A stretch of DNA of 64,000 nt, from positions 49,672 through 113,671 of the forward strand of contig NZ_QAGK01000012.1 of assembly GCF_003057885.1 (NCBI RefSeq), given 5' to 3'. Shown piece after piece: positions 1 through 64,000 of this stretch. Every line of letters starts with the position of its first letter. Within the stretch, counting starts at the first letter, position 1. The translations under genes and the position numbers were made by a program. Below the pieces are notes generated by a model. That model was not told the DNA's origin, searched no databases, and worked only from the letters and a program-made list of their open reading frames with translations. Source of the stretch: Oceaniglobus ichthyenteri (GTDB lineage: Bacteria; Pseudomonadota; Alphaproteobacteria; Rhodobacterales; Rhodobacteraceae).

Positions 1-278
1 ATTTACGCCATTTATGCCGTAAGGGGAAACAGTCACGCTGAACTGGGTCGGCTGTTTCCGGGGCATGGTTAATGAACCCTTTATAATTCTTCACAACTTT
101 GAAAAAACCTTTAACCTGAGGTGTATCAGAGGTGATGTCTGGCCCGTCTGCACCGGCACACGGGCACGGGGCGCGACCACCGCACAATGCGGTGTAAAAT
201 ATTCAGAACGGGTAAAACACGCGCGTTCCAACAGGTAATCTTCCGCTGCTATGATCGCAATCACTTGGGGTGAGAACC
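1..278. other. Upstream region, no identified gene
   Basis: No gene is recognised here. Frame 1 of the + strand is open from base 1 to a TAA at 70-72, so the last 23 codons of an upstream gene could lie here, but the peptide matches nothing I know. An 8-bp inverted repeat (GGAAACAG at 25-32, CTGTTTCC at 52-59) could be a transcript-end hairpin, although no T-run follows it. The remainder is presumably the promoter region of the small secreted protein gene that follows. Confidence 0.3.
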
Positions 279-632
279 ATGAAACGCGCACTTTTTCTGG
301 CCACGGCGGTGGCACTGGCAACGGCGATGCCTGCATTCGCCCATCAAAAACACTATAATACCGGCCATTCCGGTGGTGTGAATTACGGCGGGACTGTCAC
401 GGTCAGCTGCTATCGTGGTCCTTGGAACGATGTCATCTGGGATCGGCCCAACGGCGTGTTCATCGACAGCCTTGTTGCTGTTGGATACGATTTGCCCACG
501 GCGCATGCCATTGGTGAACGGATTTGCCGTGATCCGGCGCTGGTTTACAATCCTGACCGTCTGCGCGCCGAGGCGATTCGCGTTTTGCGCAATTCGCCCG
601 CGCGGCGCGGCAAATATCACCGCAATCATTGA
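279..632 (+). CDS. Small secreted protein of unknown function
   Basis: The product is 117 residues. It begins with a clear Sec signal peptide (MKRALFLATAVALA, then A-F-A before His, cleavage near residue 22), so the mature protein should be periplasmic or secreted. I do not recognise the family. The mature part has two Cys (in TVSCYRG and ERICRDP) that could form a disulphide, and a basic C-terminus ending RRGKYHRNH. I chose the ATG at 279 rather than the in-frame GTG at 270 because it follows a GGGGTGAG purine run and starts the signal peptide directly. A strong terminator follows, so it is probably monocistronic. Confidence 0.6.
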   Translation: MKRALFLATAVALATAMPAFAHQKHYNTGHSGGVNYGGTVTVSCYRGPWNDVIWDRPNGVFIDSLVAVGYDLPTAHAIGERICRDPALVYNPDRLRAEAIRVLRNSPARRGKYHRNH

Positions 633-637
633 TCACG

Positions 638-668
638 CGCCCCCGGTTTGTATGACCGGGGGCGTTTT
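638..668 (+). terminator. Rho-independent terminator
   Basis: A perfect 9-bp stem (CGCCCCCGG at 638-646 and CCGGGGGCG at 656-664) with a 9-base loop is followed by TTTT. It begins six bases after the stop codon of the small secreted protein gene. Confidence 0.85.
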
Positions 669-902
669 GCATTGGCGGGCATAACCCGGATTTCATCGGG
701 TGATTGGCGCCAGATAAAATGCACTTTCTGGTTTTGAAATTTACGATTCGGCATGGAGCGGCTTTCATTTGCGCCTGCGCAATTTTCAGATTTATTCTTC
801 ACAATCGGGTGAAAGTTGTTAAAGTTTCGAGAGACATAACAACCGGGGGATGCGTCGGTGCTGCCAATTGCCAACGCACTCGTATTTCGAAGGAGACTGA
901 GT

Positions 903-1451
903 GTGTTGAACTTTTCCAACGCAATGCGTGCTGCGCTGGGCGGTATCGTGATTGCCGCCGCGGCCACGTTTGGCGCGGGCGCGGCACAGGCGCAGGCGTC
1001 GTATGTGCCGGGCATCTGGGTTGATCCGGATGGCTGTGAACATTGGGTTATGGACGATGGTTGGGAGGGGTATATGAGCCCGCACACCAACCGGCAGGGC
1101 ATTCCGGTTTGTCGTCGCGGCAACACCTGTGCGGTGATGAACAGCGATCAGTTGTTCGCCACGGACAGCTATAAAATTAGCGCGCAGGGCCGGGCCATGC
1201 TGGCCAATTTTTTCGCCTCTGCGGGTGCGACAAGTTACATCATCGCCGGTCATACCGACAGCCGGGCGTCTGACGAATATAACATGCGGCTGTCGATCAA
1301 CCGCGCCAATTCGGTGGCCCGTGTGGCCCAATCCGCCGGTGCGCGGATCGCTGATGTGCGCGGATACGGCGAACGGATGCCAAAGGCATCAAACAGCACC
1401 CACGCCGGCATGGCGGTGAATCGCCGGGTCGAAATCATCTGCATTCGCTAA
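903..1451 (+). CDS. OmpA-family peptidoglycan-binding envelope protein
   Basis: The product is 182 residues from a GTG start with AGGAG seven bases upstream. An N-terminal signal segment ends near AAQAQA. Next comes a short domain of about 30 residues with the pattern GIWVDPxGCxHWVxDDGxEGY, and then an OmpA C-terminal domain. That domain shows the HTDSRASDEYNMRLS motif and the ending NRRVEIICIR, typical of the peptidoglycan-contacting fold. It should act in the periplasm or outer membrane as a cell-wall anchor. The next gene encodes a lipoprotein carrying the same short domain, 11 bp downstream, so the two are probably co-transcribed and functionally linked. The role of the short domain is unknown. 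Confidence 0.8.
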   Translation: MLNFSNAMRAALGGIVIAAAATFGAGAAQAQASYVPGIWVDPDGCEHWVMDDGWEGYMSPHTNRQGIPVCRRGNTCAVMNSDQLFATDSYKISAQGRAMLANFFASAGATSYIIAGHTDSRASDEYNMRLSINRANSVARVAQSAGARIADVRGYGERMPKASNSTHAGMAVNRRVEIICIR

Positions 1452-1462
1452 GGAGAGCGATT

Positions 1463-1765
1463 ATGAAGCTTACCAAAATCGCTCTTGTCGCCGTGGCGGG
1501 TTTCGCCCTTGCTGCCTGCGATATCGACGACAAACAGGATAAAACCGTTGATCGGTTCATCGACAGCAAAGATCTGTCGCAACTGAAGGCCGGTATCTGG
1601 ATCGATCCAAACGGTTGTGATCACTGGATCATTGACGATGGCATCGAAGGATATCTTTCGCAGCGTCTGGATAAGTACGGCAAACCCGTGTGTTCCGGCG
1701 CGGGCGCGCCCAATACGGCGATTGGCCCGTTCAACAAGGGCACGTCGATTCCCGATCCGATCTGA
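1463..1765 (+). CDS. Lipoprotein sharing a short domain with the upstream OmpA-like protein
   Basis: The product is 100 residues. A lipobox (FALAAC, Cys about residue 19) ends the signal peptide, so it is a predicted lipoprotein. Residues about 43-77 repeat the motif of the previous gene (GIWIDPNGCDHWIIDDGIEGY, here without an OmpA domain) and end in a paired second Cys. An AAGGAG ribosome binding site lies just upstream. It may be an accessory partner of the OmpA protein. No enzymatic motif is visible. Confidence 0.7.
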   Translation: MKLTKIALVAVAGFALAACDIDDKQDKTVDRFIDSKDLSQLKAGIWIDPNGCDHWIIDDGIEGYLSQRLDKYGKPVCSGAGAPNTAIGPFNKGTSIPDPI

Positions 1766-1799
1766 TCGTGAAACGACGTTCGGTCAAACGCAAGATATC

Positions 1800-1825
1800 G
1801 GGGCGCGCGGGGAACTGCGCGCCCC
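1800..1825 (+). terminator. Hairpin after the OmpA/lipoprotein pair
   Basis: A perfect 9-bp GC-rich stem (GGGGCGCGC at 1800-1808, GCGCGCCCC at 1817-1825) has an 8-base loop. No clean T-run follows, so it may end transcription inefficiently or protect the mRNA 3' end. Confidence 0.5.
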
Positions 1826-1903
1826 ATTCACGTGTTTGTGACTAAACAATCCGGGTCAAACGTTTGGGCGGATACGCCGAACGAAAACAGGAAAGGGAAC
1901 AGC

Positions 1904-2338
1904 ATGCTGTGGGTTGAGGACATTCTTGAAAGTGCGGTGATGTGGTTTCTGGCCCGGGTGCTGGCCACGTTTTTCTTCTGGTGGGCGGGTCTGGGTTTTA
2001 TTCTTGATCAGGACACCGCGCGCGCGACGATGGATGCCTTGGGGTTTCAGCCTGCCTGGCTGTTTGCCATTTTGGTGCCTGCGGTGCAGATCATCGGCTC
2101 GCTGATCGTGATTTCCGACCGATTCGTATGGTTCGGGGCGGGAATGTTGGGCGTGTTCACGATTGGCACCATTTTCATGGTGCATGATTTCTGGAACATG
2201 TCCGGCCCGGCGCGACAGCAGAATTATTTGTCGGCACAAGAACATATCACCGTGATTGGCGGGCTGATTGTTGTGGCCATTGCCAGCCACATTCGCCATC
2301 TTTGGATCGAACAGCGGCGGCGGCATGGTTTTCTGTGA
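1904..2338 (+). CDS. DoxX-family membrane protein
   Basis: The product is 144 residues with about four hydrophobic segments. The DoxX-type motif FMVHDFWNMSGP lies between the third and fourth, and FWWAGLGFILD in the first. The ATG at 1904 starts directly before the first amphipathic segment and follows a purine-rich GGAAAGGGAACAG. DoxX-family proteins are integral membrane proteins, some linked to redox metabolism, but most are uncharacterised. It stands alone between a hairpin and phoH. Confidence 0.75.
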   Translation: MLWVEDILESAVMWFLARVLATFFFWWAGLGFILDQDTARATMDALGFQPAWLFAILVPAVQIIGSLIVISDRFVWFGAGMLGVFTIGTIFMVHDFWNMSGPARQQNYLSAQEHITVIGGLIVVAIASHIRHLWIEQRRRHGFL

Positions 2339-2433
2339 AATGACGGGTGTGTGGGGGCAGGGCGCAATCTCCCCTTGCACAGCGCGCCCCGCATCACCAC
2401 CCTATAGCTGAGCAGTTATTTTCGGAGTAGTCA

Positions 2434-3435
2434 TTGGGCCTTTCCCCACCACCCCCCGCACACGCCACATTACCGGCCGCCGAAACGGTGGTTGAATTTC
2501 CCGATAACCGGTTGTTGATTGACCTTTGCGGTGAATACGACCGCAATCTTGCCCGTATTGAACAGGGGCTGGATGTTCAGATCACGCGCCGGGGCAATGC
2601 CCTGTCGGTCACCGGCGACGCGGCAGAGCGCGCCATGGCGATCCTGCAGGCGCTGTATACCCGGCTTGAGGCGGGGCGCGCATTGGAAACCGGCGATATC
2701 GACGCCGCCATTCGCATGGGCCCCAGCCGACGCGCCGATGGCCCGCCTGCGGGGGATCGGGTGCAATTGGTTCAAGGCAATCGGCTTGAAATCAAGACCC
2801 GCAAAAAGATGGTCGAACCCCGGACCGAGGCACAAAAGGCCTATGTCAAATCCCTGTTCAAGAATGAACTGGCGTTTGGTATTGGCCCGGCGGGCACTGG
2901 CAAAACCTATCTTGCCGTGGCCGTTGGGGTGAACCTGTTTATAGAAGGCCATGTTGACAAGATCATACTGTCACGCCCAGCGGTCGAAGCGGGTGAAAAG
3001 CTGGGTTATTTGCCCGGTGACATGAAAGACAAGGTCGATCCGTACATGCAACCGCTGTATGATGCATTGAATGATTTTTTGCCGGGCAAACAGGCGGCGA
3101 AACTGATCGAGGAAAAGCGTATCGAAATCGCTCCGCTAGCGTTCATGCGCGGGCGCACATTATCAAACGCGTTTGTGGTGTTGGATGAGGCGCAGAATGC
3201 GACGTCGATGCAGATGAAGATGTTTCTCACCCGGTTGGGCGAAGGATCGCGCATGGTCATCACCGGCGACCGCACGCAGATCGATCTGCCGCGCGGTGTG
3301 CAATCGGGCCTGCATGATGCAGAACGCCTGTTGAAACATATCGACAAGATATCGTTCAACTATTTCACCTCCAAAGACGTGGTGCGCCATCCCCTGGTTG
3401 CCGCCATCATCGAGGCATACGAGGCCGATGGCTGA
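2434..3435 (+). CDS. phoH: PhoH-like ATPase
   Basis: The product is 333 residues, a normal length for the family. The Walker A motif GPAGTGKTYLAVA lies around residue 150 and the Walker B region VVLDEAQNAT around residue 250. PhoH-type ATPases are cytosolic P-loop proteins implicated in RNA metabolism, and in alphaproteobacteria they usually precede ybeY. The start is a TTG with GGAG about seven bases upstream; no better start lies nearby. The 3' end overlaps ybeY by 8 bp, which implies translational coupling. Confidence 0.93.
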   Translation: MGLSPPPPAHATLPAAETVVEFPDNRLLIDLCGEYDRNLARIEQGLDVQITRRGNALSVTGDAAERAMAILQALYTRLEAGRALETGDIDAAIRMGPSRRADGPPAGDRVQLVQGNRLEIKTRKKMVEPRTEAQKAYVKSLFKNELAFGIGPAGTGKTYLAVAVGVNLFIEGHVDKIILSRPAVEAGEKLGYLPGDMKDKVDPYMQPLYDALNDFLPGKQAAKLIEEKRIEIAPLAFMRGRTLSNAFVVLDEAQNATSMQMKMFLTRLGEGSRMVITGDRTQIDLPRGVQSGLHDAERLLKHIDKISFNYFTSKDVVRHPLVAAIIEAYEADG

Positions 3436-3940
3436 GATTATTTGCGACGTCAGCGTCGAAGACCCAAGGTGGGCAAAATTCGGGCTTGAGGCATTGGCGA
3501 CCCGCGTCATCACCGCCGCCCTGGCGCATTTGCCCGCCGCCCGGTGGGAAGTCAGCATTCTGGCCTGTGACGACAAACGCATCGCCACCCTGAACGCCGA
3601 TTTTCGGGGCAAACCGGTGGCCACGAACGTGCTGTCCTGGCCCAGCGAAGAGCGGGGCGCACAGACCCCGGGTGCGACGCCCGAACCGCCAGACCCGAAA
3701 GGCGACACCGAATTGGGTGATCTGGCCATCGCATTCGACACCTGTCAGGCCGAAGCGGCGGCGGCAGGTATTGCAATGTCTGATCATGTTAGCCATTTGT
3801 TGATACATGGCACATTACATTTGTTGGGCTATGATCACGAAGATGATGCCGATGGCGATTTGATGGAATCGTTCGAAACACAGATTCTTGATAAGCTGGG
3901 GATCGCCGATCCCTATGGGCCAAATACGATTGGGGGGTGA
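3428..3940 (+). CDS. ybeY: Endoribonuclease YbeY (16S rRNA maturation)
   Basis: The product is 170 residues. The zinc-binding signature HGTLHLLGYDHEDD, with three histidines, lies near residues 121-134. YbeY is a metallo-endoribonuclease needed for 16S rRNA 3' end processing and 70S ribosome quality control. The ATG at 3428 lies inside the end of phoH (8-bp overlap), matching the conserved phoH-ybeY-corC order. A proline-rich insert around residues 75-98 (ERGAQTPGATPEPPDPKG) is longer than in E. coli YbeY. Confidence 0.95.
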   Translation: MAEIICDVSVEDPRWAKFGLEALATRVITAALAHLPAARWEVSILACDDKRIATLNADFRGKPVATNVLSWPSEERGAQTPGATPEPPDPKGDTELGDLAIAFDTCQAEAAAAGIAMSDHVSHLLIHGTLHLLGYDHEDDADGDLMESFETQILDKLGIADPYGPNTIGG

Positions 3941-4006
3941 CGCGGCGCGCACCCTGATCATATAGTATTCATCCGCAAGAATGCGGCGCAACACCGGAAA
4001 GGGACA

Positions 4007-4921
4007 ATGGGCGAGAGTGACGACGGGCCGAGTGAGGCCATAGAGGACGACAGTAACGACTCGTCCCAAAAACGCGGCCTCTTTGGACGGCTGATTGATG
4101 CATTCAACCCCGGCGAAGGGGAGGCGGAAGAGGGCGGAGCCGCGTGTTTTGGCCCGGCAGGTACGCATCTTCCCGGCTTGTCAAATCTGCGACGGATGCG
4201 GGTGGATGATGTTTCGATCCCCACCGTTGAAATCGTTTCCGTTCCCCATGACATCAGCCAGCAGGATTTGGTGCGCGTTTTCCGCGAAAGCGGGATGACA
4301 CGATTGCCGGTTTACCGCGATACGTTGGATCAACCGATTGGTATGATTCACCTCAAGGATTTCGCGCTGCAACATGGTTTCAACGGCACAACCGCACAAT
4401 TTGACCTGCAGACGATGCTGCGGCCATTGATTTATGCGCCGCCCTCAATGCCGATCGGTGTGCTTTTGCAGAAAATGCAAAGTGACCGGATGCATATGGC
4501 ATTGGTCATTGATGAATACGGCGGTGTCGATGGGTTGGTCACGATCGAGGATTTGATCGAACAGGTGATCGGCGAAATCGAAGACGAACATGATATCGAC
4601 GAAGGCCAATACTGGACCGAGGAAAAGCCCGGCGTGTTTCTGGCGCTGGCCAAAACCCCGCTTGACGAGCTTGAGGCGCGCATCGGGCTGCGCCTGGTCG
4701 ACCCCGAAGAGGAAGAGGAAATCGATACTTTGGGCGGTGTCGCCTATGTGTTGACCGGCCGCATTCCCGCGCGGGGCGAGGTTATTTCACATCCGTCGGG
4801 TGCCCAGTTGGAAATTGTCGATGCCGATCCACGGCGGATCAAGCGTATTCGCGTGCGTCTGGCCGGGGCCGAACGCCCGGTTGAACGGGGCGCAGAAAAG
4901 GCCGCTGCCAGCAGTGTCTAA
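4007..4921 (+). CDS. corC: CorC/HlyC-type CBS domain protein
   Basis: The product is 304 residues with no membrane segment. An acidic N-terminal tail is followed by tandem CBS domains (residues about 65-200, including LPVYRDTLDQPIGMIHLKDF and ALVIDEYGGVDGLVTIEDLIE) and a C-terminal CorC/HlyC transporter-associated domain (about 210-290). Proteins of this type are associated with Mg2+/Co2+ efflux or modulate partner transporters. The position between ybeY and lnt is the conserved ybeX context. The ATG follows an AAAGGG. The last 8 bp overlap lnt. Confidence 0.9.
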   Translation: MGESDDGPSEAIEDDSNDSSQKRGLFGRLIDAFNPGEGEAEEGGAACFGPAGTHLPGLSNLRRMRVDDVSIPTVEIVSVPHDISQQDLVRVFRESGMTRLPVYRDTLDQPIGMIHLKDFALQHGFNGTTAQFDLQTMLRPLIYAPPSMPIGVLLQKMQSDRMHMALVIDEYGGVDGLVTIEDLIEQVIGEIEDEHDIDEGQYWTEEKPGVFLALAKTPLDELEARIGLRLVDPEEEEEIDTLGGVAYVLTGRIPARGEVISHPSGAQLEIVDADPRRIKRIRVRLAGAERPVERGAEKAAASSV

Positions 4922-6404
4922 GCTACACGGTTGGCGATTGTGGGCGGTGTGCCTTGGCGCGGGGGCGATGGCGGCCTTGGGTCAGGTGCCGTTTTCATTG
5001 GTGCCTGTTGCCCTGATCGCCCTGGCGTTCTGCTGTGCCCTGTTCATGACGGCGGCAAACTGGCGCCGTGCCGCGCTGATCGGGTGGATATGTGGCGCGG
5101 GCTATTTCGCGGTGACCCTGCATTGGATCGTTGAACCGTTTCTGGTGGATGCGCCGCGCCATGGCTGGATGGCCCCGTTTGCGTTGATATTTTCGGCCTT
5201 CGGGTTTTCGCTGTTTTGGGCGTTTGGCTTTGGGCTGGCCCATGGTATCGCCCGCCCCGGATGGTGCCGTGCCGTGGCCTGGGCCGTGGCCATGACCATG
5301 GGCGAAATGCTGCGGGGGTATATCCTCACCGGATTTCCCTGGGCGATGCTGGGCTATATCTGGAGCGAGGGGCGCGGCGCACAGATCGTGGCGGTGATCG
5401 GGCCTTACGGGCTGACCCTTGTTACGCTGCTGGGCGTTGCGATTGCCGCGCATCTGGATCGGCGGCGCAGCGCAGCGTTGGTTTTGGTGGGGCTTTGGGG
5501 TTGGATCATCGGCACCGGGCATCTGTTGCTGGACCCCGCCCAACCCGCGCCCGCCGACGCCGCCACACTTCGGCTGGTCCAACCCAATGCGCCGCAAAAC
5601 GAAAAATGGGATCCCGACCGCGCGATGGTGTTTTTCAACCGCCAGCTTGATTATACCGCCGCGCCCGGTGCGCCGGATCTGACCATCTGGCCCGAAACCG
5701 CCATTCCGTGGTTGGCCGAACCGGGCCACCCGGCGTTGGAGCAAATTGCCTTTGCCGCGCAGGACCGGCCGGTGATCATCGGTGCGCAACGTCTGGAAGG
5801 GTTCCGCGCGTTCAACAGCCTGCTGAGATTGGGTGTTGGCGGCGAAATCAACGCAACTTACGATAAACATCATCTGGTTCCACTGGGCGAATATATCCCA
5901 TTCGGTCAGGTCACATCATGGATGGGGCTGCAAAGTTTCGCGGCCCAGGATGGCTATGGATTTTCGGCCGGGCCGGGGCCGGAGTTGTTGGATCTGGGGC
6001 CATTGGGCCGCACATTGCCGTTAATCTGTTACGAGGCGGTGTTTCCACAGGATTTGCGCGGCACCGCACGCCCCGATTGGATCGTGCAGATCACAAATGA
6101 CGCGTGGTTCGGCACATTTGCCGGCCCACAACAGCATCTGGCACAGGCGCGGTTGCGCGCGATTGAACAGGGGCTTCCGTTGGTGCGGGTGGCCAATACC
6201 GGTATTTCCGGCCTGATTGATGCCCGGGGGCGGCTGCGCGATCATATCCCGCTGGGCCAAGCGGGGTATATTGATGTGCGCCTGCCCAAGGCGCGGGCCG
6301 CGACGCCCTATTCCAAAACCGGCGATTTGCCTTTGGCCCTGTTGCTGTGTGTATTTGCCGCGGCGCTATTACCGGGGCGGAGCGCTAAGGTAATTGATCC
6401 TTAA
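4914..6404 (+). CDS. lnt: Apolipoprotein N-acyltransferase
   Basis: The product is 496 residues. Several N-terminal membrane helices precede a periplasmic nitrilase-fold domain. The catalytic Glu is in WPETAIPW, the Lys in YDKHHLVPLGEYIP and the Cys in LICYEAVFP. Lnt transfers the third acyl chain to the N-terminal Cys of lipoproteins in the inner membrane. I chose the GTG at 4914, overlapping the corC stop by 8 bp, because upstream codons in this frame lie deep inside corC and the family length fits. Confidence 0.95.
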   Translation: MSKLHGWRLWAVCLGAGAMAALGQVPFSLVPVALIALAFCCALFMTAANWRRAALIGWICGAGYFAVTLHWIVEPFLVDAPRHGWMAPFALIFSAFGFSLFWAFGFGLAHGIARPGWCRAVAWAVAMTMGEMLRGYILTGFPWAMLGYIWSEGRGAQIVAVIGPYGLTLVTLLGVAIAAHLDRRRSAALVLVGLWGWIIGTGHLLLDPAQPAPADAATLRLVQPNAPQNEKWDPDRAMVFFNRQLDYTAAPGAPDLTIWPETAIPWLAEPGHPALEQIAFAAQDRPVIIGAQRLEGFRAFNSLLRLGVGGEINATYDKHHLVPLGEYIPFGQVTSWMGLQSFAAQDGYGFSAGPGPELLDLGPLGRTLPLICYEAVFPQDLRGTARPDWIVQITNDAWFGTFAGPQQHLAQARLRAIEQGLPLVRVANTGISGLIDARGRLRDHIPLGQAGYIDVRLPKARAATPYSKTGDLPLALLLCVFAAALLPGRSAKVIDP

Positions 6405-6433
6405 CCCCAGACAGTGTACCCCGCGCCATCACA

Positions 6434-6480
6434 CCCGGCGCAACGGCTTCCTGGCGCGTCGGGCTCATTTGAATGGAGCA
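6434..6480 (+). promoter_or_regulatory. SAM/SAH riboswitch controlling metK
   Basis: Stem P1 is CCCGGCG (6434-6440) paired with CGTCGGG (6457-6463, one G-U). The loop holds the conserved AACGGCTTCCTGGCG core. The pseudoknot pairs GCTTC (6446-6450) with GGAGC (6475-6479), which is also the metK Shine-Dalgarno. These are the hallmarks of the SAM/SAH class found before metK in Rhodobacterales. Ligand binding would hide the ribosome binding site and turn translation off. The core and pseudoknot are seen directly; the class assignment rests on known consensus. Confidence 0.93.
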
Positions 6481-6487
6481 CGTCCCA

Positions 6488-7669
6488 ATGACCCGCAAGA
6501 ATTATGTATTCACTTCGGAATCCGTGTCCGAAGGCCACCCTGACAAGGTGTGCGACCGGATATCAGATGCCATCCTCGATGCGCTGCTGACCGAAGAACC
6601 CGAAGCGCGGGTCGCCTGTGAAACCTTTGCCACAACAAACCGCGTGATCATCGGCGGCGAGGTGGGGCTGAGCGATCCGACCAAGTTGAAAGAATATATG
6701 GGCCAGGTTGAGGGAATCACCCGGGCCTGCATCAAAGACATCGGATATGAGCAGGATAAATTTCACCACGCCACCTGTGAGATCACCAACCTTTTGCATG
6801 AACAATCGGCCCATATTGCCCAGGGCGTGAATTCGGCCGTGGACAAGGATGAGGGCGCCGGCGATCAGGGCATCATGTTTGGCTTTGCCACCCGCGAAAC
6901 CCCTGAATTGATGCCGGCACCGATTCATTATGCCCACGCGATTCTGAAACGTCTGGCCGAAGTGCGCAAGGATGGCACCGAGCCCACTTTGCGCCCCGAC
7001 GCAAAATCACAGCTTTCGGTGCGCTATGAAGATGGCAAACCTGTCGGGGTCAGTTCGATCGTGTTGTCGACCCAACATTCTGACGAACGCCAGACCAGCG
7101 CCGATATTCGCGCCATCGTCGAACCCTATATTCGCGATGTCCTGCCCCAGGGCTGGATTGACGACGAAACGGTGTGGCACGTGAATCCCACCGGCGTTTT
7201 CGTGATCGGTGGCCCGGATGGCGATGCCGGTCTGACCGGACGCAAGATTATCGTCGATACTTATGGTGGTGCGGCACCCCACGGGGGCGGTGCGTTTTCC
7301 GGCAAAGATCCGACCAAGGTTGACCGTTCCGCCGCCTATGTGGCGCGGTATCTGGCAAAAAATGTGGTTGCGGCGGGCATGGCCGACAAGTGTACGATTC
7401 AGCTGTCCTATGCCATTGGCGTGGCGCGGCCTTTGTCGATTTACGCCGATACCTTTGGCACCGGCGATGTGGCCCCCGCCGAAATCGAGCGCGCCATCGA
7501 TCAGGTGATTGATCTGACACCGCGCGGTATTCGCGAACATCTGGGTCTGAACCGCCCGATTTACGCCCGCACCGCCGCCTATGGCCATTTCGGCCGCGCA
7601 CCCGAATCCGATGGTGGTTTTTCATGGGAGCGGACAGATCTGGTGGATGCGCTGAAAAAGGCAATCTGA
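6488..7669 (+). CDS. metK: S-adenosylmethionine synthetase
   Basis: The product is 393 residues and makes S-adenosylmethionine from ATP and methionine. N-terminal [24 protein letters not shown] and the loops [10 protein letters not shown] and [18 protein letters not shown] are the classical MetK signatures. The correct start is the ATG at 6488. An in-frame ATG at 6473 lies inside the riboswitch pseudoknot and cannot be the main start, because the GGAG at 6475-6478 is its own ribosome binding site. Expression should be repressed by SAM or SAH through that element. Confidence 0.97.
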
Positions 7670-7765
7670 CAGCTGCGAGATGTTTTTTGGATGAACGCGC
7701 TCTTGTGCGTCAGGGTTTTGCGCGGCTTGGACTGCCGCGCATAACCACAACAAAGAGGGGGCCCC

Positions 7766-8095
7766 ATGGTAGGCGTGAATTTCCCGCGTTCGCGCGACGG
7801 CGAACCGTTTGCCTGGGGTCTCTCCGGGCCCGAACCTGTCGAGATCTGGGAAAGGTTTTCTCCGGCCTATGAGGCGCAACTTGAGCGGTTGGTGTCCACC
7901 CTGCAAGAGCTTGGGTTCGCCCCAGCGGTCGGTGGGGCCGGGTCGGAGGATGGCGAATATGTTCGGGCTGAATATCTGGCCAACAGCCGCGTTGTGTTTT
8001 TTTACCACCTCGAAGATCCCGCCGACGCACGGTTTATTGCCGCGCTAAACGACGATGATCTGCGCAGATGGATTATCGAATCCTGGGGCGTTTAG
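7766..8095 (+). CDS. Conserved-looking small protein of unknown function
   Basis: The product is 109 residues, cytosolic by appearance, with no signal or membrane segment. I do not recognise it. It is rich in acidic and aromatic residues (EIWERFSPAYEAQLERL, and a C-terminal RRWIIESWGV). A strong GAGGGGG precedes the ATG at 7766. It lies 96 bp after metK, and a 7-bp GC hairpin without a T-run (7720-7726 with 7734-7740) sits between them, so it may or may not share the metK transcript. In relatives this position often holds other genes such as trmB. Confidence 0.55.
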   Translation: MVGVNFPRSRDGEPFAWGLSGPEPVEIWERFSPAYEAQLERLVSTLQELGFAPAVGGAGSEDGEYVRAEYLANSRVVFFYHLEDPADARFIAALNDDDLRRWIIESWGV

Positions 8096-8134
8096 CGGGG
8101 CGTTTCCCTTTACCCCACACCGCCATTTCCCTGA

Positions 8135-9190
8135 TCAGATCGCGCGCAACCCGGTCGCCGGTTCAAGGGTGTGTGGCGGCGGCGCCAAAGTGTCGCGCAT
8201 AACCAGCGACGTGCCAAGTTCGATTGATTTCAACGGCTTATCGTCTTTCAATAGCCCAACCAGCGCCAAGGCCGATTGTCGGCCCATTTCACGGTGGGGG
8301 ACATGAACACTTGTCAGCGCCGGGATGGTAATCTGGGCAAGCTGCATATCGTCAAACCCGGTGATTGAAACATCGGCGGGCACTTTGATTCCCATCTCAT
8401 GGGCCCGGCGTAACGCTCCCACCGCCAGCACATCATTGCCGCAAAAAACCGCGGTGGGGCGCGGCGTTGATTGCATCAGGGTTGCAAACGCAACAGCGCC
8501 CTGTTCGATGCCATATGTCGTTGTGACCATTTGCAAATCTTTCGGGTCCAAACCGGCGGATTTCAGAGCATTGCGAATGCCCGTCAGACGCCCTGATGCA
8601 CGGTCGTTGGTGGATGTGTCAGCCGAAATCAGCGCCAGACGTTTGTGGCCCAAATCAATGACCGCATCGGCCATCTTTTGCATTGCCGCCACGTTGTCAA
8701 ACCCGACTGATGGCTGTTTCAACGCAGGTTCATAGGCCCAGGTGACAAGCGCCGGAACGCCTTGGGTTTCCAAAAACTGATATATCTCGGGGGCGCGGGC
8801 ATGGCCGATCAATAACAGGGCATCAGCCCCGCGCGCCACCAAAGACCTGATCTGTTCCTCTTCGATATCCTGGCGGTACGAGGTGCTGGCGACGAGCATG
8901 GTATAGCCGTGGCCGCGCAACTCTTCCTGAAACGCTTGCAGGGCGCGGGCGAAAATCGCATTTTCCATGGTGGGGATGATTGCGCCGATGGTGTTGGTGC
9001 GACGCGATGCCATCGCCTTGGCGCCGAAATTCGGCGAATATCCCAGTTCCGCCACAGCGGCCATCACCCGTTCGCGGGTTGGTTTGGCAACCTGTGTGGG
9101 AAAGTTGAGACACCGCGATACCGTCGCAGTCGACACACCTGCCATTTGCGCGACATCATGCAAGGTCGGTATCGAGTGGCGTTGCGGCAT
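8135..9190 (-). CDS. LacI-family transcriptional regulator
   Basis: The product is 351 residues. An N-terminal LacI helix-turn-helix (PTLHDVAQMAGVSTATVSRCL, residues about 7-28) and hinge precede a type I periplasmic-binding-protein-like effector domain from about residue 62 (TNTIGAIIPTMENAIFARAL). It is transcribed away from the TRAP operon beginning at 9344, so it very likely regulates that operon in response to the imported compound or a metabolite. The effector is unknown. The protein is closest in style to GntR-type (gluconate) LacI members, but that is only an impression. Confidence 0.9.
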   Translation of the reverse strand: MPQRHSIPTLHDVAQMAGVSTATVSRCLNFPTQVAKPTRERVMAAVAELGYSPNFGAKAMASRRTNTIGAIIPTMENAIFARALQAFQEELRGHGYTMLVASTSYRQDIEEEQIRSLVARGADALLLIGHARAPEIYQFLETQGVPALVTWAYEPALKQPSVGFDNVAAMQKMADAVIDLGHKRLALISADTSTNDRASGRLTGIRNALKSAGLDPKDLQMVTTTYGIEQGAVAFATLMQSTPRPTAVFCGNDVLAVGALRRAHEMGIKVPADVSITGFDDMQLAQITIPALTSVHVPHREMGRQSALALVGLLKDDKPLKSIELGTSLVMRDTLAPPPHTLEPATGLRAI

Positions 9191-9210
9191 ACAAATCCTG
9201 AGTATTCACG

Positions 9211-9300
9211 TCTGAGAAAATATCGGTTTGTCGTCTTACCAGCATAACAGATGATAAAACAGTCGATGTAAAGGCTTGCATTTCGAAAATATCACGGTTT
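9211..9300. promoter_or_regulatory. Candidate LacI operator region
   Basis: The divergent spacer contains a TTTCGAAA palindrome with a central CG (9281-9288), as LacI-family operators usually have. It also has two similar tracts, AAAATATCGGTTT (9217-9229) and AAAATATCACGGTTT (9286-9300). Binding is inferred from position and symmetry only. Confidence 0.35.
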
Positions 9301-9343
9301 AAATAAAAAAGGGAATTGGCGTAGCGATCGGGAGGATACGCAG

Positions 9344-9517
9344 ATGCCGCTTTACGGAGCACTCATCTTGTTTACGATTTTTGCAGCAAACGTGGTGCTT
9401 GGCGCCATGTCCAATGCCGCATTTCTAAGCGATGTGGGCGAAATGCTCGTGTTGTGGGGTGTCGCGGTGCTGTTCGTTATCGTGGTTCTCAAGAAAGAGG
9501 CCGACGCCAGGAAATAG
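9344..9517 (+). CDS. 57-residue membrane protein at the head of a TRAP operon
   Basis: This reading frame encodes 57 residues with two hydrophobic segments (YGALILFTIFAANVVLGAM and MLVLWGVAVLFVIVVL) and a charged tail KKEADARK. GGGAGG lies eight bases before the ATG. It is 29 bp upstream of the TRAP binding-protein gene and in the same direction, so it is probably the first gene of that operon. I know no function; a small accessory subunit of the transporter is one possibility. Confidence 0.6.
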   Translation: MPLYGALILFTIFAANVVLGAMSNAAFLSDVGEMLVLWGVAVLFVIVVLKKEADARK

Positions 9518-9546
9518 GCCTAATTCAACAGATCAGGGAGGATCGA

Positions 9547-10695
9547 ATGATGGATCAAGAGAACGAAATCAAATCCGCCGAACGGCGCAATTTTCTGAAG
9601 CTGGCCGGCATGGGCAGCTTTACCGCAGCGGTTGTTGCGGGTGCGGCCGGAACGCTTTGGTCATCCGAGGCCGCGGCCCAGACGGCGAACGAAGAGCGTG
9701 ACCGCGAAGCGGCCGCCGATCATGTGATGACGTTGGCCACAGAATATGTCATCGGCACAACGCGCAGCTATCCGGTGATGCAGCTGGACGTGAAAGAAAA
9801 CCTGCAAAACGCATCCAATGGCAAAATTTACGTCAAACTTGCACCGGGTGGGCAACTTGGCACCGGGTCTGCGCTGGCGCAAAAGGTGCAGGGCGGCACC
9901 GTTAATGCAGGGCAGTTTTCCCTTTCGAACTTTGCGCCCTTTGCCCCGGCTGTCGATCTGATCAACATGCCGTATTTCTGCGGTGCGAATCAGCGTTTCG
10001 TGAACCTGGTCACATCCGACATCTGGAAAACCGAAGTCGACGCCATGGTTGAACAGCGCGGGTTCAAGCCGATGTTCTATTTCTGCATTGATCCGCGCGT
10101 CATGGCCGTGCGCAAGGGCGGCGCCGGGGCGATCATGACACCGGGCGATCTGCAGGGGGTCAAATTCCGCGTGCCCGGCTCGCAGATGTTGCAACAATTT
10201 TACCGTATGGCCGGGGCCAACCCGACGCCTGTGGCCTGGGGTGAAACATCATCGGCCATCAAACAGGGCGTTGCCGATGCGTTGGATCCGGCTGTTGGCG
10301 CGCTCTATGCCTTTGGTTTCAAAGACATCCTTAGCCATGTGACCTTTACACAGGCGGTGCCTGACAGTCAGGTCTACGCCTGCAACCTGGAATGGTACAA
10401 CACCCTGCCGGGCGACGTGCAAGAGGCCATCACATGGGCATCCGAGATGAGCTTTCATCAAAACCTTGCCAAGGTTCCGTCGTCGCGCGCCTTTGCCATG
10501 GCGGAAATGGCCAAGAGCGGCGTTGAATTCCACTCGCTCAGCGACGACCAGCTTGCCGAATGGAAAGACACGGTTGGCTATCAGCGGTCGGAATGGGACG
10601 GGTTCAAGACCGAACTTGCCGGGTCGATGGACACGTTCGAAAAACTGGTCGAAGCGGCCGGAACCCGTGGGCAATTTTACGTTCACGACGCCTGA
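9547..10695 (+). CDS. TRAP transporter solute-binding protein (DctP family)
   Basis: The product is 382 residues. It starts with a twin-arginine signal (ERRNFLKLAG, then a hydrophobic stretch to SSEAAAQ), implying folded export to the periplasm. The DctP fold includes the substrate-carboxylate arginine region GVKFRVPGSQML around residue 205. It delivers its ligand to the membrane subunits encoded next. The partner PLP enzyme suggests an amino-acid-like ligand, which is inference. The chosen ATG at 9547 precedes the Tat signal; an upstream extension overlaps the 57-residue gene. Confidence 0.9.
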   Translation: MMDQENEIKSAERRNFLKLAGMGSFTAAVVAGAAGTLWSSEAAAQTANEERDREAAADHVMTLATEYVIGTTRSYPVMQLDVKENLQNASNGKIYVKLAPGGQLGTGSALAQKVQGGTVNAGQFSLSNFAPFAPAVDLINMPYFCGANQRFVNLVTSDIWKTEVDAMVEQRGFKPMFYFCIDPRVMAVRKGGAGAIMTPGDLQGVKFRVPGSQMLQQFYRMAGANPTPVAWGETSSAIKQGVADALDPAVGALYAFGFKDILSHVTFTQAVPDSQVYACNLEWYNTLPGDVQEAITWASEMSFHQNLAKVPSSRAFAMAEMAKSGVEFHSLSDDQLAEWKDTVGYQRSEWDGFKTELAGSMDTFEKLVEAAGTRGQFYVHDA

Positions 10696-10707
10696 TCGAC
10701 ACAGATC

Positions 10708-10733
10708 GGCGGGCGCTGAATGCGGCGCCCGCC
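10708..10733 (+). other. Hairpin between TRAP binding-protein and permease genes
   Basis: A perfect 9-bp stem (GGCGGGCGC at 10708-10716, GCGCCCGCC at 10725-10733) follows the binding-protein stop codon by 12 bases. There is no T-run, so it more likely protects the upstream mRNA from 3' decay than terminates it, giving more binding protein than permease. Confidence 0.6.
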
Positions 10734-10809
10734 ACATTCCAAACATTCAAAGCGCTGCTTTTTCCGGCCATTCCGGAGCATTTGTCGCGTGATGTCTCCG
10801 GGGGGACAG

Positions 10810-11322
10810 ATGGAAACTTTGCGCAATATCGACCGCAACGCCGAAAGATGGCTGCTGTTGGTCTTTTATGTCATGCTTGTCATCACGATGGCGATCGAGG
10901 TGCTGCGGCGCGAGGTGTTTTCCTATTCCTCGGTCTGGGGCGAAGAGATCGTGCGCTATTCCTTCATTTATCTTGCCTGGATCGGGGCATCGGCGGCGAT
11001 CCGGGATCGCGCCCATATCCGCATTGACGTGATCATGCATTATATCGGGCCACGGCCAAAGGCACTGCTGTATATCTTTGGCGATATCGTGATGTTTCTG
11101 GTCGCTGTGATCGCGCTTTACTGGTCGTTCGAAACGGTTCTGGTTTCGGCAAAATTCGGGTCGGTCACCGCCGGGCTTCGCATTTCGCAAATCTGGTTTC
11201 TGATGGCCGTTCCGGTCGGATTTACGCTGATGATCTGGCGGCTCATTCAATCTTTTCTTCGTGATGTCAAAGCCCTGAAAGACGGGACTGACGTTTACGA
11301 AGGCAATACTCTGTTCGATTGA
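10810..11322 (+). CDS. TRAP transporter small permease (DctQ family)
   Basis: The product is 170 residues with four predicted membrane helices, the usual DctQ topology. WGEEIVRYSFIYLAWIGASAAIRDRAHIRID (about residues 41-71) is the characteristic DctQ core. The ATG at 10810 follows a GGGGGG tract. It forms the membrane complex with the large permease 12 bp downstream. Confidence 0.88.
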   Translation: METLRNIDRNAERWLLLVFYVMLVITMAIEVLRREVFSYSSVWGEEIVRYSFIYLAWIGASAAIRDRAHIRIDVIMHYIGPRPKALLYIFGDIVMFLVAVIALYWSFETVLVSAKFGSVTAGLRISQIWFLMAVPVGFTLMIWRLIQSFLRDVKALKDGTDVYEGNTLFD

Positions 11323-11334
11323 GGAAATACTTAA

Positions 11335-12660
11335 ATGTGGCAACAAATCAATCAGACAGTGGAACTGGGCTGGGATTTCCACCTGCCGGTGATCTTGTTT
11401 GTATCGCTGATCGCGCTGGCGGTTCCGGTCTGGGCGGCGATCGGGGCTGGCGCGATCGTCATGCTGGTCATGTCGGGCGACATGCCGCTGAGTGCGGTTG
11501 GCGAAACGCTGTTCAGCGGCATCGATTCCTTTGCGCTCACGGCGGTGCCGTTGTTCATTCTGACCGGTGATGTTTTGGTGCGCACCGGTTTGTCGCGCAA
11601 ATTTCTTGACGTCGCCGAGGCCCTGACCAGCTTTGCCAAAGGCGGGTTCGGATCGGCGACAGTTCTGGTGTGCGGCATGTTCGCGGCCATTTCCGGGTCG
11701 GATGCGGCGGGTGCGGCGGCGGTGGGGCGAATGACAATCAGCCGTCTTGTCGAATCCGGTTATCCGCGGCCCTATGCCTGTGCGCTGGTTGCGGCGGGGG
11801 CCTGTACCGGCATTCTGATTCCGCCCTCCATTGCCTATATCATCATCGGTCTTGTTCTGGGAATTTCGGCATCAACCCTGTTTCTGGCCGCACTGATCCC
11901 CGGCCTTGCGATCCTTACATCGATCCTGATTACAAATATCATCGTCAACCGTATCTATAATTACGAAGGCGGCGGCATGCTCAGTTTCGCAGAGTGGTTC
12001 ACAAATCTGGGCCGCTCGCTGAAATCGGGGTGGTATGCGTTCATCGTGCCGGGCATCATTTTTTACGGCATCTTCTCGGGGCGTCTGACCCCGACTGAGG
12101 CGGGCGCCACCGCGGTTGTTGTCACGATCATCATGGGGTTCATTCTGCGCACGCTGAAGTTTGCAGATTTTCCCGCGATGCTGCTCAGCTCGGCCAAAGT
12201 GAACGGTGTGATCCTGCCGATCATCGCATTTTCGGCGCCTCTGGCCGAAGCCCTGGCAATCATGGGTGTTCCGCAGGGGTTTGTGAATTCTGTCACTTCA
12301 TTGACGGACGAACCCTGGGTGCTGATCCTGTTGATGATCGCGATTCTGATCGCGGCGGGCTGTGTGATGGAGACGACTCCAAATATCGTGATCCTCGCGC
12401 CGATCCTGAAACCGTTGGCCGACAATATCGGCATGAATGAAATTCAGTTTTGTATCATGATGGTCACGGCGTTGGGTGTCGGATTTATCACGCCGCCCCT
12501 TGGGCTGAACCTGTTTGTGGTGGCCGGGATCACGGGCGAATCCATTCTGCGGATTGCATGGCGTGCGATACCATTTGTTCTGGTCATGTTGATTGTGGTT
12601 CTGCTGATCGCATATATCCCGGCCATTTCCACGACCCTGTTGCCGGATATTTACAAATAG
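11335..12660 (+). CDS. TRAP transporter large permease (DctM family)
   Basis: The product is 441 residues with about twelve hydrophobic segments. DctM signatures include SGSDAAGAAAVGRM, GILIPPSIAYIIIGLV and GFITPPLGLNLFVVAGI. It is the ion-coupled translocation subunit of a tripartite importer. It lies third in the P-Q-M order, with a GAGGAAAT ribosome binding site, and is followed 45 bp later by the PLP enzyme gene. Confidence 0.93.
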   Translation: MWQQINQTVELGWDFHLPVILFVSLIALAVPVWAAIGAGAIVMLVMSGDMPLSAVGETLFSGIDSFALTAVPLFILTGDVLVRTGLSRKFLDVAEALTSFAKGGFGSATVLVCGMFAAISGSDAAGAAAVGRMTISRLVESGYPRPYACALVAAGACTGILIPPSIAYIIIGLVLGISASTLFLAALIPGLAILTSILITNIIVNRIYNYEGGGMLSFAEWFTNLGRSLKSGWYAFIVPGIIFYGIFSGRLTPTEAGATAVVVTIIMGFILRTLKFADFPAMLLSSAKVNGVILPIIAFSAPLAEALAIMGVPQGFVNSVTSLTDEPWVLILLMIAILIAAGCVMETTPNIVILAPILKPLADNIGMNEIQFCIMMVTALGVGFITPPLGLNLFVVAGITGESILRIAWRAIPFVLVMLIVVLLIAYIPAISTTLLPDIYK

Positions 12661-12705
12661 GCCGGGTCTGTCAGGGTGGGGGCATAAATCCAGGGGACAC
12701 ACGGG

Positions 12706-13833
12706 ATGCAAACTGATCGAACTGACCTTGAAGGATTGGCAACACCCGCCTTGGTGCTGGATACGGCCAAGATGACGCGCAATATCGACCGACTGGCGGC
12801 GCGCGCCAGTGATCTGGGCGTGACGTTGCGGCCGCATATGAAAACCGCCAAATCGGTTGATGTTGCCAAGCGTCTGACCGGTGGTGACACCACCGGGCCG
12901 ATCACCGTGTCGACCTTGAAAGAGGCCGAGGTGTTTCATGGGGCGGGCTACACCGATATTCTGTATGCCGTTGGTATCGCGCCGCAAAAACTGCCGCATG
13001 TGCAGGAACTGCGGGGCAGGGGCTGCGATCTGGTTGTGATCCTTGACAGTGCGGCGCAGGCGGTCGCGGTGGCCGATGCGGGCGTGCCGGCATTGATTGA
13101 AATTGACAGCGACGGGCATCGCGGCGGGCTGTCTGCGGATGATCCCGACTTGATCAAGGTTGGCCGTATTCTGCACGATCACGGGCTGCTGCGCGGGGTG
13201 ATGACCCATGCAGGCGAAAGTTACGGCGCCCGCGGTCAAACCGCCCATGCCGCATTTGCCGAACGCGAACGCGATGCGGTTGTTGGCGCGGCTGAAAATT
13301 TGCGGGCGGGCGGGCTCGATTGTCCTGTTGTGAGCGTCGGATCAACACCCACCGCCCATGCCGCGCGCGATCTTACAGGCGTCACTGAAATGCGCGCCGG
13401 CGTTTACATGTTCTTTGATCTGGTGATGGCAGGGATTGAGGTGTGCCGCGTGGACGACATCGCGCTCAGCGTGCTGACCACGGTAATCGGGCACCAAAAT
13501 GCCAAGGGTTGGGTGATGATTGATGCGGGCTGGATGGCCATGTCACGCGACCGTGGAACAGCAGCGCAAAGTGTGGATCAGGGATATGGAATTGTCTGCG
13601 ATGCCCAAGGGGCGGTGATTCCCGATCTGATCGTGATCAGCGCCAATCAGGAACACGGCATCATTGCCCTGCGGCCGGGCGCGAATGGCACGGTGCCTGA
13701 TCTTCCTGTGGGAACACGATTGCGCATTCTGCCCAACCATGCCTGCGCGACGGCCGCACAACATGACCGGTATCACGTGCTGCCTGCGCAGGATGGAACG
13801 ATGGCGGTTTGGCATCGCTTCAACGGCTGGTAA
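12706..13833 (+). CDS. PLP enzyme of the D-serine dehydratase / D-threonine aldolase family
   Basis: The product is 375 residues. It has an alanine-racemase-type PLP barrel with the lysine in RPHMKTAKS (about residue 45) and a C-terminal DSD domain with the metal-binding His/Cys pattern NHACATAAQHDRYHV. Family members act on D-serine, D-threonine, D-threo-3-hydroxyaspartate or, as in BhcC, beta-hydroxyaspartate. The other genes of the beta-hydroxyaspartate cycle are not here. Its place at the end of a TRAP operon suggests it breaks down the imported compound, probably a 3-hydroxy or D-amino acid. The exact substrate cannot be read from the sequence. Confidence 0.82.
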   Translation: MQTDRTDLEGLATPALVLDTAKMTRNIDRLAARASDLGVTLRPHMKTAKSVDVAKRLTGGDTTGPITVSTLKEAEVFHGAGYTDILYAVGIAPQKLPHVQELRGRGCDLVVILDSAAQAVAVADAGVPALIEIDSDGHRGGLSADDPDLIKVGRILHDHGLLRGVMTHAGESYGARGQTAHAAFAERERDAVVGAAENLRAGGLDCPVVSVGSTPTAHAARDLTGVTEMRAGVYMFFDLVMAGIEVCRVDDIALSVLTTVIGHQNAKGWVMIDAGWMAMSRDRGTAAQSVDQGYGIVCDAQGAVIPDLIVISANQEHGIIALRPGANGTVPDLPVGTRLRILPNHACATAAQHDRYHVLPAQDGTMAVWHRFNGW

Positions 13834-13931
13834 GCGGGCGGACCGGCAGAACCCTTTCATGTCGTTCTCAACCTTGACTTACCGGGCGCCTCGGTGCTTC
13901 GGTCGGCGTTAGATCAATCACGGAGGCTGCC

Positions 13932-14828
13932 ATGCGCCATCTATCAATTCTTGCCCTTGCCATCATGCCGACAATGTCGGCCGCCGAAATGCTGGACGAC
14001 ACACCGCGCATCGCCCTGATGTCGGCATTCCCGCCCGAATGGGTGGCGTTGCAGGAAGGGTTGGAAAACCCGTCCGAACATGAATTGAATGGCGTCACCT
14101 TCATCACCGGCCAGATGGGCGGCAAGGATGTGGTGATTTTTCTGTCGGGCGTTTCGATGGTGAACGCGGCCATGACCACGCAACTTGCGCTTGATCATTT
14201 TGACATTACGACCATCGCGTTTTCCGGTATCGCGGGCGGTGTCGATACCAGCCTTTCGATTGGCGATGTGGTGGTTCCGGCGCAATGGGGCAAATACCTC
14301 GAAGGTGTGATGGCCCGCGAAACCGATGGCGCGTTTTCGATTCCGCCCTGGATGAACAGCGATTTTGAAAACCTGGGCATGATCACGACCGTCCCGATGG
14401 GGATCAAATCGGCGGCAAGTGCCGAAGTGGATGATCGTTTCTGGTTTCAGTCGGATGAAAAATTGTTGGAAACCGCGCGCCGGGTTGCGGAAGAAATGAC
14501 GTTGGCCGATTGCAATCCCGACAACGAATGCCTGAGCACCGCGCCCGAGATCGTAATTGGCGGCAATGGGGTGTCGGGGCCGTTCTTCGTGGACAATGCC
14601 GAATTGCGAACCTGGGCCTTTGCAACATTTGAGGCACAGGTTCTGGATATGGAAAGCGCGGCGGTGGCCCATGTTGCCTATGCCAATGACGTGCCGTTCA
14701 TCGCGTTCCGGTCATTGTCTGATCTGGCCGGCGGCGGCGAGGGGGCGAATGAAATGGGCACGTTCATGTCCCTCGCGGCCAGCAATGCGGCAAGCGTGAT
14801 GCGCGGTTTTGTCGCCGCATTGGAATAG
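13932..14828 (+). CDS. Nucleosidase-like protein (MTAN/PNP family) with a signal peptide
   Basis: The product is 298 residues. It begins with a probable signal peptide (MRHLSILALAIMPTMSAAE). The rest matches the MTA/SAH nucleosidase/phosphorylase fold: IALMSAFPPEW at the start of the fold, GIAGGVDTSLSIGDVVVP, and the purine/ribose-site motif LDMESAAVAHVAYANDVPFIAFRSLSDLAGG. Normal MTAN is cytosolic; this copy appears exported. An insert with two Cys (ADCNPDNECL, about residue 195) could be disulphide-bonded in the periplasm. A GGAGG precedes the ATG. It may hydrolyse extracellular nucleosides; this is inference. Confidence 0.78.
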   Translation: MRHLSILALAIMPTMSAAEMLDDTPRIALMSAFPPEWVALQEGLENPSEHELNGVTFITGQMGGKDVVIFLSGVSMVNAAMTTQLALDHFDITTIAFSGIAGGVDTSLSIGDVVVPAQWGKYLEGVMARETDGAFSIPPWMNSDFENLGMITTVPMGIKSAASAEVDDRFWFQSDEKLLETARRVAEEMTLADCNPDNECLSTAPEIVIGGNGVSGPFFVDNAELRTWAFATFEAQVLDMESAAVAHVAYANDVPFIAFRSLSDLAGGGEGANEMGTFMSLAASNAASVMRGFVAALE

Positions 14829-14844
14829 CGCGCGGTTTTACCGC

Positions 14845-14868
14845 AAACCCGGTGAGAGGGCGGGTTTT
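14845..14868 (+). terminator. Probable terminator after the nucleosidase gene
   Basis: AAACCCG (14845-14851) pairs with CGGGTTT (14861-14867) across a 9-base loop and ends in TTTT. It lies between two convergent genes. Confidence 0.5.
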
Positions 14869-14893
14869 GGATCATGGGGAAAGAGCCGGGGTT

Positions 14894-16879
14894 TCATTTG
14901 GGCGATGGTGGTAACATCAGCGCCCGAATGGCCGGATCACCTCCCAGATCCCGTGCCAAAAACCGCATGCCCGATTCCGTCAGATGCTGATCGTCGAAAT
15001 TCATCAAGGTCAGATCGTCACCCGGCACAAAGGCCAGACATCCATCAGGGTCACAAAGCGCTGCCAATCGGTTATACACATGAAAACCATAAGGTTGCGC
15101 CATTTCAACCAGCGCCCTGTGTGCCGCCGCAACATCAAAATCAAACCGCGCTGGCAATCGGGTGTCCGGGGTCAGATTCGCATTGTTCAACCCCAAACCG
15201 CGGATCGCGCTGACGGTGGGGTTCTGAAACTTTGGTCCCGGCCCGATGACAAGAACCTCACCGCCCCACCGATCCAGATCAGTCAGGGTTTTTGAGGTTG
15301 GGGAAAGACCCACAATTGGCCAGTGCGATGCAAGAATTACCAGTTTCGGTTGGACGATGGACAGTACCTCGGAAAGGTTGTCGTTCAGGCCGGGAAAGCA
15401 ATGCCGGTTGGCCCGAACGGTATATTGCGCTGGCGCACAGCCAGAGGAATGAAGCATCACAAGATGCGCCTTGGGAAAGGCATATCCAATGGTGCGCAAC
15501 ATGTCGCGCCCGTGACTGTCGCCTATAATCAGAACCGGCTGATCACCGGGCGCCGCACCGCGGGTGGCATTTTGTGTCGCAGTTTCAAGACACGCGAGGG
15601 TGGCAGGCACCGTTTCATAGGTGTCCAGACTGCACAGGCCCTGGCGCCCATCCATGCCCAGATTGGTCAGATGATCAATGTAATCTGAACGTGCGGTGTC
15701 GGCCAACGCCGTGATGACGCGGGCATCATGCAGGGGAAGATATGTGCGCGCGGTGCTTATCAGGGATGTCTGTTTTTCAAGCGTCCAGGCAAAGCCAACC
15801 ATAATCAACGGTATCACCGCCACCGCGACCGATCGTTTGGGCAACCGCCACCACGGGTTTGTACGCACAGGCCTTTCAAAAAACCGATAGGACAGTTCAG
15901 CCAACGGAAAAGCCAGCAGGGCAATGGCCATCCGCTCTCCTTCGTTGGGGATGATCATGATGAGTTTGAGTGCAACGATAAGCGGCCAGTGCCACAAATA
16001 AATCGAATACGACCGCGTGCCGATCCACCGCATCACCCGATTGGTCAAAAACCAAAACGACGGATCCGACTTTTGCGCCGGGGCTGCCACCACCAAACCC
16101 GCCCCGATGATGGGCAACAGCGCGCCCAAGCCGGGAAAGGGCAGGGCCGAGCGGTACAAAACAGCCGTCGTCACAATCACGCACAGCCCAACCAACCGCA
16201 TGATCCAGCCAAAGCGCGCAAACCGTGCGAACGCCCCCTGACTCAGGCCCAGAATCCCGCCGATGGCCAATTCCCAAAACCGCGGCACTATCCCGAAAAA
16301 CGCGCGGTTGTCTGCGTTTTGAACAAGATATTCTGCCCAGATCAGCGATACGCCCGCGAAAAGGATCAGAACAAGCGTCATGCGCGATTTCACAACAAAG
16401 GGCAGCACCGCAAGGATGAGATAGAATTGAAACTCTACCCCCAATGACCATGTGTGCAGCAACAAGATGGTATCGCTGCTGCGTTCGAAATATCCACTTT
16501 GTGCCAAAAACAGATAGTTCGAGAAGAATCCCGATGCCGCAAATGCGCTGTTTAAAAACTCTACAAACGCGCTGTCGCTGAGGTATAACAGGCCAACAGC
16601 GCCGCTGAAGGCAAGCACCGGCAGCAGGGCGGGCACCAGACGGCGAAACCGCCGCAACATGAAATCCCGTGCCGAAAACGTGCCCGCCGCACTCTGTTTG
16701 AACACCGCCGGAATGATCAGATAGCCGGAAATGACAAAGAAGACATCAACACCGATAAAGCCGCCGCCAAAATCGGAAAATCCGACATGATAGAAAAGAA
16801 CAATCAGAACCGAAAGCGCGCGCAAGCCGTCAATATCGTGCCGAATCTCACGCGCTGCGTTTTGCCGTCCTATCGTCAC
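14894..16879 (-). CDS. Acyltransferase-3 / SGNH membrane O-acetylase (OafA/YrhL type)
   Basis: The product is about 661 residues. An N-terminal acyltransferase-3 domain of about ten membrane helices begins HDIDGLRALSVLIVLFYH and contains GGGFIGVDVFFVISGYLI. A C-terminal periplasmic SGNH domain shows the Ser motif IIGDSHGRDM (about residue 452) and the DxxH motif DDQHLTESG near the end. Such proteins O-acetylate surface polysaccharides. I prefer the GTG at 16879, which has AAAGGA about eight bases upstream; an in-frame ATG at 16915 lacks a ribosome binding site. No glycan gene cluster adjoins it. Confidence 0.88.
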   Translation of the reverse strand: MTIGRQNAAREIRHDIDGLRALSVLIVLFYHVGFSDFGGGFIGVDVFFVISGYLIIPAVFKQSAAGTFSARDFMLRRFRRLVPALLPVLAFSGAVGLLYLSDSAFVEFLNSAFAASGFFSNYLFLAQSGYFERSSDTILLLHTWSLGVEFQFYLILAVLPFVVKSRMTLVLILFAGVSLIWAEYLVQNADNRAFFGIVPRFWELAIGGILGLSQGAFARFARFGWIMRLVGLCVIVTTAVLYRSALPFPGLGALLPIIGAGLVVAAPAQKSDPSFWFLTNRVMRWIGTRSYSIYLWHWPLIVALKLIMIIPNEGERMAIALLAFPLAELSYRFFERPVRTNPWWRLPKRSVAVAVIPLIMVGFAWTLEKQTSLISTARTYLPLHDARVITALADTARSDYIDHLTNLGMDGRQGLCSLDTYETVPATLACLETATQNATRGAAPGDQPVLIIGDSHGRDMLRTIGYAFPKAHLVMLHSSGCAPAQYTVRANRHCFPGLNDNLSEVLSIVQPKLVILASHWPIVGLSPTSKTLTDLDRWGGEVLVIGPGPKFQNPTVSAIRGLGLNNANLTPDTRLPARFDFDVAAAHRALVEMAQPYGFHVYNRLAALCDPDGCLAFVPGDDLTLMNFDDQHLTESGMRFLARDLGGDPAIRALMLPPSPK

Positions 16880-17153
16880 GCGACATTCCTTTGTTGAAAC
16901 GTACCCAACGGACATCGCGTCAGGGATACTTGGGCCTCACGAAGTGCCGCGACCGTTTTGCGGGCCTGCAAGACCATCCGATATGGGGGGTCTGAATATC
17001 TTAAACCAATGAATATTCAATACCGATGCGTTCAGGGCCGCACCGCGCAAAAGGGCGATCTGTGCGTGGCACTGAAAGGTACAGTGCGCTGGCTAGGATC
17101 AGGGCCGGGCCTGCCGCGCACATGGTTCAATCATCTGAGGGCTATGCTGACAT
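16880..17153. other. Spacer without recognisable gene
   Basis: This 274-bp stretch lies upstream of the acyltransferase gene and downstream of the GntR gene, both on the minus strand. I see no convincing reading frame, RNA gene or repeat. It presumably holds the acyltransferase promoter. Confidence 0.4.
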
Positions 17154-17825
17154 TCAGATGCTGTTTTGCACCCTGTCCCACGTGTTGGCGAGGTGGCGTT
17201 CCATGATATCGGACAGGCGCGTGGCGTCGCGATCTTTTAGCGCGGCGACCATTTCTTCATGTTCGGCCACGGCATTGGCCCAGTGTTCGGGCGTCGCGTT
17301 GCCCATGAACCGAATCCGTTTAAGACGCGCCTGAATGTTGGCCTGAATCTCAACAAGCGTCGGGTTCCCGCTCAGTTCGGTCAGGCGACTGTGAAATTCC
17401 TGATTAAGCTTGTAATAAGGAAGCCGGTTGCGGGATTCGTAATATCCGATCATTCGACGGTGAAGATCCAGCATACCTTCGATATCGGCGTCCGATGCCC
17501 GCTCACAGGCCAGACGCCCGACCAACCCTTCCAGATGGGCCAGCACTTCCAGCATGGATTGCACTTCTGATGGGGTCAGTTTGCGCACCCGGCTGCCATG
17601 CGACGGGCGGATCACGATCAGACCCTCGGCCGCCAACGTACGCAGCGATTCGCGAAACGGTGTGCGCGACACGCCAAGCTGGCGCAGCAGCGTCGTTTCG
17701 TCGATCCGGCTTCCTGGCTCCAACACGCCCTCGATGATCAGGTCGCGCACCCGGCTGGCAACCTGATCGTGCAGCGTTTCTTTTTGAATGGCCAGGGGGT
17801 GGGCCGGTTCGGTCGTGTCATTCAT
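17154..17825 (-). CDS. GntR-family regulator with FCD domain
   Basis: The product is 223 residues. A winged helix-turn-helix occupies residues about 17-80 (HDQVASRVRDLIIEGVLEPG, then VSRTPFRESLRTLAAEGL). It is followed by an all-helical FCD ligand-binding domain with the metal-binding histidines in NQEFHSRL, EHEEMV and ERHLANTW. GAGGAG precedes the ATG at 17825. It is divergent from pdxA-TRAP and probably represses that operon until the transported acid or a product binds. Confidence 0.92.
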   Translation of the reverse strand: MNDTTEPAHPLAIQKETLHDQVASRVRDLIIEGVLEPGSRIDETTLLRQLGVSRTPFRESLRTLAAEGLIVIRPSHGSRVRKLTPSEVQSMLEVLAHLEGLVGRLACERASDADIEGMLDLHRRMIGYYESRNRLPYYKLNQEFHSRLTELSGNPTLVEIQANIQARLKRIRFMGNATPEHWANAVAEHEEMVAALKDRDATRLSDIMERHLANTWDRVQNSI

Positions 17826-17893
17826 CAGTGTTCTCCTCGCAAATATATTAGAGCGTTGTTCGGGAAAATACATCTTGAATTTACAATATAAAA

Positions 17894-17909
17894 TTTTGTA
17901 TACATAATA
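17894..17909. promoter_or_regulatory. Probable GntR operator
   Basis: The perfect palindrome TGTATACA (17897-17904) sits inside a longer imperfect palindrome (TTTTGTATACATAA) in the AT-rich divergent spacer between the GntR gene and the pdxA-like gene. FCD-type GntR proteins typically bind such T.GTATAC.A sites. Binding is inferred. Confidence 0.6.
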
Positions 17910-17948
17910 CACAGGAAAGAATTTGTACTCGGTAACTGTGAGGTCGGC

Positions 17949-19028
17949 ATGAAGATTGCGTTTGCTCTGGGTGATGCGGCAGGTGTTTCACCAGAGTTGG
18001 CTGCAAGGGTCCTTGCGGATCCAGCGGTGGAAGCGGGCGAGATGATCGTCATTGGCGATGCGCGCGTGCTTGAACTGGGTTGTGCACAGGCCGGAGTCAC
18101 ACTGGATCTGCCGCGTATCACGGCCGATGATCTGGGCAATCTGCCCCAAGGGTCGGTTTTTCTTGATATGGGAAATTGCGATCCTGCTGATGTGCCTTTG
18201 GGTGAGGCAAGTGCCGCAGGCGGGCGCGGATCGGTTCAGAATTTTCGCGCTGCGCTGTCGATTGCCAATGCCGGCATTGCCGATGTGGTGTTTTTCACCC
18301 CTTTCAACAAACACGCGATGCGCCAGGCGCAACCTGATTACGTGGATGAAATCGGGTTCATCGACGCCACCATCGGGGCCACCCAATCGGGGCGCGAATT
18401 CAACGTGCTGGATGAGGTGTGGAATGCCCGCGTGACATCGCACATTCCCCTGCGCGACGTGGCCGATACACTGACCACTGACCGGATTTACAACAGCCTG
18501 AAACTGACCGCGCAGATCATGGAGGGCGCGGGGTTCGAGCGCCCGCGCATTGGTGTGGCGGCGTTGAACCCCCATGCCGGCGACGGGCGTAATTTCGGAA
18601 CTGAAGATGATGATATCATCGCGCCCGCGGTCGAGCGTGCCCGCAAGGAGCAGTTGGCCGTGACCGGCCCTGTGCCGTCAGACACCGTATTCGTGCGCGC
18701 CATCAAGGGCGAATTTGACGCCGTGCTGACCATGTTCCATGATCAGGGCCAGATCGCCATGAAACTTTTGGGTTTTGATCGGGGCGTTACCCTGATTGCC
18801 GGCTATCCTTTTCCGATTGTGACCCCGGCCCATGGCACCGCCTATGATATCGCCGGGCAGGGCAAGGCCGACACCGGCGCCACGTTTAACGCTGTGCATC
18901 TTGGCCGCAAACTGGCCGGACTGGCGCAACTGTCTGACGCCGCCGAACCCACAAATCACGATGAGCTTCGCCGTGCACTGCCCGCCCTGATCGGGCGGAT
19001 TCAGGCCGGAACCGACGACTGGAGCTAA
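17949..19028 (+). CDS. PdxA-family dehydrogenase
   Basis: The product is 359 residues of the 4-hydroxythreonine-4-phosphate dehydrogenase fold. The N-terminus FALGDAAGVSPELAARVL corresponds to GDPAGVGPE of PdxA. The three metal-binding histidines appear in TSHIPLRDV, LNPHAGDG and MFHDQGQIAMK. Its place between a GntR regulator and a TRAP transporter argues for a catabolic PdxA2-type role, oxidising a four-carbon hydroxy-acid derivative, rather than vitamin B6 synthesis. PdxA2 enzymes normally need a partner sugar-acid kinase (DtnK/OtnK type), and none is encoded here. Confidence 0.83.
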   Translation: MKIAFALGDAAGVSPELAARVLADPAVEAGEMIVIGDARVLELGCAQAGVTLDLPRITADDLGNLPQGSVFLDMGNCDPADVPLGEASAAGGRGSVQNFRAALSIANAGIADVVFFTPFNKHAMRQAQPDYVDEIGFIDATIGATQSGREFNVLDEVWNARVTSHIPLRDVADTLTTDRIYNSLKLTAQIMEGAGFERPRIGVAALNPHAGDGRNFGTEDDDIIAPAVERARKEQLAVTGPVPSDTVFVRAIKGEFDAVLTMFHDQGQIAMKLLGFDRGVTLIAGYPFPIVTPAHGTAYDIAGQGKADTGATFNAVHLGRKLAGLAQLSDAAEPTNHDELRRALPALIGRIQAGTDDWS

Positions 19029-19066
19029 AACACAAACGTTTTGATAAATCTTTGGGAGGAGATAAC

Positions 19067-20038
19067 ATGAAACTTCGTCACACCGTCTTTGCTTTGGCCA
19101 CACTCGCAGTTGCGGGTCCGGCCATTGCGCAGCAAGAAATCATTTTCGGCCTGTCCGCCGCTAACGGATCGTTGCAGGAACAAACCGCAAGCGAATTTGC
19201 CCGCCGCGCCAATGAAAAATTGGGCGACAAGGCCGTGGTCAAGGTTTTTGCCGACAGCCAGCTGGGCAAAGACAAGGACATGCTGCAAAAGATCAAGCTG
19301 GGCACGATGACCCTGACTCTGCCGTCGTCCACCATGCCCGAAATTGCCCCCGAATACGCGATTTTCGATCTGCCCTTCATGATCAAGGACCGCGCGCATC
19401 TGGCACGTATCGATGATACGCTGTTCAAGGATGTGCTGGTGCCCGCCGCCGAGGCGCAGGGTTATCGCCCTCTTGCCATTTGGGAAAACGGCTTTCGCCA
19501 GATCACCAACAATGAACGCCCGGTTGTCACACCCGCCGATCTGGAAGGTCTGAAAATCCGCACGCCAAATTCAAGCTGGCGTGTGGCGATGTTCAAGGAA
19601 TACGGCGCAAATCCGACACCGATGTCGTTTTCCGAAGTGTTCGTTGCCCTGCAGACCGGCGTGATCGACGGTCAGGAAAACCCCCTGACCAACATTGCGG
19701 GTGGCAAGCTGAACGAAGTTCAGAAATATCTGTCAATGTCGGGCCATGTGTATTCCCCCGCATACCCCACCGTTGGCATCGCCGCGTTTGAAAAGCTGGA
19801 TGCCGATGTGCAGACCGTCCTGAGCGAAACCGCCGCCGAAGTTGCCCTGTGGGCGCGCGAACAGGGCGAAATGCAGGATGGCACGCTTTTGAAAAAGCTC
19901 GAAGAGGGCGGAATGGAGGTCAACCAGACCGACCGCGCCGCATTCGTGGAGGCCTCCAAGCCGCTGTACGAAAAGTTCGCCAGCGAAGTTGAAAACGGGC
20001 AGGCAATGATCGACCAGGCTTTGTCACTGGCCGACTAA
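19067..20038 (+). CDS. TRAP transporter solute-binding protein (DctP family)
   Basis: The product is 323 residues. A Sec signal peptide (ending PAIAQQ) precedes the DctP fold. The carboxylate-binding arginine lies in GLKIRTPNSSWR (about residue 165), followed by the FVALQTGVIDGQENPLTNI motif typical of sugar-acid and hydroxy-acid binding DctP proteins. It lies 38 bp after the pdxA-like gene and behind a GGGAGGAG site, so it is in that operon. A terminator-like hairpin follows. Confidence 0.93.
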   Translation: MKLRHTVFALATLAVAGPAIAQQEIIFGLSAANGSLQEQTASEFARRANEKLGDKAVVKVFADSQLGKDKDMLQKIKLGTMTLTLPSSTMPEIAPEYAIFDLPFMIKDRAHLARIDDTLFKDVLVPAAEAQGYRPLAIWENGFRQITNNERPVVTPADLEGLKIRTPNSSWRVAMFKEYGANPTPMSFSEVFVALQTGVIDGQENPLTNIAGGKLNEVQKYLSMSGHVYSPAYPTVGIAAFEKLDADVQTVLSETAAEVALWAREQGEMQDGTLLKKLEEGGMEVNQTDRAAFVEASKPLYEKFASEVENGQAMIDQALSLAD

Positions 20039-20052
20039 ACATACCGAGCAGG

Positions 20053-20087
20053 AGCAGCGCCCAGCCCGTGGCGCTGCTTCGTCTTTT
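20053..20087 (+). terminator. Attenuating terminator between TRAP binding protein and permease
   Basis: A 9-bp stem (AGCAGCGCC at 20053-20061, GGCGCTGCT at 20070-20078) with an 8-base loop is followed by TCGTCTTTTT. It lies inside the operon, so partial read-through would give excess binding protein over the permeases. Confidence 0.75.
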
Positions 20088-20104
20088 TCAGACAGGCGAC
20101 TGTA

Positions 20105-20656
20105 ATGATTTCAATAGCTTCCCGCACACTCGACCTTGTTTTGCAGGCCGTGACCCTTGCCCTTATCGTTGGACTGACCTGCGTGATTCTTGTTGGTGTT
20201 GCCTTTCGCTACTCGGGGCAATCTCTGATCTGGTATGATGAGGTTGCGGTTGTCCTGTTGGCCTGGATCACTTTTCTGGGTGCCGCACTTGCCACACTTC
20301 GCAATGCGCATCTGGGATTCAATGGATTGCTGTTTGGCCTGCCGCCAGCGGGGCGTTTCGTTCTGTTCTGGTCGGGCGAGGTGATTTTCATCGGTGTCTT
20401 TGCCATCGCGGCCTGGGCCGGATGGGTCATTCTGGGAATTTTTGGAAATGAAACGATGACGACATTGCGCTTTGTGCCGCGCTGGTTCGTACAGGGGATT
20501 TTGCCGGTCAGCGCCGCCCTGATGGTTCTCAGCCGACTGTTGACGCTGCCAAACCGTCTGCGCGACGTGCGTGCCGGGCTGGACCCCGAAGCACAGGAAA
20601 TCGCCCACGAAATTGCCCGTGCCGAGGCGGAACTGAAGCGGGGGCAAAAGCCATGA
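20105..20656 (+). CDS. TRAP transporter small permease (DctQ family)
   Basis: The product is 183 residues with four predicted membrane helices. The DctQ core reads LIWYDEVAVVLLAWITFLGAALATLRNAHLGF. A charged C-terminal tail (AHEIARAEAELKRGQKP) extends past the last helix. The stop overlaps the DctM start by 4 bp (ATGA), implying coupled translation. Confidence 0.9.
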   Translation: MISIASRTLDLVLQAVTLALIVGLTCVILVGVAFRYSGQSLIWYDEVAVVLLAWITFLGAALATLRNAHLGFNGLLFGLPPAGRFVLFWSGEVIFIGVFAIAAWAGWVILGIFGNETMTTLRFVPRWFVQGILPVSAALMVLSRLLTLPNRLRDVRAGLDPEAQEIAHEIARAEAELKRGQKP

Positions 20657-21939
20657 CCGAAGCGATGATCCTTTTGTCGATGTTCCTGATGATTGCCATC
20701 GGGGTGCCGATTGCGGTGTCCATTCTTGGCGCGGCCCTGATCGGGATGTGGATCCTGAACGGCTCTTTGGGGTTTTTGAACGCTGCGCTTTCGCTTTATG
20801 ATGGCGCGACCAGTTTCCCGCTTATCGCAATTCCGCTGTTCGTGCTGGCCGGTGCATTGATGAACACCGGCGGCATCTCGACGCGTCTGATTGCCTTTGT
20901 GTCATCGTTGATCGGGTTTGTGCGCGGCGGTCTGGCCATGGTCAACGTTGGCGTTTCGCTGTTTTTCGCCGAAATCTCGGGCTCGGCGGTGGCCGATGTG
21001 GCCGCGACCGGTTCAATCCTGATTCCCGCGATGAAGAAAAAGGGCTACTCCCCCCGGTTTGCTGCCGCCATCACTTCGTCTTCGGCGTCGCTGGCCATCA
21101 TCATTCCGCCATCAATCCCGATGATCCTGTACGGCGCGCTTTCGGATACGTCGATTGTACAGTTGTTTGTCGCGGGCATCGTTCCGGGCCTGTTGGGGGC
21201 GGCGGGGCTGATGGGACTGAGCTGGTATTTTGCCGTGCGCTATGACCTGCCGCGCGAAGAGGCGTTCAATCTGTGCCGGGTCTGGTCAACATTCAAAAGT
21301 GCGGGCTGGGCGTTGATCCTGCCTCTGATCATTCTTGGTGGAATTTTTGGCGGCATTGTCACCGCAACCGAAGGCGCGGGTATTGCCGTATTGGCCGCGC
21401 TGTTGATCGGCGGGCTGGCATACCGTGAACTGAACGCGCGCAAATTGTATGACGCGCTTGTTGATGGGGTGACCCAGACGGCGGTTGTCATGCTTCTTGT
21501 TGCGACTTCCGCTGTTCTGGGGTTGTACCTGACGGAAACCCAGTTGCCACAGCGTTTGGCCCAAGGGATCACCACGATCACCACCAACAAGATTGCAGTG
21601 CTGCTGATCATCAATGTATTCCTTTTGGGGGTCGGGATGGTTTTGCACGGGGCGGCCGCGATCATTCTGACGGTGCCTGTGTTCATGCCGCTGGTTCGTG
21701 AGATCGGCATCGACCCGGTGCATTTTGGCATTCTGCTGACGCTGAACATCGCCTTGGGTCAGCAGACGCCGCCGGTGGCCAGTGTGCTGATCACCGCCTG
21801 TTCCATTGCCAAAACCGATGTGTGGTCGACAACCCGCACCAACCTGCCGTTCATCGGCGTTCTGGTCGCGGTTCTGCTGTTGGTTACTTATGTGCCTGCC
21901 GTGCCGCTGTGGTTGGTCGGCGTATTCTACAGCCCATAG
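20653..21939 (+). CDS. TRAP transporter large permease (DctM family)
   Basis: The product is 428 residues with about twelve membrane helices. Signatures include AEISGSAVADVAATGSILIP, IIIPPSIPMILYG and ALGQQTPPVASVLITACSIA. It is the translocation subunit of the second TRAP system and closes the pdxA-TRAP operon; a strong terminator follows 25 bp downstream. Confidence 0.95.
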   Translation: MTEAMILLSMFLMIAIGVPIAVSILGAALIGMWILNGSLGFLNAALSLYDGATSFPLIAIPLFVLAGALMNTGGISTRLIAFVSSLIGFVRGGLAMVNVGVSLFFAEISGSAVADVAATGSILIPAMKKKGYSPRFAAAITSSSASLAIIIPPSIPMILYGALSDTSIVQLFVAGIVPGLLGAAGLMGLSWYFAVRYDLPREEAFNLCRVWSTFKSAGWALILPLIILGGIFGGIVTATEGAGIAVLAALLIGGLAYRELNARKLYDALVDGVTQTAVVMLLVATSAVLGLYLTETQLPQRLAQGITTITTNKIAVLLIINVFLLGVGMVLHGAAAIILTVPVFMPLVREIGIDPVHFGILLTLNIALGQQTPPVASVLITACSIAKTDVWSTTRTNLPFIGVLVAVLLLVTYVPAVPLWLVGVFYSP

Positions 21940-21964
21940 CGCACAGCCTTGTGCATGTCGGGCC

Positions 21965-22004
21965 AAATCGGGCGCGGGGATCATACCCTTGCGCCCGATT
22001 TTTA
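21965..22004 (+). terminator. Rho-independent terminator of the second TRAP operon
   Basis: A perfect 11-bp stem (AAATCGGGCGC at 21965-21975, GCGCCCGATTT at 21991-22001) surrounds a loop that can itself pair GGG with CCC. A T-rich tail follows. It ends at the stop codon of the convergent MOT1 gene. Confidence 0.85.
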
Positions 22005-23153
22005 TTATCTCTGTCGCCGGAGTCCGAGATAGGACAAGATCCATTTGCGCCCGATTTCCGCGATTGTGCCAAGAAACAGACCCAACAGCGGGTTGCCAAG
22101 GGCTGTTGCAACGGCCGCAACCGCAATCACCGGTCGGCAGGATGGTCTGGCATCAAACAGGCGACGGTTGGCGGCAAGTTCGACCGATGCGATCAACAAA
22201 AGCGCGCCCAGCGTGGCGGTGGGGATTGATGTCAGCGCGGCATGTCTGATCGGGTCGGGAAGAAGCGTCAGCACCAAAAGGCCCGCGCCCAACAGGATCG
22301 GTGCGCCGCCGGTTGTTGCGCCAAACCGGTGGTGCGCGGCCACCCCCCCGGCCCCGTGGCACATCGGCAGCGCCCCGAATGGCGCCAGGATCAGATTGGC
22401 CGCGCCCGATGTCAGGCAAAGCTTGCGTGGCGTGACCCGCGCGGCAGGGGCGCCGAAACAATCCCGCGCTACAAGGCTGGTCAGGAATACGGCGTTGGTC
22501 AGGGTCAGCGCCAGTTGCGGCAGCGCAAGATCGGCGATGGCCATGCGGAAATCTTCGATTGTGGGAATCGGCAGCGTCCAGCCGCTACCCTGTGATACAT
22601 TCAGTTGATGCACATCAGGCTGCGCAATCCCGACGCCAAGGATCACCCCGAACACGATTGTCGCCAGTGCCGCATGAAGCCCCATGCGCAGCGTGACAAC
22701 GGCAAACCCCAAAGACAGCGCGCCAATAAGCATCTGATCCTTCATAAGCCCAAGCGCGATCCAGCCCAGCGCCAGCCCAAGCCCAAGTTGCAGCCCTGAC
22801 AAAACCGATTGCGGCACAAGGCGTGCCAATCTGTCGATGATCCCGCTCGCCCCGAGAACTAAAAGCGTCACACCGATCAACATACCGCTGAGCGCAAGCG
22901 CGGTTGGCGTTACCTCGCTGACCAGGGCCACGGCGACAATGGCCTTCATCGGTTGCACCGGAATTGGCAGACGATAAATCAGACCTGTGGCGATGTAAAA
23001 AAGGCCAAAACCCAACAACACATGCTGCGCCGAAAGACCGACCAAGGCGATCGTGCCAAGGGTCAGGGGCAAAAGCGTTCCGATATCGCCAAGCGCGCCA
23101 TTCGCCTCGCGCAGATCGAACCGAAACCTGTTTTTCGCAGACTCACCCATCAT
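22005..23153 (-). CDS. MOT1-type molybdate/sulfate transporter
   Basis: The product is 382 residues with about ten membrane helices. Both diagnostic MOT1 motifs are present: PVQPMKAIVAVAL (about residues 65-77) and ALPMCHGAGGVAAHHRFGA (about 259-277). This SulP-related family was characterised as high-affinity molybdate uptake in plants and algae; bacterial copies are annotated as putative sulfate/molybdate transporters. Neighbouring Mop-like and tup genes favour molybdate or tungstate. It is divergent from the Mop-like gene. Two adjacent ATG codons (23153, 23150) could start it, and neither has a strong ribosome binding site. Confidence 0.88.
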   Translation of the reverse strand: MMGESAKNRFRFDLREANGALGDIGTLLPLTLGTIALVGLSAQHVLLGFGLFYIATGLIYRLPIPVQPMKAIVAVALVSEVTPTALALSGMLIGVTLLVLGASGIIDRLARLVPQSVLSGLQLGLGLALGWIALGLMKDQMLIGALSLGFAVVTLRMGLHAALATIVFGVILGVGIAQPDVHQLNVSQGSGWTLPIPTIEDFRMAIADLALPQLALTLTNAVFLTSLVARDCFGAPAARVTPRKLCLTSGAANLILAPFGALPMCHGAGGVAAHHRFGATTGGAPILLGAGLLVLTLLPDPIRHAALTSIPTATLGALLLIASVELAANRRLFDARPSCRPVIAVAAVATALGNPLLGLFLGTIAEIGRKWILSYLGLRRQR

Positions 23154-23261
23154 GTTTCACCCGACAGCGCCGCCCCGGTCGGTTTCCAGATCGACAAGGT
23201 TGAAATCGGCCAGACGCAGCATACTGTATAACAGAACAGAAACCAGCAGGAGTGGCCGACC

Positions 23262-23471
23262 ATGAAACTGAGCGCGCGCAATACATTGAGCGGAACCGTA
23301 AAGGCAATCGACAAGGGTACCGTCAATTCGACCGTACAGATTGACCTGGGCGGTGGGGCCGTGGTGACGGCCATGATCACCAATGCGTCGGTTGATGATC
23401 TGGGGCTTGAAGTGGGCAAGGCGGCTCATGCGATTATAAAGGCGTCGGATGTGATTGTCGGCGTCGATTGA
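23262..23471 (+). CDS. Mop-like TOBE-domain molybdate-binding protein
   Basis: The product is 69 residues and consists of one TOBE/Mop domain (MKLSARNTLSGTVKAIDKG at the start, ITNASVDDLGLEVGKAAHAIIKASDVIV at the end), the size of a molbindin. Molbindins bind molybdate or tungstate as oligomers in the cytosol and buffer the anion. CAGGAG precedes the ATG. Its last 46 bp overlap the convergent ABC ATPase gene on the other strand. Confidence 0.9.
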   Translation: MKLSARNTLSGTVKAIDKGTVNSTVQIDLGGGAVVTAMITNASVDDLGLEVGKAAHAIIKASDVIVGVD

Positions 23472-24250
23472 ACATTCAGCGACGGCAGGCACACCTTGCG
23501 GCCCGATGACGTGGTTTCGATTGAAACAGGAATGCCGTACACCTTGCTTAGGTTGGCATCTGTCAAAACCGTATGCGCCGCGCCTTGCGCCTGCCTGTTG
23601 CCGTCTTTCATCAGCAAAACCTGCGCGTTCAGCGCGAAAGCCTGATCCGGGTCATGGGTTGACAGGATAATGCCACAGCCTTGCGCCGCACCATCGCGGG
23701 CAAGGGTGGAAATCTGCGCCAACACCTGTGCCTGATTGCCAAAATCAAGGCTGGCGGTTGGTTCATCCATAACGATCAGATGCGCCTCTTGCGCCAAGGC
23801 CCGCGCGATCAGCACCAACTGCCGCTGACCACCCGACAGGCGCGAATAATCGCGCTGGGCCAAATGCGCTATGCCCAACCTGTCCATGGCGTTTTGCGCG
23901 ATCATGCGGTCATCGCGCCCCGGCTGGCCAAACAAACCCAGCCGGGCGGTGCGCCCCATGAGAACAACCTCAAGCGCTTCAAACGGGAAGGGCGGGGCAT
24001 GGGCCTGTGGCACATAGGCCACCTGCCGCGCGATATCCGCGCGAGTCTGTGCCGTGATCGGCTTGCCACCCAGAAACACCGTTCCTGACAGCGCCGGTAG
24101 CAGCCCCAGAACCGTGCGAAACAGCGTGGTTTTGCCACAGCCATTTGGCCCGAGCAGGCACAGAATTTCACCGCGCCCCACGCTAAGATCCAAACCCGAC
24201 CCGATCCGCGTTTTGCCATACCCGATGGAAAGACCCTGCGCCGTCAGCAT
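23426..24250 (-). CDS. ABC importer ATPase of the FecE/BtuD type
   Basis: The product is 274 residues. It has Walker A GPNGCGKTTL (about residue 35), signature LSGGQRQLVLIARAL and Walker B LIVMDEPTASLD. It powers import with the FecCD-type permease whose stop codon shares one base with this start (TGATG). This subfamily usually handles iron chelates or cobalamin, but MolBCA-type relatives take molybdate/tungstate. Its location argues for the latter. The 3' end runs 46 bp into the Mop-like gene on the opposite strand. Confidence 0.88.
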   Translation of the reverse strand: MLTAQGLSIGYGKTRIGSGLDLSVGRGEILCLLGPNGCGKTTLFRTVLGLLPALSGTVFLGGKPITAQTRADIARQVAYVPQAHAPPFPFEALEVVLMGRTARLGLFGQPGRDDRMIAQNAMDRLGIAHLAQRDYSRLSGGQRQLVLIARALAQEAHLIVMDEPTASLDFGNQAQVLAQISTLARDGAAQGCGIILSTHDPDQAFALNAQVLLMKDGNRQAQGAAHTVLTDANLSKVYGIPVSIETTSSGRKVCLPSLNVQSTPTITSDAFIIA

Positions 24251-25272
24251 CACGACCAACCGCGTCTGCCGCGCGCCAGCAGCCAGACGAAAAACGGCGC
24301 ACCGATCACGGCGGTCAGGATGCCCAATGGCACCTCGACCTGCGCCAGGGTTCGCGCCAGGGTATCAACGATCAAAAGATAGCCCGCGCCGATCAGCGCC
24401 GATGTGGGCAACAACCGCGCAAAACCGGGGCCAACCAGCATCCGCGCGATATGCGGAATAACCAACCCGACCCAGCCCACAACCCCCGCCACAGCCGTGA
24501 CACTGGCAGTGATCAGGGTGGCGGCGACGATCACCAGAAACCGTGTGCGCGCCACCTCAACCCCCAAGGCGCGCGCCTCTTCATCGCCCAGGCTCAGAAC
24601 ATTGATTCGCCAGCGCAGCAGGATCAGCGGCACCAGCCCGATCAACACCATCGGCAGAGCGGGCAGGATATCATGGATCGTTGTGGCAGCCAATGACCCC
24701 AACAGCCAAAATGTGATGGCGGGCAATTGATCGTAAGGGTCGGCCATTACCTTGAGCAGCGATGTCGCCGCCCCGGCCAGCGCGCCGATCACGACGCCAA
24801 CCAGGACCAGTGTGAGGGTCCGATCCGTGTTTTGCACCAATGACGCCACCAGCATCACAAACCCCACCGCCACCATGCCGCCGATGAATGCCGAAACCTG
24901 AATCGCCGCCACCGGCAATGACAGGAAAATGCCCGCCACCGCGCCCAGGCCCGCACCAGCCGAAACGCCCAGAATATCAGGTGATACCAATGGGTTGCGA
25001 AACAACGCCTGATAGGTCGCGCCAGCCGCGGCCAGGGCGGCCCCAACCAAAAGCGCCGCCGCCACACGGGGCAGGCGGATGTTCCACACCACGATTGCCG
25101 CCTGTTGATCGCCCCGTCCGATCAGCGCCGCCACTGTCTGGCCCGGCGTCAGGCCGAATGGCCCGATCATCACCGCACCAAAGGCCAGCGCAACAAGACA
25201 CAGCGCCAGTCCGCCAGTCAGCGTCAGAGCGGGCCTTTGCAGGGCTACATCGGCGGTTTTCCCTGCGCCCAT
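24250..25272 (-). CDS. ABC importer permease of the FecCD/BtuC type
   Basis: The product is 340 residues with about ten membrane helices. Motifs include RLPRVAAALLVGAALAAAGATYQALFRNPLVSPDILGVSAGAG, diagnostic of FecCD permeases, and a coupling region near GLVIPHIARMLVGP. Its 5' end overlaps the binding-protein gene by 28 bp. Together with the ATPase it forms a type II importer. The substrate is inferred from context as an oxyanion such as molybdate or tungstate; a metallophore is the alternative. Confidence 0.9.
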   Translation of the reverse strand: MGAGKTADVALQRPALTLTGGLALCLVALAFGAVMIGPFGLTPGQTVAALIGRGDQQAAIVVWNIRLPRVAAALLVGAALAAAGATYQALFRNPLVSPDILGVSAGAGLGAVAGIFLSLPVAAIQVSAFIGGMVAVGFVMLVASLVQNTDRTLTLVLVGVVIGALAGAATSLLKVMADPYDQLPAITFWLLGSLAATTIHDILPALPMVLIGLVPLILLRWRINVLSLGDEEARALGVEVARTRFLVIVAATLITASVTAVAGVVGWVGLVIPHIARMLVGPGFARLLPTSALIGAGYLLIVDTLARTLAQVEVPLGILTAVIGAPFFVWLLARGRRGWS

Positions 25273-26273
25273 TCAAGGAGCCTCCCCAATTCCGCATCGC
25301 TCAGATCGACATGATAATATTGCTTGTAAAACGCGCGGGTGTCTTCGCGCAGATCGCCCTCCCATGTTTCGGGGTACAGCAAACCTGCCATCCAGATCAG
25401 CCCGATCATCCGGTTAAGGGCCGGGGGCCGGTCGATCCAGCCAAAGGGCGCCATCGGGGCCAGATAAACGCGCCCGTCGCGCACCGCGTCGATGCCTTGC
25501 CACAACGGATCGTCAAACACCCTGCCATAAAAGTTCGTATCCCACGTGACAATCGTGTCAGGATTCGCCGCGATCACCTGTTCCATTGACGATTGCACAA
25601 GGCCGCGCGTCGCCCCACCATCATCGGCCACATTTCGCCCGCCTGCGCGTTCGATGATTTCGGTGTTGATTGATCCTTTCATGCCCGTTTCCAACCCATC
25701 GGCCCCACGGGCCAGATAAACGCGGGGGCGGGCCTCTTCGGGGATATCGGCCAGCATTGCATCCAGACGCGCAAAGGTTTGTTCCACATCTGCCGCCAGG
25801 GCTGTGCCGCGGTCGGGCACGCCCAGCGCGTCACCGACAATGCGCAAGGCGTCGGCGGTGTTTTCAAACCGCCCGTCGATCAACAGATAGGGAATGCCGG
25901 TCTGTTCCTGCACGCGGTTGGCCAGATCGATATAGGTGTCGCGCACCGATCCGAAATCGATGATCAGATCAGGATTGACCTGCAACACCCGTTCCAAATT
26001 CGCCTCACCGCCACGCCCGGTGATGCGTCCGGTTTCTGGCAGACCCACGAACGGTTCGGCGATATACGCCTCTTCTTCGGGGCGCAGGGCACGGGGCCAT
26101 CCGGTCAGCACTTCGGGTTTCATGATATAGACAAGGGCGCCCGCCGGAGGGCCAGCGGCAAATACCGTGTTCACCTGTTCGGGGATTTCAACCTTGCGCC
26201 CGGCGCTGTCAACGATGGTGCGCGCCTGAACCGGCGCGGCAAGCAGGGCAAGGGCAATCAACAAAAAACGCAT
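25245..26273 (-). CDS. ABC importer substrate-binding protein (TroA/BtuF-like fold)
   Basis: The product is 342 residues with a Sec signal peptide (MRFLLIALALLAAPVQA). The mature protein has the class III binding-protein pattern: a DSAGRKVEIPEQVNTVFAAG start, a NLERVLQVNPDLIIDFG segment and a long linking helix. I chose the ATG at 26273 because it opens the signal peptide and has GAGGG upstream; longer versions run into the TrmO-like gene. The arrangement resembles molybdate-binding MolA systems, but the ligand cannot be read directly. Confidence 0.87.
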   Translation of the reverse strand: MRFLLIALALLAAPVQARTIVDSAGRKVEIPEQVNTVFAAGPPAGALVYIMKPEVLTGWPRALRPEEEAYIAEPFVGLPETGRITGRGGEANLERVLQVNPDLIIDFGSVRDTYIDLANRVQEQTGIPYLLIDGRFENTADALRIVGDALGVPDRGTALAADVEQTFARLDAMLADIPEEARPRVYLARGADGLETGMKGSINTEIIERAGGRNVADDGGATRGLVQSSMEQVIAANPDTIVTWDTNFYGRVFDDPLWQGIDAVRDGRVYLAPMAPFGWIDRPPALNRMIGLIWMAGLLYPETWEGDLREDTRAFYKQYYHVDLSDAELGRLLEWAQGKPPM

Positions 26274-26274
26274 T

Positions 26275-26784
26275 TCAATCCCTCTTTGCCTGTGGGCCTG
26301 TATCCGAGTCGCCGGGTTTTGCCGGCGCTTGCGGGCTGAACACACAGCGGTCAGGCTTGATATCGATCAGCGGCGTACCATCAAGGCAATCAAGCCCCCG
26401 CACATGCAGCGTACCCTTTTCAATGCGCAGCAGTTTGACGACAGATGTGCCAATCGGATTGGGCCGCACGGGCGAGCGCAGCGCGAAAGTGCCCACCGTC
26501 TGCCCATTGCTTTTCGGGCTTTGCCGGATCAGATCACGGCGGCTTTTGTCCAGCCAATACAACACTTCGATCGTGTCAAACGCTTCGAGCCCATCCAGCG
26601 CGTCGGGCCAGACGGGATCAAGAACCAATTGACAGTCCGGCCCGTCAAGCCGCCCTTGGCGTGGGCAATCCTTGCGATCGCGCCAAGGGGTGTGGATGGT
26701 GCCGATAAAGCGCAATGTCGCATCCGCCGCAGGGGCAAGCGTGACTGCCTGCTCATTGGGGCGCAGTTCCTCTGTCTGGCTCAT
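26275..26784 (-). CDS. TrmO-like (TsaA/YaeB, UPF0066) SAM-binding protein
   Basis: The product is 169 residues. The UPF0066 signature RSPVRPNPIGTSVVKLL (about residues 104-120) and CLDGTPLIDIKPD (about 132-144) are intact. The founding enzyme TrmO uses SAM to N6-methylate t6A37 in threonine tRNAs. Here the gene starts a four-gene operon with a metal-type ABC importer and ends 1 bp before the binding-protein gene. That suggests either a role specific to this locus or simple co-transcription. Confidence 0.85.
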   Translation of the reverse strand: MSQTEELRPNEQAVTLAPAADATLRFIGTIHTPWRDRKDCPRQGRLDGPDCQLVLDPVWPDALDGLEAFDTIEVLYWLDKSRRDLIRQSPKSNGQTVGTFALRSPVRPNPIGTSVVKLLRIEKGTLHVRGLDCLDGTPLIDIKPDRCVFSPQAPAKPGDSDTGPQAKRD

Positions 26785-26826
26785 GGGGATCTCCGGAAAT
26801 TATGCAGTCTTTATTTCATGGATTTT

Positions 26827-26840
26827 TGGCCAATTGGCCA
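26827..26840. promoter_or_regulatory. Perfect palindrome in the trmO/tupB divergent spacer
   Basis: TGGCCAATTGGCCA is a perfect 14-base palindrome 43 bp upstream of the TrmO-like start codon. It sits in the only intergenic spacer between the two divergent transporter operons and is a good candidate binding site for the locus regulator. Function is inferred from symmetry and position. Confidence 0.5.
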
Positions 26841-26889
26841 TGGTTCATCGGAACATGCCTTTAATTTCACCCAAAGGCTAGGCTTGAAC

Positions 26890-26939
26890 TTTGGATGCCA
26901 AACTGCATATCCTCCGACATGTGGGAATTTTTGCATATC
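26890..26939. promoter_or_regulatory. Second palindrome and direct repeats upstream of tupB
   Basis: TTTGGATGCCAAA (26890-26902) is symmetrical around its central ATG and shares the TTGG/CCAA half-sites of the 14-base palindrome nearby. The octamer TGCATATC occurs at 26904-26911 and again at 26932-26939, just upstream of the tupB coding region. These could form a regulator-binding array. Confidence 0.4.
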
Positions 26940-26949
26940 GGGGATCGCT

Positions 26950-27657
26950 CTGCAAAGCATAACTGACGCCTTGGGACTTGCTTTTGCGCTGGTATTGTCC
27001 GGTGACGGCGATCTTTTAGAGATCGTCGCGCTGTCGTTGCGGGTCAGCCTGACGGCAACGGTGATCGCCTGCCTGATCGGGTTGCCGGTTGGGGCGCTTG
27101 TTGCCATTGGCCGGTTTCGCGGGCGCAATGCGGTTTTGATCGTGATGAATGCGCTGATGGGGCTGCCCCCGGTTGTGGTCGGGCTGCTGGTTTATCTGCA
27201 TCTGTCGCGCTCTGGCCCGCTTGGGTTTCTTGGGCTGCTTTATACGCCAAGCGCGATGATCATCGCGCAAACGATCCTGATCGCGCCCATTGTCGCGGCC
27301 CTGTCGCGCCAGGTTCTTGAAGATTTGCACGCCGAATATGCCGAACAGTTCCGCTCGCTTTGTCTGACGCGGTTGCAGACGATACAGGCGTTATTGTGGG
27401 ATGCGCGATATTCACTTTTGACCGTTGGGTTGGCCGGATTTGGCCGCGCCATTGCCGAAGTCGGGGCGGTGATCATCGTCGGGGGCAATATCGACCATCT
27501 GACGCGGGTGATGACCACGGCCATCGCGCTGGAAACCTCAAAGGGGGATCTCGCGTTGGCGCTGGCGCTGGGCATCATCCTGTTGATCATCGCCCTTGGG
27601 GTAAACGCGGCGGTGCAATCGGTGCGGATGACGGCGGCCAGGCAGGCCTATGTCTGA
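26950..27657 (+). CDS. tupB: Tungstate ABC transporter permease TupB
   Basis: The product is about 235 residues with about five membrane helices. It has a ModB/TupB-type core (LSLRVSLTATVIACLIGLPVGALVAI and the EAA-like loop AEYAEQFRSLCLTRLQTIQALLWDARYSL). The start is uncertain: no ATG or GTG lies in frame near the expected N-terminus. The CTG at 26950, with GGGG six bases upstream, or the TTG at 26971 are the options. It overlaps tupC by 8 bp. Confidence 0.85.
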   Translation: MQSITDALGLAFALVLSGDGDLLEIVALSLRVSLTATVIACLIGLPVGALVAIGRFRGRNAVLIVMNALMGLPPVVVGLLVYLHLSRSGPLGFLGLLYTPSAMIIAQTILIAPIVAALSRQVLEDLHAEYAEQFRSLCLTRLQTIQALLWDARYSLLTVGLAGFGRAIAEVGAVIIVGGNIDHLTRVMTTAIALETSKGDLALALALGIILLIIALGVNAAVQSVRMTAARQAYV

Positions 27658-28405
27658 CGCGGCCGCCCTGACCCCCCTGCACATCCGGGAAAGCGCGCAA
27701 AATAGCCCGCTCATGCCGCTGGTCGTGCGCGATTTGACGCTGCGCTTTGGGGAAACGACCGTGCTTGATGGCCTGTCTCTCGATCTTGATACACGGGGCT
27801 GTACCATGGTCATGGGCGCCAACGGGTCGGGGAAAAGCCTGTTGTTAAAGCTTTTGCATGGGTTGATTCACCCAAGCGCGGGCCAGATCCATTGGGGCAG
27901 CCAAACGCCAACCGCAGTGACCAGACGACAGGCGTTGGTGTTTCAAAAGCCTGTCCTGCTGCGCCGGTCGGTGGCTGCGAATATCGATTTCGTGCTGAAA
28001 GTACGGGGCAAGGACAGATCGCGGCGCGCGGCCCTTTTGGAACATGTCGGCCTGTCGCACAAGGCCGATCAACCCGCACGCCTGCTGTCGGGCGGCGAGG
28101 CGCAGCGACTGGCGCTTGCCCGCGCATTGGCCACCGACCCCGAGGTTTTGTTTCTGGACGAACCCACGGCCAGCCTTGATCCGGCGTCGGTTCTGGCGAT
28201 TGAGGGCATCGTGAACGGCGCGCGCAGTCGGGGTGTCCGGATCATTTTTGTCACCCATGATGTCGGGCAGGCCCGGCGCATCGCCGATGACATCGTGTTC
28301 CTGCACCGTGGCCGCATCGCCGAACACAGCCCCGTGGCTGACTTTTTCCCCACACCGCAAAGCAGCGCGGCCCGGGACTATCTGAGCGGCAGAATTGTCG
28401 TCTGA
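27650..28405 (+). CDS. tupC: Tungstate ABC transporter ATPase TupC
   Basis: The product is 251 residues. Walker A reads MGANGSGKSLLLK (about residue 55), the signature LSGGEAQRLALARAL and Walker B VLFLDEPTASLDPAS. There is no C-terminal TOBE domain, as expected for TupC rather than ModC. It begins within tupB (8-bp overlap) and is followed 31 bp later by tupA. Confidence 0.9.
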   Translation: MSDAAALTPLHIRESAQNSPLMPLVVRDLTLRFGETTVLDGLSLDLDTRGCTMVMGANGSGKSLLLKLLHGLIHPSAGQIHWGSQTPTAVTRRQALVFQKPVLLRRSVAANIDFVLKVRGKDRSRRAALLEHVGLSHKADQPARLLSGGEAQRLALARALATDPEVLFLDEPTASLDPASVLAIEGIVNGARSRGVRIIFVTHDVGQARRIADDIVFLHRGRIAEHSPVADFFPTPQSSAARDYLSGRIVV

Positions 28406-28436
28406 CATACCAATACTGAATGAAGGAGCTATTGAA

Positions 28437-29255
28437 ATGCTGAGAAGAACATTTGGGGCAACCACCGTCGCCCTGCTTTTGACAGGCGCTGCCTGGGCGC
28501 AGGATCAATCAATCATCGTGCAATCCACCACCTCGACGGCAAACTCGGGGCTGTATGATTATCTTTTGCCGATCTTTCAGGACAAGACCGGCATTCAGGT
28601 GAATGTGGTCGCGGTGGGCACCGGGCAGGCGATCAAGAACGCCGAAAATTGCGATGGCGATGTGCTGCTTGTGCATGCCAAACCGTCCGAGGAAAAATTC
28701 CTTGCCGCGGGGTTTGGAACCGCGCGTACCGATCTGATGTATAACGATTTTGTCATTGTTGGTCCGGGGTCTGACCCGGCGGGCGTTGGCGGGATGACCG
28801 ATGTTCAGGGCGCGCTGACACAGATTGCCGAAAAAGGCGCGCTGTTTGCGTCGCGCGGCGATGACAGTGGCACGCATAAGAAAGAAGTGTCGCTGTGGGC
28901 GGACAGCGGCGTTGATCCGACGGCGGCCAGCGGTGATTGGTATCGTGAAACCGGTTCGGGCATGGGTGCCACATTGAATGCGGGCATCGGCATGGGTGCG
29001 TATGTGATGACCGATCGCGCAACCTGGATCAGCTTTGGCAACAAACAGGATTATGCCATTCAGGTTGAAGGTGACGAGGATATGTTCAACCAATATGGCG
29101 TGATCCCGGTGAACCCGGAAAAATGCCCGTCGGTCAACGCCGAGGCAGCGCAGACATTTGCCGACTGGCTTGTGTCGGGCGAAGGGCAGGATGCGATTGC
29201 GGGCTACAAGGTGGCCGATCAGCAGTTGTTCTTTCCAAACGCACCCACCAACTGA
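28437..29255 (+). CDS. tupA: Tungstate-binding protein TupA
   Basis: The product is 272 residues with a signal peptide ending TGAAWAQ. The mature protein starts with IIVQSTTSTANSGLYDYLLP, which contains the TTST oxyanion-binding motif diagnostic of TupA rather than ModA, and continues with VGTGQAIKNAENCDGDVLLVHA. AAGGAG lies ahead of the ATG. Gene order is tupB-tupC-tupA instead of the common tupA-first order. A strong hairpin follows. Confidence 0.93.
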   Translation: MLRRTFGATTVALLLTGAAWAQDQSIIVQSTTSTANSGLYDYLLPIFQDKTGIQVNVVAVGTGQAIKNAENCDGDVLLVHAKPSEEKFLAAGFGTARTDLMYNDFVIVGPGSDPAGVGGMTDVQGALTQIAEKGALFASRGDDSGTHKKEVSLWADSGVDPTAASGDWYRETGSGMGATLNAGIGMGAYVMTDRATWISFGNKQDYAIQVEGDEDMFNQYGVIPVNPEKCPSVNAEAAQTFADWLVSGEGQDAIAGYKVADQQLFFPNAPTN

Positions 29256-29261
29256 TAGTCT

Positions 29262-29292
29262 TGTCGGGGCGGCACGGATCGCCGCCCCGACA
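29262..29292 (+). terminator. Strong hairpin after tupA
   Basis: A perfect 12-bp stem (TGTCGGGGCGGC at 29262-29273, GCCGCCCCGACA at 29281-29292) has a 7-base loop. Only CTTT follows, so termination may be partial and the regulator gene downstream could be read through. Confidence 0.7.
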
Positions 29293-29302
29293 CTTTGAAC
29301 GG

Positions 29303-30217
29303 ATGATGATGACCGACCCGGCCTTTCCCGATCATGAATACCTGACGGTCAAGGAACTGGCGGAATTGTTGCGCCTGAAAGAACGCAAGATCTATGATCT
29401 GGCGGCCTCTGGCGCGGTGCCATGCTCAAGGGCGACAGGAAAGCTTCTTTTTCCTGCGGCGGACATCAGAAGTTGGATCGCGCAGGCGAAATCGGGGGGA
29501 GGCACAGCGCCCGAACCCCGGCCTGCAGACCGCCCGCCAATCGTGCTGGGCAGTCATGATCCCCTCTTGGATTGGGCGATCCGGCAATCGCGTTGCGGTC
29601 TGGCCAGCTATTTCGATGGATCGCTTGATGGGCTTGACCGGTTTGTTCGGGGCGAAGGGGTGGCGGCGGGATTGCATGTTCATGATGCGGCGTCGGCGCG
29701 TTGGAACGTGCCGGTTGTGTCGCACCGCGCGGCCGGTCAGAACGCTGTGTTGATCTCGTTTGCGACCCGGCGACGTGGCTTGGTGTTTCGGCCCGGTGAG
29801 GCAAGACCGGCACGCCTGTCGGATCTGGCCGGTCGGCGCATCGTTCCCCGGCAGGCAGAATCCGGAACAGAAACCTTGTTTCGGGAATTGGCCGCAAAAG
29901 AGGGGCTGGAATTGGCTGCTCTGGACTTTGCCGAGGTGGCGCGCACCGAAGACGCCGCCGTTGAGGCCGTTCGGCGCGGCGATGGCGATGCCGCCTTTGG
30001 CCTTGAGGCGGTGGCGCGCGGTTATGGGTTGGAATTTCTACCCATCGTCGAAGAACAATTTGCGCTTCTTTTTGATCGAAAAGCCTGGTTTGACACACCC
30101 GTTCAGCGCCTGATGGAATTCTGCGCAACAGCGCAATTCGCCAGCCGGGCGGCGGCCTATGGCGGCTATGGTATCGAACATTTCGGACAGGTGATCTGGA
30201 ACGCAAGCGCCGGGTGA
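29303..30217 (+). CDS. HTH regulator with a periplasmic-binding-protein-like domain
   Basis: The product is 304 residues. An excisionase/MerR-like helix-turn-helix occupies residues about 12-62 (YLTVKELAELLRLKERKIYDLAASGAV). It is fused to a cytosolic binding-protein-like domain (about 80-290) with DPLLDWAIRQSRCGLASYFDGSLDGL and the later QAESGTETLFRELA. Proteins with this architecture are found beside molybdate and tungstate transporters and are presumed oxyanion sensors. It is the likely regulator of the divergent operons at 26785-26949. No strong ribosome binding site precedes the triple ATG at 29303. Confidence 0.85.
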   Translation: MMMTDPAFPDHEYLTVKELAELLRLKERKIYDLAASGAVPCSRATGKLLFPAADIRSWIAQAKSGGGTAPEPRPADRPPIVLGSHDPLLDWAIRQSRCGLASYFDGSLDGLDRFVRGEGVAAGLHVHDAASARWNVPVVSHRAAGQNAVLISFATRRRGLVFRPGEARPARLSDLAGRRIVPRQAESGTETLFRELAAKEGLELAALDFAEVARTEDAAVEAVRRGDGDAAFGLEAVARGYGLEFLPIVEEQFALLFDRKAWFDTPVQRLMEFCATAQFASRAAAYGGYGIEHFGQVIWNASAG

Positions 30218-30351
30218 TTTGACGTTGGGTTCGAGAGCACTCAACCCTGATGCCGACCACGACCAATCGCGCCGCTCACCATCGGTTTGATCCAGGGCAA
30301 GGACATGGCACGAAACGCGTGATAGGTTCGCCCCAGTATAAGGAGACCACC

Positions 30352-30765
30352 ATGTATTCAAACATCATGATTCCCGTCGATCTTGGCCATGCCGATCAGG
30401 TTGCCAAGGCGTTGTCGGTCGCGGCTGATCTTGCGAAGCTTTACGGCGCAAAGGCCCATATCGTGGGGGTGGGCCAGACGGTGCCAACCAAGATCGCGCG
30501 CACCCCGGATGAGTTTGACCGCAAACTTGGTGCCTTTGCCGCCGAACGCTCGGCCGAGTTGGGCGTGACATTCATGCCCCATTCCGAGATCAGCCATGAT
30601 CCGGCGGTCGATCTTGATACGGTGCTGAAACGTGCGGCAAAAACGCTGGGAACTGACCTGATCGTGATGGCCAGCCATGTGCCCGGCTTTGCCGAGCATT
30701 TCTTTGCGTCAAATGCCGGTTATCTGGCCTCGCACGCAAGCATTTCGGTGTTTGTTGTTCGCTGA
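30352..30765 (+). CDS. Universal stress protein (UspA family)
   Basis: The product is 137 residues, a single UspA domain. It starts MYSNIMIPVDLGHADQVAKAL, and the C-terminal part LGTDLIVMASHVPG...HFFASNAGYLASHASISVFVVR carries a variant of the GS(V)-type nucleotide-binding loop (FASNAGYLA). AAGGAG precedes the ATG. In many roseobacters such a protein lies beside TRAP transporter genes, as here. Confidence 0.9.
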   Translation: MYSNIMIPVDLGHADQVAKALSVAADLAKLYGAKAHIVGVGQTVPTKIARTPDEFDRKLGAFAAERSAELGVTFMPHSEISHDPAVDLDTVLKRAAKTLGTDLIVMASHVPGFAEHFFASNAGYLASHASISVFVVR

Positions 30766-30824
30766 AGGGGCGGCGATTTTTTCAAGATGTTCACCTTGAC
30801 GATGGCTTTGGCAATCTGTCTATT

Positions 30825-30834
30825 TGTCCGGACA
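30825..30834. promoter_or_regulatory. Palindrome upstream of the third TRAP operon
   Basis: TGTCCGGACA is a perfect 10-base palindrome about 75 bp before the DctM start. GntR/FCD-type regulators often bind such sites, but no regulator gene adjoins this operon, so a distant regulator would be needed. Confidence 0.35.
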
Positions 30835-30878
30835 GGTTTGCCGGGGCGCCGGTACAGCGATGAGTAAGGGAGAGTTCT

Positions 30879-30911
30879 GTGACAGCTGATTTTCGGTGCG
30901 GCGCGCCATGA
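30879..30911 (+). CDS. Possible 10-codon leader peptide before DctM
   Basis: A GTG at 30879 with a GGGAG site about six bases upstream opens a 10-codon frame whose TGA overlaps the DctM ATG as ATGA. The DctM gene itself lacks a ribosome binding site, so translation of this leader may deliver ribosomes to it. No other evidence supports it, and it could be the scar of a lost upstream gene. Confidence 0.3.
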   Translation: MTADFRCGAP

Positions 30912-32206
30912 TCGAACCGATTATCGTCGTTGTTTCATTGTTGGGCCTGATTGGCCTTGGTGCGCCCATATTTCTTGCGCTGGGGGCCAGCGGGCTGTTG
31001 GGCCTGTATATGGCGCGCGGATCCTTGGCGTTTTTCTTTGCGCCGTCATCGTTGTTTGGGCAGCTGAACTCGTTCGAGCTGATCGCGCTGCCGCTGTTTA
31101 TTTTGATGGGCAATATTCTGGGCGCTACCCCGGTGGGGCGCAATCTGTTTCGCGCGGCGGCTTTGTGGCTGCAATGGCTGCGCGGTGGGTTGGCGATTGC
31201 CACGGTGGGGGCATCGGCGATTTTTGGCGCGGTATCGGGCGTTTCGGTGGCCGGTGTGGCCGCTGTCGGGTCGATCGCGGTGCCACAGATGTTGGACCGG
31301 GGGTATTCGCGCACCTTGGCCGCCGGATCGGTGGCGTCGTCAGGCGCATTGGCGATGCTTATTCCACCATCGGTGCCGTTCATCATTTACGGCGCGGTGT
31401 CTGGCGTCAGCGTGGGTGCCTTGTTTATTGGCGGTATTGTTCCGGGCATTGCATTGGCGCTGGCGCTGTCGGTTTACATTTATATCCGCGTGCGTCTGAA
31501 CCCCGAACAGGCCCCCCAGGACACCGGACCCAAAGCCACAACCGGCGAAAAAATTCGCAGCCTTGGCGGCATCTGGCACGCGCTTTTGCTGGTGTTTATT
31601 GTGCTTGGCGCAATTTATTCCGGCCTTGCCACCCCATCCGAGGCGGCGGCATTCGGCGCGGCGGGGGCGCTGTTTATTGCCGGGGCGGTGTTTCGGGTGC
31701 TGACCCTCAAAAAGACGATGGAGATTTTCTCAAGTTCGCTAAAGGTATCCGGCGCGATCCTGTTGATTATCGGCTGTGCGCGGATCTTTGGCGATTACCT
31801 TAATCTGGTGCGGGTGCCTGAAAATGTCAGCGCCGCCCTGACCGCCACCGATCTGCCCGGTTGGGCGATCCTGATCATTCTGATGCTGGCGTTGGTGATG
31901 TTGGGCATGTTGGTGGATGCCGTGTCACTGATCGTGGTGACCACGCCGATCCTGCTGCCGTTGATTGAAACCCTTGGATATGATCCACTGTGGTTCGGGA
32001 TCATCATGGTGATGAACCTTGAAATTGCCGTGGTGACGCCGCCTGTGGGGCTGAACCTTTATGCGCTGAAAGGCGTGTGTCCGATGTTGGGGATCGAAGA
32101 AATCATCCGCTCGGTCGTGCCGTTTGTATTTGTACAGTTTGCGATGCTGATGTTGTTCGTTCTGGTGCCCGAGCTGAGCCTGTGGTTGCCAAACCTGCTG
32201 CAGTAA
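30908..32206 (+). CDS. TRAP transporter large permease (DctM family)
   Basis: The product is 432 residues with about twelve membrane helices. Signatures include AVSGVSVAGVAAVGSIAVPQ, MLIPPSVPFIIYGAVSG and AVVTPPVGLNLYALKGV. It is the first gene of the third TRAP operon, whereas P-Q-M is the usual order. An in-frame GTG at 30896 is an alternative start. Neither start has its own strong ribosome binding site. Confidence 0.92.
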   Translation: MIEPIIVVVSLLGLIGLGAPIFLALGASGLLGLYMARGSLAFFFAPSSLFGQLNSFELIALPLFILMGNILGATPVGRNLFRAAALWLQWLRGGLAIATVGASAIFGAVSGVSVAGVAAVGSIAVPQMLDRGYSRTLAAGSVASSGALAMLIPPSVPFIIYGAVSGVSVGALFIGGIVPGIALALALSVYIYIRVRLNPEQAPQDTGPKATTGEKIRSLGGIWHALLLVFIVLGAIYSGLATPSEAAAFGAAGALFIAGAVFRVLTLKKTMEIFSSSLKVSGAILLIIGCARIFGDYLNLVRVPENVSAALTATDLPGWAILIILMLALVMLGMLVDAVSLIVVTTPILLPLIETLGYDPLWFGIIMVMNLEIAVVTPPVGLNLYALKGVCPMLGIEEIIRSVVPFVFVQFAMLMLFVLVPELSLWLPNLLQ

Positions 32207-32233
32207 ATATGTCATTTGATGGAGGAGAAAGTG

Positions 32234-33283
32234 ATGACCAAGACACAAAAGGCGCCCACACGGCGCAAATTTTTGGGAACGGGCGCGGCCCTTGTTGGTG
32301 GTGCGGCTTTGGGTGCGGGCCTGCGCCCGGCGATGGCCGCAGAAACCACTTTGACCGGCGTCAGCTATCTGCCGCCCAGCTATAAGGCGCTGTCTTATGG
32401 GTCGGCCGGATTTGTTGAGCGGTTGAATGCATCGGATGCAGTGAAAACCGATTATTTCGACAGTGGCAAACTGTTGAAGGCGGATGAACAACTGCCCGCG
32501 CTGCGTTCGGGCACGATTGATTTCATGTTCCACACCACCAGCTATGTCACCCGGTCGATCCCGATTTTGGGCATTACCGGCCTGCCGGGCGTGGTTGAGG
32601 CATTGTATGAAAATCCCGGCCGCATTGCCAAGGGCAGCCCGCTGTTTGACCTGATCAACGAAGAGTTGGCCAAGGAAGACCTGTATATGGTTTCGATGAT
32701 GGGCAACATTCTTGAGCCGGAATATATCTGGTCAACCGCTGCCGCGCCGATCCGCTCGATCGCCGATCTTGAGGGGAAGAAAATGCGCGTTGTCAGCTTT
32801 GAGGCAACGCAGATCATCGAAGGCTATGGCGCCGCCGCCGTGCGCATTCCGTCATCGGAATTGTATCTGGCGTTGCAGCGCAATACGGTGGATGCGGCGG
32901 TTGCCAATATTTCAACCGTGATCGGGCGTTCCCTGCAGGAGCAGGTAAACCATGTTTATAAACTGCCGCTGACCGGTTTTGGCATTGGCCTGTTCGTAAC
33001 CACGAAACGCTGGGCCGCGATGGATGACGATGTGAAAGCCGCATTCGAGGACGCCGCACAGTGGTTTGAAGAAAACGGTGCGAAATATTCCAACGACACC
33101 ATCTATCCCGACGAATATTGGCCCATGGTCGAAGCCGCCGGCGTTGAAATCTCAGAGGCCAGCGCCGAAGACATCGAATCGCTGAACAAAGCATCGGTGG
33201 CCGTTGACGAGGCATGGATCAAGGAAGTCGGCGAAGATGTCGGCAGACGTGCCATCGCGCTGGCTTTGGGCGAAACAGCCTGA
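32234..33283 (+). CDS. TRAP transporter solute-binding protein (DctP family)
   Basis: The product is 349 residues with a twin-arginine signal (TRRKFLGTGAALVGGAALGAG, cleaved near AMAAE). The DctP fold contains the carboxylate-binding arginine in GKKMRVVSFEATQ (about residue 187) and SELYLALQRNTVDAAV. GGAGGAG lies six bases before the ATG at 32234. The ligand is unknown; nothing in the flanking genes clearly catabolises one, though the amidotransferase/ligase genes follow. Confidence 0.9.
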   Translation: MTKTQKAPTRRKFLGTGAALVGGAALGAGLRPAMAAETTLTGVSYLPPSYKALSYGSAGFVERLNASDAVKTDYFDSGKLLKADEQLPALRSGTIDFMFHTTSYVTRSIPILGITGLPGVVEALYENPGRIAKGSPLFDLINEELAKEDLYMVSMMGNILEPEYIWSTAAAPIRSIADLEGKKMRVVSFEATQIIEGYGAAAVRIPSSELYLALQRNTVDAAVANISTVIGRSLQEQVNHVYKLPLTGFGIGLFVTTKRWAAMDDDVKAAFEDAAQWFEENGAKYSNDTIYPDEYWPMVEAAGVEISEASAEDIESLNKASVAVDEAWIKEVGEDVGRRAIALALGETA

Positions 33284-33284
33284 C

Positions 33285-33803
33285 ATGGGGGGCGCCGTGC
33301 GACGTTTTCTTGAGCGTATCATTCATCTGACTCAGGTTCTGGGTCAGCTCGTTCTGGCCTTTATGGTGGTGACGATCTGTTATGATGCGCTGATGCGATA
33401 CGCTTTCACGGCGCCCACCTCTTGGTCGCTTGAAATCAATACGTTTCTCATCATCTATCTTGCGGTGATGACAGCGGCCGATGTGCAACGCACCGACAGC
33501 CATATCCGCATCACGTTTTTTGCCGATATGATGCCCGGTGCGGCGCAAAGGGCGGTGCGCGCGCTTATTGGTATTGTTGGCGCTGTGTTTTGCGGCATCA
33601 TGGCCTGGCGCGGCTATCTCATGGCGGCCTCGGCGTTTGAATATGGCGAACGGGTATCGTCCAGCTTTGGCACCCCGGTTGGCATTCCTTATGCGCTTGT
33701 GCCGGTTGGCTTTGGGCTGTTGGCGTTGCAATTCTTCTTTAACATTCTGGATTCCCTGTTGGCCGAAGACACGCCCAGCAGCGAAGATCTGCAACAACTT
33801 TGA
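33285..33803 (+). CDS. TRAP transporter small permease (DctQ family)
   Basis: The product is 172 residues with four membrane helices. The DctQ core reads SWSLEINTFLIIYLAVMTAADVQRTDSHIRI. It begins 1 bp after the binding-protein stop codon, so it is translationally linked to it, and it closes the M-P-Q operon. Confidence 0.88.
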   Translation: MGGAVRRFLERIIHLTQVLGQLVLAFMVVTICYDALMRYAFTAPTSWSLEINTFLIIYLAVMTAADVQRTDSHIRITFFADMMPGAAQRAVRALIGIVGAVFCGIMAWRGYLMAASAFEYGERVSSSFGTPVGIPYALVPVGFGLLALQFFFNILDSLLAEDTPSSEDLQQL

Positions 33804-33819
33804 TTGCGCGCCCTGCCGT

Positions 33820-33985
33820 TGGGGGCAATCGCGCGCGTTGCCATATAGCGCGCGCAACCGGGCACGGTCGATTTGGCGCGTCGGCATTCGTTTCACTGCG
33901 GCGTCAATATCGCCAATGAACACGGTCCTGCCATCGCCATTGCACAGCAGCGGGCGGCGGATTAGCGTGGCGCAGATTGGTCATT
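33820..33985 (-). pseudogene. Possible ArsC/Spx-family C-terminal remnant
   Basis: On the minus strand a frame without a start codon reads ICATLIRRPLLCNGDGRT followed by VFIGDIDAAVKRM. This resembles the end of ArsC/Spx-type thioredoxin-fold proteins (a LI-RP-L patch then a G). An in-frame TGA lies immediately upstream and no N-terminal half is present. The similarity is short and judged by eye. Confidence 0.3.
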
Positions 33986-33995
33986 GAGGTGAATC

Positions 33996-34685
33996 ATGCA
34001 TATCGGCATTTTGCAAACCGGGCGTGTGCCGGATAATCTTGTGGGAAAAACCACAGATTACCCCGAGAAATTTGCGCAGCTTTTACAGGGGCATGGGTTT
34101 ACCTATTCCACCTTTGTGGTCTGCGATGGTGAAATGCCCCCCGGTATTGATACCTGCGATGGCTGGCTGATTACCGGTTCAAAACATGGCGCCTATGAGG
34201 ATTGGCCGTGGATTCCCCCGCTTGAGGATTTTATTCGCGCCGTTCACCACGCCGGGCGGCCCATGGTCGGGATATGTTTCGGCCATCAGATCATCGCTCA
34301 GGCGCTGGGCGGACGGGTCGAAAAATATCAGGGCGGCTGGGCTGTGGGGCGCACCGCCTATCAGATCGAAGGGCGCACATACCAGATGAACGCCTGGCAT
34401 CAGGATCAGGTGGTGGCACTGCCCCCCAATGCACAGGTGGTGGGGCATAGCGATTTTTGCGCCAATGCGGCGTTGGTCTATGGCGATACGATTTTCACCG
34501 TGCAACCCCATCCCGAATTTGACGCCGATTTCATTGATGCGCTGATTCAAACTCGGGGGCGCGGCGTGGTGCCCGACCCGTTGTTGGATGCCGCGGTGGA
34601 AAAATTGAACAAACCCTTGGATAACACCGATATGGGCCATCGTTTGGCGCAGTTTTTAAAGGCGGCCGCCCATGTCACGGCCTGA
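33996..34685 (+). CDS. Class I glutamine amidotransferase-like protein
   Basis: The product is 229 residues. The nucleophile elbow GICFGHQIIAQALGG holds the catalytic Cys (about residue 94), and the His-x-Glu pair is in VQPHPEFDADF. Beside glutamine-synthetase-like ligases and an FAD oxidase, it probably hydrolyses a gamma-glutamyl amide or supplies ammonia. PuuD in the gamma-glutamyl-polyamine pathway does the former, although PuuD differs in overall sequence. It overlaps the next gene by 14 bp, so the two are coupled. Confidence 0.87.
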   Translation: MHIGILQTGRVPDNLVGKTTDYPEKFAQLLQGHGFTYSTFVVCDGEMPPGIDTCDGWLITGSKHGAYEDWPWIPPLEDFIRAVHHAGRPMVGICFGHQIIAQALGGRVEKYQGGWAVGRTAYQIEGRTYQMNAWHQDQVVALPPNAQVVGHSDFCANAALVYGDTIFTVQPHPEFDADFIDALIQTRGRGVVPDPLLDAAVEKLNKPLDNTDMGHRLAQFLKAAAHVTA

Positions 34686-36042
34686 TCCCGATTGGATGGC
34701 GCAAATTCCCGCCGCCGCGCGCACCTTTCTGGAAGGGCGGCGATTGGACGAGGTGGAATGTATCATCTCGGACATTCCGGGGATTGCCCGTGGCAAGGCA
34801 ATGCCAGCCAGCAAATTTTCACGTCAATCACAGTTTTTCCTGCCCAATTCGATCTTTTATCAAACCATCACCGGCGGGTGGGCCGAGGCAGCAGGCAGCG
34901 AAGGGTTCACCGAACCCGATATGATCCTGTCGCCCGATTACACGACCGCGACCGCCGCGCCCTGGACCGCGGATTGGACGTTGCAAGTGATTCACGATGC
35001 AACCCTGCAAAACGGCGAGCCGGTTCCGAATGCGCCGCGCAACGTGTTGAAACGGGTAATCAAAGCCTATCACGACCGGGGTTGGAAGCCGATTGTCGCG
35101 CCGGAAATGGAGTTTTATCTGGTCGCGCGCAATATCGATCCGGGTCAAGGGATTGTGCCGATGTTGGGCCGCACCGGGCGGCGCGCCGCCGCACGCCAGG
35201 CCTATTCCATGAGTGCGGTCGATGAATACGGTCCAGTGATCGATGACATCTATGATTTCGCCGAGGCCCAAGGGTTTGAAATTGACGGTATCACCCAGGA
35301 AGGCGGCGCCGGGCAGTTGGAGATCAACCTGCGCCATGGCAACCCGCTTAAACTGGCAGATGAGATATTTTTCTTCAAACGTCTGATCCGCGAGGCGGCG
35401 TTGCGCCACGATTGTTTTGCCACCTTCATGGCCAAACCGATCGAACACGAGCCGGGCAGTGCGATGCATATTCACCATTCGGTTGAGGATATGGCGACAG
35501 GGGAAAACATATTTTCCAATCCCGACGACAGCGAAACACCGGCCTTTCACCATTTCATCGGCGGGATGCAGAAATATCTGCCCCAAGCGATTGCCGTGCT
35601 GGCCCCTTATGTGAACAGCTATCGGCGCTATGTGAAAGACCACGCCGCGCCGATCAATCTGGAATGGGCGCGTGACAACCGCACCACCGGCCTGCGCGTG
35701 CCGATTTCCGAAGCGCACGGGCGGCGGGTTGAAAACCGGCTGGCGGGAATGGATTGCAATCCGTACTTGGGGATCGCTGCATCGCTGGCCTGTGGATATC
35801 TTGGGTTGGTAGAGCAGGTCGACCCGACACCGGAATATTCCGGTGATGCCTATCAGGCAGAAGAGGCGATCCCGCGCGGATTGTTTGACGCGATAGATCT
35901 GTTCGATGGGGCAGAGGCGTTGCACAATCTGTTGGGCCCTGAATTTGCCCGGGTCTATTCCATCGTCAAACGCACGGAATACGATGAGTTTTTGCAAGAA
36001 ATCTCACCGTGGGAGCGGGAGCATTTGCTGCTGAACGTGTAA
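34672..36042 (+). CDS. Glutamine-synthetase-like ligase (PuuA/GlnA-III type)
   Basis: The product is 456 residues with the GS beta-grasp N-terminus (ISDIPGIARGKAMPA) and catalytic domain. Motifs include PEMEFYLVARN, EGGAGQLEINLRHGNPLKLAD, and the ATP/metal site GSAMHIHHSV. Ligases of this group join glutamate to amines such as putrescine, ethanolamine or anilines instead of ammonia. Neighbours (amidotransferase, FAD amine oxidase-like protein) fit a gamma-glutamylation route for amine use as nitrogen source. The precise amine is unknown. Confidence 0.88.
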   Translation: MSRPDPDWMAQIPAAARTFLEGRRLDEVECIISDIPGIARGKAMPASKFSRQSQFFLPNSIFYQTITGGWAEAAGSEGFTEPDMILSPDYTTATAAPWTADWTLQVIHDATLQNGEPVPNAPRNVLKRVIKAYHDRGWKPIVAPEMEFYLVARNIDPGQGIVPMLGRTGRRAAARQAYSMSAVDEYGPVIDDIYDFAEAQGFEIDGITQEGGAGQLEINLRHGNPLKLADEIFFFKRLIREAALRHDCFATFMAKPIEHEPGSAMHIHHSVEDMATGENIFSNPDDSETPAFHHFIGGMQKYLPQAIAVLAPYVNSYRRYVKDHAAPINLEWARDNRTTGLRVPISEAHGRRVENRLAGMDCNPYLGIAASLACGYLGLVEQVDPTPEYSGDAYQAEEAIPRGLFDAIDLFDGAEALHNLLGPEFARVYSIVKRTEYDEFLQEISPWEREHLLLNV

Positions 36043-36110
36043 GGGCGGCCCATGGCATATGGATTTGAACCATGCTTGTGCCGGGAAAACCGCCGGGGCA
36101 TACCAGACGG

Positions 36111-37400
36111 ATGAACCTGCTTTTTGCAAATGACACGCCCGGTGCCTATCCACCCAGTTGGTACGCGGAAACGGCGCAGCCCTTGCCGGAATCGCCGCCC
36201 CTGCGCGAAAATCTGCGCGCGGATATTTGCATTGTGGGTGCCGGATATACGGGGCTGTCGGCGGCATTGCATCTGGCCCAGGCCGGGTTTGATGTGGCCG
36301 TGGTTGAGGCGCAGCGCGTCGGGTTCGGCGCATCCGGGCGCAACGGCGGACAGGTGGGCACCGGCCAACGCCAAGGTCAGGATTGGCTGGAGCGCCACGC
36401 GCCCGCTGACGCCCGCGCCCTGTGGGACATCGCCGAGGCGGCCAAGGCCACGGTGCAAGAACTGATCACAACCCACGGAATTGACGCGTCCTATCGCCCC
36501 GGCATTGCTTATGCTGAACGCAGCGCGGCAGGCGTGGCCAAGGCCCACAGCGCCGCCGCCCATCTGGCCCGCGAATACGGATATGATCAGATTGAACCGC
36601 TGGATCGCGCCGCCATGCGCGGGCTGATCGGGTCGGACATGTTTGTGGGGGGGGTGATTGACCGTGGGGCGGGGCATCTGCACCCCCTGCAATTCGCGCT
36701 GGGTCTTGCGCGTGCGGCGCAAAAGGCAGGCGTGCGGTTTTACGAAAACAGCCCGGTCACACGGGTTGAAAACGCCCATGTCCTGACTGAACAGGGCAGT
36801 GTCAGATGCGATCATGTGATATTGGCCTGCAACGGGTATCTGGGCGGGCTGAATGCGCCGGTTGCGGCGCGGGTCATGCCAATCAACAATTTCATCATCG
36901 CCACGGAACCTTTGGGCGCACGGGCAAAAACCGTTTTGACCCAAGACATTGCTGCCGCTGATGACCGGTTCGTGGTGAATTACTGGCGGCTGAGCGGTGA
37001 CAATCGTCTTTTGTTTGGGGGGGGTGAAAGTTACGGCTATCGCTTTCCCAACGACATTGCCGCAGTGGTGCGCAAACCCATGTTGCAGATTTATCCGCAG
37101 TTGAAAGATGTGACCATCACCCATGCCTGGGGCGGTACCTTGGCCATCACGATGAATCGGATGCCGCATTTTTCCCGCAATGGCACAATCTATAATGCCT
37201 CGGGATATTCCGGCCATGGGGTGGCGATGGCCACCCAGGCGGGCAAGATGATCGCCAACGCCATTGCCGGTGATGCCACCCAATTTGATACAATGGCGCG
37301 CCTGCCCAATCCGCGCTTTCCCGGCGGCCCCGCGTTGCGCGCGCCCCTGCTTGCCCTGGCGATGACATGGTATTCCCTGCGCGACAGGATCGGGTTTTAG
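36111..37400 (+). CDS. FAD-dependent oxidoreductase (DAO/PuuB-like)
   Basis: The product is 429 residues. The FAD-binding dinucleotide motif DICIVGAGYTGLSAALHLAQAG lies near residues 38-60, and FGASGRNGGQVGTGQRQGQDWLE follows as in gamma-glutamylputrescine oxidases. The C-terminal FAD site reads YNASGYSGHGVAMATQAGKMIA. It likely oxidises a gamma-glutamylated amine to the aldehyde, but glycine/sarcosine-oxidase-like activity is possible. I prefer the ATG at 36111 from family length; an in-frame ATG at 36072 exists. It is convergent with the second ligase gene. Confidence 0.87.
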   Translation: MNLLFANDTPGAYPPSWYAETAQPLPESPPLRENLRADICIVGAGYTGLSAALHLAQAGFDVAVVEAQRVGFGASGRNGGQVGTGQRQGQDWLERHAPADARALWDIAEAAKATVQELITTHGIDASYRPGIAYAERSAAGVAKAHSAAAHLAREYGYDQIEPLDRAAMRGLIGSDMFVGGVIDRGAGHLHPLQFALGLARAAQKAGVRFYENSPVTRVENAHVLTEQGSVRCDHVILACNGYLGGLNAPVAARVMPINNFIIATEPLGARAKTVLTQDIAAADDRFVVNYWRLSGDNRLLFGGGESYGYRFPNDIAAVVRKPMLQIYPQLKDVTITHAWGGTLAITMNRMPHFSRNGTIYNASGYSGHGVAMATQAGKMIANAIAGDATQFDTMARLPNPRFPGGPALRAPLLALAMTWYSLRDRIGF

Positions 37401-37423
37401 GGTCTGCCGCGCAATGTGGGTGG

Positions 37424-38752
37424 CTAAACCGTATCGAGATACAGTTCGATCTGCTCATCTTCGGTCAGCTCGGCGAGATAGTGCAGCTCTTGGCGTTTTG
37501 TCATCACGAAATTCTTGATCAATGCTTCGGGCAGGATCCGTTTCATCACCGGATCGCTTTCAAACGCATCAATTGCCGCGCCCCAGGTGGTGGGCATGCG
37601 CGGCAGATCCATCGTATAAGCATTGCCGGTGATCGCCGGAGCGGGCATCAGCCCATCTTCGATACCGTTCAGCGCCGCGCCCAAAATTCCCGCAATCATC
37701 AGATAGGGGTTCACATCGCCCCCGGCCACCCGGTGTTCAATCCGCCGTGCCGCCGTGGCCCCACCCGGCACGCGAATCGCCGCCGTGCGGTTTTCATAGC
37801 CCCACGCGATGGCAGTGGGCGCATGGGCGCCGGGCACAAAACGGTCGTAGCTGTTGCCATGGGGCGCAAACAGCAGGGTCGAGGCGGGCATCGCCGCCAT
37901 ACATCCGGCAATCGCATGAAGCAGGGCAGGGGTGCCTTCGGGGCCGCCATTGTCGAAAATATTCTTGCCGTCGCGGTCCAGCACCGAAAAATGCACATGC
38001 ATCCCGTTGCCGCTGTGCTCTTCATACGGTTTGGCCATGAACGATGCGGCAAACCCGTGTTTGCGGGCCATGCCGCGCACCAGAAGTTTGAACAAATAGG
38101 CATCGTCGGCGGCCTTTAGCGGGTCGGCCACATGGGTCAGGTTGACCTCAAACTGGCCCTTGCCCGCCTCGGAAATCACTGTTTCGGCAGGAATATCCAT
38201 GGCATCGCAGGCATCGTAGAGATCGGTAAAAAAGCTGTCCCAGGCATCCAGCGCACGCAGAGACAGGATTTCGGCCCCTTGGCGGCGTTTGCCGGATCGG
38301 GGCGATTTTGGAACGCGCAGATCCTTGCCGGAATCGTCGATCAGATAAAACTCCAACTCGGTTGCAACCACCGGAGTCAGACCCTTGGCGGCAAAGCGGT
38401 TTTGCACATCCGACAGGGCATGGCGCGGATCGCCGGCAAAGGGGCGGCCATCTTCGTGAAACATCCACAGGGGCAACAGCGCGGTGGGTGCCTCAAGCCA
38501 AGGCATCGGGATCAGGCCGCGTTCCGTGGGAAACAGAACGCCGTCCGGATCACCCGCATCATGCACCAGGGGACTGTCGTCGATATCTTCGCCCCAGATA
38601 TCCAGAAACATGACGGAATAGGGAAACCGGGAGCCGTCGGTAAATACCTTTTCGGCCAGGCGGGCGGGCATCCGTTTGCCACGGGGCTGACCGTTCAGGT
38701 CTGATGCCGCGACACGGATGGTTTTGATTTCGGGGTGTTCGGAGAGGTTCAT
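37424..38752 (-). CDS. Second glutamine-synthetase-like ligase
   Basis: The product is 442 residues. The GS core is intact: ASDLNGQPRGKRMPA at the N-terminus, TELEFYLIDD, SEAGKGQFEVNLTH, and SGNGMHVHFSV at the ATP site. It differs clearly from the ligase on the other strand (for example SGNGMHVHFSV against GSAMHIHHSV). It closes an operon with the polar amino acid importer; its start overlaps the permease stop by 4 bp. It probably gamma-glutamylates an amine imported by that transporter. Confidence 0.88.
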   Translation of the reverse strand: MNLSEHPEIKTIRVAASDLNGQPRGKRMPARLAEKVFTDGSRFPYSVMFLDIWGEDIDDSPLVHDAGDPDGVLFPTERGLIPMPWLEAPTALLPLWMFHEDGRPFAGDPRHALSDVQNRFAAKGLTPVVATELEFYLIDDSGKDLRVPKSPRSGKRRQGAEILSLRALDAWDSFFTDLYDACDAMDIPAETVISEAGKGQFEVNLTHVADPLKAADDAYLFKLLVRGMARKHGFAASFMAKPYEEHSGNGMHVHFSVLDRDGKNIFDNGGPEGTPALLHAIAGCMAAMPASTLLFAPHGNSYDRFVPGAHAPTAIAWGYENRTAAIRVPGGATAARRIEHRVAGGDVNPYLMIAGILGAALNGIEDGLMPAPAITGNAYTMDLPRMPTTWGAAIDAFESDPVMKRILPEALIKNFVMTKRQELHYLAELTEDEQIELYLDTV

Positions 38753-39588
38753 CTGATAACCTGAGGGCGAATGCGCAGCTTTGCGCGCTGCTCACCCGGC
38801 AAATGTCGGTTTAGCCGCTTATTTGCAAGGTTAAAGATGCCAATCACCGCCAATGTCAGCAAAATAAAGTAACCCGCCAGAATCGGATAGGGGATGAACG
38901 GATTAAACGTCTTGTCGGCAAAATAGCTGGCGTAATACAAGGCATCGCCGCGCTGCTGCCAGGCGGGAAAGCTGGAAAAGAACACCAGCGTTGTGGCGTG
39001 AAACAGGAATATCGCCTCGTTCGTATACGAGGGCCAGGCGAGGCGCAGCATGGTGGGAAACGTGATTTTGCGAAACTTGCGCCAGCCGGTAAAGCCATAG
39101 GCATCGGCGGCCTCCATATCGCCCTTGGGGATCGAACGCAGCGCGCCATAAAAAATCTCGCCCGCATAGGCGGCAGTGTTCAGGAACAGCACGATCAGCG
39201 CGCCCGCCCAGGCCCGCGTCAACCAGCGTGTTTCAACGGTGATTTCCGTAAATCCAAGGTTCAAATCAAAACCAAGCCGGGGCAATAAAACAAAGGTTTC
39301 ATAGGCCAGGAAAAACTGAATGAACAAGGGGGATCCGCGAAAGACAAACACGAACCAATCGGCCGGTTTCCGGATCAGCGGGCTGTGCGCCGATTTGGCC
39401 ATGGCCACGGCGATTGACAGGAAAAACCCAAACGCCAAAGCGATGATGCCGAAATAGATGTTCCAGATCATCCCCGACCCGATCAGGGTGAATTGTTCAC
39501 ACAATGTGAAATCACTTCGCGGCAAAAGACGTTCGCCAATTCCGATTGAGCGCAGCCCATAAGCCTGAATTGTTTCCAGACAACTCAT
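38749..39588 (-). CDS. Polar amino acid ABC transporter permease
   Basis: The product is 279 residues with a HisM/GlnP-type core: FFLSIAVAMAKSA, KPADWFVFVFRGSPLFIQFFLAYE and the EAA loop GDMEAADAYGFTGWRKFRKITFPTMLRLAWPSY. The ATG at 39588 overlaps the stop of the first permease by 4 bp (ATGA). The longer upstream frame lies inside that gene and is not used. With the partner permease it forms a heterodimeric channel. Confidence 0.92.
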   Translation of the reverse strand: MSCLETIQAYGLRSIGIGERLLPRSDFTLCEQFTLIGSGMIWNIYFGIIALAFGFFLSIAVAMAKSAHSPLIRKPADWFVFVFRGSPLFIQFFLAYETFVLLPRLGFDLNLGFTEITVETRWLTRAWAGALIVLFLNTAAYAGEIFYGALRSIPKGDMEAADAYGFTGWRKFRKITFPTMLRLAWPSYTNEAIFLFHATTLVFFSSFPAWQQRGDALYYASYFADKTFNPFIPYPILAGYFILLTLAVIGIFNLANKRLNRHLPGEQRAKLRIRPQVIR

Positions 39589-40460
39589 GCCGCGCGCCTT
39601 TGCTCTTCGCCCGCGACGGTGGCCTGACCGCGCGACAGGCGCGTGGTAAGCCGCGCCAGCGCGATTTCGGATACTTTGGTCAAACCAAGATAAAACACCA
39701 AAAGACCCAGAAAATAATACAACCGCCAATCGGGGTGGGGGTAATCATACATCGACGCTTTCGATGTGCCCAGTTCGCGTGCCCAATAAACAATGTCCTC
39801 GACGCCCAAAAGAAACAAAAGCGGCGTCGCCTTGATCAGGATCATCCACAGGTTTGACAGGCCGGGCAGGGCATAGATCCACATTTGTGGCACAAGAATG
39901 CGCCAAAATGTCTGGCTGCGCGACAGGCCATACGCCTCGGCGGTTTCGATCTGTTCGTTGGGCACGGCGCGCATGGCGCCAAACAGCACGTTCGCCGCAA
40001 AGGCCCCGAACACAATCGCAAAGGTCAGAACCGCAAGCGAAAATCCATACGCCTCGTGCACCCATTGCGGGCTGTTGGACAGGGGCAATTTGGCCGCCGC
40101 GCAGACCACGAAATCATTGCCCTGGCGGATCGGCATATCCCAATCGGGGCATTTCACCTGGTGGCGCAGCCATTCAAACCCCTGATCCAATGCAATCACA
40201 AAGAACAGGAAAAATGCAATATCAGGCACGCCGCGCACAATCGACGTATAAGCCTTGCCAAACCAGCGCAGGGGCAAAACCGGGCTGCGCGCCGCCATCG
40301 CCCCCCCAAAGCCAAAGGCCAACGCTGCCGGGGCGGTAACCGCCAACAACAACATCACCGTCCCGAACGAGCCATAAAACGCCATGTGCTTGCCCGTTGT
40401 CAGATAACAGGCAAGCCAGTGAAAGCCGTCGAGGGTTTTGGGATCGCTACACTGAAAAAT
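39585..40460 (-). CDS. Polar amino acid ABC transporter permease with an apparent ATT start
   Basis: The product is about 291 residues. HisQ/HisM-like features include YTSIVRGVPDIAFFLFFVIALDQG and the EAA loop EQIETAEAYGLSRSQTFWRILVPQMW. An ATG at 40385 gives only 266 residues and removes the segment GFHWLACYLTTGKH, which I recall as conserved in related permeases. Between an in-frame stop and that ATG there is no ATG, GTG or TTG. The ATT at 40460 has AAAAGGTG ending seven bases upstream, so translation most likely begins there. The start is an inference. Confidence 0.85.
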   Translation of the reverse strand: MFQCSDPKTLDGFHWLACYLTTGKHMAFYGSFGTVMLLLAVTAPAALAFGFGGAMAARSPVLPLRWFGKAYTSIVRGVPDIAFFLFFVIALDQGFEWLRHQVKCPDWDMPIRQGNDFVVCAAAKLPLSNSPQWVHEAYGFSLAVLTFAIVFGAFAANVLFGAMRAVPNEQIETAEAYGLSRSQTFWRILVPQMWIYALPGLSNLWMILIKATPLLFLLGVEDIVYWARELGTSKASMYDYPHPDWRLYYFLGLLVFYLGLTKVSEIALARLTTRLSRGQATVAGEEQRRAA

Positions 40461-40506
40461 GGCGCGGCACCTTTTGCAAATGGCGGGATCTGGATATTTT
40501 CAGCAA

Positions 40507-40531
40507 GAAAAAGGGGGCAGGTTTGCGCCCC
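40507..40531 (-). terminator. Attenuating terminator between binding-protein and permease genes
   Basis: Read on the minus strand, GGGGC and GCCCC form a stem around an 8-base loop, followed by C and five Ts, 13 bp after the binding-protein stop codon. As in the second TRAP operon, this would lower permease expression relative to the binding protein. Confidence 0.6.
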
Positions 40532-40544
40532 GCCCCCCCCGTGA

Positions 40545-41270
40545 TCAGAACTGAGCGCTGTCCGCACCCAGCCATTTGACGATCAACTCATTCAGCGAAC
40601 CGTCAGCCTTCATGGATTGAATGGCGGCGGTGATCGATTCGCGCAATTCGGGATCGGATTTGCGGAACGCCATGCCCAGACCTTCGTCCAACGGGACATC
40701 TTCGCCCACGAACATCATGTCGGTTTCACCCTCGACGATGGGAAACAGGAAATCCTTGTCGGCCAGCGCGGCGTCGGCTTCGCCGTTGCGCACGGCGGCC
40801 ACCGCTTCGTCGAACGTGGCGAATTCAACCAGCGTGGCACCGGAATCGACCACATGGTTGGCCTGTACCGTGCCGACCTGGCTGGCGACAACACCGCCGG
40901 AAATATCGGCATCATCGCTCAGCGCGACATAGGCCGAGGGCGACGGCGGGGTGTAGTTTTCGGCAAAATCAACGACTTCGCGGCGTTCATCGGTGATCGA
41001 CATGCCCGCGATAATCGCGTCATAGTTGCCTGACACCAGGTTTGGGATGATCGAATCCCAATCATTGGTCACCCATTCACAGGTGAGCTCTGCGCGCTTG
41101 CACAATTCATCCCCAAGGTCGCGTTCGAACCCGTCAACTTCGCCATTGTCATTGATGAAGTTATAGGGCGCATAGGCGCCTTCGGTGCCGAGCCGAACGG
41201 TCGTGTCCTGGGCCAGGGCCATGCCCGCCGTCAAAGCCAGAGCAGCAGTCGCAAGAATAAGAGTCTTCAC
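40545..41270 (-). CDS. Polar amino acid ABC transporter substrate-binding protein
   Basis: The product is 241 residues with a signal peptide (MKTLILATAALALTAGMALAQ). The SBP class 3 pattern is clear: VRLGTEGAYAPYNFINDNGEVDGFERDLGDELCKRA and YDAIIAGMSITDERREVVDFAENY. Such proteins bind lysine/arginine/ornithine-like ligands. The lack of an aspartate/glutamate-specific signature and the linked gamma-glutamyl ligase make a basic amino acid or amine plausible, which is inference. Confidence 0.92.
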   Translation of the reverse strand: MKTLILATAALALTAGMALAQDTTVRLGTEGAYAPYNFINDNGEVDGFERDLGDELCKRAELTCEWVTNDWDSIIPNLVSGNYDAIIAGMSITDERREVVDFAENYTPPSPSAYVALSDDADISGGVVASQVGTVQANHVVDSGATLVEFATFDEAVAAVRNGEADAALADKDFLFPIVEGETDMMFVGEDVPLDEGLGMAFRKSDPELRESITAAIQSMKADGSLNELIVKWLGADSAQF

Positions 41271-41294
41271 TTTATAATCTCCCGTTTCGTAAGG

Positions 41295-42074
41295 TTATTT
41301 GGATTGGCCTGCATTCAAGAATTGTTGCAGGCGTTGGGTTTGCGGCGCGCCGAACACAGCGGCAGGCGCGCCTTCTTCTTCGATCCGGCCCTGGTGCAAA
41401 AACACTACGTGGTCGGATACATCATGGGCCAGGCGCATATCGTGGGTCACCAACAACATGGTGCGCCCTTCTTCGGCCAGGCTTTTGATGACTTTGACGA
41501 CCTCTTGTTCCCGTTCCGGATCAAGGGCCGATGTGGGTTCGTCAAACAACAGGGCGCGCGGCTCCATGCACAAGGCGCGGGCGATGGCGGCGCGTTGTTG
41601 CTGACCCCCCGACAGCATGGCGGGGTAGGCGGCGCATTTGTCCCCAATCCCGACCTTGGCCAGATATTCGCGCGCCTTTGCCTCGACCTCGTGCTTGTCA
41701 CGTTTCAAAACGGTGACGGGGGCCTCCATCACGTTTTGCAGAATTGTCATGTGTGCCCACAGATTGAACTGTTGAAACACCATCGAAAGATTGGTGCGGA
41801 TGCGCGTCACTTGGGCGCGGTTGGCCGGCCTGCGGGCCAGACCGGTGCCGCGCCACTCAATCGGCTCGCCTTCGAATTTGATTTCGCCCTGCTGGCTGTC
41901 CTCCAACAGATTGGCACAGCGCAACAGCGTGGATTTGCCCGACCCCGACGATCCGATCAATGACACGACATGCCCGCGCGGGGCGACCATATCGACCCCT
42001 TTCAACACCTCAAGGGCGCCATAGCTTTTGTGCAAATCGCGGATTTCGATCACGGGGGCGGCAGTGTTTGACAA
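41295..42074 (-). CDS. Polar amino acid ABC transporter ATPase
   Basis: The product is 259 residues of the HisP/GlnQ type. Walker A is GSSGSGKSTLLR (about residue 39), Q-loop MVFQQFNLWAHMT, signature LSGGQQQRAAIARAL and Walker B ALLFDEPTSALDPE. It is the first gene of the five-gene operon ATPase, binding protein, two permeases and ligase, and lies 24 bp upstream of the binding-protein gene. Confidence 0.95.
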   Translation of the reverse strand: MSNTAAPVIEIRDLHKSYGALEVLKGVDMVAPRGHVVSLIGSSGSGKSTLLRCANLLEDSQQGEIKFEGEPIEWRGTGLARRPANRAQVTRIRTNLSMVFQQFNLWAHMTILQNVMEAPVTVLKRDKHEVEAKAREYLAKVGIGDKCAAYPAMLSGGQQQRAAIARALCMEPRALLFDEPTSALDPEREQEVVKVIKSLAEEGRTMLLVTHDMRLAHDVSDHVVFLHQGRIEEEGAPAAVFGAPQTQRLQQFLNAGQSK

Positions 42075-42208
42075 AATGGAACCCTGTTGGTGAATTTCGC
42101 CGATTAGGGCGGATTAGCCGCGCGATTGCAACGCAGAATTGGCCGCTGACGTTGGGTAAGCCTGAGCTTTGGCGATGTAAACACCGCAAAACGCGCTTTG
42201 TGCGCCGA

Positions 42209-42652
42209 TCACGGCTGGCGCGCCTCGACCCGCTGGCGGGCCAGATTGCTGTCGCGGTCATTCAGGCCCAGCATCGGCGCAATCAGACGCAAAAGCGCGT
42301 CTTCGTCTTCGTCGCGCACGCCATCGGCCAGAACGATTTCCCACAAGGCTTCAACCACTTGCACACGATCCTCGAACGCGACGGCGTTCTTGATGGCGCG
42401 GGTGAAACGCACGGTGTCGGGCGCCTCGGATTCCAGACTTTCCGCCTCGCGGCGCAGGGCGGCGGCCTCGAACGGAGAAAGCGCGTACCGTTTGCAGAGT
42501 ACACGATCGATTTTGGCGATTTCGACATCAGAATAATCGTCATCGGCGCGGGCAATACGCACCAGCAGCGCGGCCAGGGCAAGCCGCGCGTCAGGGTCAG
42601 ACAATGTATCAGGTTCGGGTGCGGTGAGCCGCGTCAAGAATTCTTTAAACAT
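42209..42652 (-). CDS. TerB-like protein
   Basis: The product is 147 residues, all-helical in appearance. The TerB pattern appears as LAALLVRIARADDDYSDVEIAKIDRVL (about 33-59) and VVEALWEIVLADGVRDEDEDALLRLIAPMLGL (about 106-137), with the acidic residues typical of the metal-binding sites. TerB-family proteins are linked to tellurite resistance and stress responses, but most members lack proven function. I chose the ATG at 42652 over an upstream extension. Confidence 0.8.
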   Translation of the reverse strand: MFKEFLTRLTAPEPDTLSDPDARLALAALLVRIARADDDYSDVEIAKIDRVLCKRYALSPFEAAALRREAESLESEAPDTVRFTRAIKNAVAFEDRVQVVEALWEIVLADGVRDEDEDALLRLIAPMLGLNDRDSNLARQRVEARQP

Positions 42653-42805
42653 ATGTGGGATATAAGGGCAGGGCGGCAATTGGGAAAGGGGCGCTAATGG
42701 TATGGCAGAAATACCATGTCACATAATGTTGTATCTTTTTGCCTACGTGCGCGTGAAAAAACCGCTATATATTGGCGTGTCTTAACCTTTTGCGATGGAA
42801 TCACC

Positions 42806-43621
42806 ATGGCCCTGCTGCCCCGTTTTTTTGCACTTCTCGCCCTCTGCGCCCCTGCTGCGGGGTTTGCGCAGGATGCACCAGCCCCGATTTACCAAGCGGC
42901 GCCATCGTCCAGCCCGGATTTGGTGTTTACCCTGCGCGGCGGTGCCAAAGTCACGCCAGATTATTTCGGGTCGGGTGATTATAGCATTGGGCCGGATGCG
43001 GGGTTCAGTTTGAATTTTGCACGCTTGCCCGGTGGTTTGTCGATCGGATCAACCGATCCCAACGATCCGCGTTACGGGATCGGGATGCGCGGATCGTTCC
43101 GCTATATCTCAAAACGCGACACGTCGGACCATGTGGAACTGTCGGGTTTGAATGACGTGGATGCCAGTGTCGAACTGGGCCTTGGCGTTGCCTATACATC
43201 GCGTAATTTCGATGCTTTTGCCGATGTGCGCTATGGGGTTGTGGGGCACGAGAGTTTTGTTGGTGAACTGGGCGCGGATGTCAAAATTCACCCCACAGAT
43301 CGTTTGACCCTGTCGATGGGGCCACGTCTGTTCATGGGCACCGACACCTATGCGCAAACCTATTTCGGCGTTTCGCTGGCCGAGGCCGCAGGCCCCGGCG
43401 GTTATGCGGGCGGCGCATTCAATGCGGGCGGTGGTTTGTTGAGCGCGGGCATTGAATTGGGCGCGGCCTATAAGATCAATGATGATTGGGGCGTCGAGGG
43501 TGCAATTACCTGGGATCGTCTGACCAATGATGCCGCCGACAGCCCCATTGTTCGCGCCGGTGAGCGGGATCAATACGGTATTCGTATCGGCCTGACACGG
43601 CGTATCACGCTGGATTTCTAA
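42806..43621 (+). CDS. MipA/OmpV-family outer membrane protein
   Basis: The product is 271 residues. A signal peptide (ALLPRFFALLALCAPAAGFAQ) precedes a beta-strand-rich sequence with alternating hydrophobic residues and a terminal Phe (RRITLDF), the mark of outer membrane barrels. The opening LRGGAKVTPDYFGSGDYSIGPDAGFSLNF is typical of MipA/OmpV proteins. E. coli MipA scaffolds murein enzymes; others are porin-like or immunogenic. No operon partner is apparent. Confidence 0.85.
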   Translation: MALLPRFFALLALCAPAAGFAQDAPAPIYQAAPSSSPDLVFTLRGGAKVTPDYFGSGDYSIGPDAGFSLNFARLPGGLSIGSTDPNDPRYGIGMRGSFRYISKRDTSDHVELSGLNDVDASVELGLGVAYTSRNFDAFADVRYGVVGHESFVGELGADVKIHPTDRLTLSMGPRLFMGTDTYAQTYFGVSLAEAAGPGGYAGGAFNAGGGLLSAGIELGAAYKINDDWGVEGAITWDRLTNDAADSPIVRAGERDQYGIRIGLTRRITLDF

Positions 43622-43627
43622 ACGAAA

Positions 43628-44395
43628 TCAAAGGTCTGAAAATAACTGGGTGAGGCGGCGCGCCTCATCCTGCATGCCCCACGGCGGATTGACGGTTATG
43701 ACACCGCTGCCGTGCATCCCGTGGCCGGGGCGGGCGGGTGCGAACCGCAGTTCATGGCACAGGGCACCGGGTATCGCCTGTGTCAGGCTGCGCACCATCG
43801 CGCGATGGCGGTTATCGACCAGAATAGGATACCACAGCATGATAACCCCGACATTCCACTTGGCGTGCAATTGCGGCAGCAGTTTTGCCAATGCCGCATA
43901 TTCGGTTTTCACCTCGTAACTTGGATCGATCAGCATCAGGCCCCGGCGTGGCGTTGGCGGCAATAGGGATTGCGCCAAGGCCAGACCATCGGTTTTATAC
44001 AATCTGCCGCCGGATATGTCTGCCAAAGCGGCATGTTCGCGGGGGTGCAATTCTGCCAGATGAATCCCGTCGCAATCGCGCAACAAAGCCTCGGCAATCA
44101 GAGGTGATCCGCCATAGGCAGTTGCGCCATGCTGCGCACGCACCACAGCCAAAGCCACGCGATAAGGGTGATCGGGGGGCAATAATGGCTCAACCCGGGT
44201 GATTCCCGCCGCCGCTTCGCCGGTTTTCAACGCTTCGGGGGCCGTCAGATCATACAGCCCCCGGCCTGCGTGGGTTTCGATGTAACTGAGCGGCTTATCC
44301 TTGCGCGTCAGATATGAAAGCGCCCAAGCCAAAAGCGTGTGCTTGTGAACATCGGCCAGATTGCCCGCGTGATACCCGTGTTGATACGACAGCAT
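43628..44395 (-). CDS. rlmJ: 23S rRNA (adenine-2030-N6)-methyltransferase RlmJ
   Basis: The product is 255 residues and matches RlmJ throughout. It begins MLSYQHGYHAGNLADVHKHTLL and carries the target-base motif LMLIDPSYE (about residue 154) and WYPILVDNRHR. The enzyme methylates A2030 of 23S rRNA with SAM. Its start directly abuts the stop codon of the DUF1330 gene, so the two share a transcript. Confidence 0.93.
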   Translation of the reverse strand: MLSYQHGYHAGNLADVHKHTLLAWALSYLTRKDKPLSYIETHAGRGLYDLTAPEALKTGEAAAGITRVEPLLPPDHPYRVALAVVRAQHGATAYGGSPLIAEALLRDCDGIHLAELHPREHAALADISGGRLYKTDGLALAQSLLPPTPRRGLMLIDPSYEVKTEYAALAKLLPQLHAKWNVGVIMLWYPILVDNRHRAMVRSLTQAIPGALCHELRFAPARPGHGMHGSGVITVNPPWGMQDEARRLTQLFSDL

Positions 44396-44689
44396 CTAAC
44401 CGTCATAGCCTTCGACGATGATCAGCTGACTTTCGGAAACCGGCGTGCGAATCGCTTTGGCGTCCTGGTATTCGGGGCTTTCGTAACAGGCGATTGCATC
44501 GGCGTAGCTGGGAAATTCGATCACGACGGTGCGTGGATATGGCGTGCCCTCTCCGGTGTGTTGTTGGCCGCCGCGCACGATGAACCGGGCGTTCCATTTG
44601 GCAAAAATCGGGCCGTTCGCGGCCTTGTAGCGTTCATAAGTTTCGACATCATGCACGATATTGTTGGCGATCCAGTAACCTTTGGGCAT
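44396..44689 (-). CDS. DUF1330 protein
   Basis: The product is 97 residues. The DUF1330 pattern is YWIANNIVHDVETYERYKAANGPIFAKWNARFIVRGG, then VVIEFPSYADAIACYESPEYQDAKAIR. These are dimeric ferredoxin-like fold proteins of unknown function. A GGAG site precedes the ATG at 44689, and the longer upstream frame is not needed. Confidence 0.88.
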   Translation of the reverse strand: MPKGYWIANNIVHDVETYERYKAANGPIFAKWNARFIVRGGQQHTGEGTPYPRTVVIEFPSYADAIACYESPEYQDAKAIRTPVSESQLIIVEGYDG

Positions 44690-44745
44690 GGTGGCTCCTA
44701 TTGGTGGTTTTCTGCACCCTACGCAGAAGTTTGAAAGGGGCAAGG

Positions 44746-45522
44746 ATGGATCTGGGATTAAATGGGCATCGGGTGATTGTAACGGCGGGGGCGGCGGGCA
44801 TCGGGTTAGCCATCGCAAGGGGATTCGTGGCCGAAGGCGCGCGCGTTGTCGTGTGCGATGTGGATACCGCCGCGCTGACCTCTTTGGCCGATACCGACCC
44901 GAAAATCACCGGATTTGCCTGTGATGTGGCTGATCGTACAGCGGTTTCGGCATTCATGGCCGCGGCGTTGAGCGTGCTGGGCGGATTGGATTGCCTAATC
45001 AACAACGCCGGGATCGCCGGCCCGACGGGGGCGGTGAAAGATATCGACCCTGCCGATTGGGATCGCTGCCTGGCGGTTTGCCTGACGGGCCAATTCAACA
45101 TCGCACGCCTGGCAATTCCGGCATTGGAGAACAGCGAAAACGCCGCAATCATCAACGTTTCATCCTTGGCGGGGCGGTTGGGATTTGCCCTGCGCGCGCC
45201 CTATGCAGCGGCGAAATGGGGGGTAATCGGGTTTACCAAATCTCTTGCGATCGAGTTGGGCAGTGCGGGTGTGCGGGTCAACGCGATACTGCCGGGGTTG
45301 GTTGCCGGGGATCGCCAGCGTCGGGTGCTAGAGGCCAAGGCCCAAGGCATGGGCCTGTCGTTTGGCGACGTGGAAGCGCGGGCGTTTTCCTATACTTCGA
45401 TAAAGGAATATGTGACGCCCGCGCAGATTGGTGATCAATGCGTCTACCTCGCCTCCGAACGTGCGCGCACGATTTCGGGCCAGGCTTTGTCGATCTGTGG
45501 TGACACCGGCATGTTGGCGTGA
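44746..45522 (+). CDS. Short-chain dehydrogenase/reductase
   Basis: The product is 258 residues. The cofactor motif is TAGAAGIGLAIA (about residues 13-24), NNAG is at about 86, and the catalytic Ser and YAAAK lie at about 139-160. An acidic residue after strand 2 (VVCDVD) suggests NAD+ preference. The pattern VTPAQIGDQCVYLASERARTISGQALSICGD is common in sugar or 3-hydroxyacyl dehydrogenases. It is isolated, and its stop codon touches the convergent pyrG stop with no spacer. Confidence 0.87.
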   Translation: MDLGLNGHRVIVTAGAAGIGLAIARGFVAEGARVVVCDVDTAALTSLADTDPKITGFACDVADRTAVSAFMAAALSVLGGLDCLINNAGIAGPTGAVKDIDPADWDRCLAVCLTGQFNIARLAIPALENSENAAIINVSSLAGRLGFALRAPYAAAKWGVIGFTKSLAIELGSAGVRVNAILPGLVAGDRQRRVLEAKAQGMGLSFGDVEARAFSYTSIKEYVTPAQIGDQCVYLASERARTISGQALSICGDTGMLA

Positions 45523-47166
45523 TCAGACGAGGCGCGACACCTCTTTCGCGGCGCGCACGAAATCCTTGAACAGGGGGTGAGGATCAAAGGGTTTTGATTT
45601 CAATTCCGGGTGGAACTGCACGCCGATAAACCAAGGGTGATCTTCGATTTCCACGATTTCGGGCAGGCGGCCATCGGGCGACATGCCCGAAAATTTCAGC
45701 CCCTTTTCCTCAAGCGCGGCGCGATAGGTCAGGTCGACTTCGTAGCGGTGGCGATGGCGCTCTTCGATTGTGGTGGTGCCGTAAATTTCGGCCACGCGCG
45801 ATCCTTCGGTCAGATGGGCGGTATAAGCCCCCAGACGCATGGTGCCACCTTTGTTGTCATCGACGCGGCGCGCCACTGTATGGTTGCCCTGCACCCATTC
45901 TTTCAGGTGGTAAACCACCGGAGTGAAACGTTTTCCCCCGGCTTCGTGGTCAAATTCCTCGGACCCGGCATGGGGCAGGTCGGCCAGATTGCGCGCGGCT
46001 TCGACCACCGCCATCTGCATGCCCAGACAAATGCCAAGATACGGAATCTTGCGCGTGCGGGCATATTCGGCGGCTTTGATTTTACCTTCGGTGCCACGCT
46101 CGCCAAATCCGCCGGGCACCAGAATCGCATGGAATCCTTCCAATGCGGTGGCGGCATCGGTCCGCTCAAAGGTTTCGGCGTCGACCCATTCGATGTTTAC
46201 CTTGACCCGGTTTGCCATGCCGCCGTGCGTCAACGCCTCGGCAATGGATTTATAGGCATCCTCAAGCTGGGTATATTTGCCGACAATGGCGATGCGCACC
46301 TGACCTTCGGGGTTGTAAATGCGGTCATACACATCTTCCCAACGGGTCAGGTTGGGTTTAGGGGCGGGTGAAATGCCGAACGCGTCAAGAACGGCCTGAT
46401 CCAGCCCTTCGCGGTGATAGGCCAATGGCGCTTCGTAAATTGATTTCAGATCATAGGCGGCAATCACGCTGTCCAAGCGCACGTTGCAGAACAGCGCCAG
46501 CTTTTCGCGTTCTTTCTGCGGGATCATCCTCTCGCTTCGGCACACCAGAATGTCGGGGGCCAGGCCGATACTGCGCAATTCCTTGACGCTGTGCTGGGTC
46601 GGTTTGGTTTTCAACTCACCACTGGCCGCGATCCACGGCAGCAGGGTGAGATGCATGAAGATACATTCGCCGCGCGGTCGGTCCTGTGCAAACTGGCGGA
46701 TCGCTTCGAAAAACGGCAGGCCTTCGATATCACCCACGGTGCCACCGATCTCGCAAAGCATGAAATCGACCTCGTCAGCGCCGACTTTCAGGAAATCTTT
46801 GATTTCATTGGTAACATGGGGAATAACCTGAATCGTCTTGCCCAGGTAATCGCCGCGCCGTTCTTTTTCCAACACGTTGGAATAGATTCGCCCCGAAGAC
46901 ACAGAATCAGTATTGCGCGCGGCAACGCCGGTAAAACGTTCGTAATGCCCAAGATCCAGATCGGTTTCGGCGCCATCGTCGGTGACGAACACTTCGCCAT
47001 GTTCAAACGGCGACATCGTTCCGGGATCAACGTTAAGATATGGGTCAAGCTTGCGCAGACGCACAGAAAATCCCCGCGCCTGCAGCAGTGCACCAAGGGC
47101 GGCCGACGCCAACCCTTTGCCCAACGAAGACACAACACCACCCGTGATGAAAACATACCGTGCCAT
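45523..47166 (-). CDS. pyrG: CTP synthase
   Basis: The product is 547 residues and converts UTP to CTP with glutamine. The synthetase domain starts [25 protein letters not shown] and holds the nucleotide and metal sites ([21 protein letters not shown]). The amidotransferase domain shows the nucleophile in [12 protein letters not shown] (about residue 380) and the His/Glu in VQFHPELKS. The start at 47166 is the conserved one; the upstream extension is not part of the protein. secG lies 168 bp upstream on the same strand, the usual alphaproteobacterial neighbour. Confidence 0.97.
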
Positions 47167-47334
47167 GGCGCACTGACCCCCGTGAAAACCCGCCGCATTG
47201 CGACGCAAAACTGTTTGAATGCGGTGCGCGCAACGCACCATCACGGGGTTTGATCTATAATGGATTTACGCTCTGCCCGCAACCAGAGCGCAATATTTCG
47301 GGGCGCCGTCGCCAGCCCCCAACAGGCGTTCGAT

Positions 47335-47694
47335 TTAATCGGCGCGCGGTGGCAGTGTTGGCGCGTCTGTGGCGGGGGGCGGCAACAAATCGCTGCCGCT
47401 GGGCGTTGTTGTGGATTCGGTTGCGGGCGCTTGGGTGCCCAACCGATCAACCACGGAACTGCCCGAAGATTTCTGCGCCGCAATCACTGTCAGGCCGATC
47501 GAGGTACAGATAAACGCGATGGCAAAGATCCAGGTCAGCTTGGTCAGCGCCGTGGCCACGCCACGGGCCGATACAGCACCACCGCCGCCGCCGCCGCCCA
47601 TACCCAGGCCGCCCCCTTCGGAGCGTTGCAACAAAACAACGCCGATCAGGCAGAGCGCCAATATGAGATGAACGGCAAGAACGATATTTTCCAT
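47335..47694 (-). CDS. secG: Preprotein translocase subunit SecG
   Basis: The product is 119 residues with two membrane helices (VLAVHLILALCLIGVVLLQ and LTWIFAIAFICTSIGLTVIAA) around the conserved loop RSEGGGLGMGGGG. It is an auxiliary subunit of the SecYEG channel. The Pro/Thr-rich C-terminal tail (LLPPPATDAPTLPP) is common in this order. Confidence 0.93.
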   Translation of the reverse strand: MENIVLAVHLILALCLIGVVLLQRSEGGGLGMGGGGGGGAVSARGVATALTKLTWIFAIAFICTSIGLTVIAAQKSSGSSVVDRLGTQAPATESTTTPSGSDLLPPPATDAPTLPPRAD

Positions 47695-47884
47695 GACGGG
47701 CGGCCTTTGGCATTGCGACAGGCGGTATCTAAAAGCCAAACGCCCGCGCCGCAACCCCAAAGGTGCCCTGAGGCGGCGCATCGGCCCGGTGTTGTCGTGT
47801 AAAACAGCAGGGCCTTGATGCAATATGTCGTTTTACCCAAGGCCCGTCGAACCAGATATGCCTGCTTGGACAGACGATAGGGGA

Positions 47885-48280
47885 CTATTCATCAATATCA
47901 TCGACATCGGCCTGACCTGAAATCTTGCGCCGAACCAGACTCCAGCTCAATCCGATTCCCAAGACAGTGGCCAGCGCGATAAGGCCCATCCAGATGTTCA
48001 GATCGCGGTTGTCCAGCCGCAGAACGCGCCAATCATACAATACCCAGATCAGCGCGGCGACCACCGCCGCCACCAGAATCATGCCGATCCCGCCGATAGA
48101 TCGCAGGGTGGCGCGTAAATAGATGATATAACCGATGAACAGAAGCAGGCCCAACAAAACGGTCAGCGACATCTGGGTTTCGTAATTCGACCGCGCCCAG
48201 CGCACGAAATTCCATTCCGTCGGGTTGAACGTTGCCGCCAGCAACACAAACGCAAAGATCCACCGCAGCACAAATCCCAT
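47885..48280 (-). CDS. Small four-helix membrane protein (DUF6524-like)
   Basis: The product is 131 residues with four predicted membrane helices: FVLRWIFAFVLLAATFNP, TVLLGLLLFIGYIIYL, MILVAAVVAALIWVLY and WMGLIALATVLGIGLSWSLV. An acidic tail ends in DDIDE. The NPTEWNFVRW motif after helix 1 is the most distinctive. I assign it tentatively to a DUF family of unknown function. AAGGGG precedes the ATG. It is divergent from purA. Confidence 0.72.
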   Translation of the reverse strand: MGFVLRWIFAFVLLAATFNPTEWNFVRWARSNYETQMSLTVLLGLLLFIGYIIYLRATLRSIGGIGMILVAAVVAALIWVLYDWRVLRLDNRDLNIWMGLIALATVLGIGLSWSLVRRKISGQADVDDIDE

Positions 48281-48434
48281 CACGCGCCCCTTATCAAACT
48301 GCTCTTTTGATGGCAGAGCGGCAGGGCAAGTGTAAAGCCTAATGGGATTCCATTTGTCCTGAGCGATTGCTGCGCGTATACGGGCGCGGGCCGCCACAGG
48401 CAGGTCTCTACAGCACAACCGGAAAGGATGCCAA

Positions 48435-49727
48435 ATGGCCAATGTCGTCGTCGTCGGAGCCCAGTGGGGAGACGAAGGAAAAGGCAAAATCGTGGATTGG
48501 CTGAGCGAGCGGGCCGATGTGATCGCCCGGTTCCAGGGCGGCCACAATGCCGGCCACACCCTGGTGATTGATGGCACGGTTTATAAATTGTCCTTGCTGC
48601 CATCGGGCATCGTGCGCGGCGGCAAATTGTCGGTGATCGGCAATGGCGTGGTTCTGGACCCTTGGCATCTGGTCGAAGAAATCGCCAAACTGCGCGCTCA
48701 GGGCGTTGATATCACGCCTGAAAATCTGATGATTGCCGAAAATACGCCGCTGATCCTGCCAATTCATGGAGAGTTGGATCGCGCCCGCGAAAGCCACAGC
48801 GCAGTTGCCAAAATCGGCACCACAGGGCGGGGAATCGGCCCGGCCTATGAAGACAAGGTGGGACGCCGGTCAATCCGCGTCGCGGATCTGGCCGATGCGG
48901 CCACGTTGGAAACCCGTGTGGATCGCGCGTTGGTGCACCATGATGCGTTGCGCCGTGGCCTTGGGTTGCCCGAAGTTGACCGCGCCGAATTGCTGGAAGC
49001 GTTGCGCGCCATTGCGCCATCGGTTCTGGAATACGCCGCGCCGGTCTGGAAGGTGTTGAACGAACAGCGCCGCGCCGGCAAACGGATTTTGTTTGAGGGT
49101 GCACAGGGCGCGTTGCTTGATATCGACTTTGGCACATACCCGTTTGTAACCTCGTCCAATGTCATCGCGGGGCAGGCCGCCACCGGCACGGGAATCGGGC
49201 CGGGTGCTATCGATTTCGTGCTCGGTATCGTCAAAGCCTATACGACCCGGGTTGGCGAAGGTCCGTTTCCCGCCGAGCTGAATGATGAAACCGGTCAGCG
49301 TTTGGGCGAACGGGGCCGCGAATTTGGCACGGTCACCGGGCGCAAACGGCGGTGTGGCTGGTTTGATGCGGTGCTGGTGCGCCAAACCTGCATGACCTCG
49401 GGTGTCAACGGCATTGCCTTTACCAAACTTGATGTGCTGGATGGGTTCGAAACCCTGAAAATTTGCGTTGCCTATGATCTGGATGGCACCCGGCTGGATT
49501 ATCTGCCGACCGCTGCTGATCAACAGGCGCGCTGTGTTCCGATTTACGAAGAAATGGAAGGGTGGAGCGATTCGACAGAAGGCGCGCGCAGCTGGGCCGA
49601 TCTGCCCGCCGCAGCGATCAAATATGTGCGCCGCGTTGAAGAGTTGATCGGTTGCCCGGTCGCGCTACTCTCTACCTCACCCGAGCGGGAGGACACGATC
49701 CTGGTGACCGACCCGTTCGCCGATTGA
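48435..49727 (+). CDS. purA: Adenylosuccinate synthetase
   Basis: The product is 430 residues and makes adenylosuccinate from IMP, aspartate and GTP. The P-loop [18 protein letters not shown] is at the N-terminus, followed by [10 protein letters not shown] and [13 protein letters not shown], and the GTP/Asp-site region [20 protein letters not shown] lies ahead of the ATG. Eight bp separate it from the DUF2842 gene, as in other Rhodobacterales. Confidence 0.97.
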
Positions 49728-49735
49728 GGGGTTTC

Positions 49736-49963
49736 ATGGCACTAAGCTATAAGGCGAGGCGGCGTTGGGCATTGGTCATCCTGTTGATTGCGCTGCCCCT
49801 TTACATATTAACGGCGAGTTGGGCGGTGACCCTGCTGGAGCGTCCATCGATATTGGTTGAACTGCTGATCTATGTCATTTTGGGCATTGTCTGGGCTCTT
49901 CCGTTCCGGGCTGTTTTCAGGGGGATCGGTCAGGCCGACCCGGATGCCAACCGCGATCCTTAG
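49736..49963 (+). CDS. DUF2842 membrane protein
   Basis: The product is 75 residues with two membrane helices (WALVILLIALPLYILTASWAV and LLIYVILGIVWALPFRAVF), followed by GIGQADPD. This matches the small DUF2842 family seen next to purA in alphaproteobacteria. Function is unknown. A bidirectional terminator follows. Confidence 0.85.
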   Translation: MALSYKARRRWALVILLIALPLYILTASWAVTLLERPSILVELLIYVILGIVWALPFRAVFRGIGQADPDANRDP

Positions 49964-49981
49964 ATCACCTTGCCAGAACGT

Positions 49982-50014
49982 AAAAAGGCGGCCCTGATGA
50001 CGGGCCGCCTTTTT
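49982..50014. terminator. Bidirectional rho-independent terminator
   Basis: AAAAAGGCGGCCC (49982-49994) and GGGCCGCCTTTTT (50002-50014) form a perfect 13-bp stem with a 7-base loop. The T-run on each strand serves both purA-DUF2842 and the convergent repeat-protein gene. Confidence 0.95.
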
Positions 50015-50035
50015 CATCTTGGGTGGGCAAACGGG

Positions 50036-52330
50036 CTAAGCGCCGACGCTTTTTTGTTTTTGCGGGCTTTCGTTTAGCGCGAACTGCCCTTGGCCAACCT
50101 TGCGGATTCGACCCGACCGCAGGAGTTGGCCAAAACTCTGCAGACCTTTTTCGCGGCTCTGGGCCAAATCCGGGCGCAGAGATGCGGCACGGCGCAGGAT
50201 TTGTGGGCGCGACAGTTCTGCCTTGCCTTCGACCTCAGTGGAATAGGCGACCGCCGCTTCCAGGATTTCAGACAGATCAGAGGCGCCACGTTTCTGTGCA
50301 AAATCCGAGAAACTGATCGTGCCGTCGGTTTTTGCCTCGATTTGCGCTACTTCTGGTTCCGGGCGTTTTGCGGAAACCCGACGGGGGCGCACGATTCCGG
50401 CTGGGCTGCTGGGTTGCGCGGATTTATCAATCCTTTGCTCTGACACCAAAACCAATGGCGCCGGCCGCTGATCAAGCGGATTGGTCGGGCGACCGCTGGG
50501 CGTATCATCAGATTTTGCCGGTCCGGCCACCGGGCGCCGGGGGCGCACGACTTGGGCCAGATCATCGCGATACTGGTGCATGGTTTTTTCTTCGGCCGGT
50601 TCCGTCCGATTGCCTTTCATCAGGCGGTCAGCTTTGGTGGCGGCAACAGCGCGTTTCAGATGTGCGATGGCCGAGCGGCGGCGCGATCCTTCGGTTTCGC
50701 TGAACTTTGCGTTGGTTTCATCGAGCAGGCGGTTCAGTGCTTGTTCGTCGCTGTCTTCGGTCGGCGCCATTTCCTCGGCAGAGTCTTCGGCATCGTCGCG
50801 CCAATCCTCCATCAACTCCGCGTATCTTTGTCTGGCCTTGGCTTTTTCTGCTTCGGCGGCCCTGGTTGCGGCGGCGGCGGCTTCGCGTTCAACGGCGGCC
50901 AGTTCTTCAGCCAGATCCGCGGCATCGTCCTGGTCAAGCGAGGTTTGCCCGATCAATTCGCGGATGCCCTCGGTCAGGGTATCATCGCTGTCCGCATCTG
51001 AGTCGGCAAATACGTTTTCGTCATCCTCTTCGAATGTGTCCTCACCCAAGGCAGCGGCGATTGTGTCAGCAATATCGGCGTCTGCGTCTGCATCGTCTTC
51101 CAAAAGATCATTTGCGAATTGGGTATTGTCCTCTTCACTGTCGACTTCGATTTCCGCGACCATATCATCGTCGTCGCCCAAGTCGTCATCTTCGATCTCT
51201 TCGATTTCACCGGCGGCAAGGGCCGCCTCAAATTCGGTCCGCTTCAGCTTTATCACTCGGGCGATGGGCGCCAAAGGCACCGCAACTTTCGCGGCACTCT
51301 CGGCCTCTGCCTTTGCGGCCTCTTCGGCCTCCTTTGCGGCACGTTCTGCCTCTGCCTTTGCGGCCTCTTCGGCCTCCTTTGCGGCACGTTCTGCTTCTGC
51401 CTTTTCGGCTTCTTCGGCCTCCTTGGCGGCACGTTCTGCCTCTGCCTTTGCGGCCTCCTTGGCGGCACGTTCTGCCTCTGCCTTTTCGGCTTCTGCGGCC
51501 TCCTTGGCGGCACGCTCTGCCTCTGCCTTTGCGGCCTCTTCAGCTTCCTTGGCGGCGCGCTCTGCCTCTGCCCTTGCGGCCTCTTCGGCTTCCTTGGCGG
51601 CGCGTTCTGCCTCTGCTTTTTCGGCTTCCTCAGCCTCCTTTGCGGCACGTTCGGCTGCGGCGTCGTCTGCGCTGCTTTCCGCTTCCTTTGCGATCATATC
51701 GGCCAGGCTTTGTGTCGGCTCTGAATCATCCTCGGACACGGCTTCGGTCGCGAAATCGTCACCGTGGTCCGACAGCGGCGCGTTATCCTCGGTTGGAATT
51801 TCGGGGGCTGTGTTTACATAACTCTCAACCGGTTCATCCTCGGAAAAGGCTGTATCGGCGGAGCGGTTGGCGCGGGCACGGGCCACAACGGCGCGGATCC
51901 GCGACAATTTGGCGGCAACGCTTCCGCCATCGATATCAACCTCAAACGGGGTATTATCGCCAGGATCAACCTGATCCGATGGCAAATCCTGCGACGGGCG
52001 GCGATCATCTATGGGGCTGGTCGTCTTTGCCGCAGGGCCGTCAGGCATATCGTCGGGGCCAGCGGTAATCGCATCGGCGGTCTGACGCAGCACGACACCA
52101 TTCTTGCCCAGCTTGGTTTCCACCCGCCGCTTGACCTCACGCTCGGCGATCTGGTGCAGCATTTGCGCATCGGGTTGCGGTGGTTCGGCACCGAAATAGC
52201 GGTCGTCGGCAGCCAGATCGCGGAAGTATTCCGCAATTGATTTCATCGTCTCGAAAGGTTGATCAAACCCCTCAAGTGTGCACGAAAACGTGCCATATGA
52301 AACAGTCAGAATCTTACTTGATCCAACCAT
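50036..52330 (-). CDS. Large acidic protein with Ala/Glu/Lys coiled-coil repeats
   Basis: The product is 764 residues without a signal peptide. An N-terminal conserved-looking block (SSKILTVSYGTFSCTLEGFD, then AIAEYFRDLAADDRYFGAEPP) precedes a disordered acidic region. About eight 15-residue repeats of the type AERAAKEAEEAEKAE follow (residues about 224-345). A very acidic middle and a basic C-terminal globular block (SFSDFAQKRGASDLSEILEAA to RSGRIRKVGQGQFAL) complete it. The repeats should form a long charged helix, as in TolA, but there is no membrane anchor. I cannot assign a function; a cytosolic scaffold is one reading. Confidence 0.8.
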   Translation of the reverse strand: MVGSSKILTVSYGTFSCTLEGFDQPFETMKSIAEYFRDLAADDRYFGAEPPQPDAQMLHQIAEREVKRRVETKLGKNGVVLRQTADAITAGPDDMPDGPAAKTTSPIDDRRPSQDLPSDQVDPGDNTPFEVDIDGGSVAAKLSRIRAVVARARANRSADTAFSEDEPVESYVNTAPEIPTEDNAPLSDHGDDFATEAVSEDDSEPTQSLADMIAKEAESSADDAAAERAAKEAEEAEKAEAERAAKEAEEAARAEAERAAKEAEEAAKAEAERAAKEAAEAEKAEAERAAKEAAKAEAERAAKEAEEAEKAEAERAAKEAEEAAKAEAERAAKEAEEAAKAEAESAAKVAVPLAPIARVIKLKRTEFEAALAAGEIEEIEDDDLGDDDDMVAEIEVDSEEDNTQFANDLLEDDADADADIADTIAAALGEDTFEEDDENVFADSDADSDDTLTEGIRELIGQTSLDQDDAADLAEELAAVEREAAAAATRAAEAEKAKARQRYAELMEDWRDDAEDSAEEMAPTEDSDEQALNRLLDETNAKFSETEGSRRRSAIAHLKRAVAATKADRLMKGNRTEPAEEKTMHQYRDDLAQVVRPRRPVAGPAKSDDTPSGRPTNPLDQRPAPLVLVSEQRIDKSAQPSSPAGIVRPRRVSAKRPEPEVAQIEAKTDGTISFSDFAQKRGASDLSEILEAAVAYSTEVEGKAELSRPQILRRAASLRPDLAQSREKGLQSFGQLLRSGRIRKVGQGQFALNESPQKQKSVGA
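51298..51660 (-). repeat. Tandem 45-bp coding repeat
   Basis: Seven 45-bp units and one shortened 36-bp unit encode variants of AERAAKEAEEAEKAE. Units differ mainly by E/A/K exchanges at repeat positions 9-13, so the array evolves by unit shuffling. Copy number should vary between strains. Confidence 0.88.
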
Positions 52331-52471
52331 CGGTTACTCGCTTTCTCCCCCGATCCAGCAAGGGTATGTTTACCACGTAATGGTTCGCAAATCGGAGCAT
52401 AACTGCGATGCACATGGTGTTTTTTCTGGGCCAGATTGTGTCCAATATGCTGATATAGGGTTAATTTCACC

Positions 52472-53122
52472 ATGATTCACGATGCCATTTCCCATGACCT
52501 GGGCGCAACCCTGGTCGGTGGGGGGCCTGTATTTGTTGGGGATTTCGACGAATCGCGATCAATTGCGCCGCTTTTGGTGGCGGCAGATAGTGGGGCGGAC
52601 AGGATTCTGGATCTGGGGCACATGCCCGATTGGGCGATTGGCGATCTTGATTCAATTTCACAATCCGCACGAGATAGAATCGGTGCGCGGGTGATTCACG
52701 ACCCGTGTCAGGAGACCACGGATTTCGAGAAATGCCTGGCGCGAATTGATGCGCCCCTAATCCTGGGTCTGGGGTTTCTGGGCGGGCAGATTGACCATGA
52801 ACTGGCCGCATTGTCGGTGTTGGTGCGCCAGGACCGTGCCATCGTATTGATTGGCGAACATGACATCGTCGCCCATGTGCCGCAGATTATTGATTTGGCA
52901 CTGGCGCCGGGAACGCGCGTGTCGCTATTTCCGATGGCGGCGGTAACCGGGCGATCAACCGGGCTGACCTGGCCGATTGATGGGCTGAAATTTGCGCCCG
53001 GGCGGCGCAGCGGCACATCCAACCGGGCCTCGGGGGCGGTTCAGCTGGCGTTTGACGGGCCCGGTATGTTGCTTATTCTGCCGCGCGCTGCGCTGTCTGC
53101 GCTTTTGACAGGGTTGCGCTAA
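52472..53122 (+). CDS. thiN: Thiamine pyrophosphokinase
   Basis: The product is 216 residues. The thiamine diphosphokinase motifs appear in order: VAADSGADRIL (about 36-46), DWAIGDLDSIS, ETTDFEKCLA, GFLGGQIDHELAAL and the C-terminal GTSNRAS. The enzyme transfers pyrophosphate from ATP to thiamine. No TPP riboswitch is visible upstream, so the gene is probably expressed constitutively. Its last 50 bp overlap the convergent EamA gene. Confidence 0.9.
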   Translation: MIHDAISHDLGATLVGGGPVFVGDFDESRSIAPLLVAADSGADRILDLGHMPDWAIGDLDSISQSARDRIGARVIHDPCQETTDFEKCLARIDAPLILGLGFLGGQIDHELAALSVLVRQDRAIVLIGEHDIVAHVPQIIDLALAPGTRVSLFPMAAVTGRSTGLTWPIDGLKFAPGRRSGTSNRASGAVQLAFDGPGMLLILPRAALSALLTGLR

Positions 53123-54011
53123 GCCCGCGTTCGCGCCACACGATATAAAGCCCGGCGGCCAAAGTCACCGCGATTCCGACCGCCGCCAGACCATTGGGCA
53201 GATCACCAAAGACTGCCCAGCCGATCAGCGTGGCCACCGGAATTTCAAGGTACTGCATCGGGGCCACCGTGGCCGATGGCGCAAATCGCAACGACCAGGT
53301 CATCATCAGGTGGGCAACGGTGCCCAACAGGCCCAAAAGCAAAAGAAAAATCCATGCCATCCCGTGCGGCATAACCGGATCAAGCTGTGGCAGGCCCGTG
53401 CCATCAAGCAATGCCAGAGCCGGAATCAACAGCGCCGATGCCATGACCCCGCTGGTAAATTGAAGCGCAATCGGATCGACGTCTTTTGCCATGGTCCGGG
53501 TGACCAGCATGAACAGCGAAAACACCACCGCCACGATGAGTGGCAGTAAAGCCGGGGCGCCAAACTGGGCAAAGCTGGGCTGAACCACCATCAAAGTGCC
53601 GCAAAACGCAACGGCGCAAGCGGCCATGCGGCGGTGGCCCACTTCTTCGCCCAGAACGTATTTGCCCAAAAGCAGCAACAAAAAAGGCATCACGAATGCG
53701 ATGGCAATGGCCTCGGCGATGGGTAAATAGACCAGCGACAGAAACATCGCGCCAATGCCGATGATATGCAGAACCGTGCGCACCACCGTCAGCATCAGAA
53801 CCCGCCGGTTTAGCCGCAACACCGCCGGCGCCAAAACCACGAACGGCGCAAGAAACACCACCTGAAGCGTGAAACGTACCGCCACCAATTGCGCCACGGG
53901 AATGGTATCGCCCAACAGTTTGGCCGTGGCATCGCCCATCGGGGCAAGAACGCAAAAGCCCAACATCAGAACAATGCCCAAAAGCGGGCGATCGGCGGCG
54001 CGCGGTATCAT
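53073..54011 (-). CDS. EamA-family (DMT) transporter
   Basis: The product is 312 residues with ten predicted membrane helices in two EamA repeats. The first starts RPLLGIVLMLGFCVLAPMGDATAKLLGDTIPVAQLVAVRF, and APMQYLEIPVATLIGWAVFGDLPN is in the second. Such exporters move metabolites or amino acids across the inner membrane. It is a tandem paralogue of the next gene, with 4-bp overlap, and shares its 3' end with thiN. Confidence 0.9.
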   Translation of the reverse strand: MIPRAADRPLLGIVLMLGFCVLAPMGDATAKLLGDTIPVAQLVAVRFTLQVVFLAPFVVLAPAVLRLNRRVLMLTVVRTVLHIIGIGAMFLSLVYLPIAEAIAIAFVMPFLLLLLGKYVLGEEVGHRRMAACAVAFCGTLMVVQPSFAQFGAPALLPLIVAVVFSLFMLVTRTMAKDVDPIALQFTSGVMASALLIPALALLDGTGLPQLDPVMPHGMAWIFLLLLGLLGTVAHLMMTWSLRFAPSATVAPMQYLEIPVATLIGWAVFGDLPNGLAAVGIAVTLAAGLYIVWRERGLSATLSKAQTAQRAAE

Positions 54012-54928
54012 ACGGGCGGTTGCGGGGCCAACATGGCCGCCCGCTCCAACCGCCGCTCGCGCAGGAAGACATACAGGCCCGAAGCCACGATCAGGGCGAT
54101 GCCCAAAAAGGTCTGCGCGTCAGGCAGGTCATCAAAGATGTAATAACCCAGTGTGGTCGCGGCCACGATCTCAAGATACTGTAAGGGGGCTATCGTGGCG
54201 GCCGGGGCAAACTTCAGCGCAAAGCTGATCATCATGTGCGAGATCGACGCTATGACACCAACACTCATGATCCAGATCCAGGCCACCCCCTGTGGCATGG
54301 TCAACGCGAGGGGCTGAAACCCCCGGTCATGGGTGAGCCAGAGAATCGGCAGGATCAACAGCGTCGCGGCCACCGCTGTCCAGAATTGCAACGCTACAGG
54401 CGGAATGCGTCGGGCAATGCGCCGGGTCAGCACCATGTAAAATGCAAAACAGAATGCCGTAACCAGCGGCAGCGCCGCCACCAAACCGAAAACCGCAAGG
54501 CTGGGGCGGATGATGACCAAGGCACCGACAAACCCCACCGCACATGCCCCGATCCGCCGCCAGCCAATGGATTCACCCAGAAAAAGCGCGCCAAGCAGGG
54601 TAAGGATGAACGGTTCAACAAAGAAAATCGCAATCGCATCCGCAATCGGCATCACCCGCAGCGCCGAAAAGAATGCGCCTGTCGCCACAATGATCAGCGC
54701 CGCGCGCAAGATATGCAAACCCCAATCGCGCCGCTCGGGCCACGCAAGCTGGGCCAGAAACATCACCGCCGGAAGCAGCAACAACGCCTGTATCCCAAAC
54801 CGGAATGCCACAATTTGCCCGACGCCAATTGTGTCAGAGGCAAGCTTTGCAAAGGCATCCATAACCGGCGCGGTAAAGCAGAAGCCAACCATCAGCAGAA
54901 TACCAAGAACAGGGCGATCAGATGTCAT
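54008..54928 (-). CDS. EamA-family (DMT) transporter, tandem paralogue
   Basis: The product is 306 residues with ten membrane helices. It parallels its neighbour: DRPVLGILLMVGFCFTAPVMDAFAKLASDTIGVGQIVAFRF at the start and APLQYLEIVAATTLGYYIFDDLPD in the second half. The two may act as separate exporters after gene duplication, or as a pair. The stop overlaps the start of the downstream copy by 4 bp. Confidence 0.9.
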   Translation of the reverse strand: MTSDRPVLGILLMVGFCFTAPVMDAFAKLASDTIGVGQIVAFRFGIQALLLLPAVMFLAQLAWPERRDWGLHILRAALIIVATGAFFSALRVMPIADAIAIFFVEPFILTLLGALFLGESIGWRRIGACAVGFVGALVIIRPSLAVFGLVAALPLVTAFCFAFYMVLTRRIARRIPPVALQFWTAVAATLLILPILWLTHDRGFQPLALTMPQGVAWIWIMSVGVIASISHMMISFALKFAPAATIAPLQYLEIVAATTLGYYIFDDLPDAQTFLGIALIVASGLYVFLRERRLERAAMLAPQPPV

Positions 54929-54989
54929 GGCCTGACGCTAATGCCCGGCGCACAGCTCCACAATGGGCGAATGCCTGTGGCCAACGTAG

Positions 54990-55210
54990 AAGGGGGGCTG
55001 TCTGCCCCCCGCCTTCGGCTCCCCCCGAGGATATTTTCGAAACAGAAATGAGATTTTTACAACTTGTTAAGGTTACCGTTGGATTATTTAAGAGCGGTAC
55101 AGGCGGGGACGCCGATGACCGCAAACGGAAATGGCGGTCCGTTCGGTTTGCCGGGCGGACCGCTTTCATTTTCGTTTTCTTAAATATCCCCGCCGGAGGC
55201 TCCTGTCCTA
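54990..55210. repeat. Intergenic inverted-repeat element with GGATATTT core
   Basis: This non-coding stretch between the EamA pair and sdaA has two inverted copies of an element. One is GGCTCCCCCCGAGGATATTT (from 55017) and the other, read on the opposite strand, is GGAGCCTCCGGCGGGGATAT (55203 back to 55184). A GGGGGGC/GCCCCCC hairpin (54992-55010) precedes the first, and an 8-bp GCGGTCCG/CGGACCGC hairpin (55134-55163) lies between them. From memory, sequences of this type are abundant at gene ends in Rhodobacterales. Confidence 0.6.
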
Positions 55211-55226
55211 TCGCCATGTCATAACA

Positions 55227-56600
55227 TCAACAGTTGGGTACATTGACCGCCAATCCGCCCAATGATGTCTCTTTGTATTTCTCGCTCATGTCTGCACCGG
55301 TTTGGCGCATGGTTTCGATTGCCGAATCCAAAGGCACCAGATGCGTGCCGTCCCCGCGCAGGGCAAGGGAGGCGGCGGAGACTGCCTTGATCGCGCCGAG
55401 GCCGTTGCGTTCGATACAGGGCACCTGCACCAAGCCGCGCACCGGATCACATGTCATGCCAAGGTGATGCTCAAGCGCGATTTCAGCGGCGTTTTCAATC
55501 TGTTCGGGTGTGCCACTCAGAACGGCGGCCAATCCTGCGGCCGCCATGGCCGCAGCGCTGCCCACTTCGGCCTGGCAGCCACATTCCGCGCCGGAAATGG
55601 AGGCGTTGTGTTTGACCAGCCCGCCGATGGCTGCGGCGGTCAGCAAGAAATCGGGTATGCGTTTTTTTGACGCGCCGGGCACATGATCCAGATAGTAGCG
55701 GATCGTCGCAGGGATTACGCCCGCCGCACCGTTTGTGGGTGCGGTCACCACTTGGCCCCCGGCTGCGTTTTCTTCATTGACCGCCATGGCATAGCTGATC
55801 ATCCAGTCGTTGATGGTATGGGGTGCGGGTTGGTTCATGCCACGTTCGGCCTGCAGTGCCTGATGGATGCCTTTGGCGCGGCGGCGTACGTTCAGGCCAC
55901 CCGGCAGGGTCCCTTCGGTGGCCAATCCGCGATCAATGCATGTGTTCATCACCTGCCAGATGCGCGCCATGCCTTTATCAAGGTCCGCCGCGCTGCGACG
56001 GCTGAGTTCGTTGATCCGTTTCAGCTCGGCGATGGATTTGCCGGTTTCCGCACACATGTGCAACATTTGCGATGCGGATTTGAAGGCAAAGGGCACTGGC
56101 GCCCCGTCGTCGGTATCGGCACCGCTGGCCAGTTCATCGGCGGTCAGAACAAATCCGCCGCCGACGGAATAGTATGTTTCCTGCGCGATGATATCGCCTT
56201 GGGCGTCGGTGGCCATCAGGATCAGGCCGTTGGCATGGCCGGGCAGGGGCGGGCCATAGTCGAATTTCAGATCGGTTTCCGGGTCAAAGGCCAAAGGTTG
56301 TAACCCCGTTGGCGAAACCGACTTTTCAACACGAATGGTGGCCAGGGCGGCCTCGGCCATTTTCGAATCATATGTCTCGGGTTCGAATCCGGCAAGGCCA
56401 AGGATCGTGGCGCGGTCAGTGGCGTGCCCCACTCCGGTAAAGGCCAGTGAGCCATGCAGGATGGCGCGCACTCCGTGGGCGGTAAAGGGCAGCCCGCGCA
56501 GTTGATCGAGAAATCGCGCCGCAGCCACCATCGGGCCCATGGTGTGGGACGAGGATGGCCCGATCCCGATTTTGAACATATCGAACACGGATAAGAACAT
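55227..56600 (-). CDS. sdaA: L-serine ammonia-lyase (iron-sulfur type)
   Basis: The product is 457 residues, single-chain. The beta domain starts [24 protein letters not shown]. The alpha domain holds the [4Fe-4S] cysteines in [27 protein letters not shown] and the C-terminal Cys. It converts L-serine to pyruvate and ammonia. The gene is divergent from rpiA, and the repeat element at 54990-55210 lies downstream. Confidence 0.95.
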
Positions 56601-56767
56601 GGCGCCCCCTGGGGTATGATTTCGGTCATCTGCCCCAGTTACCGCGAATTTCCCAGGGAAAGGCGATATTCTTCGTATCGCTCAACCTGTGGGATTAATC
56701 GCTCGCACCCGGGGCGCAGGCGGCTTATAACACAGTTATTTGATGCCCAAACCCCGGAGCCATGCCG

Positions 56768-57556
56768 ATGTCGTCTCGTTTGTCCCCCATCGACACCGCC
56801 AAATTTGTCGCCGCAAAGCGCGCGTGTGATTTTGTAGAGGACGGCATGCGTGTCGGCCTTGGCACCGGCAGCACCGCCGCATGGTTGGTGCGTTGTCTGG
56901 GTGAGATGGTGAAAGATGATGGTTTGCGCATCACCGGTGTGCCGACCAGCACCCGCACCGCCGAACTGGCCCGTCAGGTCGGGATCAAGGTCGCCACTCT
57001 GGACGAGGCAAAGTGGCTGGATGTCACCATTGATGGCGCGGACGAGTTTGATGACGAGCTGAACCTTATCAAAGGCGGTGGCGGCGCGTTGTTGCAAGAA
57101 AAGATCGTGGCAACCGCCAGTGACCGCATGGTTGTCATCGCCGACAAATCGAAACAGGTGCAAACCCTTGGCGCGTTTCCCTTGCCCGTCGAAGTTGTGC
57201 CGTTTGGGTGGCAAACCACCAAGGCGCTGGTCGAGGAAACCCTGGCCGCGCTGGATGTTCTGGGCGATACCGGCACCCTGCGCATGACCGGAGATACCGC
57301 TTTTGTCACCGATGAGGGGAATTATATCCTGGATCTGCATCTTAATCGTATCGGCAATGCGCGCCAATTGGCCCTGGTGATCAATCAAATTCCGGGAATC
57401 GTGGAAAACGGATTGTTCATTGATATTTGCGATGTGGTGGTGATTGGCCATGGCGATGGCCGGGTCGAGGTAAAAGATGTGAACACCGGCGTCACCCAGC
57501 AGGACAAGATCGATTTTGTCGATACTGACAACCTGTTTCGTGATCTGGGCGAATAG
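56768..57556 (+). CDS. rpiA: Ribose-5-phosphate isomerase A
   Basis: The product is 262 residues. Motifs are VGLGTGSTAAWLVR, TIDGADEFDDELNLIKGGGGALLQEKIVA (with the catalytic acid), and DKSKQVQTLG. It interconverts ribose-5-phosphate and ribulose-5-phosphate. Two ATGs compete; GGAG is two bases from 56762 but eight from 56768, so I prefer 56768. It is followed 72 bp later by gor. Confidence 0.95.
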   Translation: MSSRLSPIDTAKFVAAKRACDFVEDGMRVGLGTGSTAAWLVRCLGEMVKDDGLRITGVPTSTRTAELARQVGIKVATLDEAKWLDVTIDGADEFDDELNLIKGGGGALLQEKIVATASDRMVVIADKSKQVQTLGAFPLPVEVVPFGWQTTKALVEETLAALDVLGDTGTLRMTGDTAFVTDEGNYILDLHLNRIGNARQLALVINQIPGIVENGLFIDICDVVVIGHGDGRVEVKDVNTGVTQQDKIDFVDTDNLFRDLGE

Positions 57557-57628
57557 GGCGCCGCCTGCTCTGGCCTTTCGCGCCCCTGTGTGGGATACCC
57601 ACGCGACGTTTGAAACGGGGGCGCTGCA

Positions 57629-58987
57629 TTGACATTCGATTATGATCTTTTTGTTATTGGTGGCGGTTCGGGTGGGGTGCGTGCGGCGCGGATTGCCGCA
57701 TCCGAAGGCGGCGCAAAGGTGGCGTTGGCCGAAGAATTCCGGATGGGCGGCACCTGTGTGATCCGCGGCTGCGTACCCAAAAAACTGATGGTGTTCGCCA
57801 GCGGGTTTTCCCAGATGATGGAAGATGGCAAATCCTATGGATGGGATATTCGCCAGAACGGCTTCGATTGGCCCAAGTTCAAAACGCATCTTGAGACAGA
57901 GCTTGACCGTCTTGAAGCCGCCTATCGCCGCAATGCGCAAAACGCCGGTGTCACGATTTACGACAGCCGCGCGGTGTTGAAAGATGCCCACACGGTCGTG
58001 TTGGCCGATGGGCAGACGGTATCGGCGAAACATATCCTGATTGCCACGGGCGGCTATCCGTTTGTGCCCGATTTGCCGGGCCGCGATCTTGCGATGACCA
58101 GCAATGAGATTTTCCTGCAAGAGGAACTGCCCAAATCGATCCTGATTGTGGGCGGCGGTTATATTGCCTGTGAATTTGCCTGCATCCTAAACGGTCTGGG
58201 CGTTGAGGTGACGCAATTTTACCGGGGCGCGCAAATCCTGAACGGGTTTGACGAAGAGGTGCGCGGCCATATCGGCGAATCGATGATCGACAGCGGCGTA
58301 AGCCTGTCGTTGGGTTGCGATGTCATGGAGATGGAGCAGCAGGACCAAGGGATTTGGGTAAAGGCGACCAGCGGCAAGGACCGCCATTATGACGCGGTTT
58401 TGTACGCCACCGGACGCATGCCCAATACCACGGGGCTGGGTCTGGAAGACCTGGGTGTGAAACTGGGACGGCGGGGCGAAATTCTGGTTGATGAGTGGTC
58501 TCAAACCAGCGTGCCGTCGATTTATGCCGTGGGCGATGTCACCGATCGGATCAATCTGACCCCCGTGGCGATCCGCGAAGGCCATGCCTTTGCCGACACG
58601 GTGTTTGGCGGCAAAAAGGTGAAGGCCGATCATACCTGCGTGCCCGGCGCGGTGTTTACGCAGCCCGAATATGGCTATGTGGGGATGACCGAAGAAGAGG
58701 CGCGCAAGGATCACAGCATCGAAGTGTACGCCACCGCGTTCAAACCGATGAAAACCGCCTTTGCCGGGCGCAGTGACCGGGTGTTGTTCAAACTGATCGT
58801 CGATGCGGAAACGCGCAAGGTTCTGGGGTGCCATATCGTCGCAGAGGGCGCGGCCGAGTTGATACAACTTGCCGCCATCGCGGTCAAAATGGGCGCCACA
58901 AAGGAAAATTTCGACCGTACAGTGGCGGTTCACCCGACAATTGCCGAGGAATTGGTAACGATGCGCACCCCGGTGCGTACAGCCTAA
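57629..58987 (+). CDS. gor: Glutathione-disulfide reductase
   Basis: The product is 452 residues. It has FAD motif DLFVIGGGSGGVRAARIAA at residues 5-23, redox-active disulphide GGTCVIRGCVPKK, the NAD(P)-binding motif LIVGGGYIACEFACIL and the C-terminal catalytic HPTIAEELVTM. It reduces glutathione disulphide with NADPH. The start is a TTG with a GGGGG tract about eight bases upstream. Confidence 0.95.
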   Translation: MTFDYDLFVIGGGSGGVRAARIAASEGGAKVALAEEFRMGGTCVIRGCVPKKLMVFASGFSQMMEDGKSYGWDIRQNGFDWPKFKTHLETELDRLEAAYRRNAQNAGVTIYDSRAVLKDAHTVVLADGQTVSAKHILIATGGYPFVPDLPGRDLAMTSNEIFLQEELPKSILIVGGGYIACEFACILNGLGVEVTQFYRGAQILNGFDEEVRGHIGESMIDSGVSLSLGCDVMEMEQQDQGIWVKATSGKDRHYDAVLYATGRMPNTTGLGLEDLGVKLGRRGEILVDEWSQTSVPSIYAVGDVTDRINLTPVAIREGHAFADTVFGGKKVKADHTCVPGAVFTQPEYGYVGMTEEEARKDHSIEVYATAFKPMKTAFAGRSDRVLFKLIVDAETRKVLGCHIVAEGAAELIQLAAIAVKMGATKENFDRTVAVHPTIAEELVTMRTPVRTA

Positions 58988-59069
58988 TGGCGCTGAAAGG
59001 TTGATTTTGGCGCAAAAATACACAGTTACAGCAACAGCAGATACTGACCAACAAAAGGAACAAACCTGG

Positions 59070-60218
59070 ATGGCCAGCAACAACGGCGGACCTTGGGGGA
59101 GCGGCCCCCGCGGCGGAAACGGCGGAAACGGTGATGATCGGGGGCCAGGTAATCGGCGTCCCGGAAGTGATGGCCCGCAGATCCCCGAAATCGAAGAACT
59201 GATGAAAAAAGGCCAGGAACAGCTTCGTGTTCTGATGGGCGGGCGCGGCGGGCGCAACAAAGGCACCGGAACGGGTGGCGATGGCGGCGGCGGAATTTCG
59301 CGCGGAACCGTTGGAATTGCGGCGATTGCCGTGTTGGGCCTGTGGGTGTTTTCCAGCTTTTACACCGTACGCCCCGAAGAACAGTCAGTTGAATTGTTTC
59401 TGGGTAAATATTCGGCCACAGGCGGCCCCGGCCTGAACTTTGCGCCCTGGCCGTTGGTCACTGCCGAAGTATTGCCTGTAACGCGTGAACAGACCGAACA
59501 GATTGGCGTTGCCGGTACAAGCGGGCCGGGTGGCGATGGTTTGATGCTGACCACCGATGCCAATATCGTTGATATCGAATTCGAAGTGGTCTGGAACATC
59601 AGCAATCCTGCCAACTATCTTTTCAATCTGCGTGATCCGCAGCAGACAATCCGCGCCGTTTCGGAATCGGCCATGCGCGAAGTGATCGCACGCAGCGAAC
59701 TGGCGCCGATCCTGAACCGTGACCGGGGTTTGATTGCAACAACCGTGCAGGAACTGATTCAGTTCACGTTGGACAGTTATGACGCCGGCATCAATGTCGT
59801 GCGTTTGAACCTGGACAAGGCCGATCCCCCGGCCGAGGTGATCGATGCCTTCCGCGAAGTGCAGGCCGCCGAGCAGACCCGTGATACATTACAGCGTCAG
59901 GCCGATGCCTATGCCAACCAGGCCCTGGCCGGTGCGCGTGGTGAAACGGCAAAAGTTCTGGAAGAGGCCGAAGCCTACCGCGCCCAGGTCGTCAACGAAG
60001 CGGATGGTGAGGCCAGCCGTTTCACCGCTGTTCTGAGCGAATATGTCAAAGCGCCCGAAGTGACACGCAAGCGTCTGTATCTTGAAACCATGGAAGACGT
60101 GTTGGGCCGTGTGGATAAATTCATCCTTGATACCAACGGCGAAAACAGCGGGCAGGGCGTTGTGCCCTATTTGCCGCTTAACGAGTTGCGCCGCAATTCC
60201 ACCGGAGGGTCGAACTGA
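59070..60218 (+). CDS. hflK: FtsH-modulating membrane protein HflK
   Basis: The product is 382 residues. A glycine-rich cytosolic N-terminus (NNGGPWGSGPRGGNGGNGDD) precedes one membrane helix (VGIAAIAVLGLWVFSSF, about residues 75-92) and an SPFH/band-7 domain in the periplasm (residues about 100-330). HflK and HflC form a large cage around FtsH. I chose the ATG at 59070 with AAGGAA upstream. Its TGA overlaps the hflC ATG by one base. Confidence 0.95.
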   Translation: MASNNGGPWGSGPRGGNGGNGDDRGPGNRRPGSDGPQIPEIEELMKKGQEQLRVLMGGRGGRNKGTGTGGDGGGGISRGTVGIAAIAVLGLWVFSSFYTVRPEEQSVELFLGKYSATGGPGLNFAPWPLVTAEVLPVTREQTEQIGVAGTSGPGGDGLMLTTDANIVDIEFEVVWNISNPANYLFNLRDPQQTIRAVSESAMREVIARSELAPILNRDRGLIATTVQELIQFTLDSYDAGINVVRLNLDKADPPAEVIDAFREVQAAEQTRDTLQRQADAYANQALAGARGETAKVLEEAEAYRAQVVNEADGEASRFTAVLSEYVKAPEVTRKRLYLETMEDVLGRVDKFILDTNGENSGQGVVPYLPLNELRRNSTGGSN

Positions 60219-61105
60219 TGAAAAAGTCTGCTATTCTTCTGCCGGCCATCGTGCTGGTTGGTGCGGTCCTGATGTCGTCGGTGTTCATTGTCGACGAACG
60301 CGAAAAGGCGCTGGTGCTGCAGTTCGGTCAGATCAAGGCCGTGAAGGAAGAGCCGGGATTGGCGTTTAAAATCCCGCTGATCCAAGAGGTTGTGCGCTAT
60401 GACGGGCGGATCCTGTCCATCGACACCGATCCCATCGAAGTCACGCCCAGCGATGACCGCCGTCTGATCGTAGACGCCTTTGCGCGCTACCGGATCAGCG
60501 ATGTGGTGCAGTTCCGTCAGGCTGTTGGTCTTGGCGGTGAAAGGGCGGCGGAAAGCCGTCTGGAAGGGATCCTCAATCCACAGATCCGTGCGGTTTTGGG
60601 CTCTGAGGGCGTAACGTCGAACACCATCATCTCGGCCGATCGTGCCGAACTGATGGCGCGCATAACGGCCCAGGCCCGCACCCGTGCGGCGCCTTTGGGT
60701 CTTGAGGTGCTGGATGTGCGTCTCAAACAGACCGCGCTGCCTGAACAGAACCTTGATGCCACGTTTGCGCGGATGCGCGCCGAGCGGGAACGCGAAGCGG
60801 CGGATGAAATCGCCCGCGGTCAGGAAGCGGCATCGCGCGTGCGCGCAACCGCAGATCGTACCGTTGTCGAATTGGTATCCGAAGCCACCCGCGACGCTGA
60901 AATCACCCGAGGTGAGGCCGACGCCCAGCGAAACGCAATTTTCGCCGAAGCGTTCGGTGCGGATCAGGAATTCTTTGAATTCTACCGCTCGCTCAACGCG
61001 TATCAGCGGGCGCTGAAATCCGAAAATTCGACGATGGTCTTGTCACCTGACAGCGAATTTTTCGACTATCTCAAGTCAGATCAACGACCCGCATCTGATC
61101 GCTGA
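60218..61105 (+). CDS. hflC: FtsH-modulating membrane protein HflC
   Basis: The product is 295 residues. An N-terminal membrane anchor (AILLPAIVLVGAVLMSSVFIV) is followed by a band-7 domain and a helical C-terminal part rich in Ala/Arg/Glu. VDEREKALVLQFGQIKAV and LDVRLKQTALPEQNLDATFARMRAERERE are typical HflC motifs. It is translated coupled to hflK and ends at a strong terminator. Confidence 0.95.
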   Translation: MKKSAILLPAIVLVGAVLMSSVFIVDEREKALVLQFGQIKAVKEEPGLAFKIPLIQEVVRYDGRILSIDTDPIEVTPSDDRRLIVDAFARYRISDVVQFRQAVGLGGERAAESRLEGILNPQIRAVLGSEGVTSNTIISADRAELMARITAQARTRAAPLGLEVLDVRLKQTALPEQNLDATFARMRAEREREAADEIARGQEAASRVRATADRTVVELVSEATRDAEITRGEADAQRNAIFAEAFGADQEFFEFYRSLNAYQRALKSENSTMVLSPDSEFFDYLKSDQRPASDR

Positions 61106-61128
61106 GGCGGCTATTTATCGCCAATAAC

Positions 61129-61159
61129 AAAGGGCTGGTGCATGCACCGGCCCTTTTTG
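61129..61159 (+). terminator. Rho-independent terminator after hflC
   Basis: AAAGGGCTGGTG (61129-61140) pairs with CACCGGCCCTTT (61145-61156, one G-U) over a 4-base CATG loop, followed by TTTTTG. It separates hflKC from degP, so degP needs its own promoter. Confidence 0.92.
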
Positions 61160-61276
61160 TTTTTCCTGTTAAAGCTTTCATAATAATTTCACGGTCAAAT
61201 CACGCTGTGGTGAGGGGCAAGGATTGCTGTTGGCGATGTGATATATCGGCACTATCTATGACCCCATAGGCAGGTT

Positions 61277-61304
61277 AAGGCCCCCGTGCTCCGCGCCGGG
61301 CCTT
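61277..61304 (+). other. Hairpin in the degP leader
   Basis: AAGGCCC (61277-61283) pairs with GGGCCTT (61298-61304), and flanking AGG/CCT can extend the stem past small bulges. It lies 20 bases before the degP ribosome binding site and could affect translation or mRNA stability. Confidence 0.4.
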
Positions 61305-61336
61305 GCCTCAACCATGCTTTTCTGGAGGAGCATTTC

Positions 61337-62803
61337 GTGAAATCTCAAACAAGAACACTTACACAGGCCGTTCCAAACCCGTTGCAGGTGCTTTGGATGC
61401 TTGTCCTGGGCACTGCATTGGTCCTGGCCCAGGCAATTGCGGGCCATGCCCGCGGCGCACCAGAAAGTTTCGCCGATCTGGCTGACAAGATCAGCCCATC
61501 GGTGGTAAATATCACCACATCCACAACTGTCGCCCAACGCTCTGGCCCCGGCCCGATTGTACCCGAAGGATCCCCGTTCGAGGATTTTTTCCGTGAATTC
61601 AATGACCGGACAAACCCGGGGCAGGGCCAGCGCCCGCGCCGCAGTCAGGCGTTAGGATCGGGTTTCGTTATTTCCGAGGACGGTTACATCGTTACCAACA
61701 ATCACGTGATCGAAGGCGCCGATGAAATCCTGATCGAGTTTTTTTCTGGCAAAGAACTGCCTGCAGAGCTGGTGGGCACCGACCCCAATACCGATATTGC
61801 ACTGTTAAAGGTCACGGCGCCTGCGGCCTTGCCGTTTGTTCCGTTTGGCGACAGTGACGTCATGCGCACAGGCGATTGGGTGATGGCCATGGGCAACCCC
61901 TTGGGTCAGGGTTTCTCGGTTTCGGCGGGTATCGTTTCGGCCCGCAACCGCGCGCTTTCGGGCACCTACGATGATTATATCCAGACCGACGCCGCGATCA
62001 ACCGGGGCAACTCGGGCGGTCCGTTGTTCAATATGGACGGCGAAGTGATCGGCGTGAACACCGCGATCCTGTCCCCGAATGGTGGATCAATCGGGATTGG
62101 CTTTGCCATGTCGTCCAATGTGGTGACCCGCGTGGTCAATCAGCTGAAAGAGTTCGGTGAAACCCGTCGCGGTTGGTTGGGTGTCCGGATTCAGGATGTC
62201 ACCCCCGATATTGCCGAATCCATGGGTCTGGAAAAAGCGGCCGGCGCCATGGTGACAGATGTGCCCGATGGCCCGTCAAAAGACGGTGGCATGAAGGCGG
62301 GCGATGTGATCATCACCTTTGATGGCAAAGATGTCGAAGACACACGCGGTCTGGTTCGCACAGTCGGCAACACCCAAGTGGGCAAAGCCGTGCGCGTGGT
62401 CGTGTACCGCGAAGGCAAGACGGAAACATTGCTGATCACCCTTGGTCGCCGCGAAGAAGCCGAAGGCGCGATTCCGGCTGTTGCACCTACCACCGAAGCC
62501 CCCAGCACCAGCGACGTATTGGGCATGACCCTGTCGGTCATCACCGAAGAGATGCGCAGCGAGATGGAGCTGAGCGGTAATATCGATGGCCTGGTCGTGA
62601 CAGAGGTCGGCGAAGACAGCGAAGCGTTCGAAAAGAACATCCGCGCCGGTGATATCATTACCGAAGCGGGCCAGCGGAAAATCACCTCGGCCTCCGATCT
62701 CGAAGAGCGCATTGAAGAGGCGAAAGAGGCCGGGCGCAAATCGATCCTGCTGTTGGTTCGCCGGGCCGGCGAACCCCGGTTCGTTGCGCTGACCTTGGAA
62801 TGA
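61337..62803 (+). CDS. degP: Periplasmic serine endoprotease DegP/HtrA
   Basis: The product is 488 residues. After a long signal/anchor segment (QVLWMLVLGTALVLAQAIAG) the trypsin-like domain has the catalytic His in YIVTNNHVIEG, Asp in NTDIALLKV and Ser in NRGNSGGPLF. Two PDZ domains follow (RRGWLGVRIQDVTPDIAESM and GLVVTEVGEDSEAFEKNIRAGDIITEAG). It degrades misfolded envelope proteins. The GTG at 61337 with GGAGGAG six bases upstream is preferred over an upstream ATG lacking a site. It lies next to hflKC as is common. Confidence 0.95.
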   Translation: MKSQTRTLTQAVPNPLQVLWMLVLGTALVLAQAIAGHARGAPESFADLADKISPSVVNITTSTTVAQRSGPGPIVPEGSPFEDFFREFNDRTNPGQGQRPRRSQALGSGFVISEDGYIVTNNHVIEGADEILIEFFSGKELPAELVGTDPNTDIALLKVTAPAALPFVPFGDSDVMRTGDWVMAMGNPLGQGFSVSAGIVSARNRALSGTYDDYIQTDAAINRGNSGGPLFNMDGEVIGVNTAILSPNGGSIGIGFAMSSNVVTRVVNQLKEFGETRRGWLGVRIQDVTPDIAESMGLEKAAGAMVTDVPDGPSKDGGMKAGDVIITFDGKDVEDTRGLVRTVGNTQVGKAVRVVVYREGKTETLLITLGRREEAEGAIPAVAPTTEAPSTSDVLGMTLSVITEEMRSEMELSGNIDGLVVTEVGEDSEAFEKNIRAGDIITEAGQRKITSASDLEERIEEAKEAGRKSILLLVRRAGEPRFVALTLE

Positions 62804-62847
62804 TTAGGGGCTGTTGACGTTCGGGGGTTCACACATCGCCTGACTCC

Positions 62848-62887
62848 TGCGTCAAGGTTGCAAAAAGATGAGAGCAACCTTGACGCA
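62848..62887. repeat. Perfect 14-bp inverted repeat downstream of degP
   Basis: TGCGTCAAGGTTGC (62848-62861) and GCAACCTTGACGCA (62874-62887) are exact inverted copies around a 12-base spacer. It could be the degP terminator (no T-run) or part of the end of the adjoining decayed insertion sequence. Confidence 0.7.
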
Positions 62888-62891
62888 AAGG

Positions 62892-63077
62892 GTCCTAGCC
62901 AACGCGTAGTGGGCAATTATCGAACCGTATTGCTTGGGGAAATCCGCCGATCCAGGGCAAAACGGTCGTGCCTCCCCCCCGCTATTCATTAAGGCGGTCC
63001 TTTGGATCGTTCACACCGGGGCTCAGTGGCGCGAGTTGCCGGATTAGTTTTGCAAACGGAACTCCGTGTTCAAACGG
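62892..63077 (+). pseudogene. Decayed IS5-type transposase, N-terminal fragment (DUF4096-like)
   Basis: The + strand reads LANA-stop-WAIIEPYCLGKSADPGQNGR, then after a frameshift in the C-run near 62975, LFIKAVLWIVHTGAQWRELP, then a stop (63045) and CKRNSVFKR. This order (WA-IEP-LPGK-DPG, then LFIEAVLWI-RTGA-WRDLPE, then KWNSVFKR) is the N-terminal helix-turn-helix domain of IS5/IS427-group transposases. Two stops and a frameshift make it dead. It is cut off precisely where the next relic's terminal repeat begins. Confidence 0.75.
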
Positions 63078-63094
63078 ACTCTGTTACACAAATC
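63076..63094. repeat. Terminal-repeat-like sequence of the second IS relic
   Basis: GGACTCTGTTACACAAATC resembles the ends of IS5-family elements related to GGxxCTGTTGCACAAATC, which I recall from this group. It marks the boundary between the two transposase relics. The partner repeat was not found at the other side. Confidence 0.5.
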
Positions 63095-63560
63095 AGCTGA
63101 TGGCCGAGGTTCACCTTTTCCCGGACGTGGTCATCCCACAGCTTCGGTGACGTGTATGTCGAGCGCTTTGAAGGGTTTAGGACAGCGAGATGGATTTGGA
63201 ACTCTGCAGTTGACGGTCGAAATCTAGAGCGGCCAGGCGTTGGCCCGGCAGTTTTACAGAATGCATCTTGGTTTCGACGCGGCTCCAGCGGTGATAACCG
63301 CTCCATCGTCGCTAGATAGTTCGACCTAGGTGTTTCGACGAGCGAAGCACCTCGTTTCGCGTAATCGCCTCGGGGCTATCGGGCTTCCATGATTTGGCAT
63401 TCTAGCGGGGTCGTATGATGGCCGTAGCGCTGCGAGCGGCGATGGCATTTTGGCACTTGCGTGTGTCGAAGGCACCATGGCAGATGATGCCCGAAGGCAG
63501 TGTCACCATCGATTGGCTCGCGGATTAAACGGTGCCGCGGGAGCAACTGCGCGTGTGCCA
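63095..63560 (-). pseudogene. Decayed IS5-family transposase, C-terminal part
   Basis: The minus strand reads HGAFDTRKCQNAIAARSATAII, a stop, NAKSWKPDSPEAITRNEVLR, a stop, then RRWSGYHRWSRVETKMHSVK and LPGQRLAALDFDRQ, before a frameshift into AEFQIHLAVLN. The DGAYDTR, NAKPWK and YHRRSRVETKMHCVKLLGQR motifs are the catalytic-end landmarks of IS5-type transposases. At least two stops and one frameshift are present. It is on the opposite strand from the first relic, so it belongs to a different element. Confidence 0.8.
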
Positions 63561-63607
63561 ATAAGGTGTACATGATTTGTTCTTGTACGTCACCATCAAA
63601 TCACAGA

Positions 63608-63755
63608 TCACCGGGCGAGTCCCTTGAGGCATGAGCCATATTCGTTCTTTCCGAACTGTTCCGCACGGGCTCTCAGCTGGTCTTCGTCAATCCAGCCCAC
63701 CTCAAAAGCGACCTCGTCGGGCGAGCCCACTTGCTGTCCTTGGCGTTTGGTAGCC
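63608..63755 (-). pseudogene. rmlA (glucose-1-phosphate thymidylyltransferase) C-terminal fragment
   Basis: The minus strand reads TKRQGQQVGSPDEVAF followed by EVGWIDEDQLRARAEQFGKN and EYGSCLKGLAR, then stop. RmlA proteins end with KRQG-KVGSPEEVA-R-GWI---QL--LA---K-GYG-YL, so about the last 45 residues are preserved. The upstream part is out of frame or missing. It suggests a polysaccharide locus once lay here or beyond the window and was broken by insertion sequences. Confidence 0.6.
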
Positions 63756-63936
63756 TTTGTTGTCCCAGGTGGCTGTTGTCATGCCACGCTTGATCGTAGC
63801 AATGTGCGAAGGATATGACGCAGCCAAGCGACCGGCACAGGGTCGCAGGAAACAATTGGCCGGAACATCGGTTTGGACCTGTCGCGGATTTGTTCCGCTC
63901 CTTTGACTTGGTATTTTGCCACAAAGGAGAGACATC

Positions 63937-64000
63937 ATGGCATCGAACCCTACCCTGGAATTCCGCGCTGAGGCAGTGCGTGTCGCGTTAACCAGCGGGC
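63937..64000 (+). CDS. Transposase OrfA (IS3-type), 5' end only
   Basis: The window ends 21 codons into this gene. The visible peptide MASNPTLEFRAEAVRVALTS resembles the start of IS3-family OrfA helix-turn-helix proteins (F-AEAV--AL-SG). AAAGGAGA precedes the ATG. It appears intact so far and is likely part of a younger element next to the decayed ones. Confidence 0.6.
   Translation, partial: MASNPTLEFRAEAVRVALTSG

Follow-up and report, generated by a model that had tools for sequence, protein, structure and literature searches.

A recurrent gene cluster of alphaproteobacteria combines Tup, Mop and MOT1 genes with a predicted molybdate/tungstate FecCD-type importer and a short TrmO-like protein

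The window analysed here is a stretch of 64,000 nucleotides of Oceaniglobus ichthyenteri DNA. Its segment 22005-30217 groups genes coding for a MOT1-family permease, a Mop protein, a FecCD-type importer with its binding protein, a TrmO-like protein, TupBCA and a regulator with HTH_17 and PBP_like domains (Table 1). Every gene named there by the initial annotation is present, as judged from domain profile matches and translations. The Peripla_BP_2 binding protein, the FecCD permease and the ABC ATPase are encoded by one gene string of the minus strand (26273-23426). A scan of the window with Rfam at gathering scores gave no Moco riboswitch, its sole match being a SAM/SAH riboswitch at 6432-6480.

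Table 1. Genes and promoter motif copies of the locus (positions in the window).
Feature	Position	Strand	Profile match or remark
MOT1-family permease, predicted molybdate transporter	22005..23153	-	PF16983
Mop molbindin, 69 aa	23262..23471	+	TIGR00638, PF03459
FecE/MolC-type ATPase	23426..24250	-	PF00005 107 bits
FecCD/MolB-type permease	24250..25272	-	PF01032 307 bits
MolA-related periplasmic binding protein, predicted Mo/W ligand	25245..26273	-	PF01497 71 bits
Short TrmO-like SAM-binding protein, leads the minus-strand gene string	26275..26784	-	PF01980 105 bits
Exact motif copy GGAAATTWTGCA	26795..26806	+	some 10 bp before the start of the TrmO-like gene
Second motif copy, 1 mismatch	26924..26935	+	just upstream of tupB
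TupB permease	26950..27657 (start 26950 or 26971)	+	NF041773 173 bits, cut-off 320
TupC ATPase	27650..28405	+	PF00005 104 bits; no TOBE match
TupA tungstate-binding protein	28428..29255	+	NF041772 226 bits, cut-off 400; TTST motif
HTH_17 + PBP_like regulator, TaoR-like architecture	29303..30217 (start approximate)	+	PF12728 44 bits, PF12727 149 bits

The MOT1 protein matches PF16983 over two stretches (151.6 bits, cut-off 30) and its translation contains PVQPMKA and PMCHGAGG; a sequence search for solved relatives returned none up to E = 1. Mop consists of one TOBE domain that spans most of the polypeptide (TIGR00638 81 bits, cut-off 55; PF03459 63 bits across residues 4-66), which fits a molbindin. 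The mop gene and the FecE-type gene are convergent and their tails overlap by 46 bp.

All three Tup proteins fall short of the NCBIfam equivalog cut-offs (TupC 126 bits, cut-off 400; TupA and TupB as in Table 1), and they are therefore named by residues and gene order. TupA aligns with the solved TupA 5my5 (9.7e-73) and keeps R118, T124 and D170, the residues that together with a TTST-type motif it has in common with TupABC of Desulfovibrio alaskensis in the text available of PMC5517513. Unlike that system, the Tup proteins of the locus stay under the NCBIfam cut-offs, TupC shows no TOBE domain and the tup genes are divergent from the trmO-molABC gene string. No usual start codon is found where relatives of tupB begin (CTG 26950), the next candidate being TTG 26971. 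The longest reading frame of the regulator opens at 29123 and the codon-scored gene caller sets its start at 29303. Its HTH_17 and PBP-like domains match the architecture of the TaoR family described in the available part of PMC11980592, which also cites the TaoR paper of Rajeev et al. 2019 with a title on tungstoenzymes and molybdate/tungstate transport. No protein of the host genome matches PF02730 (tungsten aldehyde oxidoreductase), leaving its demand for tungsten without explanation.

The locus may depart from the TaoR family in that the motif GGAAATTWTGCA precedes both tup and trmO and in that a FecCD-type importer is among the putative targets. The copy upstream of trmO is the only exact one found in the 3.9-Mb host genome, where 34 copies with one mismatch bring the total to 35, against 7 for the reversed motif. 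Two of 20 genomic places inspected belong to the locus, and the other 18, judged from short protein starts, gave no further Mo/W gene. Among 118 loci, 21 of 33 motif sites fall in 28 tupB promoter zones, 23 of these zones being the motif discovery set, when 0.12 are expected. The motif precedes tup in 15 of the 28 loci, and in none of the five outside the discovery set. An exact copy outside that set stands before the trmO-modA-molABC genes of Rhodobacteraceae F11138, which have no tup nearby.

The gene arrangement recurs in other genomes, showing that it exceeds chance. In Pelagivirga sediminicola all of these genes are present in unchanged order, with a ModA gene added between trmO and the FecCD operon, and F11138 has the order trmO-modA-FecCD-Mop-MOT1; ModA exceeds its curated cut-off in both, and both have the same 46-bp overlap of mop with the FecE-type gene. 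A MolA-like protein is encoded in 20 of 385 genomes of the class sample, including the host's own. Eleven of the 18 non-own loci (identity at least 44%) carry TupA/B, ModA-like, Mop, MOT1 or regulator genes within about 10 kb. Such neighbours are found in 0/18 displaced stretches taken from twelve of these genomes (Fisher p 1.1e-4), and in 0/30 loci around distant TrmO genes, which were known beforehand to be without Tup (p 1.4e-6). The other seven MolA-like loci have no Mo/W neighbour. The codon-scored gene caller adopted for the neighbour survey misses Mop. TupBCA-ModA-Mop-MolABC are collinear in three loci (L201, L202 and L203) of three families. The full set is rare: of 195 same-order genomes, 3 encode MOT1 and 6 the FecCD binding protein. 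The plasmid loci are a hand-picked, non-random selection of 19 regions, drawn from 12/206 TrmO, 6/310 MolA and 1/8 MOT1 records. The initial annotation had named absence of the grouping from relatives as an argument against it; the grouping recurs in P. sediminicola, in F11138 and in the class sample. The association of the FecCD importer and the TrmO-like gene with Tup, Mop and MOT1, first proposed from gene position in one genome, is now sustained by recurrent clustering and a shared promoter motif.

The TrmO-like protein has 169 amino acids and matches PDB 3okx (7.4e-54). Its residues Q43, R103, D132 and K143 correspond to the SAM-binding Q25, R92, D125 and K136 of E. coli TrmO/YaeB, and the short homologues RPA0152 (3okx) and AF0241 (2nv4) have the same SAM-binding residues. 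Across 22 linked copies the R and K are present in all, the D in 21 and the Q in 17. The protein differs from the E. coli enzyme by the missing carboxyl-terminal DPRxxY domain and by its pairing with Mo/W transport genes. The DPRxxY motif is found in 0/22 linked copies, and its mutation abolishes m6t6A in E. coli according to the available text of PMC4132733, which also reports archaeal TrmO homologues lacking this domain. The link to tRNA modification raised by the initial annotation is thus left without support.

An ordinary tRNA m6t6A37 methyltransferase hitch-hiking in the cluster would nevertheless account for the score of the protein with TIGR00104 (120 bits, cut-off 93), for its being the sole TrmO_N protein found in the host genome and for the many other contexts of its relatives, such as the L042 copy beside a gene read as TadA-like. 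At the genome level TrmO presence does not track TupA. Further TrmO contexts on an IncC plasmid, in Dongshaea, in a haloarchaeon, on a Ti plasmid and in Phaeobacter were set aside. Against such a passenger stand the missing DPRxxY motif, the motif upstream of trmO and its repeated pairing with tup or molABC: trmO lies at most about 3 kb from tupA in 7 of 37 sampled same-order genomes that have both (p about 2e-13 under random placement) and adjoins molABC in 13 loci of at least four families. A tRNA enzyme merely carried along is consequently rather unlikely, and the protein is predicted to use SAM to methylate something other than tRNA t6A37.

A profile search of the PDB with the binding protein of the importer gave 4pag (1e-70), 4ovk (1.5e-37), MolA HI1472 (2.1e-30) and 4hn9 (3.7e-29). 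With a profile of 20 orthologues MolA HI1472 (3psa, 109.0 bits) comes narrowly first among the named-ligand proteins compared, just ahead of the iron-labelled 4hn9 (104.9) and by a clear margin ahead of YiuA (91.5) and BtuF (50.9); 4pag and 4ovk, whose ligands are not named, outscore it. The structure model (pLDDT 88.9) appears nearer in fold to 4hn9 than to MolA, which ties with YiuA. The fold search gave MolA no advantage, and the model comparison did not put it ahead of iron-labelled or siderophore proteins. Since the lead of MolA is narrow by profile and absent by fold, the molybdate or tungstate ligand is inferred from genomic company.

The cargo of the importer could instead be an iron chelate, cobalamin or another metal complex, its place beside Mo/W genes being incidental. 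The fold comparison and the seven loci devoid of Mo/W neighbours agree with this, as do the label 'iron ABC transporter' of annotated plasmid relatives and a TonB-dependent receptor adjoining some trmO-molABC relatives, namely L049, L053, L167 and L206. Such a cargo is nonetheless improbable given the Mo/W neighbours of 11 loci and of none of the controls, the collinear genes of three families, the trmO-modA-molABC string of F11138 behind the tup motif and the narrow first place of MolA by profile. It is likely that the FecCD-type importer, as predicted from its gene company, carries molybdate or tungstate and not iron, and the 'iron' labels of its plasmid relatives are probably mistaken.

Chelates are the usual cargo of FecCD importers, and one TonB-receptor family recurs beside trmO-molABC. 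Import of Mo/W bound to a small chelator, with the TrmO-like enzyme methylating the ligand or a handling partner to release the metal, would also suit kept SAM-binding residues next to a missing tRNA domain, but it is very unlikely, as no receptor of that TonB family was detected in the window and the ligands of Haemophilus influenzae MolA are molybdate and tungstate as such in the account available from PMC4031551.

We consider it probable that the recurrent cluster of TupBCA, Mop, MOT1, the MolA-related FecCD importer, the TrmO-like protein and the regulator is one regulated unit for tungstate/molybdate uptake and buffering, whose importer carries these anions rather than iron. Its gene content, its recurrence, the promoter motif found at some loci and the SAM-binding residues are direct observations. 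The TaoR-like regulator would bind the motif and sense tungstate or molybdate, the divergent tupBCA and trmO-molABC transcripts being made when the anions are scarce. TupABC would serve as the tight tungstate route, the MolABC-like importer as one of lower affinity and MOT1 as a third permease. Mop is proposed to hold the anions in the cytoplasm because no TOBE domain is seen in either of the two ATPases encoded here.

The locus is a new form of an already known kind of cluster, modA-molABC. The secondary molybdenum cluster HI1469-HI1475 of H. influenzae has modA beside molABC, with modD, salX and cysU, in the parts available of PMC3928620 and PMC4031551, and likewise combines a FecCD-type MolABC importer with ModA and further transport genes. 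In contrast, TupBCA, MOT1, Mop, a TrmO-like enzyme and a TaoR-like regulator are found together here, and ModA is missing from the window copy and present in the relatives P. sediminicola and F11138. Among the matches listed, titles and abstract starts do not describe this cluster in the literature on TonB with molybdate, on MolABC and on MOT1, Mop and Tup together, in that on tup regulators, or in that linking TrmO/YaeB/TsaA to molybdate or tungstate. In a 2018 survey of molybdenum use that tallied the ModABC, WtpABC and TupABC systems of prokaryotes, 278 of 3683 molybdenum-using bacteria were left without a known transporter; the terms MolABC and MolBCA are absent from the text of it available (PMC6147048).

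The clusters point to a FecCD-type family, labelled 'iron' on the annotated plasmid records, as a further Mo/W route in several alphaproteobacterial families, and some of them offer a candidate operator for the importer. They also connect the importer with short TrmO-like proteins that bind SAM; no proven target of these proteins is named in the literature passages available. It is possible, if doubtful, that the tail-less short TrmO branch is a dedicated part of a widespread, misannotated alphaproteobacterial FecCD-type Mo/W importer, co-regulated with tup through a GGAAATTWTGCA operator and with its SAM-dependent target in the metal route (the imported ligand, the importer or anion-handling proteins). 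If true, a TrmO branch dedicated to Mo/W import would give this enzyme class a function outside tRNA.

The genes grouped at 22005-30217 are listed in the table. The initial annotation reported a gathering of molybdate/tungstate (Mo/W) genes at this place; the sequence motifs it named are present and the grouping is confirmed. The TupA residues described in PMC5517513 as anion-binding are kept in an alignment to the solved TupA 5my5, and TupA, TupB and TupC all score below their NCBIfam cut-offs. A domain search detected no TOBE domain in either ATPase of the locus and Mop is therefore its only TOBE protein. The Mop and FecE-type ATPase genes are convergent and overlap tail-to-tail by 46 bp (23426-23471), the same length as in loci L153 (Pelagivirga sediminicola) and L156 (Rhodobacteraceae F11138). 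ModA is encoded elsewhere in the genome, beside genes read as ModB- and ModC-like.

Features of the Mo/W locus and a distant riboswitch
Feature	Position	Strand	Remark
MOT1 gene	22005-23153	minus	
Mop gene	23262-23471	plus	
FecE-type ATPase gene (MolC-type)	23426-24250	minus	
FecCD permease gene (MolB-type)	24250-25272	minus	
Peripla_BP_2 binding protein gene (MolA-like)	25245-26273	minus	
trmO-like gene	26275-26784	minus	
tupB	about 26950-27657	plus	
tupC	27650-28405	plus	
tupA	28428-29255	plus	
HTH_17+PBP_like regulator gene	about 29303-30217	plus	
SAM/SAH riboswitch	6432-6480	plus	53.7 bits, above gathering score; about 16 kb from locus

A MolA-like protein was found at E <= 1e-40 in 20 of 385 alphaproteobacterial genomes, this one included. 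Twenty loci outside it were retrieved and two were excluded at 31-33% identity. Of the 18 loci counted, 11 have at least one gene for the regulator, TupA/B, a ModA-like protein, Mop or MOT1 no more than about 10 kb away, and the other seven have none of them. Such genes occur in 0/18 displaced 19.5 kb stretches from the same contigs of twelve survey genomes (Fisher p 1.1e-4) and in 0/30 loci centred on distant TrmO genes (p 1.4e-6), a control set in which the absence of Tup had been noticed before the comparison was made. TupBCA-ModA-Mop-MolABC are collinear in three loci from three families (L201, L202, L203), L199 has TupBCA-trmO-MolABC, and L190 lacks trmO and combines the regulator with MOT1, TupBCA and MolABC. 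The Mo/W grouping is real and recurrent.

Scanning a species-genome collection with the TrmO-like protein, a search reaching close relatives only, yielded 15 named loci. In P. sediminicola, regulator-TupA-TupC-TupB diverge from trmO-modA-molA-molB-molC, followed by convergent Mop and MOT1, which is the island of the window plus one gene. Strain F11138 has trmO-modA-molABC-Mop-MOT1, with a weak integrase match upstream and no tup genes within the stretch examined. The additional gene codes for ModA in both (NF002917, 365 and 361 bits; curated cut-off 264). Nine loci of the gammaproteobacterium Marinobacter (L146-L152, L154, L155) encode TrmO-like proteins 78-84% identical to that of the window, each gene lying downstream of one coding 835 amino acids, an acyl-CoA dehydrogenase in L146, the only one scanned. 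This suggests a transfer between classes.

Plasmid records, chosen by hand, carry MolABC-trmO-Mop (Rhizobium sp. B21/90), TupA-ModA-trmO-MolABC-Mop with TupB/C and ModB/C absent among annotated genes (Indioceanicola profundi), trmO-MolABC (Paroceanicella, Paracoccus aminovorans), MolAB next to a molybdotransferase, Mop and ModA (Shinella), or MolABC and ModA without trmO (Azospirillum). Their MolA-like protein is annotated 'iron ABC transporter substrate-binding protein'. At 4732-6341 of locus L162, genes for TupA and ModA binding proteins directly precede trmO-molABC, TupB/C and ModB/C being absent among annotated genes.

A TonB-dependent receptor of one family adjoins trmO-molABC in 4 of 12 such loci scanned (L167, the query; L053, 80% identity; L049, 67%; L206, 49%), and none of this family was detected in the window. 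These neighbours hint at uptake of a chelated metal. In L053 a gene for a DUF2478 protein (8546-9088) precedes Mop-trmO-molABC in a string of overlapping genes.

It is probable that the grouping is co-regulated in part of its range. The motif GGAAATTWTGCA was found in 23 tupB upstream regions; the copy closest to tupB may overlap the tupB start in relatives. A search of 118 loci (2.15 Mb in total) with at most 1 mismatch gives 33 sites. The 28 tupB zones contain 21 of these, against 0.12 expected, and 15 of the zones have at least one. This count is circular in part, as 23 zones were the source of the motif; the motif is absent from the five zones outside the discovery set, which all belong to other families. 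Free of this circularity is an exact copy 12 bp upstream of trmO in strain F11138. The only exact copy found in the genome under study is at 26795, about 10 bp upstream of the TrmO-like start. The regulator has the HTH_17+PBP architecture of TaoR, described in PMC11980592 as regulator of a tungsten aldehyde oxidoreductase, and presumably binds this motif. Locus L136 has an exact copy at 496, inside the first of a set of short genes (89-1636) that look like components of a formate dehydrogenase operon (chaperone-like, TAT-type), at most 8 kb from tup.

Among 195 Rhodobacterales genomes, this one counted in, 141 encode TupA, 53 a TrmO-like protein, six a MolA-like protein (five at >=47% identity) and three MOT1. 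TrmO presence does not track that of TupA (37 genomes with both, 38.3 expected), nor does the closer TrmO branch (20/24 vs 17.4 expected, p 0.15). Within those 37 genomes, trmO and tupA lie within about 3 kb in seven, where random placement gives almost none (p about 2e-13).

The TrmO-like protein of the window keeps all four SAM contacts. A tree of 83 TrmO rows includes 22 with a Mo/W link. Thirteen of these, from at least four families, adjoin molABC and a further six adjoin tup; two have only the regulator as a linked neighbour and one has only Mop. Among the linked copies, contact residues R and K are kept in 22/22, D in 21/22 and Q in 17/22, and none of the 22 has the C-terminal DPRxxY motif. 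According to PMC4132733, m6t6A in E. coli requires DPRxxY, and its authors suggest that short archaeal TrmO forms may act on another target. The Mo/W link needs 8 changes on the tree vs 19.8 with shuffled labels, a gap to which near-copies contribute, and a well-supported branch of 27 rows has no linked member; the link is clustered, not exclusive.

The locus is a new, larger form of the already known modA-molABC type of cluster; the interesting question is what its TrmO-like partner does.
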